DNA from: Bradyrhizobium sp. 170
Lineage (GTDB): Bacteria > Pseudomonadota > Alphaproteobacteria > Rhizobiales > Xanthobacteraceae
Assembly: GCF_023101085.1 (NCBI RefSeq)
Contig: NZ_CP064703.1
Coordinates: 5,084,001-5,148,000, forward strand
Direction: 5' to 3'
Length of the DNA: 64,000 nucleotides
Made by a program: the position numbers and the translations under genes
Shown: one piece after another, positions 1-64,000 of the stretch
How the letters are laid out: every line of letters starts with the position of its first letter
How positions within the stretch are numbered: the first letter of the stretch is position 1
The notes under the pieces: generated by a model
Told to the model about the DNA's origin: nothing
The model's input: the letters and a program-made list of their open reading frames with translations, nothing else
Database searches by the model: none

Positions 1-316
1 CGATCAGCGCGATGCCGAAGGTCAGCAGCAATCCGTAGAGATGGTCGAGGCCGGAGAGCCATTGCAGCATGGTCCGCTCCAGGATCATGCCGAAGATACC
101 GACGACGATGGGCGCGATGATCAGCGCCGGCCAATAGCCGATGCCGGCGATGTTCAACAGAAAGTACGCGCAGAACGCACCCATCATATAGAGCGCGCCA
201 TGGGCGAAATTGATGATGTTGAGCATGCCGAAGATCACGGCGAGCCCGAGACTGAGCAGCGCGTAGAACGATCCGTTGATCAATCCCACCAAGAGCTGGG
301 CGTAAAGAGCTTGCAT
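1..316 (-). CDS. livH: Branched-chain amino-acid ABC transporter permease, LivH type (3' end outside window)
   Basis: The reading frame starts at the ATG complementary to 314-316 and runs off the left edge, so only the N-terminal 105 codons or so are present. It begins MQALYAQLLVGLINGSFY and continues with the LivH-like run INFAHGALYMMGA, followed by hydrophobic segments. LivH is one of two inner-membrane permeases that import leucine, isoleucine, valine or related amides. The gene follows the binding-protein gene on the same strand with about 90 bases between them, so it is probably the fourth gene of the livG-livF-binding protein-livH operon. Family identity is firm; the substrate is inferred only. 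Confidence 0.9.
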   Translation of the reverse strand, partial: MQALYAQLLVGLINGSFYALLSLGLAVIFGMLNIINFAHGALYMMGAFCAYFLLNIAGIGYWPALIIAPIVVGIFGMILERTMLQWLSGLDHLYGLLLTFGIALI

Positions 317-405
317 CGGTTTCGCACTCAATCTCGTTTATGACGCAAATCGCGTTGTGACGCGAGAGGGCGCCCGCCGGCACGGATGCCGGCGGGCTAT
401 CGTTC

Positions 406-1623
406 TTACTTCTTTACCAGCGGACAGGCGCTTTCCGAAAGCGGTCGGAAGGCCTGGTCCGCCGGGGTTGTTCCGACCAGCTTGTAATAGTCCCACGGTC
501 CCTTGGATTCGGAAGGCTTCTTGACTTCAAACAGATAGGCCGGATGAAGCTTGCGGCCGTCGGCGCGGATCGTGCCCTTGCCGAACAGCGGGTCGTCAGT
601 CGGCGCTTCCTTCATTTTCGCAACCACCTTGACGCCGTCATGAGGATTGCCGCCCATCGCATCGATCGTCTTGAAATAGTGGATCAGGCCCGAATACACG
701 CCAGCCTGCACCATCGACGGCATCGCCTTGTTCTTCATGCGCTCGGAGAAGCGTTTCGAAAACGCGCGAGTGCCGTCGTTCAAATCCCAGTAGAACGTTT
801 CGGTGAAATTCAGGCCCTGAGCCACCTTGAGGCCGAGGGAGTGAACGTCGTTGATGAACAGCAGCAGTCCCGCGAGTTTCTGGCCGCCCGAGACGATGCC
901 GAACTCCGCGGCCTGCTTGATGGTGTTGGTAGTGTCGCCGCCGGCATTGGCCATGCCGACGATCTTGGCCTTGGAGGCCTGCGCCTGCAGCAGGAACGAG
1001 GAGAAGTCCGACGAATTCAGGGGATGCCTGACGGTGCCGATAACCTTGCCGCCCGATTTAACCACGACTGCGGCGGTATCGCGTTCCAGCGCGTGGCCGA
1101 ACGCGTAGTCCGCGGTCAGGAAGTACCAGGTGTCGCCGCCGGCCTTCACCAGCGCCTGCCCGGTGCTGTTCGCCAGCATGTAGGTGTCGTAAACCCAGTG
1201 AATTGTGTTCGGCGAGCACTGGGCATTGGTGAGGTCCGACGTCGCCGCGCCGGTATTGATCATGATGGCGTTCTTTTCCTTCACCAGATTGTTCACCGCC
1301 AGCGCAACGCCGGAGTTCAGAACATCCACGAAGATATCGACCTTCTCGACGTCGATCCATTGACGCGCGACGGTGGTGCCGATGTCGGGTTTGTTCTGGT
1401 GGTCGGCGGAGATCAGGTCGATCTTCCACCCCTTGGCCGCAAGGCCGGAATCCTCGATCGCCATCTGCGCCGCCAACGTCGAGCCGGCGCCGCCGAGGTC
1501 GGAGTAAAGCCCGGAATTGTCGGTGAGAACGCCGATCTTGACGTTCTTGTCCTGTGCCAGGGCGCCGCCTGCGGCAAACGCCAGGGCGGTGCCGAGGAAA
1601 AGAGCTGAAATGCGATGTTTCAT
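406..1623 (-). CDS. Branched-chain amino-acid type ABC transporter substrate-binding protein
   Basis: This is a 405-residue periplasmic binding protein of the LivJ/LivK class (type I periplasmic fold). I chose the ATG at 1623 because it gives a clean signal peptide (MKHRISALFLGTALAFAAGG, cleavage after ALA near residue 22) and has GGAGA about 5 bases upstream. The mature protein opens with KIGVLTDNSGLYSDLGG, typical of the family. The in-frame extension upstream overlaps livF and lacks a signal peptide. The gene lies between livF and livH in one minus-strand operon. The ligand is not predictable; relatives in rhizobia also bind amides, urea and aromatic acids. Confidence 0.93.
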   Translation of the reverse strand: MKHRISALFLGTALAFAAGGALAQDKNVKIGVLTDNSGLYSDLGGAGSTLAAQMAIEDSGLAAKGWKIDLISADHQNKPDIGTTVARQWIDVEKVDIFVDVLNSGVALAVNNLVKEKNAIMINTGAATSDLTNAQCSPNTIHWVYDTYMLANSTGQALVKAGGDTWYFLTADYAFGHALERDTAAVVVKSGGKVIGTVRHPLNSSDFSSFLLQAQASKAKIVGMANAGGDTTNTIKQAAEFGIVSGGQKLAGLLLFINDVHSLGLKVAQGLNFTETFYWDLNDGTRAFSKRFSERMKNKAMPSMVQAGVYSGLIHYFKTIDAMGGNPHDGVKVVAKMKEAPTDDPLFGKGTIRADGRKLHPAYLFEVKKPSESKGPWDYYKLVGTTPADQAFRPLSESACPLVKK

Positions 1624-1661
1624 ATTGTCTCCATTAATCCTGAGTGCAGTCGCAGTAACAA

Positions 1662-2405
1662 TCAGACGCCGAGATAGGTGTGGAGCTTGTCCATGTTGGC
1701 CGACAGCTCCGAATTCGCAAACCCGTCGATGACCTTGCCGTGCTCGACGATGTAGTAGCGGTCGGCCACCGTGGAGGCGAAGCGAAAATTCTGCTCGACC
1801 AGCAGGATGGTGAAGCCTTCCGATTTCAGCCGCGCGATGGTGTGGCCGATCTGCTGGATGATGACAGGCGCGAGACCCTCGGTCGGCTCGTCCAGCATCA
1901 GGAAGCGCGCGCCGGTGCGCAGGATTCTGGCGATCGCGAGCATCTGCTGCTCGCCGCCGGAAAGCTTGGTGCCCTGGCTGTTGAGGCGCTCCTTCAGGTT
2001 CGGAAACAGTTCGAAGATCTGGTCGAGCGAGAGCCCGCCGCTGCGCACGATCGGCGGCAGCAGCAGGTTTTCGCGCACGTCGAGGCTTGCGAAAATGCCC
2101 CGCTCCTCGGGACAAAACGCGATGCCCATCCGCGCGATCCTGTCGGACGAGGCGCGGATGATGTCTTCATTGTTGAAGCGGATCGAACCGGTACGCTTGC
2201 CGATAATTCCCATCACCGACTTCAGCGTCGTAGTCTTGCCGGCGCCGTTGCGGCCGAGCAGCGTAACCACCTCACCGGCCTTCACATTGAAGTTGATGCC
2301 GTGAAGGATGTGGGATTCGCCGTACCAGGCCTGCAGGTCCGAAACGGAAAGAATTTCCCCGCCCGCCGGCTTGGCGGCGGCTTCGGCCATTTTCAACTCA
2401 GGCAT
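1662..2405 (-). CDS. livF: Branched-chain amino-acid ABC transporter ATP-binding protein LivF
   Basis: This is a 247-residue ABC ATPase. Walker A is GRNGAGKTT (about residues 51-59), the signature is LSGGEQQM and Walker B is FLMLDEPTEGLAP. The short LivF architecture and the order after livG support LivF rather than a generic ABC protein. The start is the ATG at 2405, which overlaps the end of livG by 8 bases and implies translational coupling. It would energise uptake through LivH/LivM at the inner membrane. A longer in-frame start at 2459 lies inside livG and is less likely. Confidence 0.93.
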   Translation of the reverse strand: MPELKMAEAAAKPAGGEILSVSDLQAWYGESHILHGINFNVKAGEVVTLLGRNGAGKTTTLKSVMGIIGKRTGSIRFNNEDIIRASSDRIARMGIAFCPEERGIFASLDVRENLLLPPIVRSGGLSLDQIFELFPNLKERLNSQGTKLSGGEQQMLAIARILRTGARFLMLDEPTEGLAPVIIQQIGHTIARLKSEGFTILLVEQNFRFASTVADRYYIVEHGKVIDGFANSELSANMDKLHTYLGV

Positions 2406-3153
2406 GACCGGCCCCCAGATAGGCTTCCTTGACGCGCTCGTCCTTGGACAGTTCAGCATAATTGCCTTCGGCCAGCACCTGCCCGCGCGTCAGCACCGTG
2501 ATGATGTCGGACAGGTTGGCGACCACGGAGAGATTATGTTCGACCATCAGGATGGTGTACTTCGCCGAGATGCGCTTGATCAGCGCCGCGATCTTGTCGA
2601 TGTCTTCATGGCCCATGCCGGCCATCGGCTCGTCGAGCAGCATCATCTCGGGGTCGAGCGCCAGCGTCGTCGCAATTTCGAGCGCCCGTTTGCGTCCGTA
2701 GGGCATCTCGACCGCCGGCGTGCTGGCGAACTCGCTCAGGCCCACATCGTTGAGAAGCTCATGCGCGCGGCCGTTGAAGCGGTCGAGCACGCTCTTGGAA
2801 CGCCAGAAATCGAACGAAGCCCCGTGCTGGCGCTGCAAGGCGACGCGGACGTTCTCCAGCGCCGTCAAGTGCGGAAACACCGCCGAAATCTGGAACGAAC
2901 GCACCAGCCCGAGACGCGCCACATCGGCCGGCGCCATCGCGGTGATGTCCTGTCCCTTGTACAGGATCTGGCCTGCCGACGGCCTCAGGAACTTGGTCAG
3001 CAGGTTGAAGCATGTCGTCTTGCCGGCGCCGTTAGGCCCGATCAGCGCATGAATGCTACCGCGACGCACCTTGAGGGCGACATCGCGAACGGCGAAGAAA
3101 CCTGCGAATTCCTTGGTCAATCCGTGGGTTTCGAGAATGAACTCATCAGCCAA
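2398..3153 (-). CDS. livG: Branched-chain amino-acid ABC transporter ATP-binding protein LivG
   Basis: This is a 251-residue ABC ATPase with Walker A GPNGAGKTT, a PYGRKRALEIA segment at the signature position (the LivG variant) and Walker B MMLLDEPMAGMG. I chose the TTG at 3153, giving MADEFILETHGLTKEF, because GGGGGA lies about 7 bases upstream and the encoded N-terminus matches the family. The in-frame extension to 3285 is arginine/proline-rich and looks non-coding. It is the first gene of the operon within the window and its 3' end overlaps livF. Confidence 0.9.
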   Translation of the reverse strand: MADEFILETHGLTKEFAGFFAVRDVALKVRRGSIHALIGPNGAGKTTCFNLLTKFLRPSAGQILYKGQDITAMAPADVARLGLVRSFQISAVFPHLTALENVRVALQRQHGASFDFWRSKSVLDRFNGRAHELLNDVGLSEFASTPAVEMPYGRKRALEIATTLALDPEMMLLDEPMAGMGHEDIDKIAALIKRISAKYTILMVEHNLSVVANLSDIITVLTRGQVLAEGNYAELSKDERVKEAYLGAGHA

Positions 3154-3525
3154 ACAAATTTCCCCCGTCAGCCGTCTCCGCGAGTTCGCCCGCGCGCGGC
3201 CAATTTTTCCTGTTCGGGCAGGCTCTGCCGGACGTCCTGGAAACCGTCCCGAGCCCGCCGCCTCCGGGCCGGAATATGCCGTCAACGGTATGGGTTAGGC
3301 AAGGTGGAAAGCTGCCACGGGGAAAACGCGCGTGCCGGTTCCGGATGCGCCATAAGTCGAATTGCGCCGATTGCCCGGCCTGGCTGGCCCGCTATCCGTG
3401 CTCAACCGCGATCTTTGCGCCGGCAAGCCATCGTTAACGGTGTTCTGCTGCAATCGGGCGCTTTCATACAATATTTCCGCCTCAGCCGCATCATCACGCG
3501 ATTTAGACAGCCAGGAATTGCCGCC
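3154..3525. other. Divergent intergenic region between livG and the PAS_5 pair
   Basis: These 372 bases separate the minus-strand liv operon from a plus-strand gene, so promoters for both should lie here. I see no convincing gene, terminator or strong inverted repeat. Reading frames crossing it are arginine-rich and unconvincing. Confidence 0.5.
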
Positions 3526-4128
3526 TTGGAATTTGAAAGCGCCGGACCGTCGGTCGTCAAATCTATCAAACAGCGCGACCTGCTGAACACCTGGCTGCGG
3601 CAATACGCCCGCGACCAGTCGATACCGCGCATGTCGGAATACCAGCCGGCGCGGATCGAGGACGAACTTCCCGACCTGGTACTCTACACCGTCGATACCA
3701 GCACGCAGCCGCCACGCCTGACCATTCAGAGCGACGGGACGCGGATGTCGACGGCTTATGGGAATACCGGCAAAGGCCGCTATCTCGACGAGTATCTGGG
3801 CGCAAGGCTCGCTCCGATCGTGATGCCGGTCTATCATGAATGCATCGCGCGCCGCCTTCCCGCCTATACCATCGCCAATATCGATGACATCTACGGGCGA
3901 ATCGTCGCCTATGAGCGGCTGTTGCTGCCGTTCTCCGACGGCGGCGGCATTACCCACATCATCGCTTCGCTGAAGACCATCAGCGAGGACGGCGGCTTCG
4001 AGATCAAGAACCTGATGCGCGGAAACGACAAGCTGCCGGTGCCGAAGCTGCGCACCATCATCGACCGCGATCTCTTCCATCGCGCGCCCGGCCGCATTCC
4101 GTCCGGCGACGAACTCGAATTCAGTTAA
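3526..4128 (+). CDS. PAS_5 (DUF1457-like) domain protein, first of a tandem pair
   Basis: This is a 200-residue protein with a single PAS-like domain of the alphaproteobacterial PAS_5 type. The start is TTG at 3526 with AGGA 9-12 bases upstream. It is supported by alignment with the next gene: LEFESAGPSVVKSI here against MQFESADPSVVKSI there. Conserved stretches include RYLDEYLGARLAPIV, YERLLLPFSDGG and LRTIIDRDLF. No output domain follows the PAS fold, so a sensory or partner-binding role is likely, but ligand and partner are unknown. It ends 6 bases before its paralogue. Confidence 0.8.
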   Translation: MEFESAGPSVVKSIKQRDLLNTWLRQYARDQSIPRMSEYQPARIEDELPDLVLYTVDTSTQPPRLTIQSDGTRMSTAYGNTGKGRYLDEYLGARLAPIVMPVYHECIARRLPAYTIANIDDIYGRIVAYERLLLPFSDGGGITHIIASLKTISEDGGFEIKNLMRGNDKLPVPKLRTIIDRDLFHRAPGRIPSGDELEFS

Positions 4129-4134
4129 GCCGCG

Positions 4135-4764
4135 ATGCAATTCGAAAGTGCCGATCCTTCGGTCGTCAAGTCGATCAGGCAGCGCTATCTCCTGAACGAA
4201 TGGCTGCGCGCGGCCGGCAAGCAGCGAACCATGCCTCCGCCCGGTGATTTTCAGCCGGAGCAGGTCGCCGACGAACTGGTCGACATGATGCAATATGAGG
4301 TCGTCGGCCAGGGCGATGGCGCGCGATTTCTAATCACGCATGAAGGCGCCAGGCTCGCTACCACCTACGGCAGCGACCATATCGAGCCCACACAGCGAAC
4401 CAACCGCTATCTCGACGATGCGATCGGACCCGAACGATATGCCAACGTCGTTGCCTTGTACCGGGCCTGCGTGGCCCGTCAGCGGCCGACCTATTCCATT
4501 TCGACGGTACAGGACGCCGACGGCAAGGACGTATCCTATGAACGGCTGCTGATGCCGCTCGGCGACGGCAATGTGGTCAGCCAGATCGTCGGATCCTTCA
4601 AGAGCATCAGCATCGAAGGCGGATTCAAGATCAGCAATCTGATGGGCCTGAGGCCAAAGGCCGGGCCGGTGACGCTTGTCAGGGCGATCATCGATCGCCA
4701 GTTCGTGCCGGCTGCGGCCCCGGCGGACGCGTCGTCGTCCGACGAGATCGTCGAGTTCGATTAG
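4135..4764 (+). CDS. PAS_5 (DUF1457-like) domain protein, second of a tandem pair
   Basis: This 209-residue paralogue of the preceding gene starts at an ATG six bases after it. Shared landmarks are the N-terminal SVVKSIRQRYLLNEWL, RYLDDAIGPERYANVV, YERLLMPLGDG and a C-terminal LVRAIIDRQF. Like its neighbour it consists of one PAS-like fold with a short acidic tail (SSSDEIVEFD). The pair probably arose by tandem duplication and may form a heterodimer, which is inference. A dispersed repeat follows the stop codon. Confidence 0.8.
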   Translation: MQFESADPSVVKSIRQRYLLNEWLRAAGKQRTMPPPGDFQPEQVADELVDMMQYEVVGQGDGARFLITHEGARLATTYGSDHIEPTQRTNRYLDDAIGPERYANVVALYRACVARQRPTYSISTVQDADGKDVSYERLLMPLGDGNVVSQIVGSFKSISIEGGFKISNLMGLRPKAGPVTLVRAIIDRQFVPAAAPADASSSDEIVEFD

Positions 4765-4865
4765 GGCGTTTTCCAGCGAAGTGGCGACCGGTTCGCGTCA
4801 GGAAACGCGTCAAATCAAAAATCTAGAGCCCCGTTCCGATTCCATCGGAACGGAAAAGGCTCTAG
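4765..4865. repeat. Bradyrhizobium-type dispersed repeat with terminal palindrome
   Basis: The block begins GCGTTTTCCAGCGAAGTGG, passes through ACCGGTTCGCGT and ACGCGTCAAA, and ends in a long inverted repeat at 4823-4865. The outer arms are CTAGAGCC and GGCTCTAG; the inner arms are GTTCCGAT and ATCGGAAC. I recognise this arrangement from many Bradyrhizobium intergenic regions. It lies between convergent genes, and its right arm contains the stop codon of the ArsC-like gene, so it may act as a bidirectional terminator. Confidence 0.75.
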
Positions 4866-5233
4866 GCCTTGCGCCCGCGCGATTTGGACGGCACTTCCTT
4901 GCCGTAGACCTCCGGCTTGAATCCGACCAGCAATTTGCCGCCGAGATCGAGTACCGGACGCTTGATCATCGAAGGCTGCGCCAGCATCAACGCCAGCGCC
5001 TTGCGCTCGTTGAGGCCTTCCTTGTCGCCGTCGGGCAGCTTCTTGAACGTCGTGCCCGCGCGGTTGAGCAGCGTTTCCCAACCGAGTTCGTCGGACCATT
5101 GCTTGAGTTTGTCCTTGGCGATGCCGGCAAGCTTATAGTCGTGAAAGTCGTAAGCCACGCCGTGATCGTCAAGCCAGGCGCGCGCCTTCTTCATGGTGTC
5201 ACAGTTCTTGATGCCGTAGATCGTGATGGGCAT
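4862..5233 (-). CDS. ArsC/Spx-family protein, YffB type
   Basis: This 123-residue protein has a thioredoxin-like ArsC fold. It has the N-terminal motif YGIKNCDTMKKA with one redox cysteine (C11) and the C-terminal KRPVLDLGGKLLVGF segment. This is the pattern of the YffB subgroup, which are probably glutathione-dependent thiol reductases rather than true arsenate reductases. There is no ars gene nearby. It is transcribed toward the PAS_5 pair, and its stop codon lies inside the palindrome of the dispersed repeat. Confidence 0.85.
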   Translation of the reverse strand: MPITIYGIKNCDTMKKARAWLDDHGVAYDFHDYKLAGIAKDKLKQWSDELGWETLLNRAGTTFKKLPDGDKEGLNERKALALMLAQPSMIKRPVLDLGGKLLVGFKPEVYGKEVPSKSRGRKA

Positions 5234-5343
5234 TTTCGTTGCATTCCGGACTGGCGTTATTGGTCCTGTCGGACCGGATTAGAGTTAAGCGGATCGGCGA
5301 ATCTATCATAGACTGGCGTATCCCTTTCTGCCGGGACCAACCG

Positions 5344-5502
5344 ATGGAATTCACCGTATTGTTTCTGGCCACGGCCATCGTGATGCTGATCGCCTGGCGC
5401 GGTCAACGTCCACTGGCGCTCGGCCTGTTCGGAGCCATCCTGATCGCGTGCGTCGCCACCTATCTGCACCACGCGACCGATACGCTGAAACTGTCGTTCT
5501 GA
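5344..5502 (+). CDS. DUF5993-type small membrane protein
   Basis: This is a 52-residue protein starting at the ATG at 5344. Two hydrophobic segments (FTVLFLATAIVMLIAW and LGLFGAILIACVATYL) are separated by RGQRPL, and the tail is HHATDTLKLSF. The sequence matches my memory of DUF5993 proteins, which sit directly before dsbB in Bradyrhizobium. Here dsbB starts 7 bases after the stop, so the two are probably co-translated. A role in the disulfide-bond pathway is inference from linkage. The longer in-frame start at 5239 would add an unrelated N-terminus. Confidence 0.7.
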   Translation: MEFTVLFLATAIVMLIAWRGQRPLALGLFGAILIACVATYLHHATDTLKLSF

Positions 5503-5509
5503 GGGACGC

Positions 5510-6064
5510 ATGACCCCGGCGCGCGCCATCACGCTGAATGCACTCAGCCTCTACGCGGTGGCGCTGGTCTTGGCGGCGGCCTATGCGGCGCAGTTCATCC
5601 TTCGTGAGCTGCCCTGCCCGCTCTGCCTGCTGCAGCGTATCCTGTTCGCGGCGCTGGCCGTCGGTCCGATCCTCAATATCCGCTTCGGCCCCCGCCCCAG
5701 CCACTATGCGATGTCGCTGCTGGCGGCGGTCGCCGGCGCGGTGGCGTCGACCCGGCAGGTGCTGCTGCACATCATGCCCGGCGACGCCGGCTATGGTTCG
5801 GCGCTGCTCGGCTACCATTATTATACGTGGGCACTGCTCGGCTTCATTGCCGCCATCGTCCTGCTTGCCGCGATCCTGCTGTTCGACCGCCAGTTCGGGG
5901 AAGACAAAGCCGTGCTGCCGGCCACCGGCGGCTTCGCGCAAACCGCGGTGTGGCTCGTGATCGCGCTCACGGCGGCCAACGTGGTGACGACGCTGCTGGA
6001 ATGCGGCTTCGGCGCCTGCGCCGACAACCCCGTCGTTTACGAACTGCTCAAGCGCACGGCTTAA
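5510..6064 (+). CDS. dsbB: Disulfide bond formation protein B
   Basis: This is a 184-residue inner-membrane protein. The first periplasmic loop holds the redox pair C36-P-L-C39 (LPCPLCLLQR), and a second pair, C165 and C170, lies in LECGFGACADNP. DsbB reoxidises DsbA and passes electrons to quinone. Several hydrophobic helices fit the family. In most DsbB proteins the second cysteine pair lies in a loop between helices 3 and 4; here it is near the C-terminus after the last helix, as in the short alphaproteobacterial form. No dsbA lies in the window. The 3' end overlaps the convergent GST gene by a few bases. Confidence 0.88.
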   Translation: MTPARAITLNALSLYAVALVLAAAYAAQFILRELPCPLCLLQRILFAALAVGPILNIRFGPRPSHYAMSLLAAVAGAVASTRQVLLHIMPGDAGYGSALLGYHYYTWALLGFIAAIVLLAAILLFDRQFGEDKAVLPATGGFAQTAVWLVIALTAANVVTTLLECGFGACADNPVVYELLKRTA

Positions 6065-6765
6065 GACCGCTTCGGTATGTCGAGCCCGCGCTGCACCGCC
6101 GGCCGGGCGAGCCCGCGTTCCAGCCATGCCGGTACCTGCTTCAACGTATCGAACGCAACGAGATCGCGCGTACCGTAGAAGCCGATCAGGTTGCGCACCC
6201 AACCGAGCATGGAAATGTCGGCGATGGAATACTCGTCGTCCATGATCCACTGCCGTCCGGCAAGCCGCGTCTCCACCACATCCAGCAGACGTTTTGACTC
6301 GGCTACATAACGCTCGAGCGGCCGCTTGTCGGCATACTCCTTGCCGGCGAATTTGTGGAAAAAGCCGACCTGCCCGAACATCGGTCCGATCCCGCCCATC
6401 TGAAAGTGCAGCCACTGGATGGTCTGGTATCGCCGCGCCGGATCGGCCGGCAGGAGCTTGCCGGTCTTGTCAGCGAGATATTGCAGGATCGCCCCGGACT
6501 CGAACAGCGGCAGCGGCTTGCCGCCGGGCCCGTCCGGATCGAGGATGGCCGGGATCTTGCCGTTCGGATTCAGCGACAGGAACTCCGGCGTCTTCTGGTC
6601 GTCCTTGTTGAAGTCGACCAGATGCACTTCGTACGGCAATCCGATCTCTTCAAGCATGATCGAGACCTTGACGCCGTTCGGCGTCGGTAGCGAATAGAGC
6701 TGAAGGCGGTCGGGATGTTTGGCGGGCCAGCGTGTGGTGATCGGGAAGGCGGAGAGATCGGACAT
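6061..6765 (-). CDS. Glutathione S-transferase family protein (YfcG/Ure2p-like)
   Basis: This is a 234-residue cytosolic protein. The N-terminal thioredoxin-like half contains LPTPNGVKVSIMLEE, NPNGKIPAI and FESGAILQYLADK (glutathione site). The C-terminal helical half contains FQMGGIGPMFGQ and YSIADISMLGW. The TPNGxK motif places it with the YfcG/YghU group, which reduces disulfides and peroxides using glutathione. It faces the SDR gene divergently, so the promoter lies in about 6766-6843. Confidence 0.88.
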   Translation of the reverse strand: MSDLSAFPITTRWPAKHPDRLQLYSLPTPNGVKVSIMLEEIGLPYEVHLVDFNKDDQKTPEFLSLNPNGKIPAILDPDGPGGKPLPLFESGAILQYLADKTGKLLPADPARRYQTIQWLHFQMGGIGPMFGQVGFFHKFAGKEYADKRPLERYVAESKRLLDVVETRLAGRQWIMDDEYSIADISMLGWVRNLIGFYGTRDLVAFDTLKQVPAWLERGLARPAVQRGLDIPKRS

Positions 6766-6843
6766 CGAAACTCGTTTTGCATGGTTGCTGCTGCGCGGCT
6801 AATGTACGGCTGATGCCGCATATAACAAGGGCCCGCGCCGTAC

Positions 6844-7716
6844 ATGACCGATCAACCGTCTCCGGCGAAGCTCGGCCTCACTGATGAAGAGCTTGCGGCT
6901 CATCCGACCATGTTCGCGGCCGGTTCGCTGAAGGATCAGGTCGTCGTCGTCACGGGCGGCGCCGGCGGCATCGGGCGGGCGATCGCCTGGCTGTTCGCGC
7001 GGCTGGGCGCGCATGTCGCCGTGATCGGGCGCGACGGGGGCAAGCTCGATGCGCTCGTCGCCCAATTGGCCGGCCGCGGCTTCAAGGCATCCGCGCATGT
7101 CGCCGACATCAGGGAGCCCGATGCGGTCAACGCGCTGTTCGACACGATCTGGGTCGCGCATGGCCGCCTCGACAGTCTCATCAACAGTGCCGGCGGACAA
7201 TTTCCGCAAGCTGCGATCGATTTCTCCGTGAAGGGCTGGAACGCCGTCATCAACACCAATCTGAACGGCACCTGGTACATGATGCAGGCCGCCGCGCAAC
7301 GCTGGCGCGACCACAAGCATCCCGGCAGCATCGTCAACATCGTGGTCGTAACGACGCACGGCCTCTACGGCATTGCCCACACCATCGCGGCGCGAAGCGG
7401 CGTGATCGGGCTCTCCCGCGCCGTCGCGGTCGAATGGGCTCCCTTGAACATCCGGGTGAACTGCGTGGCGCCCGGCGCGATCGAAACCGAAGGCTGGAAC
7501 GTCTACTCGCCGGAAGCCCGCGCCGCCTACCCGCGCTCGAACCCCATGATGCGCGTCGGCTCGCCATGGGACGTCGCCGAGGCCAGCGTCTTCCTCGCCG
7601 GACCATCCGCGAAATTCGTGACCGGTGAGACGCTGACGGTCGACGGCGGCGGCCAGCTCTGGGGCGAAACCTGGACCACGGGCAAGCCCGCCTATTTCGG
7701 CGGCGATGACACGTAA
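6844..7716 (+). CDS. SDR-family oxidoreductase, dienoyl-CoA-reductase-like group
   Basis: This is a 290-residue Rossmann-fold protein with the dinucleotide site TGGAGGIG (near residues 38-45), NSAGG, and the C-terminal LTVDGGGQLWG. In the active-site region the usual YxxxK is replaced by a segment reading AHTIAARSGVIGLSRAVAVEW, so His and Arg occupy the positions normally held by Tyr and Lys. Related acyl-CoA-acting SDRs also lack the Tyr. The substrate is unknown. It lies 21 bases before the HAD gene and is probably co-transcribed with it. Confidence 0.85.
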   Translation: MTDQPSPAKLGLTDEELAAHPTMFAAGSLKDQVVVVTGGAGGIGRAIAWLFARLGAHVAVIGRDGGKLDALVAQLAGRGFKASAHVADIREPDAVNALFDTIWVAHGRLDSLINSAGGQFPQAAIDFSVKGWNAVINTNLNGTWYMMQAAAQRWRDHKHPGSIVNIVVVTTHGLYGIAHTIAARSGVIGLSRAVAVEWAPLNIRVNCVAPGAIETEGWNVYSPEARAAYPRSNPMMRVGSPWDVAEASVFLAGPSAKFVTGETLTVDGGGQLWGETWTTGKPAYFGGDDT

Positions 7717-7737
7717 CCCGCTGAAGGCCCTTTCCTC

Positions 7738-8373
7738 ATGACCCGCTATCGCCTCGCCATCTTCGACTTTGACGGTACGCTGGCCGATTCGCTTCCCTGG
7801 TTTCGTGCCTCGTTCCAGGACATGATTACGCGGTTCGATCTTGCGCCCGTCCGCGACGACGAGGTGGAAGGGCTGCGCGGAATGTCGGCGCGCGAAATCA
7901 TGGCGCGGCTCAATGTATCCATGTGGCAACTGCCGGCCATCGTCAGCGACATGCGAAAACGCAAGCTCGCGGCAGCGAGCGAGATATCGCTGTTCTCCGG
8001 CATCCCGGCGATACTGACCGACCTGCAACACCTCGGCATCAAGACCGCCATCGTCAGTTCCGATAGCGAAGCATCCGTCCGGCAGGTACTCGGACCCACC
8101 ACCGCCCAGATCACCCGCTTCGACTGCGGCGCGGCGGTGTTCGGAAAGCACTGGAAATTTCGACGCGTCGCACGGAAGCTTGGCGCGAAGCCTTCGGAGA
8201 CGATCTGCATCGGCGACGAGATCCGCGACATCGAAGCCGCGAAAGCCGCCGGCATGGATTCAGGTGCGGTAGCGTGGGGCTACGCTCTCCCCTCGGCGTT
8301 GCAGGCGGCTGGGCCGACACATCTGTTCAATTCCGTTGAAGAGATGACGCAGCGGCTTGCCGGGGCGAGATAG
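7738..8373 (+). CDS. HAD-superfamily hydrolase, phosphoglycolate-phosphatase-like
   Basis: This is a 211-residue cytosolic phosphatase with all four HAD motifs: DFDGTLADS (nucleophile Asp near residue 10), VSSDSEA (motif II), a Lys in FGKHWKF (motif III) and GDEIRDIEAA (motif IV). A helical cap follows motif I, as in the Gph/PGP group. The substrate cannot be read from the sequence. It follows the SDR gene closely on the same strand. Confidence 0.87.
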   Translation: MTRYRLAIFDFDGTLADSLPWFRASFQDMITRFDLAPVRDDEVEGLRGMSAREIMARLNVSMWQLPAIVSDMRKRKLAAASEISLFSGIPAILTDLQHLGIKTAIVSSDSEASVRQVLGPTTAQITRFDCGAAVFGKHWKFRRVARKLGAKPSETICIGDEIRDIEAAKAAGMDSGAVAWGYALPSALQAAGPTHLFNSVEEMTQRLAGAR

Positions 8374-8414
8374 CGCAGCCGAATGCATCCACGCCAGCCT
8401 CGCGCCAATTCCCG

Positions 8415-8957
8415 TCATGCCAGCAACGGCCAGCGCCCGCGATAATCGTGGCCCTTCATGCTGTGGATGAGCACGAAGTCCGTCACGGTCCAGAAGATCG
8501 GTTGAATCGGATGCTCGTCGGCACTGCGCGCGTCATACAACAGCGTGATATGCGGCGTAAAATTCGTGTTCGCCACCCGTCTCAACCCGCTTCGCGTCAG
8601 CGCAGCGCCGAGCATCCGCCGAAATGACTCCAACCGGCGCAATCCACTCTCTCCGATCAGGACAAACGGACGATTGCCCGGCCTGCCCCGGAAGCTCGCG
8701 GTGCGGTCGAACGAAACCTCGAACGGCTCCGTCCGCACCTCGGTAGCAGCCTCGCAAGCCGCCCGAATATGGCGCTCGGGCAAGCCGCCGAGAAAGAACA
8801 ACGAAATGTGCAGGCGCTGCGGCGCGATGAGTTTGCCGTCGAATTTATGGGCGCGTTTGAGCACGCCGGCCAATTGGTGGATTCGCTCGGCCGTGCCCGC
8901 GTCGGGAACGGCTGCGAGAAATAAGCGGGCACCACCACTGCTTGCAAACTCGTCCAT
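8415..8957 (-). CDS. thpR: RNA 2',3'-cyclic phosphodiesterase (2H superfamily)
   Basis: This is a 180-residue protein with the two HxT/S motifs of 2H phosphoesterases: LHISLFFLG (H50, S52) and FTPHITLLYD (H136, T138). ThpR hydrolyses 2',3'-cyclic phosphate ends of RNA and was earlier named 2'-5' RNA ligase. The ATG at 8957 has only a weak Shine-Dalgarno. A GTTC-N7-GTTC direct repeat lies 10-24 bases upstream of the start, so SOS control is possible. Confidence 0.87.
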   Translation of the reverse strand: MDEFASSGGARLFLAAVPDAGTAERIHQLAGVLKRAHKFDGKLIAPQRLHISLFFLGGLPERHIRAACEAATEVRTEPFEVSFDRTASFRGRPGNRPFVLIGESGLRRLESFRRMLGAALTRSGLRRVANTNFTPHITLLYDARSADEHPIQPIFWTVTDFVLIHSMKGHDYRGRWPLLA

Positions 8958-8966
8958 GGTAGACTA

Positions 8967-8981
8967 GAACAGAACATGAAC
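8967..8981 (-). promoter_or_regulatory. Candidate alphaproteobacterial LexA (SOS) box
   Basis: The minus strand reads GTTCATGTTCTGTTC, an exact match to the alphaproteobacterial LexA consensus GTTC-N7-GTTC. It ends 10 bases before the thpR start, where a repressor could block transcription. The match is short, so chance occurrence is possible. Confidence 0.5.
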
Positions 8982-9288
8982 ATATTTGTTTGACAAGGCC
9001 GTTCGCGCGCCGATTTCATGCGCGAGGCAGAGGTACGTGCAGCGGAGGATTGTTCTGATGGAAAGCAGTGGTCATTCGGATGAGTCCGACCGGCTTCAAG
9101 GCCCTTGTTGAAGTCCTTTCGCAGCCTGTGCGCCCAGTACCTGAAATGGTCGAACTCTTTCAACGCACCGCCCCGTGGGAGTCCAGGGAGGCAAAAGCCG
9201 AGAAGTGAGCCGTGGCTATTTCCGAGCCGGTGCTGCTTGCAGCCGCTCGCGACGTCTACGAATTTTGCTGTGGAGAGCCGTCTCTGGG
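8982..9288. other. Intergenic region with no clear gene
   Basis: About 307 bases lie between thpR and the nucleotidyltransferase gene. Frames crossing it are short, and I see no domain, hairpin or repeat I can support. It presumably holds the upstream promoter for thpR. Confidence 0.4.
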
Positions 9289-9873
9289 TCAGGCTTCTAC
9301 ACCCGGCAAATCAAGTGCGGACCGCAATCGCCCGACGCCGCGCCGATAGAGCATCGCATACTGGGCCGGCGCCAAAAGATCAGCGCGCGGCACAAATCCG
9401 TCGATCACTTTGTTGAACGCGATTGCGCCGCAACCGGGAACGAGGCAATCGCGTTTTCCCTTGGGACATTGGTTGAACGAGCAGAGTCTGCCCAGATAGG
9501 CGTCGCTCGCCGGATCGAACATAAAGATATCGAGCTGATGGGGGACAACGCTGGTGTCGGCACCGGACTCAAATGCGTTGCTCAAAGCACGATTAGCCGC
9601 CCGGTGTATTTCGCGGAGATTTTGCTGGGATTCGATCCAGAGCGCCAGATCGAGATCGCGGCATTCATGCCAAACCTCGATGCGCTCGCGACGGAAATCG
9701 CTGAAACGCGGAATCTCCTTCCATAGCGCCTTCGCAACCGAGCCTATCACAGCAACCGCATGGACCTCCGGAAACGCCATCCACGCATCCGTCACGACGT
9801 CTGCGGCCACGCGAAACCGGCGTTGTTGAATCAGAAGATATTCGTTCTGCTGCTCGATCTTCGCGCGCCGCAT
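9289..9873 (-). CDS. Nucleotidyltransferase-like protein (Pol beta superfamily)
   Basis: This is a 194-residue protein. The segment VHAVAVIGSVAKALW followed by CRDLDLALWI matches the GSxA...DxD core of minimal nucleotidyltransferases (metal-binding Asp pair near residue 74). The C-terminal half has a cluster CSFNQCPKGKRDCLVPGC that may bind zinc. It starts four bases after the end of the SWIM-protein gene on the same strand, so the two are probably co-expressed. No HEPN partner is evident. Function unknown. Confidence 0.65.
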   Translation of the reverse strand: MRRAKIEQQNEYLLIQQRRFRVAADVVTDAWMAFPEVHAVAVIGSVAKALWKEIPRFSDFRRERIEVWHECRDLDLALWIESQQNLREIHRAANRALSNAFESGADTSVVPHQLDIFMFDPASDAYLGRLCSFNQCPKGKRDCLVPGCGAIAFNKVIDGFVPRADLLAPAQYAMLYRRGVGRLRSALDLPGVEA

Positions 9874-9877
9874 CGCC

Positions 9878-11557
9878 TCACCCCAGCAGCTTCATGAAGT
9901 TGCGCTTCTGTCTGTGGCGTTCCTTCAGCGTCGCGACGTAAGCTGCTTGCTCAGCCTCGCTTTGCAAGGCAGCCATCCGGGCGATGAGCTTCGCCGCCTC
10001 TCCATAGGCGTGATTGCCACCCGTGCTCACGAACTGGTTGACGCGCTCAGCGTAGACTTCGAGCGCTTCGCGCGGGTGCCTGGTCTTGCTCGCGTCGGCG
10101 AGGGCAATCCTCGCTCCGAATGATACCTCGTCCTTGCGCGTAATGGCCCACGCCGCATCGAACATGCTTTCTTCGATCAGGATGCTGACGAGAAGATCGG
10201 CGGTAGTGTACCAGCCCGCGCGCTTCTTGCCGGCCGATCGCATCTCGAGGATTCCAATGATGCGCTGGAGTGCGGCTTTGCCGCCAAGCTCCCGGAGTTG
10301 CTTGTATAACTCGAAGCTCGGCGCCTTTTCGAAAGCCCGCCACAAGAGCGCTTCGGCGTCTGCCTTCCGGCCGGCTTTCGACAGCAGTTCGACAGTGAAC
10401 GATACGAGCCGCTCGTCGGGTTGCTGGTCCTCGAACATCCACAAGCCCTCCTCGGCCCGGCGCAGCGCTTCATCGACGCGGCCCTGCGAATGACAGAATT
10501 GCGCCAGTTGCAGATAGCGCCAAGCGGAGGACAGGTCGTGGGCCCGCAACGCGATCCGTGTATCGACATCGCCGGCGCGCTCGGCAAAGAAGTCGAGGAT
10601 TCCTTTCAGCCGCTCGTAGCCGGCGGGGAATTCGTCGTCGTGCCCTCTCCCGCTGCGTTTGGGCAGCTTCTCCCATGCCTTCACGGCAAGGCGGTTATAT
10701 TCGGCGAGGCCCGGCTCGCCGAGCACGTCGGCGTAAAATTGTGCGGCATCTCCGAACGTACCGTAGTCGCCATCCACTTCGCGGGCAAAGAGGTCGCGGG
10801 CGAGTTGCACGGGGTCGGGCCGCACGGACTCGGCCGCGGCGAGATGGATGTCGCGCGCGTGATCCAACAGCTCACTGCAACCGCCCTCGGAATCGTCAAT
10901 GCTGTCGATGGCGCGTTCGATCCGGTCGATCGCGTATTCCGCAAGTTCCAGCGCGAGGCCGGCGCGGGATCCCGAAGCAAGATCGGCGATGGCATCGAGC
11001 GATGCCGCCACGCTTGATGCCCAGTCCGGCACCTCGCCGTATTCCAAATAGTCCGGTGTCCGCGTCGCCGCGTCAATTGCCTTGCGCAGGCGCGTCCGGA
11101 GCGTCCCGTCGTCGGCGTGCACGACCGCCGCCGCCACGTCCAGCCTGCTCAACAAGGCAGGATCCCGCTCTGCCAGTTCCATGATCATTCCGGCGAGTGC
11201 ATCGACGCTTTTTTGTTTCAGATGGTCGCGAATGCGCGACAGCACACCCGCGCCTTCCGCCTCCGCCTCGGGGCCCAAGGCATTGGCCGCCAGCGCCACG
11301 GCGACCATGTGCTTGCAAACTCCCCAATCCCTGAATGCGGGGCAGGAGCAATGGCCACCGATATTGCTGCCGCGTCCGGTGAGCTCGGTACGGTAATCCT
11401 CGGTGCCCGCGACTTGCGCCAACACGCGCTTCGGTTCGATCGTAAGAATCTGCACCTGACCGCCGCGATGATAAGCCTCTCCGCGCGCAAACGCCTTATC
11501 GCCGGCGAGGTCTCGCAATGCATCGATACTGAAGCGGGATTGATCCTTGGCTTGCAT
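9878..11557 (-). CDS. SWIM zinc-finger protein with helical repeat C-terminus (DUF6880-like)
   Basis: This is a 559-residue protein. A SWIM finger lies at C70-x-C72-x8-C81-x-H83 (HCSCPAFRDWGVCKH), a zinc module that binds nucleic acid or protein. The remaining 450 residues are Ala/Leu/Glu-rich and helical, resembling TPR-like repeats (WRYLQLAQFCHSQGRVDEAL). The start is the ATG at 11557, directly before the SWIM-type N-terminal domain. It is followed four bases later by a nucleotidyltransferase-like gene. The role is unknown; a second SWIM protein opens the five-gene operon at 28.6 kb. Confidence 0.75.
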   Translation of the reverse strand: MQAKDQSRFSIDALRDLAGDKAFARGEAYHRGGQVQILTIEPKRVLAQVAGTEDYRTELTGRGSNIGGHCSCPAFRDWGVCKHMVAVALAANALGPEAEAEGAGVLSRIRDHLKQKSVDALAGMIMELAERDPALLSRLDVAAAVVHADDGTLRTRLRKAIDAATRTPDYLEYGEVPDWASSVAASLDAIADLASGSRAGLALELAEYAIDRIERAIDSIDDSEGGCSELLDHARDIHLAAAESVRPDPVQLARDLFAREVDGDYGTFGDAAQFYADVLGEPGLAEYNRLAVKAWEKLPKRSGRGHDDEFPAGYERLKGILDFFAERAGDVDTRIALRAHDLSSAWRYLQLAQFCHSQGRVDEALRRAEEGLWMFEDQQPDERLVSFTVELLSKAGRKADAEALLWRAFEKAPSFELYKQLRELGGKAALQRIIGILEMRSAGKKRAGWYTTADLLVSILIEESMFDAAWAITRKDEVSFGARIALADASKTRHPREALEVYAERVNQFVSTGGNHAYGEAAKLIARMAALQSEAEQAAYVATLKERHRQKRNFMKLLG

Positions 11558-11650
11558 ATGCGTCGTTGCAGCAAATGGCCGGGTCTCGGCCAGAGGATGG
11601 GTTGAAAGTCTAGCGAATTAGTTCTGATGCCGCCACTGTACCAAGCTCCT

Positions 11651-13372
11651 TCACAGCACGCAGCCATAATGCGCCGACGACACCAGCCGGATGTATTTGT
11701 CGTGCACGGATCCCGGCCGTACCGCCGCAACAGAAGCCGGCGCGCGCCAGTCGGCCATGCGGCGGGCGATCTCCTCCGCTGGCACTTCAAGGTTCACGGT
11801 GCGGGCGCCGGGGTCGATGACAATGGCATCGCCGTCGCGCACCGCGGCGATCGGGCCGCCGCGCGCCGCTTCCGGCGAGACGTGGCCGATCAGGATGCCG
11901 TGCGAGACGCCGGAAAAGCGGCCGTCGGTGATCAGCGCGACGTCCTCGCCAAGGCCGCGCCCCTGCAGCTGGATCGTCAACATCACCATTTCAGGCATGC
12001 CGGGTCCGCCTACCGGGCCGACATTGCGCACCACGATGACATTGCCAGCCACGATCTCGCCGGCGCGGATCGCGGCCATTGTATCGGCTTCGGACTCGAA
12101 GACGCGCGCCGTGCCGCGGAACTGGCCCTTCTCGAGCGCCTTGCCCGACAGCTTGAGCAAGCAGCTCTCCGGCGCCAAATTACCTTTGAGGACGCTGATG
12201 TGATTGTTCGCCGGCGCGATCGGCTTCGACACCGGAAGGACGATCTCCTGCGGCGGCATCTGTTCGAGCGTCGGAACATCAGCGAGATTTTCCGCCAGCG
12301 TCCTGCCGGTCACCGTCATGACGTCACCATGCAGAAGGCCCGCGCGCAGCAGTTCCTTCATCACAACCGGCACGCCGCCGATCGCATGCAGGCTGCCCAT
12401 CGCGAACGGGCCATGCGGCTGCAGATTGGCCAATAGCGGGACGCGCTCACCGACTGCCTGAATGCGCTCGATGGTGATCGGCACCTGCGCCTCGCGCGCG
12501 ACCGCGAGCAGATGCAGATACATGTTGGTCGAGCCGCCCATCGCGTAGACGGTCGTGATCGCATTCTCGAACGCCCGCTCGGTCATGATGTCGCGTGGCC
12601 GGATGCCGGCCTCCATCAGCCGGTACAGCGCATCGACCGAGGCGCGGGCCTGCGCGCGGACGTCGGCGTGGATGTCGCTGCCGGCGTCGTAGTCGGCGGG
12701 ATGCGATGCGCCGCGCGGCAGCATCATGCCGATCGATTCCGCGATCGTGCTCATGGTGTTGGCCGTGAACATCGCGCCACAGGTGCCGCTGCCCGGCATC
12801 ACATTGCGCTCGACTTCCAGCAACTCCTCACCGGAGATGCGGCCGGACTCGTTTGCGGCGCGAGCTTCAGCGTAATCGAGGATCGTGATGTTGTTGCCCT
12901 TGCTGGCCCATGCCCCGAACGAGACGCGGCCCGGCGTGCCGGTGCCGGGATAGAGCACGAGCCCGAAAGCATTGGTGCGCGCGAGCGGCATCAGCGCGGC
13001 CGCACCGGTCTTGTCGCAGCCGGAAATCACGATCATGGCGTCGCCGTGATGCGCGTAGTGACCGATCTCGAAGCAATCGGCAACGACGTCGCGCGAGGCG
13101 AGGCTATAGCCCGCCGTCGGCGTGCCCTGCGTCAGGGCATCCGACACCGCCGGCGCACCGACGATCAACCCCTGCCCGCCGCGCTCCGCCAGGATATCGA
13201 CCAGCAGGCCGGTGATAGCGCGCACGCGGTTGTTGCAGCGATGGGCATTGGTGTAGGCGCTGGCAATCGTCACCACCGCGTTGGTCTCCGCCGCGCGGTC
13301 CGGATCGAATCCGGCGGCGCGCAGCTCAACCCGCCCCCGCTTCCAGTAGGTGCTGCTGTCCTGCGTCGTCAT
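11651..13372 (-). CDS. IlvD/Edd-family dehydratase
   Basis: This is a 573-residue Fe-S dehydratase. Three cysteines sit at the family's cluster-ligand positions: C46 (HRCNNR), C119 (SGCDKT) and C198 ([14 protein letters not shown]). The family dehydrates dihydroxy-acids (IlvD), 6-phosphogluconate (Edd) or sugar acids. No ilv gene is nearby, and the upstream operon partners are a hydroxyacid oxidase and a Lin0512 protein. A catabolic sugar-acid or hydroxy-acid dehydratase is therefore more likely than the biosynthetic IlvD; this is inference from context. The start is the ATG at 13372. Confidence 0.85.
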
Positions 13373-13463
13373 GGGGTGCTCCAGATCTTCTGGTTGATCG
13401 CGGTTTCGGCGTCCGGCCTGATTGGCACTAAACGATTTAGCCAGTCTTGTTAGCCGGTCTTGT

Positions 13464-13814
13464 TTAGCCAGGTTTGCCGTCGTCGAAGCTCACAATCACG
13501 GCGGCGTTCGCGATGATAATGGAGTCGCTTCCGCTCTCGGCAGGCACTTCCAGCCCGCCCTTGACCGCCGTCACGTTTACGGTGCCGTACGGCAATTCCT
13601 TGGCAACTGCCGCAGTGTCGACCCCGCTCGGGTCCGGTACCGCGACGGTGACCTCGACGAACATGTCGTTGGCGGTCTTCCCCAGCATCCGGAAGAAGCC
13701 GAGGCTGGAATGGCGGATGGCGTCCGAGACGGCGCGCTTGGCAGCCTTGGTGGCATCGCGGCCGTGAACGTCGACGCCCATGCCCATTTCGGTGATACAG
13801 CGCACGCGTGCCAT
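13464..13814 (-). CDS. Lin0512 family protein
   Basis: This 116-residue protein matches the Lin0512 family: [20 protein letters not shown] at the N-terminus, then [18 protein letters not shown] and a [15 protein letters not shown] segment. The ATG at 13814 has AAGGAAA about 5 bases upstream. Family function is unknown. It sits between an FMN oxidase gene and an IlvD/Edd gene with gaps of about 90 bases on each side, all on one strand, suggesting a shared metabolic pathway. Confidence 0.75.
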
Positions 13815-13904
13815 CAGGTTTCCTTCGATCGTTTGAGCAAGAAATATTAGCCGTCCGCAATTCACGCGAGCGGCCAGCGAGGCGCTGGCCGCAGCTCATC
13901 AATA

Positions 13905-15083
13905 TTACGACGAGTAGCGCGAAGAAGTGAAGCTGCTAGCATGGAAGCGCAGGTTCTCGCGCGATAGCTGGTCGAGAGATGTAGCGCCCATCAGCTTCAT
14001 GCCCCGTTCGATCTCGGTCCGCATCTGCTCAAGCGCGCGTTCCACGCCAGCCTGGCCAGCAGCAGCCAGGGGGAAGAGATAATAGCGGCCGACGCCTACT
14101 GCCTTGGCTCCGAGCGACAGCGCCTTGAGCACATGGTTGCCGCGCTGCACGCCGCCGTCCATGATGACGTCGATCCTGTCGCCCACCGCGTCGACAATCT
14201 CCGCCAGTTGGTCAAAGGCGCTGCGCGAACCGTCAAGCTGCCGACCGCCGTGGTTGGAAAGCACGATCCCCGTGCAGCCGATCTCCACTGCGCGTCTGGC
14301 GTCTGCCGCCGACATGATACCCTTGAGGCAGAACTGCCCACCCCAGTGCTGCACCATCTCGGCCACGTCGTCCCAATTCATCGACGGGTCAAGCATCTCG
14401 GTGAAGTAGCGACTGATGGACATGGTGCCACTACCCATGTCGACATGGGTGTCCAGCTGCGGCAGCTTGAAGCTTTCATGCATGAAATAGTTGATCGCCC
14501 AGGCCGGCTTGATCGCGAACTGCGCCATGCCGGCCAGATTCAGCTTGAACGGGATGGCAAAGCCGGTGCGCTTGTCGCGCTCCCTGTTGCCGCCGGTGAT
14601 GCTGTCAACGGTCAGCATCATGACCTCTACACCAGCCTGCTTGGCGCGATTCATCATCTCGCGGTTCAAGCCGCGATCCCTGTGGAAATAGAACTGATAA
14701 ACCTGCGGAGCGCTGCTGATCTTGCGCGCTTCCTCGAGGCTTACGGTGCCGAGTGAGGAAACGCCGAACATGGTGCCGTATTTGCCAGCGGCCGCCGCCA
14801 CCGCGCGCTCGCCTTGGGGATGGAACAATCGCTGCAGCGCAGTCGGTGAGCAATAGACTGGCATGGCCAGCCTCTGCCCCATGATCGTCACCGACATGTC
14901 CACATCGGTCACCCCGCGCAGCACGTTCGGCACCAGGTCGCAATCTTCGAAGGCTCGCGTATTGCGACGATGCGTGACTTCGTCGTCGGCCGCACCGTCG
15001 ATGTAGTTGAAAATCGGTGCAGGAAGGCTCTGCTTGGCCATTTGACGAAAATCGTGAAAGTTGTGGCAGTTTTTCAGACGCAT
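13905..15083 (-). CDS. FMN-dependent alpha-hydroxyacid oxidase/dehydrogenase (LldD/GOX family)
   Basis: This is a 392-residue TIM-barrel flavoprotein. The catalytic signature LSNHGGRQLDG with the active His is present, as are PVYCSPTALQRLFHP, MLTVDSITGGNRERD and the phosphate-binding VIMDGGVQRGNHVLKAL. The family oxidises L-lactate, glycolate, mandelate or other 2-hydroxyacids to 2-oxoacids. I prefer the ATG at 15083 (MRLKNCHNFHDFR), preceded by GGGAAA, over a TTG eight codons upstream. It is the first gene of the oxidase-Lin0512-dehydratase operon; the substrate is unknown. Confidence 0.87.
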   Translation of the reverse strand: MRLKNCHNFHDFRQMAKQSLPAPIFNYIDGAADDEVTHRRNTRAFEDCDLVPNVLRGVTDVDMSVTIMGQRLAMPVYCSPTALQRLFHPQGERAVAAAAGKYGTMFGVSSLGTVSLEEARKISSAPQVYQFYFHRDRGLNREMMNRAKQAGVEVMMLTVDSITGGNRERDKRTGFAIPFKLNLAGMAQFAIKPAWAINYFMHESFKLPQLDTHVDMGSGTMSISRYFTEMLDPSMNWDDVAEMVQHWGGQFCLKGIMSAADARRAVEIGCTGIVLSNHGGRQLDGSRSAFDQLAEIVDAVGDRIDVIMDGGVQRGNHVLKALSLGAKAVGVGRYYLFPLAAAGQAGVERALEQMRTEIERGMKLMGATSLDQLSRENLRFHASSFTSSRYSS

Positions 15084-15333
15084 CTCATTTCCCAGTTGGC
15101 AATACAACGCACGCGTGCCGCGAAGCTCTTTCTTGTCGTTTTGGATGGGGCACCAATCTAGCGCCTGCTTTTCATAAAATCAGGGGCACCTTACTCCCGC
15201 TTGCCACGCGTAGCGACGGGGTGCAGGAAGAATAGCAATTCTTCAGGCGTTGCCGATAGCGAGACATCGGCTTCTGATCACGCGAGCTACCGCCGGTGTC
15301 GCGTGGCGTTTGCAATTTTGTCCATTCTTCGGG
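15084..15333. other. Upstream region of the hydroxyacid oxidase
   Basis: These 250 bases should carry the minus-strand promoter of the oxidase operon. I see no gene or clear operator. Confidence 0.4.
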
Positions 15334-15362
15334 TTGACAATCCAAAATTACAAGCGTATTTC
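15334..15362 (+). promoter_or_regulatory. Sigma-70-type promoter for a structured ncRNA
   Basis: A perfect -35 box TTGACA (15334-15339) is followed after exactly 17 bases by TATTTC (15357-15362). Transcription would start near 15369. No convincing ORF lies downstream before the terminator at 15531-15565. Confidence 0.55.
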
Positions 15363-15368
15363 CCGCGC

Positions 15369-15565
15369 CCTTCGCGAGCATTGGGTTCGCGACTGAACAT
15401 GAGCCGTGTGATGAACCACAGTTGCGCAAAGCGCGTCAGACTATCGAATGGCTATCGGCCACTCGATGACGCACGCCCGGCTCATGGGAGCGATCTCGCT
15501 TAAGCGAGATCGACAGTCCGCTCTATTCGGACCCTCCTGAGCCAACCGCTCCGGAGGGTTTTTTG
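15369..15565 (+). ncRNA. Candidate structured small RNA of about 195 nt, family unknown
   Basis: Between the promoter and a strong intrinsic terminator the DNA is dense in consistent helices. These include TCGCGA/TCGCGA (15372-15377 with 15387-15392) and a 9-bp closing stem CATGAGCCG/CGGCTCATG (15398-15406 with 15478-15486). Inside that stem are GCGTC/GACGC, ATCGA/TCGAT and a TGGC-TATCG-GCCA hairpin. Further on are a perfect 22-base palindrome (15491-15512), GTCCG/CGGAC (15516-15520 with 15528-15532) and then the terminator. Reading frames across it are short and unconvincing. It does not look like 6S, tmRNA, SRP or RNase P RNA. It lies immediately upstream of the Y-RNA-like array. Confidence 0.55.
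15531..15565 (+). terminator. Rho-independent terminator
   Basis: The stem ACCCTCC (15531-15537)/GGAGGGT (15553-15559) stacks on GAGC/GCTC around a CAACC loop and is followed by an uninterrupted T tract to 15564. This is the strongest intrinsic terminator in the window. It separates the ncRNA candidate from the Y-RNA array. Confidence 0.85.
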
Positions 15566-15805
15566 TTGTCCGAAGCAGGCTCATTCGAAACATCCCGGCG
15601 CAAGCCGGAACGGGAGACCCGGATCCCGGGGCTCGCGCCGGCAGGCGCGTGCCCCGAAGCGCGGGGCCTGTCGGAGGGAACGAGGCGCAAGCCGGATACC
15701 GATGGCAGAGCGAACCCCAGGGGGTTCGCAGCAGCGGCGCCGTTCAGAGCGCCGCGAATGAAATTTGTTTTCCAATCCGGTTTGCCGCCTCTTGCGGCTA
15801 AACCG
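15566..15805. other. Leader region before the Y-RNA array
   Basis: The region is GC-rich with repeated GGCGCAAGCCGGA blocks (near 15597 and 15684). A strong hairpin lies at 15778-15805 (CGGTTT-GCCGC / GCGGC-T-AAACCG) directly against the first Y-RNA unit. It presumably contains the array promoter or a processing signal; I see no gene. Confidence 0.4.
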
Positions 15806-15989
15806 ACGCTGGTGGTGAAGATTTCGGATACTTCGCACCATGGAAAGAGCGGGTTCGAATCCCGCCCTTGACGCACGCACCGGGATGCGGCCTCGCGAGG
15901 GCTTGCACGCGGCCCGGCGCAGTTTCGCTTCCGCAAGGAGCGAAACTGCGTTGTTGTCACTGACGCCGATATTGCCTGTTCCCCAGCGT
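15806..15989 (+). ncRNA. Y-RNA-like gene, unit 1 (T-arm only tRNA mimicry)
   Basis: The terminal stem ACGCTGG/CCAGCGT (15806-15812 with 15983-15989) encloses the array's shared motifs: TGGTGAAGAT directly after the 5' arm and GCCTGTTCC directly before the 3' arm. A perfect T-arm follows (stem GCGGG/CCCGC, loop TTCGAAT, 15849-15865). The canonical D-arm is missing. In its place are a GC-rich stem and a 10-bp hairpin GCAGTTTCGC/GCGAAACTGC capped by GCAA. It is about 184 nt long, the largest of the four units, and probably binds the Ro60 homologue encoded downstream. Confidence 0.7.
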
Positions 15990-16022
15990 GCCTTTCAACT
16001 GCCGATGCGCAGGCATCGGCAG

Positions 16023-16127
16023 GGCGGTGGTGAAGATGGCTGTTACTTCGGTAGGGCGCTATGGCGCCGGGCGGGTTCAAGGCCCGTACGCCCGCAAGGG
16101 TGGCAACAGCATCGTCCGTTCCCCGCC
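16023..16127 (+). ncRNA. Y-RNA-like gene, unit 2 (degenerate tRNA-like module)
   Basis: The closing stem GGCGG/CCGCC (16023-16027 with 16123-16127) is followed by TGGTGAAGAT and preceded by GTCCGTTCC. An inner stem GCTGTT/AACAGC (16039-16044 with 16105-16110) is conserved in position with other units. Inside are a GGCGC-TATG-GCGCC hairpin, a GGGTTCAAG loop closed by CGGGC/GCCCG (T-arm-like), and CGCCC-GCAA-GGGTG. It has no D-arm signature. It is about 105 nt, the shortest unit. Confidence 0.7.
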
Positions 16128-16135
16128 AACTCTCT

Positions 16136-16303
16136 CCACGGTCCGTGGTGAAGATCGCTGTTACATCGTCTTTGGAACGAGAGGTCGCGGGTTCGAATCC
16201 CGCCCGGCGTCATGTGCGCTGGTAGCTCAGTGGTAGAGCGCTTCCCAATCGGCAGGGTAAGCTGCCGATCGGGGTCTCAGCATCGCCTGTTCCCGGATCG
16301 TGG
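16136..16303 (+). ncRNA. Y-RNA-like gene, unit 3 with circularly permuted tRNA-like module (YrlA-like)
   Basis: A 10-bp terminal stem CCACGGTCCG/CGGATCGTGG (one G-U) encloses TGGTGAAGAT and GCCTGTTCC. The module reads in permuted order. First is a T-arm (GCGGG-TTCGAAT-CCCGC, 16187-16203), then an acceptor-like stem CCGGCG/CGCTGG closed by loop TCATGTG, then a perfect D-arm (GCTC-AGTGGTA-GAGC, 16225-16239), then a hairpin ATCGGCAG/CTGCCGAT. Permutation through the anticodon stem is what is known for bacterial YrlA Y RNAs. The D-arm alone could mislead a tRNA finder. Confidence 0.85.
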
Positions 16304-16313
16304 TTTCCAAAAT

Positions 16314-16450
16314 GCCGGTGGTGAAGAGTTCTGTTACTTCGCACTCACAAGGTCGAAGGTTCGATTCCTTCCGGACGATAAGTCCGTAGCTCAGAGGGAG
16401 AGCGTGTGACAACGCCCGCAAGGGCAGTACAGCCTCGCCCGTTCCCCGGC
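16314..16450 (+). ncRNA. Y-RNA-like gene, unit 4 with circularly permuted tRNA-like module (YrlA-like)
   Basis: The terminal stem GCCGG/CCGGC (16314-16318 with 16446-16450) encloses TGGTGAAGAG and GCCCGTTCC. The permuted module is clear: T-arm GAAGG-TTCGATT-CCTTC (16355-16371), acceptor-like CGGAC-GATAA-GTCCG (16372-16386), D-arm GCTC-AGAGGGA-GAGC (16389-16403) and a GCCC-GCAA-GGGC hairpin. Relative to units 2 and 3 the base pairs GAU/AUC are replaced by GAG/CUC, a compensatory change. The unit ends 39 bases before the rsr start codon. Confidence 0.85.
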
Positions 16451-16489
16451 GCCCTTTCCGATCAATAATCAACCCTAGAGGAGGCCGTC

Positions 16490-17740
16490 ATGGTCAGACT
16501 GAACAAGATCGTTCGCGCTCTCACCTTCGAGGGCGCGCCGGCCAAGCGCTTCACGCCAGAGATGGCGCTGAGGCGCGCGCTGATGAACTGCCTCCCGTGG
16601 GAGAGCCAGTTCTACGAGGATGGCGTTGCGATCGCCGAGCGTATCAAGGCGCTGGTGCCGCAGGTCGATCCCGCGCGCGTCGCGGCGCTCGCCATCGAGG
16701 CGCGCGAGGTGATGAAGCTTCGGCATGCGCCGCTGCTGGTGGTGCGCGAGATGGCGCGGCACGAGAAGCATCGTGCGCTCGTCGCCGATACCCTGGCCCA
16801 TTTGATCCAGCGCCCCGACGAGATGACGGAGCTGCTTGCAATCTACTGGGCGGATGCGCTCGGACCGATGCAGCAGCGCAAGCGTCAGCCCGTCTCGGCG
16901 CAGGTCAAGAAGGGCCTGGCGCGCGCGGTGACCAAGTTCGACGCCTATCAGCTTGCGAAGTACGACCGCGACGGCGCGGTGCGTATCAGGGACGTCCTGT
17001 TCCTGGTCCACGCCAAGCCGAAGGACGCGGACCAGGCCAAGGTGTGGAAGCAGCTCGTCGACGGCGAACTGGCTTCTCCCGACACCTGGGAGGTTTCGCT
17101 TTCGTCCGGCAAGGACAAGCGCGCGACCTTCGAGCGGCTGATCGCCGAGAACAGGCTGGGCGGCCTCGCGCTGCTCCGCAATCTGCGCCTGATGCAGAAG
17201 GCGGAGGTGCCGCGCAGCACCATCGCGGAGGCCATCGAGGCGATGCGGACCGACCGCATCCTTCCCTACCGCTTCATCACGGCGGCGCGCTATGCGCCGG
17301 ATTTCGAGCCCGAGCTCGAATCCGCGATGCTGAAGTCGATCAAGGGCTATGCGCGGCTTCCGGGCCGCACGCGGCTCCTGATCGACGTGTCGGGATCGAT
17401 GTTCTATCCGCTCTCGGCGCAGTCGGAGATGACCCGCGCTGAGGCGGCCTGCGGTCTGGCGATCCTCGCCCGCGAAGTCTGTGACGAGGTGGAGACCTTC
17501 ACGTTCAGCAATGAGGTCGTGAAGATTCCGCCGCGCGAGATCGACCGCAAGGGCGATCGCCTGATCGTCTTCACCGACGAGCAGAGCCACGACACCGTCC
17601 CCGACCCCAGGGGTCGCGGCACCATGGTGAATGTGGCCTCGTACCAGCACGGTGTCGGATACGATGCGTGGACGCGTGTGCACGGCTTCTCGGAAGCCGT
17701 GATCGCGTGGATCGCGGCTTCGGAAGAGACGAAGCATTGA
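16490..17740 (+). CDS. rsr: Ro60 homologue, TROVE and vWA domain RNA-binding protein
   Basis: This is a 416-residue protein. Residues 1-285 form the HEAT-like TROVE ring (ALMNCLPWESQFYEDG, KLRHAPLLVVREMARH). Residues 290-416 form a vWA-like domain with the MIDAS motif D299-V-S301-G-S303. Ro60 and bacterial Rsr bind misfolded RNA in the ring and Y RNA on the outside, and in bacteria tether it to PNPase. The ATG has GAGGAGG upstream. Four Y-RNA-like genes directly precede it. Oddity: between VVKIPPRE and DRLIVFTDEQS I see none of the GGTxLG segment that normally supplies the MIDAS threonine, so the vWA domain looks internally shortened. No rtcB or rtcA follows. Confidence 0.9.
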   Translation: MVRLNKIVRALTFEGAPAKRFTPEMALRRALMNCLPWESQFYEDGVAIAERIKALVPQVDPARVAALAIEAREVMKLRHAPLLVVREMARHEKHRALVADTLAHLIQRPDEMTELLAIYWADALGPMQQRKRQPVSAQVKKGLARAVTKFDAYQLAKYDRDGAVRIRDVLFLVHAKPKDADQAKVWKQLVDGELASPDTWEVSLSSGKDKRATFERLIAENRLGGLALLRNLRLMQKAEVPRSTIAEAIEAMRTDRILPYRFITAARYAPDFEPELESAMLKSIKGYARLPGRTRLLIDVSGSMFYPLSAQSEMTRAEAACGLAILAREVCDEVETFTFSNEVVKIPPREIDRKGDRLIVFTDEQSHDTVPDPRGRGTMVNVASYQHGVGYDAWTRVHGFSEAVIAWIAASEETKH

Positions 17741-17761
17741 TCCATCTGTGACAACAAGTAC

Positions 17762-17787
17762 CCCGGGCGCGCCAACACGCGCCCGGG
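17762..17787 (+). terminator. GC-rich hairpin after rsr
   Basis: A perfect 10-bp stem CCCGGGCGCG/CGCGCCCGGG with a 6-base loop lies 21 bases after the rsr stop. The following T content is low (CATTCATTG), so it may work as a terminator for both converging genes or as an mRNA 3' stabiliser. Confidence 0.5.
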
Positions 17788-17815
17788 CATTCATTGAAAT
17801 CACGCCGTCTGCATC

Positions 17816-18229
17816 TCAGCCGGGCGGCATCTTGTCGAATTTTCGCGCGGCCGGATCGGGATGATCCCAGGCGTGGCCGGCAGCGGTCCATAAAACTTTC
17901 TGTGGCTTGTATCGGCTGGGATCGTCAAGGCTTCCCGCGTGGACGATGAAGATCTCGGGAATGCCGGGGAATGTCAGATAGACCGGTGAGCCGCATGTCG
18001 GGCAGAAGGCGCGGGACTTGACCGTTCCACCGTCACCGACCAGGTCCCAATGCTTCGCCTCGCCCTCGGCCTTCACGGCCGGCCGCGGAAACGTCAAATA
18101 GGATCCGTGGCCGGTGCCGCTCTTGCGCTGGCACTGACGGCACTGGCAATCGTTCATCTCGATCGGTTGGGCAGAGATTTCATATCGGATCGCGCCGCAG
18201 GCGCATCCGCCGGTGTAAGCTTCACTCAT
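17816..18229 (-). CDS. GFA (glutathione-dependent formaldehyde-activating)/CENP-V fold protein
   Basis: This is a 137-residue zinc protein. Paired cysteines appear as GGCACGAIRYE, DCQCRQCQRKSG and FCPTCGSPVY, the standard GFA metal-binding layout. The start is the ATG at 18229 (MSEAYTGGCACG) with GGAAGA upstream, rather than an in-frame ATG nine codons earlier. GFA-fold proteins are usually annotated as carbon-sulfur lyases, but most have no proven substrate. It may be the last gene of the ArsR-led operon (66-base gap after the small membrane protein), though this is uncertain. Confidence 0.85.
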   Translation of the reverse strand: MSEAYTGGCACGAIRYEISAQPIEMNDCQCRQCQRKSGTGHGSYLTFPRPAVKAEGEAKHWDLVGDGGTVKSRAFCPTCGSPVYLTFPGIPEIFIVHAGSLDDPSRYKPQKVLWTAAGHAWDHPDPAARKFDKMPPG

Positions 18230-18295
18230 GTTTTTCTTCCTTCGATAAAACAACACGGGGGGACCACGAACTTTTCGAATGCGCCGCCGTGCGTC

Positions 18296-18592
18296 TCATG
18301 CCCGGCTTACGCCGACCTGCGACATCGGCGTGCGGCTGGAGATCAGCTTCAGCCACGGCGCCAGATGGAAGGCGCTCATCAGCAAATACATCGGGACCAT
18401 TCCACCGAGGGGTGATGCACTCGCGGTCGAACACAACGCATCCGGCGATCCGCCGCCAAACACCCCCGTCAGTAACGCCATTGTCGCGAAGGTCGGCGCG
18501 GCCGCGAGATAGAGCCCGTTGGCCGCCCTACGTGCGACGGCATTCCGGCGGGGCGAGACGCCGCCGGATCCGCCGGAATAGCCTTGGCTCAT
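18296..18592 (-). CDS. Small membrane protein of unknown function
   Basis: This is a 98-residue protein starting at the ATG at 18592, which overlaps the stop of the DUF899 gene (ATGA), so it is probably translationally coupled. A Gly/Arg-rich N-terminus (MSQGYSGGSGG) precedes two hydrophobic segments (GLYLAAAPTFATMALLTGVF and GGMVPMYLLMSAFHLAPWL). I recognise no family. Confidence 0.6.
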   Translation of the reverse strand: MSQGYSGGSGGVSPRRNAVARRAANGLYLAAAPTFATMALLTGVFGGGSPDALCSTASASPLGGMVPMYLLMSAFHLAPWLKLISSRTPMSQVGVSRA

Positions 18593-19338
18593 GGCTTCGC
18601 ACCCGCACTCTGTTTTCGGAACGCGGCCTCTCCGGCGTCCGACACCTCGACCCACCTCTTGTCGGGCGCTGCGCCTTCGACGTAGCTGTCGTGCCAATTC
18701 CACCACTTGTAGGTCGGCGTCTGCGGATAGCCTTCGGGAGAATCCTCCCACTCCTCCTGGCGCCCGAGCGGCGTGATGTCGAGGTAGTTCCAGGTGCCCC
18801 CCATCTGCTCGTCGCCGCGGTTGTTGATGAAGTAGGTACGGAAAATCTTGTCGCCGTCGCGGAAGAACACGTTGGTGCCGTGCCATTCGCCGACGTCGAA
18901 GTCGGCGTCAAAACTGTCCGTGACGGTGTACCAGGGGATCATCTCCCATCCCATTCGCGCCTTCTGGCGTGCGATGTCTGCCTGCGGCGCGCGCGATGCG
19001 AATACGAGCGTGGTGTCACGGGCGTTGAGATGAGCGAGATGGGCGACCTGATCGGCGACCATCGAGCAGCCGCGGCAGGCGTGGTCGGGCCAGCCGAACA
19101 CGCCGGGCTCGTAGAAGGCGCGGTAGACGATCAGCTGATGGCGGCCCTCGAACAGGTCGCGCAAGCTTGCCGTGCCCGCAGGCCCTTCGAACTTGTATTC
19201 CTTCTCCACGGCCAACCACGGCATCCGCCGACGCTCGGCGGCCAGTGCGTCGCGAGCGTGGGTCAATTCCTTCTCCTTCACGAGCAACTGTTTGCGCGCG
19301 GCTTCCCACTCCTGCGCTGATACGACGTGAGTCTGCAT
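18589..19338 (-). CDS. DUF899 family thioredoxin-like protein
   Basis: This 249-residue protein has the thioredoxin-like DUF899 fold. It has PWLAVEKEYKFEGPAG near residue 40, FYEPGVFGWPDHACRGCSM with a CxxC pair near residues 88-91, and WYTVTDSFDADFDVGEWHG. These proteins are common beside ArsR and AHSA1/SRPBCC genes, as here, and are presumed redox proteins with no settled substrate. It lies 42 bases after the SRPBCC gene and overlaps the following membrane-protein start. Confidence 0.85.
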   Translation of the reverse strand: MQTHVVSAQEWEAARKQLLVKEKELTHARDALAAERRRMPWLAVEKEYKFEGPAGTASLRDLFEGRHQLIVYRAFYEPGVFGWPDHACRGCSMVADQVAHLAHLNARDTTLVFASRAPQADIARQKARMGWEMIPWYTVTDSFDADFDVGEWHGTNVFFRDGDKIFRTYFINNRGDEQMGGTWNYLDITPLGRQEEWEDSPEGYPQTPTYKWWNWHDSYVEGAAPDKRWVEVSDAGEAAFRKQSAGAKP

Positions 19339-19380
19339 GGCTTAGTCTCCTGTTTGTTGCAGTGCTTGTTGCGTTGCACG

Positions 19381-19914
19381 TCAGGCCGGCAGCCGGCTGT
19401 CGTATTCCTGCTGCAGGCGGGCCCAGCCGTCCCAGAATGGTGCCGGTTCCTTGTCGTTGGCACGGGCGACCAGGACATCGAGATGCATGTGCCAGCCGGC
19501 GCTGACCTTGAGCATGGTCGAGCGATCGGGCAAACGCCGATGGGTCACGGTGAGCAGCACGCCCGAGCCCTTGGGCTCCAGCTCGAACGTCACGTCGCCG
19601 CTGTTGTTCCAGGCGATCGAAAGCTTGCGGAGCGGATCGAGCTCGGTGATCCGGCTCTGCATGCGATGCTCTTCCGGAAATCCCTCCGGCCGCTTGCCCG
19701 GGGGATCGTTGAGCTCGTCGTTGCGCCAGACGAATTCGACGGGCGCGCCGACCTTCATCTCCATCTGGCCCGCCGCCAGCCACTTGCTGCGCAGGCCGCT
19801 GTCGGTGAGGTAGGCCCAGATGCGCTCGATCGGACCGGGCAGAAGCCTTTGGATCTTGAGTGTGGTCGGCTCGATCAACTCGCCATAGGCATCGGGCTTT
19901 GTCGTTGCATTCAT
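19381..19914 (-). CDS. SRPBCC (AHSA1-like) family protein
   Basis: This is a 177-residue protein with the START/AHSA1 helix-grip pattern: LKIQRLLPGPIERIWAYLTD, LRSKWLAAG, VEFVWRNDEL, ELDPLRKLSIAWNN and a C-terminal helix GWHMHLDVLVARAND. The family binds hydrophobic ligands. It starts three bases after the arsR-type regulator stop, so the two are co-transcribed. Regulator-SRPBCC pairs of this kind are widespread; the ligand is unknown. Confidence 0.85.
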   Translation of the reverse strand: MNATTKPDAYGELIEPTTLKIQRLLPGPIERIWAYLTDSGLRSKWLAAGQMEMKVGAPVEFVWRNDELNDPPGKRPEGFPEEHRMQSRITELDPLRKLSIAWNNSGDVTFELEPKGSGVLLTVTHRRLPDRSTMLKVSAGWHMHLDVLVARANDKEPAPFWDGWARLQQEYDSRLPA

Positions 19915-19917
19915 TGT

Positions 19918-20271
19918 CTACTCCTTCACCTGCTTTGCTTTCGCCTCGTCCTCTGCACGCAGCAGGGCTTCCAGCGAGTCGAGTTTTTCGCTCCAGAAAC
20001 GTTCGTAACGGCGGAGCCACGCATCGGCTTCCGCGAGCCGCGCCGCCTCGAGGCGGCACAGATGGGTGCGGCCACGGATCGTGCGCTTCACCAGCCCGGC
20101 ATTCTCCAGCACCCGCACATGTTTCGACGCGCCGGCGAAGCTCATGTGGAATGGCGTCGCCAGTTCCCCGATCGTGAGCTCCCGCTCGGCCAGATGACCA
20201 AGCATCGCCCGGCGCGTCGGGTCCGCCAGCGCGTGAAAAACAGCATCGAGATGTGTCGAATACTCAACCAT
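19918..20271 (-). CDS. ArsR-family winged-helix regulator
   Basis: This is a 117-residue winged-helix repressor with VFHALADPTRRAMLGHLAERELTIGEL (shown in parts), the recognition region FHMSFAGASKHVRVLENAGLV and a charged C-terminal helix. It has no metal-binding cysteine pair, so it belongs to the ArsR-SRPBCC subgroup rather than the arsenic sensors. The start is the ATG at 20271: the -10 box ends 7 bases upstream, implying a leaderless mRNA, and the GTG six codons earlier would lie within the promoter. It leads the SRPBCC-DUF899-membrane protein operon. Confidence 0.87.
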   Translation of the reverse strand: MVEYSTHLDAVFHALADPTRRAMLGHLAERELTIGELATPFHMSFAGASKHVRVLENAGLVKRTIRGRTHLCRLEAARLAEADAWLRRYERFWSEKLDSLEALLRAEDEAKAKQVKE

Positions 20272-20278
20272 GTGGTTT

Positions 20279-20316
20279 AGTATAGACACGCAGCGCCGAT
20301 AGTCAACCGATCGGTT
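20279..20316 (-). promoter_or_regulatory. Promoter and operator of the arsR-type operon
   Basis: On the minus strand TTGACT (20301-20306) and TATACT (20279-20284) are separated by 16 bases. The predicted +1 falls on the A of the ATG. A perfect palindrome AACCGATCGGTT (20305-20316) overlaps the -35 edge and is a candidate operator. Confidence 0.6.
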
Positions 20317-20351
20317 TAACGTTTTCGTGATGAGTTCCGGCCCCGCCCTAA

Positions 20352-21437
20352 CTAACCGTCCGACATCGTGTAGACGGCGCAGGGAGATGCGATGCCGCGC
20401 AGCGCATGCGTTCCCAGCGGGATCAGTGTCGCGCTTGTCTCAGTGGCGACCGCACCGGAGATCAGGACAGTGTGACCGAGCGGCCGGCAGAGCCCTTCCA
20501 GCCGGCTGACCAGATTCACCGCAGAACCAATCGCAGTGAAATCCAGCCGGTCGGCCGCGCCGACGTTGCCCCACAGAATTTCGCCAAGGTGCAGCGCCAC
20601 GCCGAATGACAGCGGCGGCAGCCCCTGCTCTCGCCGGCTCGTATCGAGATGCGCCATTCCGGCTTTCGCGGAAGCAACCGCGCGCAGCGCGGCATCGCAG
20701 GCTTCGCGCGGCTTCTCGCCGACCGGGAAGATCGCGAGCACGCCATCGCCGATGAATTTCAACACCTCGCCGCCAAAGGCGTGGACGGCGCCGCCGACGC
20801 AGTCGAACCAGCCGCCGAGTGCGGCGATGACGGCGGCCGGAGGCTCGGCCTCGGACAGCGCGGTGAAGCTGCGCAGATCGCCATAGAGCAACACCGCCCG
20901 AATGGTCTCGCCGACTTCACGCCGCAGCGGCCCCGCCAGCACGCGCGCGGCGCTGCGCCGGCCAAGATAAGCCTCAAGCGCGGCCGACAGCGTCGCGCGG
21001 GCCGAGAGTACGGCGAGCGGCGCTGCGGCAAAGCGGGCGGCTTCGCGCAACCGATCTACTTCCGATTCCGTGAACCGGCGCGGCCCTATCCAGCCAAGCA
21101 CCGGCCCGCCTTCTCCCGCGCCAACGCTGTCTTCATGCACCGCACCGCCCGCGAGCCCGGCCAACCAGCTCCGGCCCGCATCGCCGGACGAACTCCCCGC
21201 GCCCCCAAATCCCATCGGTGCAAATCCCACCGCCTCGATCACCGCGCCATTTTCGGCCCGCCACAGCCAGGTGCGGCGGGCGATGATCGGGTGCGGTACG
21301 GCGAGCGTCAGCGCGCCGCCGGCGAGCGGCATGTTGTCCGCAATCAAGCGCATGCCGAGTTCGGCGAGGAACCGGTCGGCGCCCGGCGAAGCGCTGGCCG
21401 CATCGACCAGCCATGTCAGCGTCGAACTCAGTTGCAT
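20352..21437 (-). CDS. Class III adenylate/guanylate cyclase domain protein
   Basis: This is a 361-residue protein. Residues 1-175 are an unrecognised N-terminal region without membrane helices. The cyclase domain shows the metal Asp in LYGDLRSFTALSE, a second in FIGDGVLAIFP, and LDFTAIGSAVNLVSRLEGL near the transition-state residues. Class III cyclases make cAMP or cGMP, and many rhizobial ones of this soluble type respond to unknown signals. The gene stands alone between the ArsR promoter and a divergent SRPBCC gene. Confidence 0.85.
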   Translation of the reverse strand: MQLSSTLTWLVDAASASPGADRFLAELGMRLIADNMPLAGGALTLAVPHPIIARRTWLWRAENGAVIEAVGFAPMGFGGAGSSSGDAGRSWLAGLAGGAVHEDSVGAGEGGPVLGWIGPRRFTESEVDRLREAARFAAAPLAVLSARATLSAALEAYLGRRSAARVLAGPLRREVGETIRAVLLYGDLRSFTALSEAEPPAAVIAALGGWFDCVGGAVHAFGGEVLKFIGDGVLAIFPVGEKPREACDAALRAVASAKAGMAHLDTSRREQGLPPLSFGVALHLGEILWGNVGAADRLDFTAIGSAVNLVSRLEGLCRPLGHTVLISGAVATETSATLIPLGTHALRGIASPCAVYTMSDG

Positions 21438-21558
21438 GGGCCGACCATGCGGCAGGGACCATCGATTGTCATCATCGGCACTTGGTAAATCCTCGCGCCG
21501 GCATATGTTCTCGTACGGGTTGCAGCCCCCGCCATGTCAACGACCAGTGAGGTTTTCG

Positions 21559-22014
21559 ATGCCTGAATCATTTGTGGTCCAGCGCGAGACGCAGATCGCG
21601 GCGCCGCGCGCCAGTGTGTTCGCCTTCCTGACGGACCCTGAGAAGATCGTGCAATGGATGGGCAGCGAGGCCGTGACGGAGATGCATCCGGGCGGGCTTT
21701 ATCTCCTGAAGGGCGTCGGCAGCGCGACGGCGCGCGGCACGTTCCGCGAGGTGGTGCCGGTGCATCGCCTTGCCTACAGCTTTGGCTGGGAAGGCAATGA
21801 CGAGGTGCCGCCGGGATCGGGCCTGATCGAAATCGACCTGATCGAACAGGATGGCGGCACGTTGCTGCGCATGACCCATAGCGGGCTTCCCAGCGCGGCT
21901 CACCAGGCGAGCCACGCCAAGGGCTGGATCCATTATATCGACAGGCTGACCAAGGCGGCCTCCGGCGAGGATCCCGGCCCGGATCGGGGTCCGGGCGGCA
22001 CCCGCAACGCGTGA
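21559..22014 (+). CDS. SRPBCC family protein
   Basis: This is a 151-residue helix-grip protein: VVQRETQIAAPRASVFAFLT, KIVQWMGSEAVTEMHPGG, SGLIEIDLIEQDGGTLLRM and a C-terminal KGWIHYIDRLTKAA helix. It starts at the ATG at 21559 and is divergent from the cyclase gene. It resembles AHSA1-like proteins; ligand unknown. The upstream reading-frame extension is low-complexity and not credible. Confidence 0.82.
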   Translation: MPESFVVQRETQIAAPRASVFAFLTDPEKIVQWMGSEAVTEMHPGGLYLLKGVGSATARGTFREVVPVHRLAYSFGWEGNDEVPPGSGLIEIDLIEQDGGTLLRMTHSGLPSAAHQASHAKGWIHYIDRLTKAASGEDPGPDRGPGGTRNA

Positions 22015-22049
22015 GGAAGATATCGGTCAAGGCGTGCATCGCTGGGCGA

Positions 22050-22751
22050 TCATTCCTCTTTCTTCAACACCGTCACGTGGAGACGGCGGCGGATTTCCAT
22101 CCCCTGCCGCCGGTAGAGCGCGATGGCCGAATGATTGTTGGTGAAGACGTGCAGGAAGGGAATTTCTCCGCGCGACACAATCTGGCGGGAGATGGCAGAT
22201 AGCAGCATCTGCCCGTAGCCGCGGCCGCGAAGGGATGGATGCACGCAGACGGCGGTGATCTCGGTGTAGTGAGCGGGCTTCATCCGCTCGCCGATCATCG
22301 CGACGAGCTGGCCGTCGACGCGGATGCCGAGGAAGGTGCCAAGTTCATGGGTCCGCGCGTAGAACGGTCCCGGCTTGGTGAGCGCGGTCAGTTCGATCAT
22401 CGCTGGCACGTCGTCGACACCGAGGGTGACGATATCGACGCCGTTGGTCGGCGCTTCAACCGGCGCTCCAGCAATCATCTGTTCACCGGTGTCTGCCAGC
22501 ACGACCTTGAATTCGGCAGGCGGCTGGACGGCATCCGGCGTGAACAGCACGGCAATGTCCTGCGGCGACATCAGCGCGCGAAGCGCTGCAAAGCTTTCCG
22601 GCGACATGTCCGCCGTCGCGGCGAAGGGCGTGATCTCTGTCGGATAGCGCCGCGCGCGGGCATCGCCTTCGGCCAACGCCTGATGCGTGGTCGTCAGCGC
22701 GGTCCAGATCGGATAATCGAGGGGATGGCTGGAGTTGTTGTGAACGGGCAT
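22050..22751 (-). CDS. GNAT-family N-acetyltransferase
   Basis: This is a 233-residue protein. The acetyl-CoA site is visible as ITAVCVHPSLRGRGYGQML, with motif B HVFTNNHSAIALYRRQGM near the C-terminus. The first 100 residues form a separate N-terminal domain common in this subgroup. The start is the ATG at 22751; the longer frame upstream runs into the SDR gene. It begins 37 bases after the SDR stop and is probably co-transcribed with marR and the SDR. Confidence 0.83.
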   Translation of the reverse strand: MPVHNNSSHPLDYPIWTALTTTHQALAEGDARARRYPTEITPFAATADMSPESFAALRALMSPQDIAVLFTPDAVQPPAEFKVVLADTGEQMIAGAPVEAPTNGVDIVTLGVDDVPAMIELTALTKPGPFYARTHELGTFLGIRVDGQLVAMIGERMKPAHYTEITAVCVHPSLRGRGYGQMLLSAISRQIVSRGEIPFLHVFTNNHSAIALYRRQGMEIRRRLHVTVLKKEE

Positions 22752-22788
22752 CAGGCTGCTTTCATTCTCACTCAATGGCACGACAACC

Positions 22789-23760
22789 CTAACGGTAGTC
22801 GCCAAGGTCCGCCACCTTGCCGCCCTCGCGGACCTCGGCCGTGTAGCGCCAGATGTCAGGCCGCGAACCATCGATATCAGTAAAGCCGTAGTGGCGGGCG
22901 AGTTCGCCGGAGCTGACCGACTTCTGATTCCATTTGCCGCGATCGGGATCGGCGGCGAGTGCCGCCACGGCGCGGCCGACATAGCGCGGCGATTCCGACA
23001 ATGCGAAATCCGGCGGCGCCTGTGGCCTGCCGCCTCCCCGCTCCGTCAGCGCCTCGCGCCAGTTCGTTTCGGTGACGCCGAAATTCTCCAGCATCATCTC
23101 GGAGCGCAGCCAGCCCGGCGTGATCGCCACCGCCGCCGCCCCGTGGGGCGCGAGTTCATGACCTTGCGAGAAGGCGAGACGATTCACGCTTTGCTTGACG
23201 AGGTCGTAGAACACCGAGATCCGGTAATGCTGCGCGTTGTAATCGGCGGTGCCGTCGGTGACTTCCATCAGCAGGCCGCCGGGCTGCGCGACCAGCAGAG
23301 GCAACAGATAATGCGACGTCACCAGATGCGTCTCGATGCCGAGCCGCAGAATCCGCAAGCCCTTCTGCAGGTCGAGCTTCCAGATCGGCGTATTCCATTC
23401 GGCGGGCCCGCCCTTGAGCCGTTCGGCGCCCCAGATGCCGTTGACGAGCACGTCGATGCGGCCATGGTCGTTGCGGATGCGTTCGGCCAGCGCCGCGACC
23501 TGTGCCGGTTCGAGATGGTCGACGGCGATGGCGACGCCCTTGCCGCCTAGCCCCGTTACAAGTTCGGCTGTCTCCTCGATCGTCTCGCGCCGGTCATAGT
23601 CGGATCGCGTCGGCGCATCGGCGCGCGTGCTGCTGCGCCCTGTGCAGATCACCGTCGCGCCGGCCTCGCCGAGCGCGGTGGCGATGCCGCGGCCGGCGCC
23701 GCGCGTCGCGCCCGCCACGACGGCGATACGTCCGCGAAGCGGAGCCTCCGATGCTGCCAT
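22789..23760 (-). CDS. SDR-family oxidoreductase
   Basis: This is a protein of about 323 residues with a Rossmann N-terminus VVAGATRGAGRGIATALGEAG and a VNGIWG segment at the NAG position. The active-site region is HYRISVFYDLVKQSVNRLAF, where Tyr and Lys fit YxxxK (YDLVK). The long C-terminus is typical of plant-like SDR65C/DHRS1-like members. The ATG at 23760 shares its A with the stop of the marR gene (TGATG), so coupling is likely; a GTG one codon upstream is the alternative. Confidence 0.83.
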   Translation of the reverse strand: MAASEAPLRGRIAVVAGATRGAGRGIATALGEAGATVICTGRSSTRADAPTRSDYDRRETIEETAELVTGLGGKGVAIAVDHLEPAQVAALAERIRNDHGRIDVLVNGIWGAERLKGGPAEWNTPIWKLDLQKGLRILRLGIETHLVTSHYLLPLLVAQPGGLLMEVTDGTADYNAQHYRISVFYDLVKQSVNRLAFSQGHELAPHGAAAVAITPGWLRSEMMLENFGVTETNWREALTERGGGRPQAPPDFALSESPRYVGRAVAALAADPDRGKWNQKSVSSGELARHYGFTDIDGSRPDIWRYTAEVREGGKVADLGDYR

Positions 23761-24293
23761 CACTTCTCCTGCTGCGCCGTCGCGTCGATCAGATTGTCAC
23801 GGAGCGCAATGACGCTTTTCTGCAGCCGAGCGAATTCATCTTCCTTGAGTCCGGTCGAAGCCACGAGGTTCATGTGCATGCCCTTCTCGCGCAGAAGCCG
23901 GCCGGCCTCGGTAAGGCTGATGCGCACCTGCCGTTCGTCCGCGGGATCGCGCTGACGGCGCAGGTAACCCATGGTCTCGAGCTTTTTCAGGACCGGCGTG
24001 AGCGTGTTGGATTCCAGGAACATCTTTTCGCCAAGCTCGCTCACCGTCTGGCCGTCCCGCTCCCACAAGGCCACGATCGCGATCCATTGCGGGTAGGTCA
24101 GACCGAGATCCTCAAGGCCCTTCCTGTAGGCCCGGCCGAAGGCGAGGTTGGCCGAGTAGATCGCAAAGCACAGGAAATCGCCAAGGCCCCGGTCGGCCCC
24201 TGATGGTTTCCCCTTCTGGCCGGCCTTTGAATTGTCTCGGGAATTGTCCCTGGAACCGGCCTGACCGGATTTGGGACCATCATTGGATTTCAT
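23760..24293 (-). CDS. MarR-family regulator
   Basis: This is a 177-residue winged-helix protein with a hydrophilic Lys/Ser/Gly-rich N-terminus of about 35 residues. The DNA-binding core follows: [40 protein letters not shown] and a [16 protein letters not shown] wing. The LTYPQW and LTPxLKxLE motifs place it near OhrR. The conserved N-terminal Cys of OhrR may correspond to the Cys in [13 protein letters not shown]. The start is the ATG at 24293. It is divergent from a VOC gene, with two candidate operators between them. Confidence 0.87.
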
Positions 24294-24342
24294 GGAGGTC
24301 GTCCTTTTTGACACGAACATGTGAAGTCTCGCATCCATATAT

Positions 24343-24354
24343 ATCGCATCCGAT
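24343..24354. promoter_or_regulatory. Candidate MarR operator 1
   Basis: ATCGCATCCGAT is a near-palindrome embedded in a 25-base block that recurs at 24413. It lies 49 bases upstream of the marR start, as expected for autorepression. Confidence 0.5.
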
Positions 24355-24367
24355 TAAATCGGAAGGG

Positions 24368-24396
24368 TTGACAGTCGGGCCTCCCAGGTATTTATA
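24368..24396 (+). promoter_or_regulatory. Promoter of the VOC gene
   Basis: TTGACA (24368-24373) is followed after 17 bases by TTTATA (24391-24396). The start site should be near 24403, just before operator 2. Confidence 0.5.
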
Positions 24397-24412
24397 GGCC
24401 GCACGCGAATAC

Positions 24413-24424
24413 ATCGCACGCGAT
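24413..24424. promoter_or_regulatory. Candidate MarR operator 2
   Basis: ATCGCACGCGAT (arms ATCGC/GCGAT) is the second copy of the block at 24343, now 10 bases downstream of the predicted VOC start site. The repetition of the same sequence at both divergent promoters supports binding by the adjacent MarR. Confidence 0.55.
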
Positions 24425-24443
24425 CTAATCAGAGGAGAAAGCC

Positions 24444-25121
24444 ATGACCACCACATCTGCAAACCAGACCTCGAATGCGCCGGCGATCGACCTGAAGCTC
24501 GAAATCGTCGTCCTTCCGGTCTCCGACGTCGAACGCGCCAAGCAGTTTTATGCAAAACTCGGCTGGCGGCTCGATGCCGATTTCGCCGGCCCGGACGATT
24601 ATCGCGTGATCCAGTTCACCCCGCCCGGCTCCAACGCCTCGGTGATCTTCGGCAAGAACGTCACCTCTGCCGCGCCCGGCTCCGCGCAGGGCCTGTACCT
24701 GATCGTCTCCGACATCGAGGCCGCCCGCAACGCGTTGCTCGGCCGTGGCGTTGCGATCAGTGAAGCGTTTCACGCCGGCGGCGACGTGCACGTTGGTGCG
24801 GACGAGCCCTATCTGTTCGGGCGCGTCCGGCTGAGCGGCCCGGATCCGGCACGCGGCAGCTATCGTTCGTATGCCTCGTTCAGCGATCCCGACGGCAATG
24901 GCTGGCTGCTGCAGGAAGTCACCGCGCGGTTGCCCGGCCGCATCGACGGCAACGGCACGTCGTTCACCTCGTCGGCCGATCTCGCCGCCACGTTCCGCCG
25001 GGCGGCTGCCGCCCATGGCGAATACGAAAAGCGCAACGGCGGCAAGCACGATGAGAACTGGCCGGACTGGTACGCCGACTACATCGTCAACGAACAGAGC
25101 GGCCAGCAGCAGGCCGCATGA
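24444..25121 (+). CDS. VOC-superfamily (glyoxalase/bleomycin-resistance-like) protein
   Basis: This is a 225-residue protein. A glyoxalase-fold domain covers residues 18-150: LEIVVLPVSDVERAKQFYAKLGW, QGLYLIVSDIEAARNALLGRG and a metal-site-like YASFSDPDGNGWLLQEV. A C-terminal tail of about 60 residues (FRRAAAAHGEYEKRNGG, WPDWYADYIV) is typical of this rhizobial group. The ATG has AGGAGA upstream. The adjacent MarR probably represses it; the substrate is unknown. Confidence 0.85.
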   Translation: MTTTSANQTSNAPAIDLKLEIVVLPVSDVERAKQFYAKLGWRLDADFAGPDDYRVIQFTPPGSNASVIFGKNVTSAAPGSAQGLYLIVSDIEAARNALLGRGVAISEAFHAGGDVHVGADEPYLFGRVRLSGPDPARGSYRSYASFSDPDGNGWLLQEVTARLPGRIDGNGTSFTSSADLAATFRRAAAAHGEYEKRNGGKHDENWPDWYADYIVNEQSGQQQAA

Positions 25122-25206
25122 ACAGCGCTTGTGACGGCAGGCAACGGCGGCAGCTCCTGGCGATTTAGCCGCCGATGCATCAGCCAACCCATCATGGAGA
25201 TTTGCA

Positions 25207-25698
25207 ATGCGTACGCTATCCAAGGGCTTCTTTCTTATTCCGGTGACCGCGCTCGCGCTGGCTCTAATGCTTTCAGCCGCACCGGCATCGGCTCAGACGA
25301 CACAGGGCGCCGCGGGTGATCGAACCTCGGCGGCATCCGAGCGGCCGCGCGACGATCTGGCCGGCAAGCTTGTCCGGCGCATCATCCAGCGCGCGCCGTC
25401 TTCGATCCCAGGCCGTGAGATCGTGCAGGTGGAGACGGAGATTCCCGCAGGCGTCGAGTCCGGATGGCACGTTCATCCCGGCGAAGAGGTCGGCTACATC
25501 ATCGCCGGCGAGGTCGAGATGAAGGTCGAGGGACGTCCCACCGTCATCCTGCGCGCCGGCGACGGTTTCCTGATCCCGCCGCGGACCCCGCACAATGCGC
25601 GCGACCTCGGTCCGGAGACGGGACGGATGCTGTCGACCTACATCGTCGAGCAAGGTCAGCCGCTCGCGTCGTTCGTGCATCAGCACGTGGAGAAGTAG
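25207..25698 (+). CDS. Exported cupin-domain protein
   Basis: This is a 163-residue protein. A signal peptide (SKGFFLIPVTALALALML, cleavage after ASA near residue 29) precedes a single cupin barrel with SGWHVHPGEEVGYIIAGEVE and GDGFLIPPRTPHNARD. The two His and the Glu of the first motif and the His of the second fit a metal site. It is probably periplasmic; its activity is unknown. It follows the VOC gene by about 85 bases and may be co-transcribed. Confidence 0.83.
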   Translation: MRTLSKGFFLIPVTALALALMLSAAPASAQTTQGAAGDRTSAASERPRDDLAGKLVRRIIQRAPSSIPGREIVQVETEIPAGVESGWHVHPGEEVGYIIAGEVEMKVEGRPTVILRAGDGFLIPPRTPHNARDLGPETGRMLSTYIVEQGQPLASFVHQHVEK

Positions 25699-25787
25699 GC
25701 GGCGTTTCCGATTCAGTTTTCAAACAGCCCCGATGTCATCGTCCGGCTCGACCGGGCGATCCAGTACGCCGCGCCCCCTCCACGTCC

Positions 25788-25855
25788 TTGCGAGCGCAGC
25801 GAAGCAATCCATAGCGCGGCTCGCGGAGACGTGGATTGCTTCGCTGCGCTCGCAA
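25788..25855. repeat. Dispersed palindromic repeat
   Basis: Perfect 24-base inverted arms (TTGCGAGCGCAGCGAAGCAA plus TCCA, and the complement at 25832-25855) surround a 20-base centre. I recognise the TTGCGAGCGCAGCGAAGCAA arm from many Bradyrhizobium genomes. It lies between convergent genes. Confidence 0.8.
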
Positions 25856-25880
25856 TGACGGAGAGGCGTCGTGTGGTGTC

Positions 25881-27095
25881 TTACGCCGGCACCGGCGCAG
25901 CAGCACGCACCGCCGGCATCGGCCGGAACGTCAGGATGATCAGGAACGCGCCGAGACCCATGATCCACGAGCCGATATAGAGCCAAGCGTAGCTGGCAAA
26001 CGTGTCGTAGATCAAACCGCCCGCCAGAGGGCCTGTCGCCATGCCGAGGCTGCCGGCCATCGCCGTGCCGCCGATCACGGTGCCCATCATCCGCAGCGGA
26101 AAGTTTTCACGCACGAGGACGGCGTAGAGCGGCATGGTGCCGGCATAGATGAAGCCGAACAGCGCCGCGACCGCATAGAACGCGGCGAGATCGCGCACGA
26201 ACACATAACCGAGCGCACCGAACGCCTGCGCCAGCAAGCCGAACACGAGCACGCGCTTGGCCCCCAAGCGATCGCCGAGCAGGCCGAAGGCGATACGGCC
26301 GCCCATCCCTGCCAGACCCTCGATGCTGTAGATGGTCACGGCCGCGATCATCGGGATGCCGCAACTGATGGCGTAGCTCACGGTGTGGATGATCGGGCCC
26401 GAATGGGTGGCGCAGCAAAAGAAATTCGTCAGCAGCAGGATGATGAATTGCGGTGAGCGCAGCGCCTGCGCGAGCGTCATGTCCGGTTGTGAAGGATCGC
26501 CAGACGGCGTGGACGCCCCGCTCTCGAGCGCGGGCGCGCGGCGCACCAGCAGCGAGACCGGAATCATGATCGCGGCGACGACAAGAGCCACGATCTGCAT
26601 CGAGGTCCGCCAGTCATGGTTCGAGACCAGCCAAGCGGCGAGCGGCGACATCGTCATCGGCGCCATGCCCATGCCGGCCGAGACCAGCGACACCGCGAGG
26701 CTGCGATGGGTATCGAACCAGCCTGTGACGCACGCCATCATCGGCGCGAAGATCGCAGCAATGGCGCAGCCGACCAACAGCCCGAAGACGAATTGAAATA
26801 CAACCAGCGATGTCGCAAGGCTGGCCAGCCCGAGACTGACCGCCAGCACGACCGATCCGGTCAACACCACCGGCAGCGGCCCAAATCGATCGGACAAGGT
26901 GCCCCAGATCATGCTGGAGAAGGCCATGGCGAGAAAGCCGATGGTCATGGCGCTGGATATGCCGGTCACCGACCAGCCGGTATCCCGCGCAATCGGCTGC
27001 AAAAACACCGGCAGCGAAAACATGCCGCCGATCGCGACGCAGCCAAGAAGGCCACCGGCCGCGACGATGACCCAGCGATAGCGAGAATCTTCCAT
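25881..27095 (-). CDS. MFS transporter (oxalate/formate antiporter-like group)
   Basis: This is a 404-residue protein with 12 hydrophobic segments and the loop-2/3 motif GTLSDRFGPLPV after TM2, repeated in weaker form as FGLLGDRLGAKRV after TM8. The start is the ATG at 27095 (MEDSRYRWVIVAAGG) with AGGA upstream; the longer frame overlaps the divergent regulator's promoter. The substrate is not predictable. It is divergent from an Rrf2-family gene, which may regulate it. Confidence 0.85.
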   Translation of the reverse strand: MEDSRYRWVIVAAGGLLGCVAIGGMFSLPVFLQPIARDTGWSVTGISSAMTIGFLAMAFSSMIWGTLSDRFGPLPVVLTGSVVLAVSLGLASLATSLVVFQFVFGLLVGCAIAAIFAPMMACVTGWFDTHRSLAVSLVSAGMGMAPMTMSPLAAWLVSNHDWRTSMQIVALVVAAIMIPVSLLVRRAPALESGASTPSGDPSQPDMTLAQALRSPQFIILLLTNFFCCATHSGPIIHTVSYAISCGIPMIAAVTIYSIEGLAGMGGRIAFGLLGDRLGAKRVLVFGLLAQAFGALGYVFVRDLAAFYAVAALFGFIYAGTMPLYAVLVRENFPLRMMGTVIGGTAMAGSLGMATGPLAGGLIYDTFASYAWLYIGSWIMGLGAFLIILTFRPMPAVRAAAPVPA

Positions 27096-27227
27096 TCCTG
27101 ATCTCCACTGTAGCGCTCTCTGGTGGAAGACGAACGGGATGGGCTGGAACCGACAGGCCGAGACCGCCGCTGGCTCACTTTTTTGCGAGGCGATGCGTTG
27201 CAACGTGTCTTGACCGGCGACCACTCA

Positions 27228-27246
27228 TGTAATATCGATAGTTACA
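27228..27246. promoter_or_regulatory. Candidate Rrf2-type operator overlapping the regulator start
   Basis: The inverted repeat TGTAA-N9-TTACA sits directly before, and one base into, the ATG at 27246. TTGACC (27210-27215) with TATCGA 17 bases later would place the -10 inside this repeat, consistent with autorepression. Confidence 0.5.
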
Positions 27247-27710
27247 TGAAACGGGACAGTCGATTGTCAGGCGTGCTCCACGTCCTGCTCCACATGGCCG
27301 AGCGCGATGCGCCGGTGACATCCGAGGTGCTGGCAAAGGCCATGGACACCAATCCGGTGGTGATCCGGCGGATCATGTCCGGGCTGCGCGATCAGGGCTA
27401 TGTGCGATCGGAGAAAGGGCATGGTGGCGGATGGACCCTCACCCGCGACCTCGCGACGATATCGCTGCGGGATGTCTATGAGGCTCTCGGTCAGCCCTCG
27501 CTGTTCGCGGTAGGAAACCGAACGGAAGCACCGGGCTGTCTTGTCGAGCAGGCCGTCAATGCCGCGCTCGACCGGGCTTTCGATGACGCGGAGGCGCTGC
27601 TGCTGTCGCGCCTGGGCGACGTGACGCTTGCGATGCTGAGCGCCGACTTTCAAAAGCGCCTGGGCGACCGGCGCAACCGCCATCGTCTGGAGACCGCCCA
27701 TGCATCGTGA
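27246..27710 (+). CDS. Rrf2-family transcriptional regulator
   Basis: This is a 154-residue winged-helix protein: [39 protein letters not shown], and the wing [14 protein letters not shown]. Only one cysteine (PGCLVEQ) remains in the region that holds the Fe-S cysteines of IscR/NsrR, so it is probably not a cluster sensor and fits the YwnA-like group. The ATG at 27246 is chosen over upstream in-frame starts because it follows the promoter. Its 3' end overlaps the methyltransferase gene by 11 bases. Confidence 0.85.
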
Positions 27711-28401
27711 CACAGCCGTCCAGCCCTGGCTGGCCCACTTCTCCGATCCCGAGGCGGTGCGGCATTATGCGGATGGGCCGCCGCGCTTCGTGCCCGGGTT
27801 TGCGGACCTTCACCGCATGACTCGCATCTTGCTGGCGGAACAGGTTGCGCAAGATGCGCGGGTGCTGGTGCTTGGCGCCGGTGGCGGCCTGGAATTGAAG
27901 GCATTGGCGGAGGCCGAGCCTCGCTGGAGCTTCGTTGGCGTCGATCCCGCTCTGGCGATGCTGAAGCTCGCCGAGCAGACGCTCGGGCCATTCAACGCGC
28001 GCGTGGAGCTGCAGCAAGGTTACATCGATGATGCGCCCGACGGGCCGTTCGATGCCGCCACCTGCCTGCTCACGTTTCATTTCCTCGATGCCGACGAACG
28101 GCGGCGGACGGCAAGGGAAATCCACCGGCGGCTCAGGCCCGGCGCGCCCTTTGTGGCGGCCCATTCCAGTTTTCCGCAAGCCGACGCTGAGCGTGCGCGG
28201 TGGCTGTCGCGCTATGCCGCCTATGCGATCGCCTCCGGCGCCGATCCGGACCAGGCCAACAATGCGCGTGCCGCGGTCGACGCAAACCTGAACCTGTTCA
28301 GCCCGGAACAGGACGCGCAAATTCTGCGTGAGGCCGGATTCAGGGATGTGGAGCTGTTCTACGCCGCTTTTACCTGGCGCGGCTGGATTGCAACTGCGTG
28401 A
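27700..28401 (+). CDS. Class I SAM-dependent methyltransferase
   Basis: This is a 233-residue protein with motif [21 protein letters not shown] near residue 55, the acidic [19 protein letters not shown], and [18 protein letters not shown] (motif IV region). It overlaps the Rrf2 gene and is therefore translationally coupled to its likely regulator. The substrate is unknown. The C-terminal region [19 protein letters not shown] is typical of small-molecule methyltransferases. Confidence 0.85.
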
Positions 28402-28529
28402 AGCAGGGACTGGGCGGTTCGGAAAACGGGTCGGCGATGGCGCGTTGAGAATAACTGAACGCTCGGGACAGGGTGTTGCCCCTGTCACACGCCCGCCACT
28501 TTCACGATGCCACCGACATGGGGCGTTCA

Positions 28530-28558
28530 TTGTCGCCCGATATATCCCGATATATAAT
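28530..28558 (+). promoter_or_regulatory. Promoter of the SWIM-MoxR-vWA operon
   Basis: TTGTCG (28530-28535) and a perfect TATAAT (28553-28558) are separated by 17 bases. The start should lie near 28565, 24 bases before the GTG start of the SWIM gene. The ATATATCCCGATATATAAT stretch is locally AT-rich. Confidence 0.6.
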
Positions 28559-28588
28559 GGCTCAGTTGGATTCGGTTGGGATCACTGC

Positions 28589-29980
28589 GTGGCGATTGAT
28601 CTGAAAGCAATCGAGCAACTCGCCACCGATCAATCCTCGCTCAAGGCAGCGGCGGGGCTCGCCAAGCCGGCCAAATGGTCGGGCGTTGGCGTGAGCCATG
28701 ACGGCGCGCTGGTCTGGGGCGAATGCGCGGGCTCCGGCGCCAATCCTTATCGCGTGATGGCCGATCTGCGCGATCTCGGCAACAAATGCACCTGCCCGTC
28801 GCGCAAATTCCCATGCAAGCACGTACTCGGCCTGTTGTGGCTGAAGGCGGAGACGGTGATGCCGTTTGCCCCGGCCGATACGCCTGCCTGGGTCAGCGAT
28901 TGGCTCGGCCGGCGGCGCGCCGGCGCCGGCACACCCAAAGCGCCGCCCAGCGTTGCACCATCCGCCGCCAAGGATCTGCGCGCCGCGCAGCAGGCCGAAC
29001 CGGAAGCGGTCGAAGACCCGAAGGATGCCGCGCGTCGTGAAGCCGCGGCGGCCAAGCGAAGCGAGGATACCGAGCGCGCGATTTTTGATGCGCTCGATGC
29101 ACTCGAACAATGGATCGGCGATCAACTGCGCATGGGCCTTTCCGCGTTTGTCGACGACGTGACCGCGCGTTGCCGGCGGATCGCGGCGCGGCTGGTCGAC
29201 GGCAAGGCAGCCGTACTGGCCGGGCGGATCGACGAGCTGCCGGGCCGGATCCTCGCGCTTCCGCCGGGCGACCGGCCGCGCGGCGCGGTGGTCGAACTCG
29301 GCAAGCTGGTGCTGCTCGCGCGTGCCTTCCGCACTACGCCGCGCGACGCCGAGATCCGGCGCGCGGTTGCGGCCTCGGAAACACGCGAGGCCGTGCTCAC
29401 CAATCCGCAGACGCTGCGCGTCAAGGCGTGCTGGGAAGTGCTCGCCGAACAGGTGCAGACGCGGCGTGACGGATTGGTGTCGCAGACCACATGGCTGCTC
29501 AGCCTCAATGATGGTGACCCCCGCTTTGCGATGCTGCTCGATTTTTTCCCGGCGAGTGTGGGCCGGCGCGGCTCGGTGTTTACACCGGGCGAACGGTTTC
29601 AGGGCGAGCTCGCGTTCTATCCGTCCCGACAGCCGCTGCGCGCTTTGCTCGTCGCTCGCGAAGCCGCGGAAGACGCCGCCAAGCCGGAATGGCCGACGCC
29701 GGAGACAGCCCTTGCCGAGACCTTGACGGGGCCCCTGCTCGCCGAGCCATGGACGATCGAAATTCCGGTGCTGCTGCCGGCAGGGCGGATCGCGCTCGAC
29801 GACGCAGGCCATCCCTGGTGGCGGTCGGCCGATGGCGCGAACACGCTGCCGATCGCGGGCAGTGCCGAAGGCCTGTTGTGCGGCACCGATCTGAAACGCA
29901 CGGCCGCGATCTGGTCCGGCAACCGGCTGACGATCCTCGCCGCGCAGACCTCATGGGGGCGAATCGGCGGCCATGGCTGA
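28589..29980 (+). CDS. SWIM zinc-finger protein, first gene of MoxR-vWA operon
   Basis: This is a 463-residue protein from a GTG at 28589 (MAIDLKAIEQLATDQ). A SWIM finger lies at C67-x-C69-x6-C76-x-H78 (KCTCPSRKFPCKH). A low-complexity Ala/Pro linker (residues 105-150) and a long helical region follow. I chose this GTG because the predicted promoter ends 30 bases upstream, which excludes the earlier in-frame starts. The 3' end overlaps the next gene by 8 bases. It probably recognises nucleic acid or protein for the downstream ATPase; this is inference from the operon. Confidence 0.8.
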   Translation: MAIDLKAIEQLATDQSSLKAAAGLAKPAKWSGVGVSHDGALVWGECAGSGANPYRVMADLRDLGNKCTCPSRKFPCKHVLGLLWLKAETVMPFAPADTPAWVSDWLGRRRAGAGTPKAPPSVAPSAAKDLRAAQQAEPEAVEDPKDAARREAAAAKRSEDTERAIFDALDALEQWIGDQLRMGLSAFVDDVTARCRRIAARLVDGKAAVLAGRIDELPGRILALPPGDRPRGAVVELGKLVLLARAFRTTPRDAEIRRAVAASETREAVLTNPQTLRVKACWEVLAEQVQTRRDGLVSQTTWLLSLNDGDPRFAMLLDFFPASVGRRGSVFTPGERFQGELAFYPSRQPLRALLVAREAAEDAAKPEWPTPETALAETLTGPLLAEPWTIEIPVLLPAGRIALDDAGHPWWRSADGANTLPIAGSAEGLLCGTDLKRTAAIWSGNRLTILAAQTSWGRIGGHG

Positions 29981-31388
29981 GGCAATCTACGATGCGATGG
30001 GTTCGGTCCTGACGCGCTGGACCATGGGATCGGCCGCGGCGCCCGCCGCCCCGGTATGGAGCGCCGAGCTTGGCACTGAACCTGCCGAGGCCGAGTTGCG
30101 CCTGCTGGCGCTGTCGGGCCAGTTCCTCGGCATCGCGGTGACGGCCGAGCCGCCGCCGGAGCTGCGCGTGTTGCCCGATATTCCGCCTCTCGCGCTGCCG
30201 ACGGTGCCCGAGGCGTTGCGCCCGCTCGTGCAGCGCATCCTGGCCGCGTTCAAGGAGACGCAGCGCAAGACCGAGCTGCTCGACTTCCTCGCTGCGCGCG
30301 GCTGGACCACGCATCCTGCCGAATGGATGCCGACGGCGAATGACGAGGATGCACCCGACGTCTACGCGCCGTGGCGCGACTGGGCCGGGATCGCGGCATC
30401 CAACAGCGTTGTGCGACGGCAGGCAGGCGACCAGCTCACCGCTGATAATTGGGAGGACTTTTGGCCGGCGGCGCGCAAGGTGGCGCTGACCGAACTCAGA
30501 CGCCGCGATCCCGAAGCTGCGCGCATGGTGCTGGAAGCAAAACTCGCCAACGAGAATGCAGACGTGCGGCTGCCCCTGCTTTCACTATTGGCAACCGGAT
30601 TGTCGGAAGCCGATGTCCCCTTCCTCGAGGGCCTCGCGGCGAACGATCGCGCACCCAAGGTCAAGGCGCTTGCGGCATCGCTGCTTGCCCGGCTCGGCCG
30701 CGGCCCGGCGGTCGGCGAGGATATCGCAGAACTCGCCGGCTTTTTCTCGGTGAAGATGAAGGGCCTGCTGCGCCGCGCGCGCGTGATCCAGTTCGAGAAC
30801 AACAAGACGCACGCACAGGCGCAGCGCCGGGCGGCGCTGCTCGCGAGTGCCGATATCACTTCCCTTGCGCGGGCGCTCACCCTCACCCCGCAGGAGCTGG
30901 TCGACGCCTGGAGCTGGGACGTGGATCGACAGGCCGACGCCGCGTTGGCTGACCTGGTCTCGCGCACCGGTACGGACTCCCTGGTCGCCCAGACCGCCGA
31001 AGCCATGAGCCAAGGCGATGCCAGTGTCTTCCTTGCCGCGCTGACGCCGCGCCTTCCGCCCGGCCGGCGGTCTGAACTCGCCGAAAAGGTTTTGCGCACG
31101 CGCGGCTTCAGCTTCGACGTGGCGAAGACGATTGCGGGCGGGACGGCGCGGCTGGAAAATCCGCTGACGGTACCTGCAGGCGAGGTGCTGCTTACCGCGC
31201 TCCGGCGCGACGATGCAAAACCCTCCGATGAACTGACGGAGCTCTTTGCGCTCGGCCTGATCGCCTCGCGCGCCGCGGCGCGTCAGGTATTGGAACGATT
31301 GAACGGCGCAGGGTTGCTGCAGGGCGATCCGCGCCTCGACATGCTGCGGCTCAACGCCGCGTTGGACGACAATGGAGCAAAACCATGA
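29973..31388 (+). CDS. DUF5691 family helical repeat protein
   Basis: This is a 471-residue, almost entirely helical Ala/Leu-rich protein with HEAT-like stretches (VRLPLLSLLATGLSEADVPF, KVKALAASLLARLG). It matches what I recall as DUF5691, found only in operons of this type. There is no catalytic motif. It overlaps the SWIM gene by 8 bases and the MoxR gene by 4 bases. It may be a scaffold within the complex. Confidence 0.7.
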   Translation: MAEAIYDAMGSVLTRWTMGSAAAPAAPVWSAELGTEPAEAELRLLALSGQFLGIAVTAEPPPELRVLPDIPPLALPTVPEALRPLVQRILAAFKETQRKTELLDFLAARGWTTHPAEWMPTANDEDAPDVYAPWRDWAGIAASNSVVRRQAGDQLTADNWEDFWPAARKVALTELRRRDPEAARMVLEAKLANENADVRLPLLSLLATGLSEADVPFLEGLAANDRAPKVKALAASLLARLGRGPAVGEDIAELAGFFSVKMKGLLRRARVIQFENNKTHAQAQRRAALLASADITSLARALTLTPQELVDAWSWDVDRQADAALADLVSRTGTDSLVAQTAEAMSQGDASVFLAALTPRLPPGRRSELAEKVLRTRGFSFDVAKTIAGGTARLENPLTVPAGEVLLTALRRDDAKPSDELTELFALGLIASRAAARQVLERLNGAGLLQGDPRLDMLRLNAALDDNGAKP

Positions 31389-32464
31389 GCGAGAAACTAC
31401 GGTTGCCCGCCGAGGAGAGCTATGCGGCCGAGCTGAAGGCGCTCGCCGCCGGCGACAGCGGGTCTCGCCCGCCGGGCTGGGCGCTCTCGCCACGGGTTGT
31501 CGTGACCTATCTGATGGGCGGCAAGGCCAGTGACGGCACGGTCATCACGCCGAAATATGTCGGCGACAAGCGGCTGATCGAGACCGCCGTCGCGACGCTT
31601 GCCACCGATCGCGCGCTCTTGTTGCTTGGCGTGCCGGGTACGGCCAAGTCGTGGGTATCCGAACATCTCGCCGCCGGGATCACCGGCGATTCGACGCTCG
31701 TCATCCAGTGCACGGCGGGCACCGACGAGAACCAGATCCGCTATGGCTGGAACTATGCGCAGTTGCTTGCGCACGGGCCGCGCCGCGAGGCGCTGGTCCC
31801 TACCCCGCTGATGCGGGCGATGGAGGGTGGCAAGCTGTGCCGCTTCGAGGAGCTCACGCGGATGGGCAGCGACGTGCAGGACACGCTGATCACGGTGCTC
31901 TCCGAAAAAATGATGCCGGTCCCGGAGCTGAACACCGCCATCTATGCGCAGCGCGGGTTCAACATCATCGCCACCGCCAATAACCGCGACAAGGGCGTCA
32001 ACGAATTGTCCTCGGCGCTGAAGCGCCGATTCAACGTCGTTGTGCTGCCGCTGCCCGACAATGCCGCGCAGGAGGTCGAGATCATCGTCAAGCGCGTCGG
32101 CGAGATGGCGCAAAGCCTTGACCTGCCGGCGCCGAAGAACGTCGCCGACGAGGTGGCGCGGGTGGTGTCGATCTTCCGCGAGCTGCGCTCCGGCGCGACC
32201 GAGGACGGCAAGATCGCGCTCAAATCGCCTTCGGGCGGGCTCTCGACTGCGGAAGCAATCGCCGTGATGATCGGCGGCATCAGCCAGGCTACCTTCTTCA
32301 ACGACGGCAAGCTGACGCCGGAGACGCTCGCCGCCAACATGCTCGGCGCTGTCGTGAAGGACCCGGTGCAGGATACGGCCGTGCTCGGCGAATATCTCGA
32401 GACCGTGCTGAAGAAGCGGCGCGGGTTCGAGGGCTATTACGCATCGCTGACCGACCTGATCTGA
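31385..32464 (+). CDS. MoxR-type AAA+ ATPase
   Basis: This is a 359-residue AAA+ ATPase. Walker A is GVPGTAKS (residues 82-89). The Walker B position reads LCRFEEL, with Glu-Glu in place of Asp-Glu. Sensor 1 is IIATANNRDKG and the arginine-finger segment is LKRRFNVVVLPL. MoxR ATPases act as chaperones that remodel or insert cofactors into partner complexes and are usually paired with a vWA protein, as in this operon. It overlaps the DUF5691 gene (ATGA-type) and is followed by DUF5682 after four bases. Confidence 0.88.
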   Translation: MSEKLRLPAEESYAAELKALAAGDSGSRPPGWALSPRVVVTYLMGGKASDGTVITPKYVGDKRLIETAVATLATDRALLLLGVPGTAKSWVSEHLAAGITGDSTLVIQCTAGTDENQIRYGWNYAQLLAHGPRREALVPTPLMRAMEGGKLCRFEELTRMGSDVQDTLITVLSEKMMPVPELNTAIYAQRGFNIIATANNRDKGVNELSSALKRRFNVVVLPLPDNAAQEVEIIVKRVGEMAQSLDLPAPKNVADEVARVVSIFRELRSGATEDGKIALKSPSGGLSTAEAIAVMIGGISQATFFNDGKLTPETLAANMLGAVVKDPVQDTAVLGEYLETVLKKRRGFEGYYASLTDLI

Positions 32465-32468
32465 GACC

Positions 32469-34697
32469 ATGACGGGCCAGATATTCCTGTTCGGTATCCG
32501 CCACCACGGGCCGGGATCGGCGCGGCGGCTGGTGCAGGCGCTTGACGACCTCAGGCCATCAGCGGTGCTGATCGAGGGGCCTGCGGAAGCGTCCGAATTG
32601 CTGCCGATGCTGGCCGATCCCGATATGGCGACGCCAGTGGCGTTGCTGATCTATGCCGAGGACAATCCCGCCAACGCCAGCTTCTTTCCCTTTGCCGAAT
32701 ACTCGCCGGAATATCAGGCCGCGCGCTGGGCGGTCCGCCACGGCACAGCACTGCGCTTCATCGACCTGCCGGCATCGGACCGCTTGGGCGTGGCCAGCGG
32801 CGGCATCGAGGATGAGGCGGTGGCGACTGCCGACGACGATCCGATCAGCCGCGACCCGATCGGCGTGCTGGCGACGGCGGCGGGATATGACGATGGCGAA
32901 TCCTGGTGGTCCGACGTGATCGAGGAAAATCCCGCGTCGGGGCCGGTGTTCGCTGCGGTCGCCGATGCGATGACGGCGCTGCGCGCGGAATCGAAACCGC
33001 TCTCGCCCCGCGAAGCCGCACGCGAGGCGCATATGCGGATCGAGATCGCGAAGGCTGCGAAGGAGTGCGAGGGCGCGATCGCGGTGGTGTGCGGCGCCTG
33101 GCATGTGCCGGCACTTGCGGAGCGCCGCAGCCTCGCGGCCGATCGCGAATTGCTCAAGGGGCGGCCGAAGGCGAAGATCAAGGCGACGTGGGCGCCGTGG
33201 ACCGCCCCGCGGCTGGCACGCGCGAGCGGCTATGGCGCAGGCGTGGTCGCGCCCGGCTGGTGCGCGCATCTGTGGGCGACGCGCGACGGTGCCGATCGCG
33301 GTGCGGTGTGGCTTGCCAGGGTCGCGTATGTGCTGCGCGATCGCGGGCATTTCGTCTCGACCGCCTCGGTGATCGAGGCGCAGCGGCTGGGTACTGCGCT
33401 TGCAGCGCTTCGCGACCGCCCCTCGCCCGGCTTCGAGGAATTGCGGGAGGCCGCGATCGCCTGCCTGTGCGGCGGCGAGCGCGCGCTCTGGAACGATGTC
33501 GCCGCCGAGCTCCTGATCGGATCTGGCGTCGGATCGATCCCCGCCGCGACGCCGCTCGCGCCGTTGCTCGAGGATTTGCAGCGCCAGCAGAAGGCGACCC
33601 GTCTCAAGCCCGAGGCGCTGGAGCGGGCGCTGACGCTCGACCTGCGCAGCGAGAGCGGGCTGATGCGCTCGACACTGTTGCACAGGCTGAATGCGCTCGA
33701 TGTGCCCTGGGGACGGCTGACCGACGCCGGGCGCAGCCGTGGCACCTTCCGCGAGAACTGGCAGTTGCGCTGGGAGCCTGAGTTCGCGGTGCAGCTTGTC
33801 GAGAAGCTGATCTACGGTTCGACCATCGCTGAAGCCGCCGGCGGCCGCCTGATGGAAGCGATGCGCAGCGCGGCCGAACTCGGCGCGCTGGCAACGCAGG
33901 TGCGCAACGCGATGATCGCCGATCTGCCGCGCGCCACCGAATTCGGCATCGCCGCGCTGGAGGAGAAGGCGGCGCTCACCAGCGACTGCGAAGCCCTGCT
34001 CGCCGCGTTGCCGCCGATGGCCGACATCCTGCGCTATGGCGAGGCGCGCGCCGGCACCGTCGAGCATCTGGCAACGCTGATGCCGCGCATCGTCGTGCAG
34101 GCAGCACTTGCCCTGCCCTACGCCGCGCGCAATCTGGATGCGGCTGCGGCGGGCAAGCTGCGCGGCGCAATCCTCGCCGCCGACAGCGCGATACAGCTCG
34201 CGCAGCTCGAGGCGGACGTGGTGGCCGGCTGGCGCGACGCGCTGCAGGCGCTGCTGCGCGACAATCAGGCGACGCGGCTGGTCGCCGGCACCGCCGCGCG
34301 GCTGCTCTATGAGGTCGAACTGCTCACCGCCGGGCAAGCCTCGGACCTGCTGGCGCGGATGCTCTCGCCGGGCACGCCGGTCGCTGAAGCGGCTGGATTC
34401 TTCGAGGGTTTTTTCGAAGGCGCCGGCCAGCGACTGATCCACGACGCGGCGCTGCGCGGCGCGGTCGACGCCTGGCTGATGGCGCTCGACGAGGAGGCCT
34501 TCACCGCCAACCTGCCGCTGTTCCGCCGGGTGTTCTCGGCGCTGGACCCTGCCGAGCGGCGGCGGCTGATGGACGCGCTGTTCGAACGCCGCGGCGGCGG
34601 CGCCAAAGGCTATCGCCTGATCGCGGGCGCGGCGGATATCTGGCCAAAGCATCAGGCGCGGGTGATCGAACTTTTGAAATCCGGAGCGGCGCGATGA
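32469..34697 (+). CDS. DUF5682 family protein
   Basis: This is a 742-residue cytosolic protein. The N-terminal domain shows FGIRHHGPGSARRLVQAL, AVLIEGPAEA and FPFAEYSPEYQAARWA. This His/Glu pattern reminds me of TraB/ChaN/erythromycin-esterase-like folds, but that is only a resemblance. GAWHVPAL near residue 215 adds another conserved His. The rest is helical. It is the fourth gene of the operon and overlaps the vWA gene by four bases. Function unknown; it may be the effector. Confidence 0.75.
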   Translation: MTGQIFLFGIRHHGPGSARRLVQALDDLRPSAVLIEGPAEASELLPMLADPDMATPVALLIYAEDNPANASFFPFAEYSPEYQAARWAVRHGTALRFIDLPASDRLGVASGGIEDEAVATADDDPISRDPIGVLATAAGYDDGESWWSDVIEENPASGPVFAAVADAMTALRAESKPLSPREAAREAHMRIEIAKAAKECEGAIAVVCGAWHVPALAERRSLAADRELLKGRPKAKIKATWAPWTAPRLARASGYGAGVVAPGWCAHLWATRDGADRGAVWLARVAYVLRDRGHFVSTASVIEAQRLGTALAALRDRPSPGFEELREAAIACLCGGERALWNDVAAELLIGSGVGSIPAATPLAPLLEDLQRQQKATRLKPEALERALTLDLRSESGLMRSTLLHRLNALDVPWGRLTDAGRSRGTFRENWQLRWEPEFAVQLVEKLIYGSTIAEAAGGRLMEAMRSAAELGALATQVRNAMIADLPRATEFGIAALEEKAALTSDCEALLAALPPMADILRYGEARAGTVEHLATLMPRIVVQAALALPYAARNLDAAAAGKLRGAILAADSAIQLAQLEADVVAGWRDALQALLRDNQATRLVAGTAARLLYEVELLTAGQASDLLARMLSPGTPVAEAAGFFEGFFEGAGQRLIHDAALRGAVDAWLMALDEEAFTANLPLFRRVFSALDPAERRRLMDALFERRGGGAKGYRLIAGAADIWPKHQARVIELLKSGAAR

Positions 34698-35872
34698 GCG
34701 AGACCGACGAACGCAATCGCCGCTGGACGCTCGCGCTCGGTGTCGACCCTGATGCCGAGAGCGGCTTTGCCCTATCCGACAGTGACCGCCGCATGTCCGA
34801 CGCACTGACGGCGCTTTATGGCGACGGCGATGACGCGCCCAAGAAAGGCCGCGGCGGCCTCGGCGGATCGGCGCCGCGCGTCGCGAAATGGCTGGGCGAC
34901 ATCCGCGAATTTTTCCCCGCCCCCGTGGTGCAGGTGATCCAGAAGGACGCGTTCGAGCGCAAGGGCCTGCGCCAGATGCTGATCGAACCCGAATTCCTCG
35001 CCACCGTCGAGGCCGACGTCAACCTGATCGCCGACCTGGTCTCGTTGCGCGGCGTGATGCCGGACAAGACCAAGGAAACCGCGCGGATCGTGATCGCCAA
35101 GGTGGTCAAGGAGTTGATGGAGCGGCTGGAGCGGCGCACGGCGGATGCGATCCGCGGCGCGCTGAACCGGTCGCAACGCACCAACCGCCCGCGCTTTTCC
35201 GATATCGACTGGCCGCGCACCATCAAGGCCAATCTCCGCCATTATCAGGCCGAGCATCGCACTGTAGTCCCCGAGCGGCTGATCGGCTTCCTGCGCCAGC
35301 AGCGGCGCATCGTCGATCTCGAAGAGGTGGTGCTGTGCGTCGACCAGTCGGGATCGATGGCGACGTCGGTCGTCTATGCCTCGATCTTTGCGGCTGTGAT
35401 GGCGTCGCTGCCTGTCGTCGCGACCAAGCTGGTGTGTTTCGACACCGCGATCGTGGACCTGACGGAGGAACTGGCCGATCCCGTCGAGGTGCTGTTCGGC
35501 GTCCAGCTCGGCGGCGGCACCGACATCAACCGCGCGGTCGCCTATTGCGAGGAGCGGATCGAGCGGCCGACCAAAGCGCATCTGATCCTGATCACCGACC
35601 TCTATGAGGGCGGTAACGCCGACGCGCTGGTCGACCGGCTGGCGCGGTTGTCGGTGCGCGGCGTCAACGTGATCGTGCTACTGGCGCTGACCGATACCGG
35701 GCGCCCCTCCTACGATCCTGCATTATCGGCAAAGGTCGCCGCACTCGGCATCCCCGTGTTCGCCTGCACGCCCGACCAGTTTCCGGATCTGATGGCGACC
35801 GCACTCAAGCGCGAGGACGTCGCGCAATGGGCCGCCGACCAAGACATCAAGTTGATCCGGCCTGAGGCGTAG
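34694..35872 (+). CDS. vWA (CoxE-like) protein of MoxR-vWA operon
   Basis: This is a 392-residue protein. A helical N-terminal half is followed by a vWA domain with the MIDAS motif D217-Q-S219-G-S221, the second-site Thr in LGGGTDIN and the third-site Asp in LILITDLYEGG, so metal binding appears intact. CoxE-like vWA proteins are partners of MoxR ATPases. It is the last of five overlapping genes and ends 27 bases before a separate promoter for a toxin-antitoxin pair. Confidence 0.87.
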   Translation: MSETDERNRRWTLALGVDPDAESGFALSDSDRRMSDALTALYGDGDDAPKKGRGGLGGSAPRVAKWLGDIREFFPAPVVQVIQKDAFERKGLRQMLIEPEFLATVEADVNLIADLVSLRGVMPDKTKETARIVIAKVVKELMERLERRTADAIRGALNRSQRTNRPRFSDIDWPRTIKANLRHYQAEHRTVVPERLIGFLRQQRRIVDLEEVVLCVDQSGSMATSVVYASIFAAVMASLPVVATKLVCFDTAIVDLTEELADPVEVLFGVQLGGGTDINRAVAYCEERIERPTKAHLILITDLYEGGNADALVDRLARLSVRGVNVIVLLALTDTGRPSYDPALSAKVAALGIPVFACTPDQFPDLMATALKREDVAQWAADQDIKLIRPEA

Positions 35873-35899
35873 CGAGGCCGCCCGCGGCAAAGGGGGCCC

Positions 35900-35935
35900 T
35901 TGACCTCGCCTCACATGAGGCATATCTTTGCCTCA
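35900..35935 (+). promoter_or_regulatory. Promoter with embedded operator for the RES-Xre pair
   Basis: TTGACC (35900-35905) and TATCTT (35923-35928) are 17 bases apart. A perfect palindrome GCCTCA-CA-TGAGGC (35908-35921) fills the spacer, and a third half-site GCCTCA lies at 35930-35935. This is the layout expected for autorepression by the antitoxin. Confidence 0.7.
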
Positions 35936-35953
35936 ACTGATGCAGAGGGCTTC

Positions 35954-36388
35954 ATGCGCTATCAGGCTGCAACCGCCGCCGAACTGCTCGGCGTCAAACC
36001 GAAGAACACCGAGACGACGCTGACGCTGGCCTACTCCGTCGAGAAGGGCCTGCCGGTCTCGGCGCTGGACAAGTTCGCTGACCGTGTCAGCCCGAACGAT
36101 GTCCGCACCTTCACCTATCGGATCGTGCCCAAGCCAACGCTCGAACGGCGGCGCAAGCACAAGCAGCTCTTGACCAGCGAAGAAAGCGACCGCCTCGCGC
36201 GCGTCGCCAAGGTGTTCGCCTTCGGGATCGATGTCTTCCGTGACGAAGCCAAGGTCCGCGCCTTTCTCGAGCGGCCCCACCCGATGCTGGACGACAAGGC
36301 GCCGCTCGAACTGGCGCTCGCGACCGGCCCCGGCGCCGATGCGGTGATCAACCTGATGGGCCGGGCGGCGTATAGCGGCGGCGTATGA
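35954..36388 (+). CDS. Xre/MbcA/ParS-type antitoxin of a RES-Xre pair
   Basis: This is a 144-residue protein from the ATG at 35954 (MRYQAATAAELLGVKP). This start is chosen because the promoter -10 ends at 35928 and AGAGGG lies 4 bases upstream; starts at 35900-35915 would lie in the promoter. An N-terminal Xre-like region precedes a toxin-binding domain (LTSEESDRLARVAKVFAFGI, AFLERPHPMLDDKAPLELAL). The antitoxin should neutralise the RES toxin and bind the upstream palindrome. It overlaps the toxin gene through ATGA. Confidence 0.85.
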   Translation: MRYQAATAAELLGVKPKNTETTLTLAYSVEKGLPVSALDKFADRVSPNDVRTFTYRIVPKPTLERRRKHKQLLTSEESDRLARVAKVFAFGIDVFRDEAKVRAFLERPHPMLDDKAPLELALATGPGADAVINLMGRAAYSGGV

Positions 36389-36870
36389 GCGTTCAGAAGA
36401 CCGACCGCGTCCTGAAATGCTATCGCATCGGGGACCCGGACGGCGCCTTCCCGATCTATGATTCCGAGGGCGCGCGGCTCTACCCGGGCCGCTGGAATAC
36501 GCATACGAGCCCGGTGATCTACACCTCGGAGCACTATTCCACCGCGCTCCTGGAAAAGCTGGTGCACGCCAATCTGGTGATGCCGGCCAATCAGCACTTC
36601 ATCGAGATCACGATTCCAAACGGCGTCTCGTATGAGATTTTCCAGACCGCAGCGCATCCCGGCTGGGACTCACGGAATGAAACGACCTGCAAGACTTTCG
36701 GTCAGAATTGGTACGAAGAGAAGCGTTCGGCGCTCCTGATCGTCCCCTCCATCCCGACGCGGCTGGAGCGCAACTTTCTGATCAACCCGGCGCACCCGGA
36801 CGCCAGGGGCATCACGCATGCCCTGCCCGAGCCGGTGTGGTGGGATGAGCGGCTTTACGGGCATCGTTAG
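36385..36870 (+). CDS. RES-domain toxin (NAD+ phosphorylase family)
   Basis: This is a 161-residue protein with the RES features: KCYRIGDP near the start, GARLYPGRWNTHTSPVIYTS, STALLEKLVH and a late RLERNFLINPAHPDA. The family degrades NAD+ when not held by its Xre partner. Known catalytic Arg, Tyr and Glu residues appear to be present (R in YRI, Y in VIYTS, E in LLEKL). The gene overlaps the antitoxin by four bases. The pair is a complete type II module. Confidence 0.87.
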   Translation: MSVQKTDRVLKCYRIGDPDGAFPIYDSEGARLYPGRWNTHTSPVIYTSEHYSTALLEKLVHANLVMPANQHFIEITIPNGVSYEIFQTAAHPGWDSRNETTCKTFGQNWYEEKRSALLIVPSIPTRLERNFLINPAHPDARGITHALPEPVWWDERLYGHR

Positions 36871-36903
36871 CTCGTGGGGTGCAACGGCAAAGCGTAACAT
36901 ATC

Positions 36904-37401
36904 ATGACCATCCGCCCCATCATCCGTTACCCCGACCCTCGGCTGGCGCTCCCGGCGCAGCCCGTGGCCGTGTTTGACGGCGCGCTGCGCGAACTGGCGA
37001 GCGACCTCCTGGAGACCATGCACGCTGCGCCGGGGATCGGGATTACCGCTCCGCATATCGGCATCTCCCAGCGGGTCGTGGTGCTCGATCTCGACGCAAC
37101 CGAGGGCGCGCGGACCTACGTCAATCCGGAGATCATCTGGGCATCATCAGAGATGATCCTGCATCAGGAAGGCAGCGTCTCGATGCCCGGGGTTAACGAC
37201 GAGGTAAGCCGTCATGCGCGGGTCCGGATCGGCTATCAGGACGTCCACGGCAACCTGCAGACCGAGGAATCGGAGGGGCTGCGCGCGGTCTGCCACCAGC
37301 ATGAGATCGATCAGCTCAACGGCCTGTTCTGGATCAAGCGGCTGTCCCGCCTCAGGCGCGAGCGGCTGATCAAGCGTTTTGAGAAGATGTCGCGCAGTTG
37401 A
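36904..37401 (+). CDS. Peptide deformylase-like protein with altered metal site
   Basis: This is a 165-residue protein with the deformylase fold but altered motifs. Motif 1 reads GIGITAPH, with His51 for the usual Gln. Motif 2 reads EGSVSMPG, with Ser91 for the metal-binding Cys. Motif 3 reads HEIDQ, with Gln137 for the second His. Two of three metal ligands are therefore changed, so deformylase activity is unlikely. Such degenerate paralogues exist beside a true def in many alphaproteobacteria. The ATG follows the RES gene by 33 bases and may be part of the same transcript. Confidence 0.85.
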   Translation: MTIRPIIRYPDPRLALPAQPVAVFDGALRELASDLLETMHAAPGIGITAPHIGISQRVVVLDLDATEGARTYVNPEIIWASSEMILHQEGSVSMPGVNDEVSRHARVRIGYQDVHGNLQTEESEGLRAVCHQHEIDQLNGLFWIKRLSRLRRERLIKRFEKMSRS

Positions 37402-37418
37402 GATGAATGCGTCCCTCC

Positions 37419-37437
37419 GTTAAGATTACGTCTTAAC
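37419..37437. terminator. Short inverted repeat after the deformylase-like gene
   Basis: GTTAAGA-TTACG-TCTTAAC forms a 7-bp hairpin in an AT-rich patch 18 bases after the stop. It has no T tract, so terminator function is weakly supported. Confidence 0.3.
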
Positions 37438-37525
37438 TAATAATTAATTATGCCTTTGCGGGCACGAAAGCCACGGCTTAGCGTTTTGGGAATGCTGCTC
37501 AGTAACCTACCAATGGGTGAGTGCC

Positions 37526-37864
37526 ATGACCTATAGAACGACGATTATCGCGTCCCTCGGTGTAGTCGCGCTTGTCCTTGCCGCGAGCGAGGCAATTGCC
37601 GATCCGGGCGTAGCACGCGGTGCGGGCGCGGGGGTTGCTCCGTCGCGTCCGGCTTTCCCGTCATTCCCCCGACCCGGGCATCATCACCATCACCGCGGCG
37701 GCGGTTTCTTCCCTGCGGGCGGCGGCGTCTTCTATGGTCTACCGAATGAGGTTCGCGAACCGGTAGCAGTGGCTCCGCCGCTAAAGCAATCAGACGATCT
37801 CCGTTACACGTGCGTGTATGATATTCCCTGGGATTACGTGCATCGTTGTCCGCAGTTTCGGTAG
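37526..37864 (+). CDS. Small exported protein with His-rich centre
   Basis: This is a 112-residue protein from the ATG at 37526, with GGTGAG upstream. A GTG three codons earlier is an alternative. The signal peptide TIIASLGVVALVLAASEAIA is followed by a Gly/Pro-rich segment, a HHHHH run and a C-terminal part with two Cys (YTCVYDIPWDYVHRCPQF). I recognise no family; similar short secreted proteins are common in rhizobia. Confidence 0.6.
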   Translation: MTYRTTIIASLGVVALVLAASEAIADPGVARGAGAGVAPSRPAFPSFPRPGHHHHHRGGGFFPAGGGVFYGLPNEVREPVAVAPPLKQSDDLRYTCVYDIPWDYVHRCPQFR

Positions 37865-37887
37865 TAGTTTTCGGAACATGGTGTGCC

Positions 37888-38616
37888 CTACGAGCCGGGC
37901 CCGACCTTGCGGCCCGAAACGCCCGTTGCACAGCCGAAGAAGTATTTTGAGAACTCCACCTCAAGCCCGTGGCTGCGCAACGTAGCCGCGATCTCCGCGG
38001 CGCTGCCGAAATTGGTGCTGTAGGTGCCGATCATCGCAAAATCCTGTGCGCCGCGGAGCAGGATGCGCTCGACCAGCGGCAGAACCACCTTGAGATGAAG
38101 CAGGTACAGCGGCCGCAGCCACCACCCTTTCGGATCTGAAGCCTCGATCATGGAGAAGACGCCACCGGGCTTCAGCACGCGCGCGATCAGGGCGGCCAGG
38201 CGCGCATGCTGTTCGGGATTGAATGTCTTCAACCCGAAGGTGGAGATGACGAAGTCCGCGCTCTCCGACGGCAGATCGCTTGCCAGTACGTCGTCCTCGA
38301 TGAATTCGATCCGGTGGGCACGGTGGGCATGAAGCCGCTCCATGGCGCGGCGATGCATGCCCGAGGAGATATCGACGGCGGTGATTGATCCAATATCGTC
38401 AAAGCGCTTCAACAGATGCGGCCAGACCTCGCCGGTCCCCGCCATCAGATCGTAGCCGCGCGCGCCGCCGGCTCCGAGCGCCGGCATCGCCGCCACGCAT
38501 TGCTGGCGCCAGCGCTCGGTGAAACCGAACGAGCAGATCAGGCTGAAGGTGATGTAGCGATCCGAGCAGCGATCGAAGACGGCCTTTACGAACTGCGGAT
38601 CATAGATATCGCTCAT
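37888..38616 (-). CDS. UbiE-like SAM-dependent methyltransferase
   Basis: This is a 242-residue protein with motif I YDLMAGTGEVWPHLLKRF, VDISSGMHRRAMERL, the acidic motif DFVISTFGLKTFNPEQ and VLKPGGVFSMIEASDP. This arrangement resembles UbiE/COQ5. A YaeB-like C-terminal hydrophobic stretch (LYLLHLKVVLPLVERILL) suggests membrane association or a lipid-like substrate. The start is the ATG at 38616. It lies immediately outside the guaA-related repeat at 38632 and is probably core genome. Confidence 0.83.
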   Translation of the reverse strand: MSDIYDPQFVKAVFDRCSDRYITFSLICSFGFTERWRQQCVAAMPALGAGGARGYDLMAGTGEVWPHLLKRFDDIGSITAVDISSGMHRRAMERLHAHRAHRIEFIEDDVLASDLPSESADFVISTFGLKTFNPEQHARLAALIARVLKPGGVFSMIEASDPKGWWLRPLYLLHLKVVLPLVERILLRGAQDFAMIGTYSTNFGSAAEIAATLRSHGLEVEFSKYFFGCATGVSGRKVGPGS

Positions 38617-38631
38617 TCCGCTTGTGCCCCT

Positions 38632-38676
38632 CCCCCCAACTCAGTCGTCCCCAGTGGCTCTGACGTCACGTCATAC
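38632..38676. repeat. Degenerate copy of the guaA 3' end (att-like repeat 3)
   Basis: CTCAGTCGTCCCCAGTGGCT followed by CTGACGTCACGTCATAC resembles the last bases of guaA at 45051-45087, with a handful of substitutions. Read on the minus strand it still encodes TYDVTSEPLGTTE, against [13 protein letters not shown] in GuaA. It is the most diverged copy and marks the outer edge of the accessory region. Confidence 0.65.
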
Positions 38677-38699
38677 GTGCCGGTCATGTCTTTTATCGA

Positions 38700-39416
38700 T
38701 CAATCCCACCAGAAGAACCACCAGTTATGCGCCATCAATTCGGCAGCGAGTGCCCGGTAGGAGCCAACGCCCTGATCGATGATGTCATTGCAATAGGCAT
38801 ATTGCACACGCGCGAGGTCGAGAGCCTCTTCGCGCGTGACGGGCTTTCGCAAGACTCGCAAATTCATCGTATCGCCGTCGATACCGACGAGCTCGGCACC
38901 ATATTGCGCACGCCAGGCGCGCAGCGCAGCAACATGATAGGCCGGCGAAGGACAATCGTTCCAATCGCCCCAATGAAGATAAGCCGGGATAGCCGCTGGA
39001 TCATCTGTAGGTATCAGCGCGATCTGCACACGCGATCGAAGTCCAGTCGCATAATCATATAAGACCGACAGCCCCGTCGACTCCCCGGTTTCTGTGGGCC
39101 ATTCGCCCAAAGGCGGCTCATATTCTTCATCTGCGGCGCCCGTCGGCAGATTCATCTCGCTGAGGCTCGCCATGGCCGCCGCGAGTTCGTCGCGACGAAA
39201 TCTCAAAAAATCATCGGGAAATTTGATCGTGGCGGCGACTGCAAGAATATCTTGCACTGTTGGAAGCTGCGCACGTTGCGCCGGGGTGGGAAGATAATTT
39301 TCTATCCCGCTGCCGAGCACGACCGGTGTGCCGCGGCCGGCGTTCTTGAGTTTCTCCCACGTGGCCAACGCGTCTTCGCCGCTCGTCTCCACGACCTCAT
39401 AAGGAAAGTTTACCAT
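38700..39416 (-). CDS. DUF4253 domain protein
   Basis: This is a 238-residue protein. The C-terminal half has the DUF4253 pattern: PAYLHWGDWNDCPSPAYHVAAL (in parts), RAWRAQYGAELVGIDGDTMNLRV (in parts), and PVTREEALDLARVQYAYCND. Function unknown; family members are frequent in polymorphic-toxin immunity neighbourhoods. The start is the ATG at 39416, with a GTG two codons upstream as an alternative. It is the only gene in the 0.8-kb segment bounded by two guaA-end copies. Confidence 0.75.
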   Translation of the reverse strand: MVNFPYEVVETSGEDALATWEKLKNAGRGTPVVLGSGIENYLPTPAQRAQLPTVQDILAVAATIKFPDDFLRFRRDELAAAMASLSEMNLPTGAADEEYEPPLGEWPTETGESTGLSVLYDYATGLRSRVQIALIPTDDPAAIPAYLHWGDWNDCPSPAYHVAALRAWRAQYGAELVGIDGDTMNLRVLRKPVTREEALDLARVQYAYCNDIIDQGVGSYRALAAELMAHNWWFFWWD

Positions 39417-39473
39417 TGCCACCGCATTCCATTAGCTAACCCTTCGATAGCAGGCATCCTGGCCTGCAACCAG

Positions 39474-39520
39474 CCCTATCCCCGCTCAATCGTCCCCGGC
39501 GGCTTGCTCGTCACGTCATG
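39474..39520. repeat. Copy of the guaA 3' end (att-like repeat 2)
   Basis: The core CTCAATCGTCCCCGGCGGCT plus one T (39485-39505) is identical to the guaA end at 45051-45071, with similar flanks on both sides. The minus strand translates as [14 protein letters not shown], against [14 protein letters not shown] in GuaA. Orientation is the same as the real gene. The 3' end of the amidase pseudogene runs into it. Confidence 0.75.
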
Positions 39521-40930
39521 TCGCGGGCATGCCCGCCTGCGCCAAGGCTCGGCCTCGCACCGCTGGCGCAGGCCTGCTCGACGCAGCGGCTGGCCCGGAG
39601 GATGTTCTGCTCGCTGAACATCGGCCCCACGATTTGCAACCCGATCGGCAGACCCTCGACAAATCCGCAGGGCACCGAGGCCGCAGGTTGGCGGGTGAGG
39701 TTGAACGGCCATGTCAACGGCGTCCAATCGAACCATTGCGGGAAGTGCGTGGCGTCGGGCGTGTCGACGCCGGCTGCGAAAGCGGTGATGGGAACGGTCG
39801 GCGTCAGCAGGAAATCATAGTCCTGATGAAACAACTGCATCTTCTGGCTCAGCGCACGCATCTCGGCATAGGCGGCCTGCAATTCGCTCGCGGAAATATT
39901 TTGGGCTGATATGACCAGCCGCAGCAGGCCCGGATCGAGCGCCGCCAATTGCGCGCCGTCGAAATCACGCACCAATGCGGCATGCGATGCGCCCCAGATC
40001 ACTTCCAGCGTATTGCTGCGCACCGGAAAGATCGAGAGAGACACGCTGCACGTCAGCACCGGCCTTCACCAGCGCGTCGATGGCGGGCTGCATGCCAGCC
40101 ACGACGGCTGGATCGGCGACCGGGAAGCCGAGATCGGGCGACCATGCGATCCGCATGCCCGCCACGCCACTGTCGAGGCCATCGAGATAGTCGATGCCGC
40201 GATAGGGAATGGCAAAGGAATCGCGCGCGTCCGGCCGCGTGAGCACGTTCAACATCAACGCGCTGTCAGCGACGTCACGCGACAGGCCGCCATAGACCGC
40301 GAGCGTGCCCATTGGTCCCGGAAAATTCGGCACCACGCCGTAGCTCGGCTTCAATCCAAACACGCCGCTGAACGCCGCCGGAATCCGGATCGAGCCGCCG
40401 CCATCGCCGCCCGTGGCCAAGGGTACAACGCCTGCTGCCACCAATGCGGCGGAGCCGCCGCTGGAGCCGCCGGGCGTGCGGGATGTATCCCAGGGATTAC
40501 GCGTGATGCCGGTCAGCGGGCCGTGGGTGATGCCTTTCCACCCGAATTCGGGCGTAGATGTCTTGCAGAAGAACACCGCGCCGGCCTCACGCAGGCGGGC
40601 GACACCGGGCGTATCCTCCGCGCTCGGCGCCGCTGCCGTCGCGTGCGAGCCGATGCGCGTCGGCCAGCCGGCGACATGCGCCGTGTCCTTGATCGCGACA
40701 GGCACGCCGTCGAGCGGCCCGAGCGGTGCGCTGCGGCGCCAACGTTCCGCCGACTCCGCGGCCAGGCGCCGGCCCTGCGGTTCATCCAGCAGGCAGGTGG
40801 CGTTGAGAACCGGATTGACCGTATGCAGTTGCGCCAGGGTAGCTTCCAGCACATCAACCGGCGACAAGTCGCCTTTGGCGAAGCGCCGCACCATCTCGCG
40901 GGCGGAAAGCCAGTTCAAATCGTCAGACAT
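39511..40930 (-). pseudogene. Amidase (amidase-signature family), frameshifted
   Basis: The N-terminal part starts at the ATG at 40930 (MSDDLNWLSAREMV). It carries the Ser-cisSer-Lys elements: VAIKDTAHVAGW (Lys), TGGDGGGSIRIPA (cis-Ser) and RTPGGSSGGSAALVAAG (nucleophile region). After about residue 300 this frame goes off-family (GAQQYAGSDLGRI) and stops. The next frame continues the amidase from about 40030 to 39511: PVRSNTLEVIWGASHAALV, FHQDYDFLLTPTVPI and GLPIGLQIVGP. A single-base indel near 40015-40035 explains this. It may be a true pseudogene or a sequencing error. Confidence 0.8.
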
Positions 40931-41089
40931 GCCGCCCGATCCGAAAATGTGGTGAAGCCTTCGAACATTCCGCCGAACATGCCACGACAGGCAGTGGGCC
41001 GCAGCCTCTCGACCAGAATGGCAGACCTGCAACCGTGCCCGAGGTCGAACGCTGCAAGTTGCGTGCGATCGTTCATGCAAGGCAAGGCC

Positions 41090-41520
41090 TCGATCCAAGA
41101 TTTTAACGGCGTGGGACATGGGTCCGCTTTCTCGCGGCGCAATTGCGCCCGAGGTTTGTCTCTTCGTTTGCCCTCTTCGAAATCAGAGGGCGCAGGGAAG
41201 ACCGGGTGCTTGCTGCACCCGCGGTCTCGCGTGCAATTTGCGCAAACAAAGCTGCACACGAGCATACAGGGCAGCGGGAACACTCCGGCCTTCCCTGCGC
41301 AATGGCTTTACGGCTTACTTCGTGCTCTTCCCGGAGAACGGCTCTTTTGCCTCCGTCGCCGGCGGGATACCGCGCTCGATCCGATAGGATCGATGCGCAA
41401 CCGCCAACTTAACGCCAGCACCGCGGCGCCCGAACCACACGACTTCGCCGTACGCTTCCGGCGCGTACGTCTATCGCGCCCTCAGCGTCCACCGCATCTC
41501 ACCGCACGTTCGTGACGATC
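41090..41520. repeat. Bradyrhizobium-type long dispersed repeat
   Basis: The region contains segments I recognise as recurrent in Bradyrhizobium intergenic DNA: AGACCGGGTGCTTGCTGCAC, CAATGGCTTTACGGCTTACT, CCCGGAGAACGGCTCTTTTG and ACCACACGACTTCGCCGTAC. Conceptual translation gives the often mis-annotated GAGKTGCLLHPRSRV string. I do not regard any frame here as a gene. The 159 bases between it and the amidase start show nothing notable. Confidence 0.6.
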
Positions 41521-41831
41521 GCGAAGCGCCCCTCATCTGCCGTGAGACGGGCGGAGTTATGCGACTGATTTGGGTGAGAACGAAAGCAGAATATTTTTGA
41601 TCCCCGGGCTTGACACGATTTCGGAAAATCAGAAGTGATTTGCCTGTGATGCCGTAATCGAAGCCGGCATGACCGTGCCCGCCGGCCAAACAACCCCTGC
41701 CGGCAGCGGACCCTGCTTCACGCTGGCAAAAAAAGAGTTCAGCGATGTCGGAACGCGACTTGTTCGATCGTCCTCTGCTGGTATCGGCGCGGGCAAGCCT
41801 CGCGCCTGCGGAAAATGTAAGGAGAACAACG
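41521..41831. other. Intergenic region upstream of the VOC gene
   Basis: About 310 bases with no credible gene. AAGGAG at 41819-41824 is the ribosome binding site for the GTG at 41832. The promoter presumably lies near TTGACACGATTTCGG (41609). Confidence 0.4.
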
Positions 41832-42305
41832 GTGAACAAGAACACGATCTGCCTGTGGTACAACCATGACGCCGAAGAGGCCGCGCGGTTTTACGCCAAA
41901 ACCTTTCCCGACAGCAGCGTCGACGGGGTTCATAAAGCACCGTCCGACTTTCCGGGCGGCAAGGCCGGCGACGTCCTGACGGTGCAGTTCACCGTGTGCG
42001 GCGTGCCCTGCATCGGCCTCAACGGCGGCGACATCTTCAAGCAGAGCGAGGCGTTCTCGTTCCAGATCGCCACCGACGACCAGGCGGAGACCGACCGTTA
42101 CTGGAACGCGATCGTCGGCAATGGCGGCACGGAGAGCGCATGCGGCTGGTGCAAGGACAAATGGGGCCTGTCGTGGCAGATCACCCCGCGCGTCCTGACC
42201 GACGCGATGGCCAAGGGCGGCGAAGTGGCAAAGCGCGCGTTCGAGGCGATGCTGACGATGCAGAAGATCGACGTTGCGAAGATCGAGGCGGCGGTGCGCG
42301 GCTAG
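41832..42305 (+). CDS. PhnB-like VOC-superfamily protein
   Basis: This is a 157-residue protein from a GTG at 41832 with AAGGAG seven bases upstream: MNKNTICLWYNHDAEEAARF. It has the PhnB/3-demethylubiquinone-methyltransferase-like VOC pattern with VQFTVCGVPCIGLNGGDIF, FQIATDDQAETDRYWNAIVG and CGWCKDKWGLSWQITP. Such proteins are often annotated by this fold without known activity. It lies in the accessory segment bounded by guaA-end copies. Confidence 0.83.
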   Translation: MNKNTICLWYNHDAEEAARFYAKTFPDSSVDGVHKAPSDFPGGKAGDVLTVQFTVCGVPCIGLNGGDIFKQSEAFSFQIATDDQAETDRYWNAIVGNGGTESACGWCKDKWGLSWQITPRVLTDAMAKGGEVAKRAFEAMLTMQKIDVAKIEAAVRG

Positions 42306-42326
42306 AGCGAAGCGGCGTCAGAGTTC

Positions 42327-42431
42327 GTAGCCCGCATGAGCGCATGCGATATGCGGGAATAGCAGTCCCGGGTATCGCGGAGCCTGTCATCGGGCGCGCA
42401 TTCGCGCGACCCGTTGGCTCACCCGGGCTAC
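42327..42431. repeat. Dispersed GTAGCCCGCATGAGCGCA-type repeat, copy 1
   Basis: It begins GTAGCCCGCATGAGCGCAT and ends in CCGGGCTAC, with ATATGCGGGAA and TCCCGGGTAT inside. A related copy lies at 43821. It occupies the gap between two converging genes. Confidence 0.65.
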
Positions 42432-42459
42432 GGGCCTGATCCGGAGCGGGCATACGGCT

Positions 42460-43722
42460 TCAGCCTCCCGCCATGAGGTCCTTTGCCAGCGCCATGTAGG
42501 CCGGCAGCGTCACGGGGTCGTTGGCGGCGTTTCCGGCCGCCGGGTGCGAGGCATAGCGGGCGATCACCATCTCAGCCTTCGGATCGATATAGATGCCCTG
42601 TCCGTGAACGCCGCGCGCCATGAAGGCGCCGTGCGCATTGTGCGTGATCCACCATTGATTGCGATAGGAGGCGCCGGGCAATGTGCTGTAGCCGGCCGGC
42701 TTGAATTTTGCGGGATCGCCGCCGCGCGCGATGTCTTCCACCACGGCCGACGGCACGATCTGGCGGCCGTTGAAGCGGCCGTGGTTGCGGATCGTCTCGC
42801 CGAAGCGGGCGAGATCGCGCAAGCTGGTCGAAAGGCCGCCGCCGCCGCTTTCCGTGCCGATGCGGTCGACGTGATAATGCGCGTCCTCCTCCGCGCCCAT
42901 CGGAATCCAGATGCGCATCGAGAGCAGATCGGACAGCGTCATGCCGCTCGCCCGCCGGCAGATCCAGGCCAGCACGTCGGAATTGACGGTCTTGTAGGCG
43001 AAGGCCTTGCCGTGCTCACCCTGCTTCTTCTGCGCGCACAGGAAATCGAAAATATTGGTCGCGCCCGCATAGCCCGGCTCGATCGGCGCCATGCCGTTCG
43101 CGCGTCGTAGCCCGAACACGCCGGAATTCTTGTCGGTATAGACCTCGGTGTATTCGAGGCCCGTGGTCATATCCATCGTCTCGTGCACGCGTGCGTCGCC
43201 GAACGCGCTGGTCTTCAGCTCCGGCACATAGTCCGTGATCGGCGCCTGCGGATCGATCTTGCCCTCCGCCACCAGAATGCCGGCCAGCGTGCCGGTGAAC
43301 GATTTTGTCACCGACATCGCGATATGCGGCTTGTGCGGCTTCAGCGCGCCGAAATAGCGCTCGTAGATCAGCTTGCCCCGGTGCAGCACGGCAATGCCAT
43401 CGGCATAGGTCTCCTCGAGCATGCGCTCAAACGTCATCGGCCGCCCGTCCATGGTGACCGAAGCGGACGCGCCGATATCATGCTCCTCGCGCGGCAACAC
43501 CGACGCCGGCCCCGCCCCGCGCCAGACATTCACCGTCGGCACCAGCTGGCGGATATTGCTCCACGCCCAGCGCAATTCGGGGAAGCTGCGGAACGATCCG
43601 TCCTGGAAGGTGATGGTCTTATCGCGCGGCGGAGGAAAGCCCTGCATCCAGCCGAGCCTTTGTGGATCGGTCTCGGCGGCGGTTGGAGTGACGGTCTGGC
43701 TGGGTGCAGTCGCGACGGACAT
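42460..43722 (-). CDS. Serine hydrolase, beta-lactamase/NylB-like
   Basis: This is a 420-residue protein with the class C beta-lactamase fold: S137-V-T-K140 (nucleophile and Lys), YKTVNSD as the YxN element, and GGGGLSTSLRDLARFG. This layout resembles 6-aminohexanoate-dimer hydrolase (NylB) and related esterases. The start is the ATG at 43722 (MSVATAPSQTV); there is no obvious signal peptide, so it is probably cytosolic. The substrate is unknown. Confidence 0.85.
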   Translation of the reverse strand: MSVATAPSQTVTPTAAETDPQRLGWMQGFPPPRDKTITFQDGSFRSFPELRWAWSNIRQLVPTVNVWRGAGPASVLPREEHDIGASASVTMDGRPMTFERMLEETYADGIAVLHRGKLIYERYFGALKPHKPHIAMSVTKSFTGTLAGILVAEGKIDPQAPITDYVPELKTSAFGDARVHETMDMTTGLEYTEVYTDKNSGVFGLRRANGMAPIEPGYAGATNIFDFLCAQKKQGEHGKAFAYKTVNSDVLAWICRRASGMTLSDLLSMRIWIPMGAEEDAHYHVDRIGTESGGGGLSTSLRDLARFGETIRNHGRFNGRQIVPSAVVEDIARGGDPAKFKPAGYSTLPGASYRNQWWITHNAHGAFMARGVHGQGIYIDPKAEMVIARYASHPAAGNAANDPVTLPAYMALAKDLMAGG

Positions 43723-43820
43723 GAAGGCTGGCTCCGGAGGGGCGATGCAGAGTCGTAACACGGCGGCCTAGGGTGTGCAGCCGGCGTTTGAGCGGGATGA
43801 TCTGCGTGGCGAGCAGATTT

Positions 43821-43889
43821 GTAGGCCGCATGAGCGCAGCGATATGCGGAAGGAGAAGTCCGGGTATTGGCGCGCCCACCCGGGGCTAC
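43821..43889. repeat. Dispersed GTAGGCCGCATGAGCGCA-type repeat, copy 2
   Basis: GTAGGCCGCATGAGCGCAGC, GATATGCGGAAG and CCGGGGCTAC match copy 1 at 42327 with substitutions and a shorter centre. The rest of the 43723-44052 gap shows no gene or structure I can support. Confidence 0.65.
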
Positions 43890-44052
43890 GCTTCCAGTAT
43901 AGATAAGACCGGCTAAGCCCGGCAGCTTGGCAATTTAGTGCACCGTCACCGTAATTCACCGAGCGCGCGATCCGGCCGTTAGCCGTCGGGCCTGGACCCG
44001 CGGGAATCATGAGCCCGCCCAGAGCGGGATCATCTAATGATGTATTACCCGG

Positions 44053-44583
44053 CTAGATGCTTCCGATGAGGCGTCGCACCGCAACCGCGCCTTCTTCCGG
44101 GGTACACAGCGAGGTGTCTACCTCCAGGTCGTAAGCGCGACGGTATGCCGGATGATCGACCTGTTCACGGGCCATCCCAGGCGCGCGGTTGTCGCGCGAC
44201 CGTTCTCGTTCCTCAAGAACGTCAAGCGGAGCCCAGACGCGGACGACGTAAGTGGGCCGTCCGCGAAGCACGTTCAAACATGCATCTATTTGGACCTCAT
44301 CCCGCAAGACGAAGTCCAGGACAATGTCGAAGTGCGTTTGCACGACACGTGCAAGTGTCGAGCGCAGGTTTTCGCAGTGGATGCTGTAGGCCTGAGCGCG
44401 TTCCGCGTCGCTCCGCATATCGCGGCGATTCGACATTGTGACGAATGCATCCAGGGAGATGTGGAATGCTGGCACTGGTGCGGTCGCCTGCAGCGCCTTG
44501 GCGATGCTCGACTTGCCCGCGCTTGTAGTACCGTGCAAGACAATCGCCGTCGGAGCCATAGCGTCTAATATGTTTGTTATCAT
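44053..44583 (-). CDS. Chloramphenicol phosphotransferase-like P-loop kinase
   Basis: This is a 176-residue P-loop protein with Walker A LHGTTSAGKSS, then FHISLDAFVTM, VLDFVLRDEVQIDACL and VRVWAPLDVLEERERSRDNR (LID-like Arg cluster). This is the CPT family, which phosphorylates chloramphenicol in its producer; in other bacteria the substrate is unknown. The ATG at 44583 has GGATG a few bases upstream. It is the gene nearest to guaA inside the putative island. Confidence 0.8.
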   Translation of the reverse strand: MITNILDAMAPTAIVLHGTTSAGKSSIAKALQATAPVPAFHISLDAFVTMSNRRDMRSDAERAQAYSIHCENLRSTLARVVQTHFDIVLDFVLRDEVQIDACLNVLRGRPTYVVRVWAPLDVLEERERSRDNRAPGMAREQVDHPAYRRAYDLEVDTSLCTPEEGAVAVRRLIGSI

Positions 44584-45041
44584 CGATCATCCGCGAGCAG
44601 ATCATGGTGGCGCTGGAGACGGCGCTGCAGGTGGCATTGCCCGGTATTTAAGTCGAACACAACCGCGATCGGCCGGCAGAGGCCGATCGCAAGTGCTGAT
44701 CCTGCTGGACAGCAGCCAGACGCCGGACAACTCGATGGCCGCCGGCGTCATCCAGCGGCCACGCCTGGAAGGCATCACGGCAGGAGTCGCCAACCAGAAC
44801 ATCGGCGCTGCGGACGTTGCGCAGAAGTGAGGTTGGACACAGTCTGCGCGCCGCCTTGTCGGTGTGACCACGCTTCGGCGGCACGTCGAACATGAAGAAG
44901 GTCGTGATGTTGGTCATGCGCCGCGCAACTTCGTGGAGCTGAGCAATCAGCGGTCGTTCGGTAACGCTCAAGGTCTATCGAAGACCATCATTCGGTTGGA
45001 TGCGCGATACTGTCCTAACGCATCCTCCACTATCCTGCGCC
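44584..45041. other. Gene-poor junction between the CPT-like gene and guaA
   Basis: About 458 bases downstream of guaA. Frames are short; a minus-strand frame (44648-44971) reads MSVTERPLIAQLHEVARRMT but has no family or clear ribosome binding site. An integrase would be expected beside such a junction, but none is visible. Confidence 0.4.
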
Positions 45042-45087
45042 CTACTCCCACTCAATCGTCCCCGGCGGCTTTGACGTCACATCGTAC
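45040..45087. repeat. guaA 3' end, proposed attachment core (att-like repeat 1)
   Basis: This is the intact guaA terminus encoding [15 protein letters not shown] plus the stop. The same sequence reappears at 39474-39520 and, more diverged, at 38632-38676 in the same orientation. The guaA 3' end is a known integration site for several genomic-island families. Confidence 0.7.
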
Positions 45088-46637
45088 ACCACCCTATTCA
45101 CGCCCTTCACCTCGTTGATGATCCGCGTCGCGGTTTCGCCGAGGAATTTCATGTCGAAGGGATAGAAGTCGGCGGTCATGCCGTCGGTCGAGGTCACCGC
45201 GCGCAGGCCGACGACGTATTCGTAGGTGCGGCCGTCGCCCATCACGCCCACCGTCTTCACCGGCAGCAGCACGGCGAAGGCTTGCCAGATGGTGTCGTAG
45301 AGGCCGGCTTTGCGGATCTGGTCGATATAGACGGCGTCGGCCTGGCGCAGGATGTCGAGCTTCTCTTTCGTGATGTCGCCGGGGCAGCGGATGGCGAGGC
45401 CGGGGCCCGGGAACGGGTGGCGGCCGACGAAGATTTCGGGCAGGCCGAGCTCGCGGCCCAGCACGCGGACCTCGTCCTTGAACAGTTCGCGCAGGGGCTC
45501 GACCAGCTTCATGTTCATGCGCTCGGGGAGACCGCCGACATTGTGGTGCGACTTGATGGTCACCGAGGGGCCGCCGGTGAAGGAGACGCTCTCGATCACA
45601 TCGGGATAGAGCGTGCCTTGGGCGAGGAAATCCGCGCCGCCGATCTTTTTCGCTTCCGCGTCGAACACGTCGATGAACAGGCGGCCGATGGTCTTGCGCT
45701 TGATTTCGGGGTCGGTGACCCCGGCGAGTTCGCCGAGGAATTGCTTTGATGCATCAACATGCACCAGCGGAATGTTGTAGTGATGCCGGAACAGGTCGAC
45801 GACGGTCTTTGCTTCATCGAGCCGCAGCATGCCGTGATCGACGAACACGCAGGTGAGCTGGTGGCCGATCGCTTCATGAATCAGCACCGCTGCGACGGCG
45901 GAATCGACGCCGCCGGAGAGGCCGCAGATCACCCTGCCCTTGCCGACTTGCGCGCGGATCTTTTCGATCGCTTCCTCGCGGAAGGCGCGCATGGTCCAGT
46001 CGCCGGTGAGACCAGCGACCTTGCGGACGAAATTGCGGATCAGCTTGGCGCCGTCGGGCGTGTGCACCACTTCGGGGTGGAACATCAGGCCGTAATATTT
46101 GCGCTTCTCGTCCTGGATCACGGCGAACGGCGCGTTGGCTGAGACGCCAGCCACGGTGAAGCCCGGCGGCATTTTGGTGATGCGGTCGCCATGGCTCATC
46201 CACACCGGATGCTTTTCGCCCAAGACCCAGGTGGACTCGAACAGGTTGCTCGCCGCCTTGACCTCGACGTCAGCGCGGCCGAATTCGCGGTGGTGGCCGC
46301 CCTCGACCTCGCCGCCGAGCTGGGCGGCCATGGTCATCTGGCCGTAGCAGATGCCGAGCACGGGAACGCCGGAATCGAAGATCTTTTGCGGCGCGCGGGG
46401 CGAGCCTTTTTCATGCACCGATTCCGGGCCGCCGGAAAGGATCACCGCTTTCGGCTTCATCTCGTCGAAGGCGGCCTCGGCCTTCTGGAACGGCACGATT
46501 TCGGAATAGACGCCCTCCTCGCGCACCCGGCGCGCGATCAGTTGCGTCACCTGACTGCCGAAGTCGACAATCAGAATCTTGTCATGCGCCGAGGCCACTG
46601 TGGTGGTCTGCTCGCGGGCTTTCTGTGGGGCTGTCAT
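45042..46637 (-). CDS. guaA: GMP synthase (glutamine-hydrolysing)
   Basis: This is a 531-residue enzyme that converts XMP to GMP using ATP and glutamine. The glutamine amidotransferase domain (residues 18-210) has Cys97 in GICYGQ and HPEVVH. The ATP-pyrophosphatase P-loop is [10 protein letters not shown], and the C-terminal dimerisation domain ends [13 protein letters not shown]. The start is the ATG at 46637 ([11 protein letters not shown]); an upstream ATG adds a non-conserved tail. The C-terminus is intact despite serving as a likely integration target. Confidence 0.97.
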
Positions 46638-46777
46638 GGCAAGCAGATACGCGACGGGGGGCGACCTCGCAACCGCGAGAAGGCCGTGGCCCACATTCTT
46701 CTGCGGGGATGGACAAATTCATATAGGTAAGTATTATTGACCTAGTTTGCTCCGACGGTGCCCAAGAGCCGATCGGG

Positions 46778-46798
46778 CGATTTGCACAGCGCAAATCG
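46778..46798. promoter_or_regulatory. Inverted repeat before the SnoaL-like gene
   Basis: CGATTTGC-ACAGC-GCAAATCG lies 18 bases upstream of the ATG at 46817 and ends just before its GGAGAAGCGGAGG ribosome binding site. It could be an operator or a 5'-leader hairpin. Confidence 0.4.
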
Positions 46799-46816
46799 GG
46801 AGAAGCGGAGGAAACC

Positions 46817-47191
46817 ATGCAAAGCCAGCACTACGCGGCGGCCGACCTCGCCGCGCTCGGGCGGGAGTGGATCGCCGCCTGGAACTCGCACGACCTCGAA
46901 CGCATCCTCGCGCTCTATGCCGAGGATGCCGAGATGACCTCCGACCGCATTCAGGCGCTCGGGCTCGAGGCCAGCGGCACGCTGCGCGGGAAGGACAAGC
47001 TTCGAATGTACTGGGGCAAGGCGTTCGAGCTTTTGCCCAATTTGCATTTCGACCTGATCGACACTTATGTGAGCCCCGACAGCGTGGTCGTGTTTTACCA
47101 GAACGAGCGCGGCGCGCAGATCTGCGAGTATCTTCGACTCGATGCGAGGGGAAAGATAAGGCAGGGTTCGGCCAATCATCTCGCGCATTAG
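46817..47191 (+). CDS. SnoaL-like / NTF2-fold protein
   Basis: This is a 124-residue protein with the NTF2-like layout: LAALGREWIAAWNSHDLERI, LYAEDAEMTSD, LRGKDKLRMYWGKAFELLPN and VVVFYQNERG. Members are polyketide cyclases or isomerases, or have unknown roles. It is divergent from guaA and bordered downstream by a palindromic repeat. Confidence 0.8.
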   Translation: MQSQHYAAADLAALGREWIAAWNSHDLERILALYAEDAEMTSDRIQALGLEASGTLRGKDKLRMYWGKAFELLPNLHFDLIDTYVSPDSVVVFYQNERGAQICEYLRLDARGKIRQGSANHLAH

Positions 47192-47201
47192 CACCGGCAT
47201 C

Positions 47202-47287
47202 GTAGGGTGGGCAAAGCGAAGCGTGCCCACCATTTCGCGATGACTCTGTCGATAGATGGTGGGCACGCTTCGCTTTGCCCACCCTAC
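47202..47287. repeat. GTAGGGTGGGCAAAGCGAAG palindromic repeat, copy 1
   Basis: The arm GTAGGGTGGGCAAAGCGAAG continues with CGTGCCCACCAT, and its exact complement occupies 47256-47287. The unit is about 86 bases with a 22-base centre. A second copy lies at 47673. It is a common intergenic palindrome in Bradyrhizobium and other Proteobacteria. Confidence 0.85.
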
Positions 47288-47310
47288 ACAGCTCACCAAG
47301 GACCTCCCGC

Positions 47311-47643
47311 ATGAAGATTCCGACACTGCCCTTCACCGTCACCGACTGGAGCCAGGTCGCCGCGACGAAACATTCCGGCGAAACCGGCGAAGCGCTGTGG
47401 CGCACGCTCGATATCGGCGATCTGCGCGTGCGGATGGTCGAGTATTCGCCGGGCTATTTCGCCGATCACTGGTGCGACCGCGGGCATGTACTCTACGTGC
47501 TCGAAGGCGAGCTCGACACCGAATTGCGTGACGGGCGCACGTTCAAGCTCAAGCCGGGTATGAGCTATCAGGTGTCGGATTTCGGCGACGCCGCGCATCG
47601 CTCATCGACGGAGACGGGAGCGAAGCTGTTCATTGTGGATTGA
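47311..47643 (+). CDS. DHCW-motif-type cupin fold protein
   Basis: This is a 110-residue single-domain cupin. It has MKIPTLPFTVTDWSQVAATK at the N-terminus and a family-like motif ADHWCDRGHVLYVLEGELDT (DHWC followed by GH and E, likely metal ligands). The second cupin motif is LKPGMSYQVSDFGDAAHRSS. The ATG at 47311 is chosen because it gives the conserved start; the earlier frame is read from the repeat. Activity unknown. Confidence 0.8.
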   Translation: MKIPTLPFTVTDWSQVAATKHSGETGEALWRTLDIGDLRVRMVEYSPGYFADHWCDRGHVLYVLEGELDTELRDGRTFKLKPGMSYQVSDFGDAAHRSSTETGAKLFIVD

Positions 47644-47672
47644 TGCTCTAACCGCGCGCCTTCCGCAGGAAT

Positions 47673-47760
47673 CGTAGGGTGGGCAAAGCGAAGCGTGCCC
47701 ACCATTCAAGACAACGGTCGCGGATAGATGGTGGGCACGCTTCGCTTTGCCCACCCTACG
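47673..47760. repeat. GTAGGGTGGGCAAAGCGAAG palindromic repeat, copy 2
   Basis: The arms are the same as in copy 1 (CGTAGGGTGGGCAAAGCGAA plus CGTGCCCACCAT), with a different centre (TCAAGACAACGG). It lies between the converging cupin and rsmB genes, ending three bases before the rsmB stop. Confidence 0.85.
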
Positions 47761-47763
47761 CGA

Positions 47764-49062
47764 TCATGCCTTCTTCAGCACCGAAACGAAAAACCCGTCG
47801 GTGCCGGTACGACGAGGGGTCATCAACCAGCCTTCGGCCGACTTCAGCGCTGCTTTCTCAAAATCTTCCGCCTTGTCCCAGAGCACGCTCGCCGTCTCGT
47901 TCAATGGCTGAATCGAAAATTCCGGATGGCGCGAAACGAAACTGCGCACCTGGTCGCCGTTTTCGCTTCGTAGCACCGAGCAGGTAACGTAAGCGATCCG
48001 GCCGCCGGGCTTGACCAGCGCGGCTGCCCGATCAAGCACTTCCGCCTGGTCCTTCAACCGGACTTCCAGCGCGCCGGGGCGCATCCGCCATTTGGCGTCG
48101 GGATTGCGGCGCCAGGTGCCGGTGCCGGTGCAGGGCGCGTCGATCAGCACCAGATCGGCGGAGGCCTTGATGTCGGCCAATGGATCAGTGTCCCCTTTCG
48201 GCGCGCGCACATCGGCGTTGTGAACGCCGGCGCGGGAGAGCCGCTCGTAGATCGGCGCGAGCTGGCGCTTGTCGCGGTCGGTCGCGATCAGCCGGCCCTT
48301 GCCACCCATCATCGCCGCCAGCGCCAGCGTCTTGCCGCCGGCGCCGGCGCAGAGATCGATCACCTGCTCGCCGGGCTTTGCGGCCGAGAACAGCGCCGCG
48401 AGCTGCGAGCCCTCGTCCTGCACTTCGATGCCGCCCTTGATGAAATCCTCCTCGGCATGAATGCCGGGATTGCGCGCATCGGCGCCGAGTTCGATGCGCA
48501 GGCCGATCGGCGACCACGGCGTCGGCGTGGCGCCGAGATGCGATAGCCGCGGCAGAACCTTTTCTCGATTGGCCTTCAGCGTGTTGACGCGGAGATCCAG
48601 CGGCGCGCGGCTCGCCATTGCGGTCGCCTCCGCCACGCGTTCGTCGCCGAACACGGCTGCCAGCGGCGCATCCAGCCATTCCGGATAGTCGCCCGCGATG
48701 TGCGGCGGCGCACCATCGAGGGTGCGCGAGGTCAGCGCCGCGCGCTCGGCCCCGCTCAGCGGCGCCGGCGCAAATCGTTCGCCGTGGCACAGATTGGAGA
48801 TAGCATCGGCATCCATGCCGCGCTCGAGCCGAAGCATGCCGAGCACCCGCGCGCGCGGCGTATCCGCCTCCATCAGCCAGGCGCTCGACGCCCGCCGCCG
48901 CAGCACGTCCCAGATCAGGCCGGAAATCGCCGCGCGGTCGCCCGAGCCGGCGTAGCGATGCGCGGTGCCCCACTCCTTCAACGCCTTCGCCGCGGGAACG
49001 CGCTGCGCGTCGATGGTCTCGATCAGTTCGATGGCGGCAGACAGCCGGGCAGCAGGAGTCAT
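47764..49062 (-). CDS. rsmB: 16S rRNA m5C967-type methyltransferase, RsmB/NOP family
   Basis: This is a 432-residue enzyme with an N-terminal NusB-like region (residues 1-140) and a Rossmann methyltransferase core. SAM-binding residues lie in VIDLCAGAGGKTLALAAMM. The two conserved cysteines are in DAPCTGTGTWRRNPD (motif IV) and VTCSVLRSEN (motif VI). It methylates cytosine in rRNA; assignment to position 967 is by family resemblance. The start is the ATG at 49062, ten bases after the MAPEG gene on the same strand. Confidence 0.87.
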   Translation of the reverse strand: MTPAARLSAAIELIETIDAQRVPAAKALKEWGTAHRYAGSGDRAAISGLIWDVLRRRASSAWLMEADTPRARVLGMLRLERGMDADAISNLCHGERFAPAPLSGAERAALTSRTLDGAPPHIAGDYPEWLDAPLAAVFGDERVAEATAMASRAPLDLRVNTLKANREKVLPRLSHLGATPTPWSPIGLRIELGADARNPGIHAEEDFIKGGIEVQDEGSQLAALFSAAKPGEQVIDLCAGAGGKTLALAAMMGGKGRLIATDRDKRQLAPIYERLSRAGVHNADVRAPKGDTDPLADIKASADLVLIDAPCTGTGTWRRNPDAKWRMRPGALEVRLKDQAEVLDRAAALVKPGGRIAYVTCSVLRSENGDQVRSFVSRHPEFSIQPLNETASVLWDKAEDFEKAALKSAEGWLMTPRRTGTDGFFVSVLKKA

Positions 49063-49072
49063 TCAAAGCTTT

Positions 49073-49495
49073 CTAGATCAGAAGCAGCAGCTTCAGTGCG
49101 AAGTAGATCCACATCGCGAACAACACCAGCACGCCGGCAAACCAGGCCAGGCTGCGCTGCTGGATGTTGTTCGACGTGACGAAAATGCCGGCATGGGCGA
49201 AGCGCGTCACCACGAACACCCAGGACATCAGCACGATGAAGAGATCAGCCCGGCGCAGCGGCAGCGCCAGCGCGATCAGCATGTAGAACAGGAGGGGTAC
49301 TTCGAACTGATTGCTGAAGCAATTGCCGATCTGGGCCACGCGGGCCGGATATTTCGGCTGTCCCGCCGCAATGTCCTTCAGGCTGGTTTCCCGGGCTTTC
49401 ACCGCGCGTGTGCGGGCCGTCACCATCCACAGCATCAGGAAGAAAGTGAGCCCGACCAGAACAAAGACCGGCAGCAAAACCATTTGAACCGACAT
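49073..49495 (-). CDS. MAPEG family membrane protein
   Basis: This is a 140-residue protein with four hydrophobic helices. After TM1, RTRAVKARETSLKDIAAGQ leads to NCFSNQFEVPLLFYMLIALA, the conserved Asn-Glu region of MAPEG proteins, then RFAHAGIFVTSNNIQQRSL. The start is the ATG at 49495 with GGGGAGA upstream. Bacterial MAPEG proteins are mostly uncharacterised relatives of glutathione-dependent membrane enzymes. It lies just upstream of rsmB. Confidence 0.83.
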   Translation of the reverse strand: MSVQMVLLPVFVLVGLTFFLMLWMVTARTRAVKARETSLKDIAAGQPKYPARVAQIGNCFSNQFEVPLLFYMLIALALPLRRADLFIVLMSWVFVVTRFAHAGIFVTSNNIQQRSLAWFAGVLVLFAMWIYFALKLLLLI

Positions 49496-49690
49496 GAGAA
49501 TCTCCCCCGAAACCTGCGCCAGACCTCTAGCAATAACGAGAGGCCTCTCACCTGACAAATCCACTTGCCGACGATCGCTTGAACCGCCGCCCGAGCCTTT
49601 TGAACCACGGACGAAGCCTCGGCGACCAACTATCGAGAATTCCGATGGTTCTGGTCTCGAACCGGCCCCAAAGTAACCCGCGAGCAGGCG

Positions 49691-50383
49691 ATGAACATCA
49701 CCTCCCCGATCCTGACCGGCGCCGGCCGCGCCGCCGAACTGCCCGGCGATTCCGTGACCTCCTTTCTCCGGGGGCTCGGGTTCAGCGACAGCCCCGATGG
49801 CGGCCTCGGCATCGTCATGTCGGCATTGGCCGGCATCGCCGCGGCGCTGGCGGTCGCGATCGTGCTCTCCGTCTACTTCCGCAGCAGCTATCGCAGCCGC
49901 CACGATCTGTTCAGGCACGGGCTGGCCGCCTCCGCGGTGCTGGTCCTGGTCGCGTTCGCGATCTCGGACATGCGGCAGGCGGCGCTGGCCTATCTCGGCC
50001 TCAATCCGGCGAAGCCCGCGGTGGAATTTGAAATCCGCCTGCCGAAGGCGGTCTTGACCACCGCCGCCGACACCCAGGTCGAATTGCTGACCGACCGGAA
50101 CCAGAAACTGGCAAAGGTTCAGGAGGCGCTGGACTCCGCCCCCGACGGCCGCAGCATCTTGCGGGGAACCGTGACGCTTGATTACCGCACCACCGAGCGC
50201 GTGATGGTGCTGAACCTGCCCGGCCGGGCCCAAAGCACGTTCCGGCTGCGGCTGCCGGCGTCTCCCTCGCATTCCCCCCAGTTCGGCCCGTGGCATCTGG
50301 CCGACGGCATCGTCCCCGTCAATGGCGGCACGGTGACGTCAGAGCTTCATGACGACTTTGCGATCCGCTACCGCGTGCTCTGA
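49691..50383 (+). CDS. Inner-membrane protein of unknown function
   Basis: This is a 230-residue protein with two hydrophobic segments near residues 42-62 (MSALAGIAAALAVAIVLSVY) and 78-95 (AASAVLVLVAFAI), followed by an approximately 130-residue soluble domain (VEFEIRLPKAVLTTAADTQV, LRGTVTLDYRTTERVMVLNL). I recognise no named domain. It converges on the giant RTX gene. Confidence 0.65.
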   Translation: MNITSPILTGAGRAAELPGDSVTSFLRGLGFSDSPDGGLGIVMSALAGIAAALAVAIVLSVYFRSSYRSRHDLFRHGLAASAVLVLVAFAISDMRQAALAYLGLNPAKPAVEFEIRLPKAVLTTAADTQVELLTDRNQKLAKVQEALDSAPDGRSILRGTVTLDYRTTERVMVLNLPGRAQSTFRLRLPASPSHSPQFGPWHLADGIVPVNGGTVTSELHDDFAIRYRVL

Positions 50384-50432
50384 CGCACGCGCGCGGGCGC
50401 TCGCGCAACCGCCGTTCGCTTTCAGCCACTTC

Positions 50433-53400
50433 TCATATGATGTGGAAGTCTCCCGCATGCAGGTTGGCGACCGCCACGTTCTTCAGAAGTATGGTGTTAC
50501 CGGCGTCGATGGTGATTAGCGTATCGCTTCCCGAGACCGTCGCGGCTGCGAGCGCCGCTGCGGCATCTGCGAAAATGCCATCTCGAAATTCGAGCACGTC
50601 GCTGCCGACCGTGAAATCCGTAACGGTGTCCTGGCCGAGGTTGGCGCGGAAAACGAAGGTATCGTTGCCCGCTCCTCCGGTCATGGAATCGTTACCTGCA
50701 CCGCCAAAGATCGTGTCGTTACCCGACGTTCCCGAGATGGTGTCGTTGCCGGACGCACCGCGGAACCATGCAGCGGAGGCGATCTGAGTGCGATCCCACG
50801 TGGAGCCATCGGCAAAACTCACCTGTTCGATACCGGCCCCGCCGGAGAATTGATTATTGACCTGGATGCGCTCGCTGGTCGCGATGACCGTGATGTAGAG
50901 GTTGTTATCCCAACGCATGAACTCGACGTCCGAGGCGTTGAGGCCGACCAGCTTGACGACATCTGTTCCGGCATCCGCCCCGCTCTCGGAAACCACATCA
51001 TTGCCGGAGCCGACGCGATAGATGTAGGTGTCGCTACCGCCAAAGCCGCTCAGGGTGTCGCTGCCGCCTTTGCCATCGAAGGTGTCATCGCCCGAGCTTC
51101 CATTGATGCTCTCGCCGTTCGCTGAACCGCGGTACCATGCAGCGCTGGCGATCTGAGCGCGATCCCAAGAAGAGCCATCGGCGAAACTCACCTGCTCGAC
51201 ACCGGCCCCGCCGGAGAATTGATCGTTGACCTGGATGCGCTCGCCGGTCGCGATGATCGTGATGTAGAGGTTGTTACTCCAACGCATGAACTCAACGTCC
51301 GATGCATTGAGTCCGACGAGTCTGATGTTATCAGTTCCGGCATCCGACCCGCTTTCGGCAACAGTGTCGTTGCCGTAGCCGACGCCGTAGATGTAAGTGT
51401 CGCCGCCGCCATAGCCGGTCAAGCTGTCGTTGCCGCCTTTGCCATCAATGATGTCATCGCCCGAGCTGCCGCTGATGCTCTCGCCGTTCGCTGAACCGCG
51501 GTACCACGCTGCGGAAGAGATCTGAGCGCGATCCCACGCGGTACCGTCGGCGAAACTCACCTGCTCGATGCCGGCCCCGCCGGAGAATTGATCGTTGACC
51601 TGGATGCGCTCGCCGGTCGCGATGATCGTGATGTAGAGGTTGTTACTCCAACGCATGAACTCGACGTCCGATGCATTGAGTCCGACGAGTCTGATACTAT
51701 CCGTTCCGGCATCCGACCCGCTTTCGGCAACAGTGTCGTTGCCGTAGCCGACGCCGTACACGTAGGTGTCGCTGCCGCCATAGCCGGTCAGGCTGTCGTT
51801 GCCGCCTTTGCCATCAATGATGTCATCGCCCGAGCTGCCGCTGATGCTCTCGCCGTTCGCTGAACCGCGGTACCACGCTGCGGAAGAGATCTGAGCGCGG
51901 CCCATCGTGGAGCCGTCAGCGAAACTCACCTGCTCGATGCCGGCCCCGCCGGAGAATTGATCGTTGACCTGGATGCGCTCGCCGGTCGCGATGATCGTGA
52001 TGTAGAGGTTGTTACTCCAACGCATGAACTCGACGTCCGAGGCATTGAGACCGACCAGTTTGACGATATCGACTCCCGTATTTGCACTGCCTTCGGAAAT
52101 CACGTCATTGCCGGAGCCGACGCCGTATAGGTAAGTGTCGCCACCGTTGCCGCCTTGCAGGGTATCGTTACCGCCAAGGCCGTTCACGAGGTCGGCGTCC
52201 GACGTTCCGGTCAGCGTTTCCGCGCCGTTGGTGCCCAGCACGAGGCTCAACGCGCCGGCCGCTATTGCGGCTTTGTCCAAGACGGTCCCGTTCGCAAATT
52301 GGATCTGCTCGATCCCCCAGAACTCCGTCGGAGACGTGAACTGCGACTTGACCGTGATTGTGTCGCCGGAACTGAGGACATTGACGACAAGATCGTTGCC
52401 CCGGCGCACCAGCGTCACATCACTCGCATTCAAATCGACGAACCGCAGAGCGTCCACCTGTGCCGGAGCGTTGACACCATCGTCGATCGTGTCGCTGCCA
52501 TCGCCGAGAGCATAGAGAAGCGTGTCGCTGCCGGCACCGCCCTGGATCAGGTCGTTTCCAGCGCCCGGCCGAACAACGTCATCTCCCACGGTGCCCACGA
52601 CGGTGTCGGCGCCGGATGTCCCTGGGGTTCCCGAGTTGACGGAAATTTGCGCCCTGCTCCAGACCGTCGCATCGGCAAATGCGATTTCCTCGACGCCGGC
52701 AGAGGTCAGGCCAAACTGGCCGAGCACCGTAACCGTGTGGCCCGTCGTGGTGATCGTGATCAACAGATCGGCGCCGCTTCGTGAAAACTGGACGTCGCCG
52801 CGGTTCAGGCCGACAAGCTCGATACGATCCGTTCCGCCTGTACCGCCTTCGACGATGACATCGTTGCCGGCCCCTGCTCCGATGCGGTAAGTGTCCGAAC
52901 CGCCGTAGCCAGCAAGGGATTCGTTTCCGGCTCCAGCTACAAAGATATCGGCACCTTCGTTGCCGATCAGCGCTGCGTTGTCCGTACTGCCAATGATCAA
53001 ATGAGGATTGAGGTGGCTCAGGATATCCGATCGGCTCCACGTCGTGTTGTCGGCAAACCTAATTTCCTCGAGACCGGCGCCAGGCAGATTGGACAATTGA
53101 TCCTGCAGGACAATGGTTTCGCCGTTTGCGAACCGCAGAACCACATCGGAATTGCCAAGGGACGAACGGCCGACGACAACGCTCGAAGGATCGAGACCGG
53201 CCCCAAGGACGAGCCGATCGATGTCGGAAGCGCCGCCGGTATCGACGATGCGGTCGCTTCCGTCGCCTGCGTTGTATCGATACTCGTCGGCCCCACCGGC
53301 GCCGAGGAGGCGATCGTTGCCGGCGCCGCCGACCAGCACGTCGGCTCCGGCATCGCCGGTCAGGACGTCGTTGCCGGCCGTGCCCGTCAGCGTTTCCGTC

Positions 53401-56400
53401 TGATCGACAATGTGAATCGTGATGGCTGATGTAACCGACAACCCATCGTCATCGGTCACCCGCACGCTGATCTGGTGCTGCGAGCCGGCCCCGAAATCGA
53501 CGTTGGCGTCGGCCTTCACCCGTATCTCGTTGCCGACGATTTCGAACAGATCGTCGCCTCCGATCAGGCTGAAGGTGTGTGTTCCGGCGTCGCCGGCATC
53601 GACGGCGGCCAAGGTGGCGACGACCGTGCCGGCCGCCGCGCTTTCCGCCACCGAGCCACCGGTTACCGAAATCGCCGTCGACGCCTGGTTGTCCAGGCGG
53701 CGGAATTCAAAATTTTCCACAACTATTGCGGATATATTTACATTCTGCAATGTAAGATTGAAATCGTTGCCGAGCGAAACGACGACATCGGCGCCGACCT
53801 GGCTGGCATTAGCCAAGACCGCGGCATAATCGGCGAACACAGCCCGATCGAACCTGATGACATCGTGATCCGCGCCGCTTCCCGCAACGAAATCGGTGAT
53901 CGTGTCGGAGCCCGAACCTGCACCGACAACGAACACGTCGGCTTCGGTCCCTCCGGTCAGCACATCGTCGCCGGCGCCGCCTATCAGCGTGTCGGTCCCG
54001 AGGCCTCCGTTCAGAACGTCAGCGCCGTCGCCGCCATCGAGCAGGTCGGCCCCCATTCCACCGGTCAGGGTGTCGCTGCCCGTACCGCCGAGGACGGTGT
54101 CGTTGCCGGAGCGGCCATCGAGAATGTCCGCACCGCCACCTCCGATCAGAATATTGTTTCCGGCGTCGCCGGAGATCTGGTCGGCATACGTCGTGCCGGT
54201 GACGTTTTCGACCCGCGCGACATCGGCGACGTCCCGCCATGTTCCTGCGGTCAGATCGGCCTGATCCGTTGTTCTGACCTCCGCACCGTTCGTCACCAGA
54301 TCGACCCATGCGGCCGCGCCGAAGCCGGACAAATCCAGCGTATCGGTACCGAGGCTGCCGTCAGCGGTGACGAAATCACCCGGCGCATTGACGCTGATCA
54401 GAAGCGTATCGTCGCCCTGGCCGCCATAGAGCAGGTCGTTTCCGCCGAGCCCGTCGATGCGGTCATTGCCAGCCTCGCCATAGATGTTTTGCGCGACCGA
54501 AGACCCGACCAGCGTGTCGTCGCCCCTCGTCCCCGCGATGAACGGAGCCGAACTCGTTGCGATGCTGAGAATCGTCTCACGCCCCCATTGATCGCCGTTG
54601 GCGAACTGGATGTATTCGAGGCCGGTGCCGTTGGCGGCCGCGGATCCGCTGAACTGTCCCATTACGCTGATCGTCTCGTTCGTCGAGATGATCTTTATAA
54701 TGAGCTTGTCGTCCGAGCGGCTGAGCCGGACATCGGAACTGTCGATGTCCTTGAGCTTCAGGATGTCAACGTCCGTCGTACTGTAAAAGCTCGAGGCTTC
54801 CGCCTCGATGACGTCGTTGCCGTCGCCCCTGGAATACACAAACGTATCGCTGCCGAGTCCCGACGAAATGAGATCGTCGCCCCGCCCGGCTTCTACGATA
54901 TCGTTCGACCGGGCATCTAGGCTGATGGCATCACGCCCGTCGGTGCCGCGAAACCATGCATTCTGCAGGATCTGCTGACGTCCCCATTCCTCGCCGTTGG
55001 CAAACCTGATCGCCTCCAGGCCGGGATCCGGCGCCGTCGAGAGCGAATTGAACTGCGAGAGCACCGTTATGATCTCGCCGGTGGCGAGGACCTTGACCAG
55101 CAGATCGTTGCCTGAGCGACTCAATTCGACATCGGCAGCGTTCAAATCGGTCAGTTTCAGCATATCGATTGCTGTCGGCCCGTAAAAATTCGTGGCGCCG
55201 TCAGAGATAACGTCGTTGCCGTCGCCACTGGCGTAGATGAATGTATTCGTGCCCTGCCCCGCTTGGATGACATCGTTGCCCTTTCCGGCATGAAACGTGT
55301 CATCTCCCTGGAGGGTCGAAAGATTTTCGAGAACGTCCCGGCCGTCGGTGCCGCGGATCCATGCCGCTTCGAAAATCTGCTTTCGATCCCATTGGCCATC
55401 CGCAAAGCGGATCAATTCCAGGCCGTTGCCGGCGGCGAAGTTGTTCGGGTACCGAGCCGAGAAGTGGGAAGCGACGGTGATGATGTCGCCGGTCGATTTG
55501 ATCAGGATGAGAAGGTTGTCTCCCGAGCGCGTGAGCTGCACGTCCGCGCTTTCGATATCCGTGAGAACCAGAACATCGGTCTCGCCTGCCGAGTCGCCGC
55601 TGCCGGATTCGTAAATGGTGTCGCTGCCGTCCCCTCTCGAATAGATGTAGGTGTCGCTGCCCGACGTTCCCGCGTCGTTGTTGATGAGAACATCGTCGCC
55701 GGCGCCGCCGACAAGAATATCGTCACCAGAGGACGCATAGATGTAATCCTTCCCGGCGCCGCCGGAGAGATAGTCGTTCCCGGTAAAGCCGAAGATCAAA
55801 TCCATGCCGCCGCCGCCATAGATGGCGTCGTCGCCGGAGCCGCCGTCGATGACGTCGTTGTCGCCGAAGATATCGTCGCCGGCACTATCGCCATACAGGA
55901 TGTCGTTGCCCTCGCCGCCGTTGACGATGTCCTTGCCGCCGCCGGCGGCCATGACGTCGTTACCCTTGTTGCCGTTCAGGACGTTGTTGCCGCCGCCATG
56001 GAACGGCTGAGGCTGCAACGCGTCCGGGCTGCCCAGGGTGCCGCCAAGCCCCCCTAACGAGGAGGCATTCCAAATATCGTTGATTCCAGGCACGAAGTGG
56101 CCAACGATATTGCCTTCATGCCCGAACTCATCGACGAAAACCTGCCACTGGATCGCGCCCTGAATGACATAGGTGGACACGACAGGCTTCCACCCCATGT
56201 ATTGCGCGCCGGAATTATAGATAATCTGCTGCCGGCCAATGGTGCTGCCGTCCGCAAACTTGATGACGTCGATGCCGACCTGGTTGTCGCCCGCGCCCGT
56301 CAAAAGATCGGTCACGCCCGAGAAGAAGTTCGGAACGGTGATGATTTCGCCGGTTGAATTGATCGTCAGGACCAGCGTGCGGCCCTGATAGGAGTAAGAA

Positions 56401-59066
56401 ACTTCCCCCGCCAATACGTCCTTCAGCCAAAGCGTATCGATGTCGGAATTGCTGGGATCCCCGATCTTGGACGAGAAATCCGAGATCTGGTCGCTGCCGT
56501 CGCCCTTCTTCCAAACGAAAGTGTCGCTTCCTTTCCACCCCTCCAGGACATCGTCGCCCCTTCCACCCTCGATGGTGTCGTTCAGTTCGGAGGCAAAGAT
56601 ATTGTCTGCGCGATCGGTCCCGCGAAACCAGGCATACTGCTGGATCTGCTGCCGGCTCCACGACTCGCCGTTCGCGAACTTGATCTCGTCGATGTTGGGT
56701 GCCGTCGTGCTCCACACCTCGGCGTTGCCCGGGAAGAAATTGACGAAATCAACATACTCTCCGGTCGACTTCACCGTCAGGAACAGGTGACCGCCAACCC
56801 GCGACAATTGAATGTCGGACGCGTTGAGGTCGGTGAGAACGACCGTGTCGCGCTCGGTCGGCGAACTCGATGAATCGTTGACGATATCGTAGCCGTCGCC
56901 CTTGCCGTACAGGATTTTGTCGTTGCCGGCGCCAATCTGGATGTAATCGTCGCCCTGGCTGCCATGGATGACGTCATCGGAACTGGAATCGAGAATAACG
57001 TTGTTGTGGCCATCGCCGCGAAAGACGCTGGCGTCCTTGATCTGGGTGCGACTCCACTCGGTGCCGTCGGCGAAGCGCAACACCTCGATGCCTTGGCCGG
57101 CGAAGAAACCCGTGACCGCGATCGTCTTGCCGGTTTCGGTGACGCGGATGAGGAGGTCGTTGCCGATCCGGTCCAGTGTCACGTTGGACGCATTCAGGTC
57201 GGTGAGGACGAGCTTGTCGCTGTCCGCGGGGGCTTCGCCGTTGTCCTTGATCCAGAGATTGCCGTCATGCTTGGCGTAGACGTAGATGTCGCTGCCCGCG
57301 CCGCCGCTTTCAACGTCGCCGCCACCGCCGCCGATGAAGACGTCGCTGGCGGAGGTGCCGTTGATGCCCTCGGCAGAACTCGTTCCGAAACGTCCGAAAC
57401 CTGAGATAATGCTTTCAGCAAGGTCTCGAACCGTAGCATCGCTGATAGCGTCAAGGTGCGGCTGGACCGCTGTTACGTACGCTTGTCTATCGCCCGCAAA
57501 AATGATTTCGACTACTCCCTCCAGGCCACCTAGCGCCTTAATAAGGTAAATCGTTTGAGCGCCGCTGGCGGAAGGCGCGGCTGCTATTATGAAATCCACC
57601 ACCATACCAACATTGCCTGGAGAATTGGGCGCTGCGGGGTCATTAGCGGCGTGAGAGCCAAAATCCAATAAACCATAATAGAAGTATGGGTTTGCAATAG
57701 CGTCATCGACGTCGGCAGTGCCACGCAATAACGCGCTGCGGGTAAGTTGCGCCAAAAACGCAGTCTTGTAGATCGAGAGAATCTCCTGAAAACCAGCTTC
57801 TACGATGCCACCAACACGAACGCTCTTTGGATATGTGCTTGCTTCCGTATCGCCTTCAAAAAAGCGGTAGGTGTCTCCAAAGAACTTCTCAATAAAAGCT
57901 AAGTGTCTCGCATCTACATACGGACCGCGACTTTGTGGATCAATCTCTTCAACGCCTGCCCACCGCAGCATAAGCTGCTCAAAAGCGTCCTGCAGCTCAG
58001 CCGGGTCCAAGTTGCCTGCGTTGTCTGCAAGGGCAGTCCAATCAGCGAGAAAACCGGCATCATTTGTCGCCTTGTAGGCAATACTGTTAATCAGGCCGGA
58101 TCCCGCAAGTTGAGGAACTTTCTGAGCTTCCTCAGAAGGCGTGAAACCTGGCGTATTGTCCGAGAGCGAGTCTTGATTATCGGTTTGAAAGTAGATGGTT
58201 TGCCCAACACCCGCCGTTCCGTCAGTCCGTGTGAAACTGCTTTGATAACCCAAAGCATGCCCCGCGTTATCTCCAGCCAGTTTTTGTGTGGCGAGCGAAA
58301 TAGATGCGATGCCAGCCTCAGCCAGAGATTGGAGTTCGCCCGGATCTGAAAGTCCGTTTTGATTGAGGTCACGCCAAACTTTTAGCTTAGCAAAGTCGAC
58401 GTCTTGCGCGTCAATCTTTCCGTCGCCGTTTGTGTCGAGCTTCTCGAGGATGGCATACCCGTCCTCAGTCGGCGAACCGAAGAGTTCGAATCCGTTGTCG
58501 ATCAGACCGTTGTTGTTCGCATCGATCGCAAGCATCCCATCGGACGGTGCGACCCAGCCTGTTCGCTCCGCGAATCCATCTCCTGCGAAGTCAAAATGAA
58601 CATTCGAGTTTGCAAGGCCCGTGAGCTCGATACCATTTCCGTTGAGGTCCAAAACAATGGGGTCGCGCAGCGCCAGATGAAGAAAATTGGGAACATTATC
58701 GAAGAATTCAAAGAGGTTTACTAAGTTCTTTGGGTCCATTAGATCAATCGCCAGTCCCACAAGCCCGAAGGTCACTGCGGCGGCAACAAATCCACCCCCC
58801 AAGGAACCCACCGCTAGGGCGAGCAACCCTTGCATCGCGAACTTGATAAAGGCGTCCGTAACCGCCTGCTGGTTTGCGGCCGTTGGATCTGCGTTGTATT
58901 TGTTATAGGCAATGCCTATCCCAATCACACTGGAGGCAACGTCTGCCGCCAGCCCGAACCTACCAAAGACTTCCAAGGAGGGAGCGATCCCTGCTGCCAA
59001 CTGACCTACGGTTCCTCCCTCCAAAACATAGGCGCCGAATTTCGCGAAAATTGTTCCTGTGGCCAT
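50433..59066 (-). CDS. Giant RTX protein with HCBP-related repeats (type I secretion substrate)
   Basis: This is a 2877-residue acidic protein. Residues 1-130 hold hydrophobic Gly/Ala-rich helices. Residues 130-240 carry DxNxNG calcium loops (DLNGNGIEL, DANNNGLIDNG, DTNGDGKID, DLNQNGLSD), as in FrpC-like proteins. From about residue 570 onward there are nonapeptide blocks (GGAGNDxL) interleaved with thirteen segments of the type FADGxxWxRxQI (HCBP-related). A cadherin-like stretch lies near residue 1800 (VAESAAAGTVVATLAAVDAG, SVRVTDDDGL). The C-terminus DFTVGSDVLEFRDGIF...NLHAGDFHII fits a type I secretion signal. No secretion genes lie in the window. The ATG at 59066 lacks a Shine-Dalgarno and may not be the original start. 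Confidence 0.9.
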   Translation of the reverse strand: MATGTIFAKFGAYVLEGGTVGQLAAGIAPSLEVFGRFGLAADVASSVIGIGIAYNKYNADPTAANQQAVTDAFIKFAMQGLLALAVGSLGGGFVAAAVTFGLVGLAIDLMDPKNLVNLFEFFDNVPNFLHLALRDPIVLDLNGNGIELTGLANSNVHFDFAGDGFAERTGWVAPSDGMLAIDANNNGLIDNGFELFGSPTEDGYAILEKLDTNGDGKIDAQDVDFAKLKVWRDLNQNGLSDPGELQSLAEAGIASISLATQKLAGDNAGHALGYQSSFTRTDGTAGVGQTIYFQTDNQDSLSDNTPGFTPSEEAQKVPQLAGSGLINSIAYKATNDAGFLADWTALADNAGNLDPAELQDAFEQLMLRWAGVEEIDPQSRGPYVDARHLAFIEKFFGDTYRFFEGDTEASTYPKSVRVGGIVEAGFQEILSIYKTAFLAQLTRSALLRGTADVDDAIANPYFYYGLLDFGSHAANDPAAPNSPGNVGMVVDFIIAAAPSASGAQTIYLIKALGGLEGVVEIIFAGDRQAYVTAVQPHLDAISDATVRDLAESIISGFGRFGTSSAEGINGTSASDVFIGGGGGDVESGGAGSDIYVYAKHDGNLWIKDNGEAPADSDKLVLTDLNASNVTLDRIGNDLLIRVTETGKTIAVTGFFAGQGIEVLRFADGTEWSRTQIKDASVFRGDGHNNVILDSSSDDVIHGSQGDDYIQIGAGNDKILYGKGDGYDIVNDSSSSPTERDTVVLTDLNASDIQLSRVGGHLFLTVKSTGEYVDFVNFFPGNAEVWSTTAPNIDEIKFANGESWSRQQIQQYAWFRGTDRADNIFASELNDTIEGGRGDDVLEGWKGSDTFVWKKGDGSDQISDFSSKIGDPSNSDIDTLWLKDVLAGEVSYSYQGRTLVLTINSTGEIITVPNFFSGVTDLLTGAGDNQVGIDVIKFADGSTIGRQQIIYNSGAQYMGWKPVVSTYVIQGAIQWQVFVDEFGHEGNIVGHFVPGINDIWNASSLGGLGGTLGSPDALQPQPFHGGGNNVLNGNKGNDVMAAGGGKDIVNGGEGNDILYGDSAGDDIFGDNDVIDGGSGDDAIYGGGGMDLIFGFTGNDYLSGGAGKDYIYASSGDDILVGGAGDDVLINNDAGTSGSDTYIYSRGDGSDTIYESGSGDSAGETDVLVLTDIESADVQLTRSGDNLLILIKSTGDIITVASHFSARYPNNFAAGNGLELIRFADGQWDRKQIFEAAWIRGTDGRDVLENLSTLQGDDTFHAGKGNDVIQAGQGTNTFIYASGDGNDVISDGATNFYGPTAIDMLKLTDLNAADVELSRSGNDLLVKVLATGEIITVLSQFNSLSTAPDPGLEAIRFANGEEWGRQQILQNAWFRGTDGRDAISLDARSNDIVEAGRGDDLISSGLGSDTFVYSRGDGNDVIEAEASSFYSTTDVDILKLKDIDSSDVRLSRSDDKLIIKIISTNETISVMGQFSGSAAANGTGLEYIQFANGDQWGRETILSIATSSAPFIAGTRGDDTLVGSSVAQNIYGEAGNDRIDGLGGNDLLYGGQGDDTLLISVNAPGDFVTADGSLGTDTLDLSGFGAAAWVDLVTNGAEVRTTDQADLTAGTWRDVADVARVENVTGTTYADQISGDAGNNILIGGGGADILDGRSGNDTVLGGTGSDTLTGGMGADLLDGGDGADVLNGGLGTDTLIGGAGDDVLTGGTEADVFVVGAGSGSDTITDFVAGSGADHDVIRFDRAVFADYAAVLANASQVGADVVVSLGNDFNLTLQNVNISAIVVENFEFRRLDNQASTAISVTGGSVAESAAAGTVVATLAAVDAGDAGTHTFSLIGGDDLFEIVGNEIRVKADANVDFGAGSQHQISVRVTDDDGLSVTSAITIHIVDQTETLTGTAGNDVLTGDAGADVLVGGAGNDRLLGAGGADEYRYNAGDGSDRIVDTGGASDIDRLVLGAGLDPSSVVVGRSSLGNSDVVLRFANGETIVLQDQLSNLPGAGLEEIRFADNTTWSRSDILSHLNPHLIIGSTDNAALIGNEGADIFVAGAGNESLAGYGGSDTYRIGAGAGNDVIVEGGTGGTDRIELVGLNRGDVQFSRSGADLLITITTTGHTVTVLGQFGLTSAGVEEIAFADATVWSRAQISVNSGTPGTSGADTVVGTVGDDVVRPGAGNDLIQGGAGSDTLLYALGDGSDTIDDGVNAPAQVDALRFVDLNASDVTLVRRGNDLVVNVLSSGDTITVKSQFTSPTEFWGIEQIQFANGTVLDKAAIAAGALSLVLGTNGAETLTGTSDADLVNGLGGNDTLQGGNGGDTYLYGVGSGNDVISEGSANTGVDIVKLVGLNASDVEFMRWSNNLYITIIATGERIQVNDQFSGGAGIEQVSFADGSTMGRAQISSAAWYRGSANGESISGSSGDDIIDGKGGNDSLTGYGGSDTYVYGVGYGNDTVAESGSDAGTDSIRLVGLNASDVEFMRWSNNLYITIIATGERIQVNDQFSGGAGIEQVSFADGTAWDRAQISSAAWYRGSANGESISGSSGDDIIDGKGGNDSLTGYGGGDTYIYGVGYGNDTVAESGSDAGTDNIRLVGLNASDVEFMRWSNNLYITIIATGERIQVNDQFSGGAGVEQVSFADGSSWDRAQIASAAWYRGSANGESINGSSGDDTFDGKGGSDTLSGFGGSDTYIYRVGSGNDVVSESGADAGTDVVKLVGLNASDVEFMRWDNNLYITVIATSERIQVNNQFSGGAGIEQVSFADGSTWDRTQIASAAWFRGASGNDTISGTSGNDTIFGGAGNDSMTGGAGNDTFVFRANLGQDTVTDFTVGSDVLEFRDGIFADAAAALAAATVSGSDTLITIDAGNTILLKNVAVANLHAGDFHII
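50821..52060 (-). repeat. 369-bp tandem repeat inside the RTX gene
   Basis: Exact periodicity of 369 bases (123 codons) is seen at 50821, 51190, 51559 and 51928, where each unit begins with the complement of GAGCAGGT (GAACAGGT in the first). Units two to four are almost identical at DNA level, for example TTGATCGTTGACCTGGATGC in each. The first unit is more diverged. Each encodes one YNLYITIIATGERIQVN-type block, one FADG motif and one RTX block. Confidence 0.9.
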
Positions 59067-59191
59067 ACCAACGCTGAAGAGATGTAGGCTCCCTTTATTT
59101 GACTGATGAATGTTGGATCGTCATTCTTAATGCCGTCCGTCCAGTTGTTATAAGCGCCTGTAATTGTGTCCAAAAGCTCAAGCACCGACAT
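59006..59191 (-). CDS. Probable detached N-terminus of the RTX protein (frameshift)
   Basis: This is a 61-codon frame starting at the ATG at 59191 with an excellent AAGGAAGG six bases upstream. It reads MSVLELLDTITGAYNNWTDG, then ISQIKGAYISSAL, before entering a different frame from the RTX gene near 59067. Adding one G in the TTGGT at about 59067-59071 would fuse ISSAL directly to GMATGTIFAKFGAYVLEGG of the RTX protein. This is inference; it could instead be a small separate protein overlapping the RTX start. Confidence 0.5.
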   Translation of the reverse strand: MSVLELLDTITGAYNNWTDGIKNDDPTFISQIKGAYISSALVWPQEQFSRNSAPMFWREEP

Positions 59192-59207
59192 GACGGCCTT
59201 CCTTTTC

Positions 59208-59933
59208 TTATCTCAGCAACTTACGCAAAATCGAAGCGATCGCGATGTCAACAAACACGAAGAAAACGAGAAGGAGCAGCAGTGCGAGGCTGACGTGGCG
59301 GTACACTGGCCACGATCCTATCAGGTCCAGCGTACTGCCCACATAGGCGAGAAGTACAATTGTTACCCCCGCGGTTCCTCCAACTACAATTGTCACTGTG
59401 GATTGGTAGAGTGTCAGCAATAAATTGTGCTGGCGTATTAGCCACGCAATCCGGGCGATATGTACTGCCAGCAAGCCGGCTAGTGTCACAGTCAGCGCAA
59501 AACTTGGCCGGCTGAAAAGAAGAAAGGCCACGCTCCAACCCAGAATTCCGGTGAGCCAATCGATCATCAGCATCCGAGTAATTTGTGGTCGGTTCAGGAA
59601 ATAGAAATCACTGAAGCTGACTGCGCGCGTCCAATAACTTCCATTCTCGACTTCATGGTTCTCTCGTAACGACAACGAGATCGCCCCGCTGTCGGCTCCA
59701 CCTTCCGCGCGTATCGCTGACATCATTTCGCCCGTGGTCGCCGACCAGCGAAGTTTCTTGCTCCATAGGATGATGATCGCTGCGAAAAATCCAAGGACTA
59801 GCCCCATGCCGGGCACGACAACCAACGGCCGGACTTCCGTGGTGGCAAAGGGCAACATAACCAACAGAGGTGCGACCGCTGCACAAATCGCCACAACAAG
59901 AGCATAGGGCAAGCGGTCGACAAATCTTATCAT
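59208..59933 (-). CDS. Membrane protein of unknown function
   Basis: This is a 241-residue protein with about six hydrophobic segments (LVVAICAAVAPLLVMLPFA, PGMGLVLGFFAAIIILWS, GWSVAFLLFSRPSFALTVTL, SLALLLLLVFFVFVDIAIA) and a soluble loop near residues 65-115. I recognise no domain. Its ATG overlaps the stop of the upstream gene (ATGA), and it ends 17 bases before the RTX N-terminal frame. It may be co-transcribed with the RTX gene. Confidence 0.65.
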   Translation of the reverse strand: MIRFVDRLPYALVVAICAAVAPLLVMLPFATTEVRPLVVVPGMGLVLGFFAAIIILWSKKLRWSATTGEMMSAIRAEGGADSGAISLSLRENHEVENGSYWTRAVSFSDFYFLNRPQITRMLMIDWLTGILGWSVAFLLFSRPSFALTVTLAGLLAVHIARIAWLIRQHNLLLTLYQSTVTIVVGGTAGVTIVLLAYVGSTLDLIGSWPVYRHVSLALLLLLVFFVFVDIAIASILRKLLR

Positions 59934-60376
59934 GCGAACTTCCTAATCCGTTGGCCTATCACGCTACTCTCGTCCTGGAGCTGCCCTGCAGTCCATCCTG
60001 CCCTGGAAGCGTAGTTCGAATTGTCAACGTTGACCACGTGATGCCCGCTTCCGATTTCACCTGCCAAGTCATTAGCGTCCTCTACGATGATCGTATCAAC
60101 GACGGCAAGACACAGGTTGGCGCGCCCCGCACTCGTCATTAAAGATTCGTCGATGATCTGGATCGGCTGCGCAATTGCGCAAAAGAGGCTCACAATCAGC
60201 GAAACAGCAAGTATGAACAAGACGCTGATCAACGCATCTTGGCCCGCGCCCTTGAGCTCATAAGTGGCTACATAGGCGATCGCAGCCATAGGCGACAGGA
60301 AAAACAAATGAAACCAGATCAAGCGAACCGCTTGACTTGGATTGGAGTCGCCACGCTTGCGGCTGAAGGGCATCAC
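59930..60376 (-). CDS. Membrane protein of unknown function
   Basis: This is a 148-residue protein. Two hydrophobic segments (LIWFHLFFLSPMAAIAYVA and ALISVLFILAVSLIVSLFCA) are followed by a soluble C-terminal half (IVEDANDLAGEIGSGHHVVN). It has tandem ATGs at the start. I recognise no family. It is the first gene of a probable minus-strand operon leading into the RTX gene. Confidence 0.55.
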   Translation of the reverse strand: MMPFSRKRGDSNPSQAVRLIWFHLFFLSPMAAIAYVATYELKGAGQDALISVLFILAVSLIVSLFCAIAQPIQIIDESLMTSAGRANLCLAVVDTIIVEDANDLAGEIGSGHHVVNVDNSNYASRAGWTAGQLQDESSVIGQRIRKFA

Positions 60377-61393
60377 GACAGACAGCCTCGTTCGCGCGAT
60401 ATGCGATCTGCGAAACTCACCGACTTTGTCCCATATCGCTTAATCGAAGCTCGAATCCCGAACATCCGGGAACGCTTACCGGAAGACAATTTAGCTGAAC
60501 AGTGATTTGGAGGCTTCAAAGCATCGATGAAAGAAGTCCAGTGCTGCGCTTCGCACCGCCAACTGGCTACGAGCAAGCGTTTTCTCGCCGGCTGCACATA
60601 TACGCTTTCGCCCGATCCTGGACTAAGCGAGAGGCCTGAATTCCCAGTCACAAGAACTCCAAGGGTCGCCCAAGACCGCCATGTGCAGACTCAACGACCG
60701 ACTGTATTCGTAAGTCACACTTTCTAACGTTGCAAATGAATTTTTTAATCGTCAAGTTTGATTATAATTTCTGTGAGTTCGTCATTCGCTCTATTTGCCG
60801 ATACGAAGGCGCCATCGCTGAGATGGAGGTGAGAAGCGCGCGAAAGCAAGAAGAGCACACCGCCGCAATGCATTGCCGTCGCTCGCTTCGATCAAAGACT
60901 CGACCACGCCCCAAAAGCCTGTCCACACGAAGCGCACCTTCCACGCGAGAGGACAGGCGAGCCAAGGATCGCAAGCGGAAGGATCGCAAAAGATTGCCAA
61001 CGCCATGTTCAGGACAATCGCTGATCCCAGTTACCATGCGCTCAATGTCTTCAACCGCAAATCTACCGATGGGTAGTATGCATTTAATTCGCAGACGGTA
61101 CCTGCGAAGCCCGACGACAATTGCCGGCGACGCGATCAATCCGGACATCACCAAGACCCGATATGGACCGAGAAGGCCGCCAATGCCGGCGATTTCGGTG
61201 GCATAACTAATATCGGAGTCGATCTGCGGCGCGCGCGTCGCTGTGCCCGCCAACATGCAGATGGCGTTGCCCGGAAACATCAAGAAAGCAAAGACGGCAA
61301 GACCGGGGGGACATTTGCTTTGACGGGAACAACCAGCGCTCTACTCTATCCCTGACGGCCGCCGAAAAAGAGCGGCCGCAGGAGGATTACAAC
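60377..61393. other. Gene-poor, less GC-rich region
   Basis: About 1 kb with no gene I can support. The best frame is 60762-61283 on the minus strand (173 codons, MMFPGNAICMLAGTATRAPQ, with one hydrophobic stretch VLVMSGLIASPAIVVGL). It lacks a convincing ribosome binding site and its C-terminus is Arg/Ser-rich, so it is probably a remnant. The AGGAGG at 61380-61385 belongs to the hydrolase gene that follows. Confidence 0.4.
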
Positions 61394-62374
61394 TTGCGAT
61401 TTTGCGATCAGGACATTGTTTTCGCCCACGGCGCCACAGCACCCAGCAAGGGACAGAATTTCGAAATTCCCACCGCCAATCCGGCCAATTACTTCCACGT
61501 CATCAGTAATTCCGCCGAGCTGCCGAAGCTTGCGATCGACGGCAAGCTGTTCCTGCCGGCCTCGGACCATCGCAAACGCAACGGAAAGCTGCCGCTTGTC
61601 ATGGTGGTGCCGGGCAGCCTCGGCGTCGCGCCCTCGCACCTTGCGCACGCCGAGACGGTGGTCGGCGACGGCTTTGCGGCTTTTGTGCTCGACAGTTTTG
61701 GCGCGCGCGGCGTGACGTCCACCGTCGCCAACCAGACCCAGTTCTCCTTTGCCGCCAGCGCCTATGACGTGCTGGCGGCCTGGCAGGTGCTGTCTGTTCA
61801 TCCCGAGATCGACGCCTCCCGCATCGGCGCGCAAGGCCACAGCCGCGGCGGCTCGGCGGTGCTGACCGCTGCGACCCGTCGCTTTGCCGATGCGGTGGTC
61901 GGCGCCGGCGCAGGTTTTCGCAGCGTGCTCGCCGCCTACCCCTGGAGCGGCCACCAGTTTCTCGATCCATCCGTCGACGAAACCGAAATCCGCGTCATCA
62001 TGGGCGATGCGGATGAATGGTGCTCGCCGATGCAGGTGCAGGGCCACTGCCAGGCCATCCGCCTCTCCGGCGGAAGAGCGACGATGCGGCTGATCGGCGG
62101 CGCGCAGCACAGTTTTGACCGCGGCACCGATATCGAGAACGTTCCCGACGCATCCGTCTCTCCCGCTGCGCCGACGGCCTATATCGCCAATGACGGCGCC
62201 TTCATCCATCCGCTCACGGGCGTCGCGGACAGCAAGCTCGTCGATCGCGACCTGATGATCTATGCGCTGAAGGCCGGCTATGGCCGCAAGGGCGCGAGAA
62301 TTGGAAGTCGCGATGGCGATGCAGAATTGTTCAAGGCGGACATGCTGGCGTTCTGGCGAAGGACGCTGGGGTGA
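61394..62374 (+). CDS. Dienelactone-hydrolase-like alpha/beta hydrolase
   Basis: This is a 326-residue protein from a TTG at 61394, chosen because AGGAGG lies eight bases upstream. Signs of the alpha/beta-hydrolase fold: PLVMVVPGSLGVAPSHL (oxyanion region), the nucleophile elbow GAQGHSRGGSAV, an acid candidate in IMGDADEWC, and a late His in GGAQHSFDRG. It is probably a cytosolic esterase or lactonase; the substrate is unknown. Confidence 0.82.
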   Translation: MRFCDQDIVFAHGATAPSKGQNFEIPTANPANYFHVISNSAELPKLAIDGKLFLPASDHRKRNGKLPLVMVVPGSLGVAPSHLAHAETVVGDGFAAFVLDSFGARGVTSTVANQTQFSFAASAYDVLAAWQVLSVHPEIDASRIGAQGHSRGGSAVLTAATRRFADAVVGAGAGFRSVLAAYPWSGHQFLDPSVDETEIRVIMGDADEWCSPMQVQGHCQAIRLSGGRATMRLIGGAQHSFDRGTDIENVPDASVSPAAPTAYIANDGAFIHPLTGVADSKLVDRDLMIYALKAGYGRKGARIGSRDGDAELFKADMLAFWRRTLG

Positions 62375-62460
62375 GACGCTTGAGGGAGCGTGCGCCACGC
62401 AAACAGTCGTCATCACCCGTCACCGGATCGGTGCAAAGCGCCGCCCGATGACAGGCTCCA

Positions 62461-62545
62461 GCGGGTGATCCAGTATTCCAGAGACGACAGCGATTGAACC
62501 GATAGGCCGCGGCGTACTGGGTACCCCGCCTTCGCGGGGTACGAC
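62461..62545. repeat. Bradyrhizobium-type dispersed repeat
   Basis: GCGGGTGATCCAGTATTCCA followed by GCCGCGGCGTACTGGGTAC and a perfect hairpin GTACCCCG/CGGGGTAC (62521-62542). I recognise the GATCCAGTATTCCAGAGAC and CCGCGGCGTACTGG pieces as recurrent in this genus. Confidence 0.6.
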
Positions 62546-62627
62546 GATTGAAGTTGAGGCGGCAATTCAATTATCGTCATCGTTCCGACTTCGGGTTTCG
62601 CTATGATCAGCCCGAAAGGACTACTGC

Positions 62628-63470
62628 ATGACCGAATTTCGCCTCACGCAAATTTCCGATACCCACCTCGCCCGCCGCCTGCAAAAGCTCACCGACAATT
62701 TTCACCGCGTCAGCGAGCATATCGACGCGACACGCCCGGATATCGTGATCAACAGCGGCGATATCTCCTTCGACGGACCCACCAGCCGCAGCGATCTCGA
62801 ATTCGCCAAGGAGCTGCACGACGCGCTGCCGGTGCCGTGCCGGCATTTGCCGGGTAATCACGACATCGGCGACAACCCGACGGCGGTCGGTCCCGTGCCG
62901 AAGCAACCGGCGACCGAGAAAGAGCGACAGAATTATCTGTCCGTGATCGGCGAAGACCGCTGGCGCTTCGACGCAGCCGGCTGGAGCTTTATTGGATTGA
63001 ACTCGCTGATCATGAACACCGGGATCGAGAGCGAGGCCGAGCAGTTCGGCTGGCTGGCTTCAGAGCTTGCGCGCATCAACGGCAGGCCGGTCGCGCTTTT
63101 CCTGCACAAGCCGCTTTATCTGAACACGCCTGATGATCCCGAGACGGAGGGAACGGCGATCCGCTATGTGCCGCAGCCCCGGCGCAGGAGCTTGATCGAG
63201 ATGTTTTCGGCGGTCGATCTGCGGCTGGTTGCCTCCGGCCACGTTCACCAGCGGCGAGACTTCACTTATGGTCATACCCGCCATGTCTGGGCTCCCTCCG
63301 CCGGCTTCATCATTCCTGATCGGATGCAGGAAGTGATCGGCACAAAGGAAGTCGGGCTGGTGGAGTATCGTTTCCAGCCCGACGCCTTTGAGGTCCGCCA
63401 CGTCAGGGCGCCGGGACAGACCGATGTTGATCTGGATTCACTGATTGGCAGGAAATCCCGGAGCGGATGA
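62628..63470 (+). CDS. Calcineurin-like metallophosphoesterase
   Basis: This is a 280-residue protein with the full metal-site series: ISDTHLARR (DxH), INSGDISFDG (GD), LPGNHDIGD (GNHD), a His in ALFLHKPLY and SGHVHQRRD (GHxH). The class III phosphodiesterase (CpdA-like) group has this order and often hydrolyses cyclic nucleotides or phosphodiesters; the substrate is not determinable here. The start is the ATG at 62628. Confidence 0.87.
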   Translation: MTEFRLTQISDTHLARRLQKLTDNFHRVSEHIDATRPDIVINSGDISFDGPTSRSDLEFAKELHDALPVPCRHLPGNHDIGDNPTAVGPVPKQPATEKERQNYLSVIGEDRWRFDAAGWSFIGLNSLIMNTGIESEAEQFGWLASELARINGRPVALFLHKPLYLNTPDDPETEGTAIRYVPQPRRRSLIEMFSAVDLRLVASGHVHQRRDFTYGHTRHVWAPSAGFIIPDRMQEVIGTKEVGLVEYRFQPDAFEVRHVRAPGQTDVDLDSLIGRKSRSG

Positions 63471-63506
63471 CTTTTTCAAATCGTCACCCGCTCCATCGCT
63501 CTGATT

Positions 63507-63560
63507 TGAGCATGACCCTCTCGAAAGATTTTCGCTCGAAAGATTTTCGGATCATGCTTC
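63507..63560. repeat. Dispersed GAGCATGA...ATCATGCT palindromic repeat with inner duplication
   Basis: It resembles the common Bradyrhizobium element bounded by GAGCATGA and GGATCATGCTT. Inside, CTCGAAAGATTTTCG occurs twice back to back (63520-63534 and 63535-63549). Confidence 0.55.
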
Positions 63561-63575
63561 ACACGTCAGAGCGCA

Positions 63576-63854
63576 TCACCACTGGCGCTCAACGAGGCCA
63601 TAGGAGGAGTAGGAACGATCGTCCCATGGCGCGGTCGCAAAGGCGCCGACGCGTGGGGCCGGGTGAAACCGGTTACCGTAATAGTAGCCCGGTCCAGGCG
63701 TTGCCCTGACACCGTAGCCTCCTGTGACGTAAGCGGAGTTCGGATAGTTGGAGCCCGTCACGCCGGGTTCCTGATAGACCACTTGAGCCATTGCAGGAGT
63801 GGCCAGCATCGTGGCGGCAACCAGGCCGAGCGATAGTTTCTTGCAGTTCATCAT
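63576..63854 (-). CDS. Small exported protein, Gly/Tyr-rich
   Basis: This is a 92-residue protein with a clear signal peptide (CKKLSLGLVAATMLATPAMA, cleavage before QVVYQEP) and a short Gly/Tyr/Pro-rich mature part (YVTGGYGVRATPGPGYYYGN). Two tandem ATGs start the frame, with GGAG upstream. I recognise no family; such periplasmic small proteins are common in rhizobia. Confidence 0.65.
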   Translation of the reverse strand: MMNCKKLSLGLVAATMLATPAMAQVVYQEPGVTGSNYPNSAYVTGGYGVRATPGPGYYYGNRFHPAPRVGAFATAPWDDRSYSSYGLVERQW

Positions 63855-63957
63855 TTGGCTTCTCCATTGGATGTCAAAACCAAACGATGCTTTCGAAGGG
63901 ACGTTCCCCCATCCATCTCAAGTGGCTGTGAGGTTCGCGTTGCAGGTTCCAGTTGGC

Positions 63958-64000
63958 TCAAATTTTATCCGGCCCGACGCGCACCAGCTGCTTGCCGAAA
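63958..64000 (-). CDS. 3' tip of a gene entering from the right edge
   Basis: Reading in from the right edge, the minus strand gives FGKQLVRVGPDKI and a TGA (63958-63960). This looks like a natural protein C-terminus, but 13 codons are too few to name the product, and the frame itself is not certain. Confidence 0.35.
   Translation of the reverse strand, partial: FGKQLVRVGPDKI

What the first reader, a model, noticed from the sequence alone, without database searches (positions are those of the whole stretch)
15806..16490. Tandem array of four Y-RNA-like genes, two with circularly permuted tRNA-like modules, directly upstream of a Ro60 homologue
Each unit has a terminal stem of different sequence (ACGCTGG, GGCGG, CCACGGTCCG, GCCGG, each matched by its complement). 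Inside it, at fixed positions, are TGGTGAAGA(T/G) and G(C/T)C(C/T)GTTCC. The stems covary between units, including a GAU/AUC to GAG/CUC change. Units 3 and 4 contain T-arm, then acceptor-like stem, then D-arm, which is the permuted order known for YrlA. Unit 1 keeps only the T-arm, and unit 2 has a degenerate module. Bacterial Rsr loci usually show one or two Y RNAs, so four diverging paralogues suggest a family with different RNA modules presented to one Ro60 protein.
Basis: partly seen in the sequence, partly recalled or inferred. Interest (0 to 1): 0.92.

Follow-up and report, generated by a model that had tools for sequence, protein, structure and literature searches.

The report
Tandem Y-RNA array beside Rsr gene
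In front of a bacterial Ro60 gene lie four conserved small-RNA genes with one shared stem but different heads, and in related bacteria one of these heads is a whole tRNA-like fold cut open at an unusual place.

Summary
Window 15806-16450 holds four tandem Y-RNA-like genes ending 39 nt before an Rsr (TROVE) gene in a 9.2 Mb Bradyrhizobium genome. The same units occur 291 times upstream of rsr in 90 distinct loci (0.004 per locus in resampled sequence). Covariation supports units 1, 3 and 4 and the full form of unit 2. Units 3 and 4 resemble YrlA.

Two readings needed correction. Unit 1 is more than a T-arm: it has a conserved ~100-nt domain. Unit 2 is a remnant. In many relatives it is a whole cloverleaf (acceptor, D, anticodon-like and T stems) circularly permuted with the break in the D-loop, not in the anticodon arm as in YrlA. 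I found this form in Bradyrhizobium, Hyphomonadaceae, two further alphaproteobacterial genomes and, by reading and folding, one Acidobacteriota MAG; Rfam's YrlA model matched none of the 8 tested. Unit 2's module changed state at least 18 times on the rsr tree while its stem stayed. Arrays reach seven units. A fifth structured block upstream occurs in 16 of 17 rsr-positive and 0 of 43 rsr-negative genomes.

Expression, binding and function are untested. New variant of a known kind.

The parts
15806..15989 (+). Y-RNA-like unit 1 (184 nt): shared stem, T-arm (15849-15865) and a conserved ~100-nt domain (about 15866-15963)
   Evidence: R1 34.3 bits; alignment A1, 49 pairs, 10 with double changes, 0 of 500 shuffles as high on any of the five measures; domain found beyond the Bradyrhizobium clade
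16023..16127 (+). Y-RNA-like unit 2 (105 nt): shared stem, degenerate module; orthologues carry a cloverleaf permuted in the D-loop
   Evidence: R1 79.2 bits; alignments A4 and A5; nearest relatives L002 and L003 have the fuller module
16136..16303 (+). Y-RNA-like unit 3 (168 nt), YrlA-like: T-arm 16187-16203, acceptor-like stem, D-arm 16225-16239
   Evidence: Rfam RF02553 41.7 bits, E 1.3e-7, below the gathering score of 69; A2 covariation
16314..16450 (+). Y-RNA-like unit 4 (137 nt), YrlA-like: T-arm 16355-16371, acceptor-like stem, D-arm 16389-16403; 39 nt lie between its end and the rsr start codon
   Evidence: Rfam RF02553 37.5 bits, E 2.2e-6, below the gathering score of 69; A3 covariation
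16490..17740 (+). rsr, Ro60/TROVE homologue (416 aa); lacks 25 residues that all 28 aligned relatives have
   Evidence: Pfam TROVE 51.8 bits, E 9.6e-14; profile of A6 matches solved TROVE chains 9l5y and 9kop at 3e-40 and RO60 9nen at 3.6e-5; A6
15588..15764 (+). fifth conserved, structured block upstream of unit 1; no Y-RNA stem seen; linked to rsr
   Evidence: 16 of 17 rsr-positive and 0 of 43 rsr-negative genomes; A8, 48 predicted pairs, 6 with double changes

Best explanation
These are four Y-RNA-like RNAs for the adjacent Rsr, transcribed together ahead of rsr and cut apart. The stem shared by all units (GGUGAAGA...GUUCC) is the Rsr handle. The heads differ so that one ring protein can be dressed with different adaptors: two YrlA-like tRNA mimics (units 3, 4), one RNA with a T-arm plus a separate conserved domain (unit 1), and one (unit 2) whose fuller head in relatives is a whole cloverleaf permuted in the D-loop and which has decayed in the window species. 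Likely action: Rsr bound to one of the RNAs is steered to, or gated from, partners that recognise tRNA-like shapes (PNPase, tRNA-modifying or tRNA-cutting enzymes). Shown by sequence: the units, their stems, covariation, the two permutations, linkage to rsr, module turnover. Inferred: expression, joint transcript, cutting, Rsr binding, and the adaptor role.
For: 291 units in 90 distinct rsr loci, none on the reverse strand. Covariation beyond most controls for units 1, 3, 4 and for the D-loop form of unit 2. RF02553 matches units 3 and 4. D-loop permutation: 20 of 20 pattern-selected, trimmed modules score higher against a tRNA profile when rejoined in the D-loop (8.0-35.1 bits) than in native order (6.8-19.3), and the best of all rotations lies 3-7 nt from the predicted opening in 20 of 20; top of 1000 Markov resamplings 4.9 bits. 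Folding with no tRNA knowledge gives the whole cloverleaf closed by GAGC/GCUC in 3 of 6 D-loop forms tried. Units are close together (206 spacers, median 14 nt, 114 of 15 nt or less; last unit to ATG median 40 nt in 85 loci), leaving little room for separate promoters. Stem kept while unit 2's module changed at least 18 times.
Against: No expression or binding data. No sigma-70 consensus in 15100-17900, so the transcription start is unknown. The window's unit 2 is degenerate and its Rsr lacks 25 otherwise conserved residues, so this copy may be partly impaired. In 3 of 6 folded D-loop forms the D-stem is not in the minimum-energy structure, and single-sequence folding of the window's units 2 and 4 is only mildly better than shuffles (z -1.36 and -1.76) and does not give unit 4's D-arm. 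D-stem pairs show no covariation because they hardly vary. PNPase tethering is reported for other species (PMC4726728 and PMC8394870, passages) and only inferred here.
Confidence: 0.72

Rival explanations
1. The array is mainly a cis-acting leader of the rsr message: Rsr binds the stems in its own transcript and so controls its own synthesis; the separate RNAs are by-products.
For: The last unit ends a median of 40 nt before the start codon (85 loci; 62 within 60 nt), and spacers are very short.
Against: The heads are elaborate and conserved by class, which a pure leader would not need; YrlA is described as a free modular RNA in other bacteria (PMC8394870, passages).
Confidence: 0.13
2. Decoys: the tRNA-like heads are baits against enzymes that cut or modify tRNAs (for example in phage conflict), with Rsr as stabiliser.
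For: In 4 of 7 phage records examined the TROVE gene has an array of 3-6 R1 matches upstream; about five heads carry Leu-, Gln- or Pro-type D-arms; unit 2's module turns over fast. A competitive-inhibitor role is suggested for YrlA in PMC7790460 (passages).
Against: By eye the anticodon-like hairpins of the D-loop forms lack a regular 7-nt anticodon loop; fragments of Salmonella YrlA were not detected, so it is not cut by that nuclease (PMC7790460, passages); most D-arms are of the common type.
Confidence: 0.25
3. The D-loop forms are precursors of real tRNAs, like the permuted tRNA genes of algae.
For: Whole cloverleaf; a D-loop junction is known among C. merolae permuted tRNA genes (PMC3978253, passages).
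Against: The acceptor-like stem has only 4-5 pairs capped by a short loop in most forms (GAAA, GCAA and the like; longer in L075), with no CCA end and no room for tRNA end processing.
Confidence: 0.02
4. The D-loop permutation is an accident of stringing hairpins together, not a real tRNA fold.
For: D-stem pairs do not covary; of 19 aligned forms 4 break the first D-stem pair and 1 the second. Modules in the rotation test were chosen by a pattern that asks for some of these letters, and the gain is small in L039 and L051. 3 of 6 folds lack the D-stem.
Against: Near-full-length profile match on rejoining; unprompted cloverleaf fold in L057, L074 and L075; GG of the D-loop kept in 24 of 25 listed modules; the class recovered in genomes not used to build R1 (L053, L061, L072; G020; G762).
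Confidence: 0.1

Closest known systems
YrlA (Rfam RF02553; Salmonella and Mycobacterium smegmatis)
   Same: Rsr-linked RNA with a basal stem and a circularly permuted T-arm/acceptor/D-arm head; units 3 and 4 match the model with significant E-values
   Different: Scores lie below the gathering score; unit 1 has another domain; unit 2 orthologues break the cloverleaf in the D-loop, and none of the 8 tested is matched by RF02553 at E up to 0.05
YrlB and the Y RNA of Deinococcus radiodurans (recalled, and named in passages of PMC7790460; the primary papers were not held)
   Same: Y RNAs encoded next to rsr; Salmonella has more than one per locus
   Different: I recall no D-loop-broken cloverleaf and no array of this size there; not verified
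Circularly permuted tRNA genes of Cyanidioschyzon merolae (type I, D-loop junction; PMC3978253, passages)
   Same: Cloverleaf permuted within the D-loop
   Different: Those are tRNA genes; here the acceptor end is a short capped stem inside a Y-RNA-like unit
rsr-yrlBA-rtcBA RNA repair operon of Salmonella (PMC7790460, passages)
   Same: rsr and Y RNAs together
   Different: No rtcB at this locus: the nearest RtcB match in the genome is about 420 kb away; here the RNAs precede rsr

Membership tests
Bacterial Y RNA / YrlA | Encoded next to a Ro60/Rsr gene | tested here: met
   conserved placing in relatives
Bacterial Y RNA / YrlA | Long terminal stem with conserved motifs, shown by comparison | tested here: met
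Bacterial Y RNA / YrlA | Rfam RF02553 at gathering score (69 bits) | tested here: not met
   No family at gathering in the window; units 3 and 4 score 41.7 and 37.5 bits. They are therefore called YrlA-like, not filed as YrlA
Bacterial Y RNA / YrlA | Permuted head in the order T-arm, acceptor-like stem, D-arm | tested here: met
   Units 3 and 4 only; units 1 and 2 do not meet it
Bacterial Y RNA / YrlA | Stable RNA bound by Rsr | not testable with these tools
   -
Ro60/TROVE protein (Rsr) | TROVE domain above the Pfam cut-off | tested here: met
   51.8 bits against 23;
Ro60/TROVE protein (Rsr) | HEAT-repeat ring and vWA fold by structure model | not tested
Transfer RNA gene | Cloverleaf in ordinary order, recognised by ARAGORN or by Rfam at its cut-off | tested here: not met
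   None in the window
RNA repair operon (rtc) | rtcB beside rsr | tested here: not met

The most novel reading that the evidence does not exclude
Rsr loci carry a second natural class of permuted tRNA mimic, broken in the D-loop between about positions 15 and 18 so that the elbow letters are kept, beside the known anticodon-arm-broken class and a third kind of head (unit 1). Together they form a swappable adaptor set for one ring protein, present in Alphaproteobacteria and at least one Acidobacteriota MAG, while Y-RNA arrays of other make-up occur in phages.
Probability: 0.55. Interest if true: 0.78.

Novelty: new variant of a known kind. Interest (0 to 1): 0.62.

Why it matters
It gives natural side-by-side variants on one protein: same handle, different heads, one of them with the tRNA fold opened at another point. 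That makes it possible to test what the tRNA mimicry of bacterial Y RNAs is for, which is still open. It also suggests that Y-RNA heads are lost or exchanged quickly while the handle stays, and offers a model (R1) that finds Y-RNA arrays which Rfam's YrlA model covers only in part.

Tried and rejected
Rejected: ordinary tRNA genes; a chance pattern; an rtc repair operon; a Rfam family for the D-loop form (no RF02553 match to any of 8; one 18-nt tmRNA match of 15.6 bits lies in L072's) or for the fifth block (only MH_s36 at E 0.2).

Weak: the idea that different paralogues mimic different tRNAs. Of 173 D-strand pattern hits among 282 modules, 147 are the common GCTC; about five are Pro-, Gln- or Leu-type; several other strings are false hits. 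My pattern classifier of modules is crude: it missed at least L014, L025, L027, L039 and L051, so I used R1 scores and alignments instead. A consensus fold of the unit 1 domain over distant loci gave one hairpin region only. R1 was sparse outside the clade: 14 of 199 genomes of the order at E up to 0.001, where all beyond G000, G020 and G591 are single weak matches, and 6 of 337 of the class at E up to 1e-4.

Rows set aside: one search kept 80 of 110 relatives; one search gave loci for 30 of 59 matching genomes; after removal of duplicates 90 distinct loci remained. Alignments A1-A5 and the tree use chosen subsets: A1 31, A2 32, A3 32, A4 32 and A5 19 sequences, tree 48 rows; loci with a unit count other than 4, such as L016 and L024, were left out of A1-A4 and of the tree states where unit 2 could not be scored.

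Not read, because not held: the 2014 survey of bacterial Y RNAs, the 2018 review and the 2018 YrlA structure paper. So 'not described' means only 'not found in the nine searches'. Of all papers cited I saw search listings and passages only.
Full report
What is there. The window is part of a 9.2 Mb genome whose nearest named relatives at this locus are Bradyrhizobium. Upstream of a TROVE gene (16490-17740; Pfam E 9.6e-14) lie four units at 15806-15989, 16023-16127, 16136-16303 and 16314-16450. Each has its own terminal stem and the shared letters TGGTGAAGA(T/G) ... G(C/T)C(C/T)GTTCC inside it.

Chance and conservation. A finder that asks only for the two short motifs and complementary flanks gives 291 units in up to 1500 nt upstream of rsr in 90 distinct loci, against 0.0044 per locus in Markov-resampled sequence and none on the reverse strand. 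Over these 90 loci the counts are 0 in 5, 1 in 5, 2 in 9, 3 in 22, 4 in 44, 5 in 4 and 6 in 1; in the Bradyrhizobium clade with enough sequence 38 of 55 have four and 15 three. A covariance model (R1) gives 296 matches at E up to 0.1 in 81 sources, all listed on the rsr strand, and in the window these four and nothing else above 14.8 bits. Only part of the genus has the locus: 59 of 195 genomes match Rsr; in the phylum 9 of 398 match the TROVE family.

Structure. Orthologous alignments of unit 1 (31 sequences), unit 3 (32) and unit 4 (32) support the folds: 97.6, 98.1 and 98.0 percent of cells paired, with 10, 10 and 5 pairs changed on both sides; slid controls pair at most 52.7 percent of cells. 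Against 500 shuffles none is as high on cells paired, cells with double changes or covariation score in any of the three; for the number of pairs with double changes 0, 7 and 1 shuffles, and for pair types 0, 20 and 5, reach the observed value (units 1, 3, 4). Related sequences can exceed such shuffles without structure, and the folds were derived from these same alignments. Rfam at gathering thresholds finds nothing in the window; with E-values YrlA matches units 3 and 4 at 1.3e-7 and 2.2e-6, below the curated score. Single-sequence folding of the window's unit 2 and unit 4 is only mildly better than shuffles (z -1.36, -1.76).

Unit 1. It has a T-arm in the window, but this arm is not the constant part. 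In 12 of 31 aligned core sequences the T-loop is altered (ATGCCT or similar), and in L044, L046-L049, L057 and L063 the arm is changed or gone. The constant part is a domain with CGTACCGTGGA, a hairpin and about WCGCGGG. The exact letters CGTACCGTGGA stand in 14 of the 31 non-core loci listed and also in L058 and L008. Most Bradyrhizobium have a changed form (ACCGGG with CCCGG); L039, a MAG of the same clade, has ACCGTGG with CCACGG, and L004 and L037 have CCGGGG with CCCCGG. Its function is unknown to me; I propose a second protein-binding head.

Unit 2, the main new point. In many relatives unit 2 reads GG-TA-GAGC ... anticodon-like hairpin ... AGGTC ... GCGGGTTCGAATCCCGC-CGGC-loop-GCCG-TA-GCTC-AGT. 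This is a tRNA in circular order, opened between the AG of positions 14-15 and the GG of positions 18-19 of the D-loop. Tests: (1) With a profile made from 29 class-I tRNAs of the own genome, all 20 modules chosen by pattern, with the junction trimmed, score higher when rejoined at the D-loop (8.0-35.1 bits; profile positions about 5-67 of 76) than in native order (6.8-19.3). Of all rotations the best lies 3-7 nt from the predicted opening in 20 of 20; the top of 1000 resampled sequences is 4.9 bits. The gain is small in L039 (13.1 to 13.5) and L051 (6.8 to 8.0). (2) A 19-sequence alignment over Bradyrhizobium and Hyphomonadaceae-type loci has 95.6 percent of cells paired and 11 pairs with double changes, with 0 of 500 shuffles as high on any measure. 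Double changes lie in the anticodon-like, T, acceptor-like and flanking stems; the D-stem has none. (3) Minimum-energy folding gives the entire cloverleaf, closed by GAGC/GCUC with 1, 5 and 2 linker letters, in L074, L057 and the Acidobacteriota MAG L075; in L019, L013 and L178 the D-stem is missing from the optimum. (4) GG at 18-19 is kept in 24 of 25 listed modules, a list partly chosen by that pattern. (5) R1 recovers the form in genomes not used to build it: L053, L061, L072, G020 of the genus (173.4 bits) and G762 of another order (121.9 bits). By R1 above 110 bits 20 of 81 sources have it, 17 of these 20 being training rows. L075 scores 71.8 bits, within the range of ordinary units, and rests on reading and folding. 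(6) In eight loci with the form, RF02553 at E up to 0.05 matches another unit in every locus but none of the eight D-loop forms.

Evolution. On a tree of 48 rsr genes the state of unit 2 (whole, without D-arm, T-arm only, no module; assigned by me from length and R1 score) needs at least 18 changes, and whole versus not at least 11. Shuffled labels need 22.7 on average for the four states, as low in 2 of 200. This is a quick tree with 15 open forks. The nearest relatives of the window, L002 and L003 (Rsr 94 and 93 percent identical), have the fuller module, so the window's copy has probably decayed recently; the handle stem is intact. I read this as heads under fast turnover on a constant handle; gene conversion or transfer between strains could give the same pattern.

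Surroundings. The units are packed (206 spacers, median 14 nt, 114 of 15 nt or less), and the last one ends a median of 40 nt before the start codon. This suggests one transcript that is cut; no sigma-70 consensus was seen. Upstream, block 15588-15764 is strongly conserved (19 sequences, mean column identity 81 percent; 48 predicted pairs, 6 with double changes). It occurs in 16 of 17 rsr-positive and in none of 43 rsr-negative genomes of 60 (Fisher p 1.1e-13, ignoring kinship); the exception G036 has only distant TROVE genes of about 50 percent identity. Its letters GAGACCCGGAT recur in 12 of 24 further loci searched, and in none of the ten Hyphomonadaceae-type loci among them. It may be another RNA of the system or a leader. 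A stretch further up (15395-15565), with a terminator-like end, is found in 18 of 60 genomes, two of which (G041, G058) lack rsr.

Wider spread. Seven phage records with a TROVE gene and one Deinococcus plasmid were examined. R1 finds, upstream of the gene, 6 matches in Caulobacter phage CcrColossus, 5 and 4 in two Brevundimonas phages and 3 in a Xanthomonas phage (E from 3e-9 to 0.012). It finds none upstream in the Rhizobium phage (where RF02553 has two weak matches), crAss001 or the Microcystis phage, and one strong match on the plasmid. No D-loop form was noticed among the phage units printed. Published work already reports Y RNAs in bacteria and mycobacteriophages (as told in PMC12282133, passages), and YrlA as a circularly permuted tRNA mimic (PMC11472068, passages; PMC8394870, passages).

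Mechanism. Reported for other bacteria: Rsr binds the lower stem of Y RNA, and Y RNA tethers PNPase or gates access to RNA (PMC4726728, passages; PMC8394870, passages). The most economical reading here is one Rsr with several RNA adaptors. Against a tRNA-precursor reading stands the 4-5 bp acceptor stem with its short loop and no CCA. A decoy role against tRNA-cutting enzymes remains open. Nothing here shows expression or binding.

Verdict. Real and conserved; a richer variant of the Y-RNA kind, with one feature (the D-loop-broken cloverleaf) that I have not found described, though the primary literature could not be read.

Noticed in passing
window 17536/17537 (Rsr residues 349/350): The window's Rsr lacks 25 residues of the vWA part (RGFALRD...SQPH..TYLGKA in relatives) that all 28 aligned relatives have; I recall that this part holds a metal-site threonine. 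The frame stays open. Real deletion or assembly fault not decided.
   Followed up: partly
window 15588-15764: Strongly conserved structured block without Rfam match at gathering score, linked to rsr in the genus.
   Followed up: partly
window 15395-15565: Conserved stretch with hairpins and a run of T after the last one, like a small RNA with its own terminator; also in two genomes without rsr and as a second copy in G043.
   Followed up: partly
L166 2120-2292 and L163 2764-2903: Phage records annotate tRNA-Gln and tRNA-Ser inside what R1 calls Y-RNA units upstream of the phage TROVE gene; probably misannotated Y RNAs.
   Followed up: partly
L163 6341-6686 and L165 6769-7024: Permuted tmRNA (RF04321) matches above the gathering score downstream of the TROVE gene in two Brevundimonas phages.
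   Followed up: no
L071 unit 2, L064 unit 2, L038 unit 3, L040 unit 1, L041 unit 3: A few YrlA-like heads have Leu-, Gln- or Pro-type D-arms in place of the common one.
   Followed up: partly
L055 units 2-4, L062 unit 4, L059 unit 3, L069 2081-2187; L057 unit 1, L059 unit 1, L062 unit 1, L074 unit 1: Hyphomonadaceae-type arrays hold a further short class (GATCGCGTTCTTCG ... CTCC..GGAGG ... TCGCG) without a T-arm motif, and very short units of 68-72 nt.
   Followed up: no
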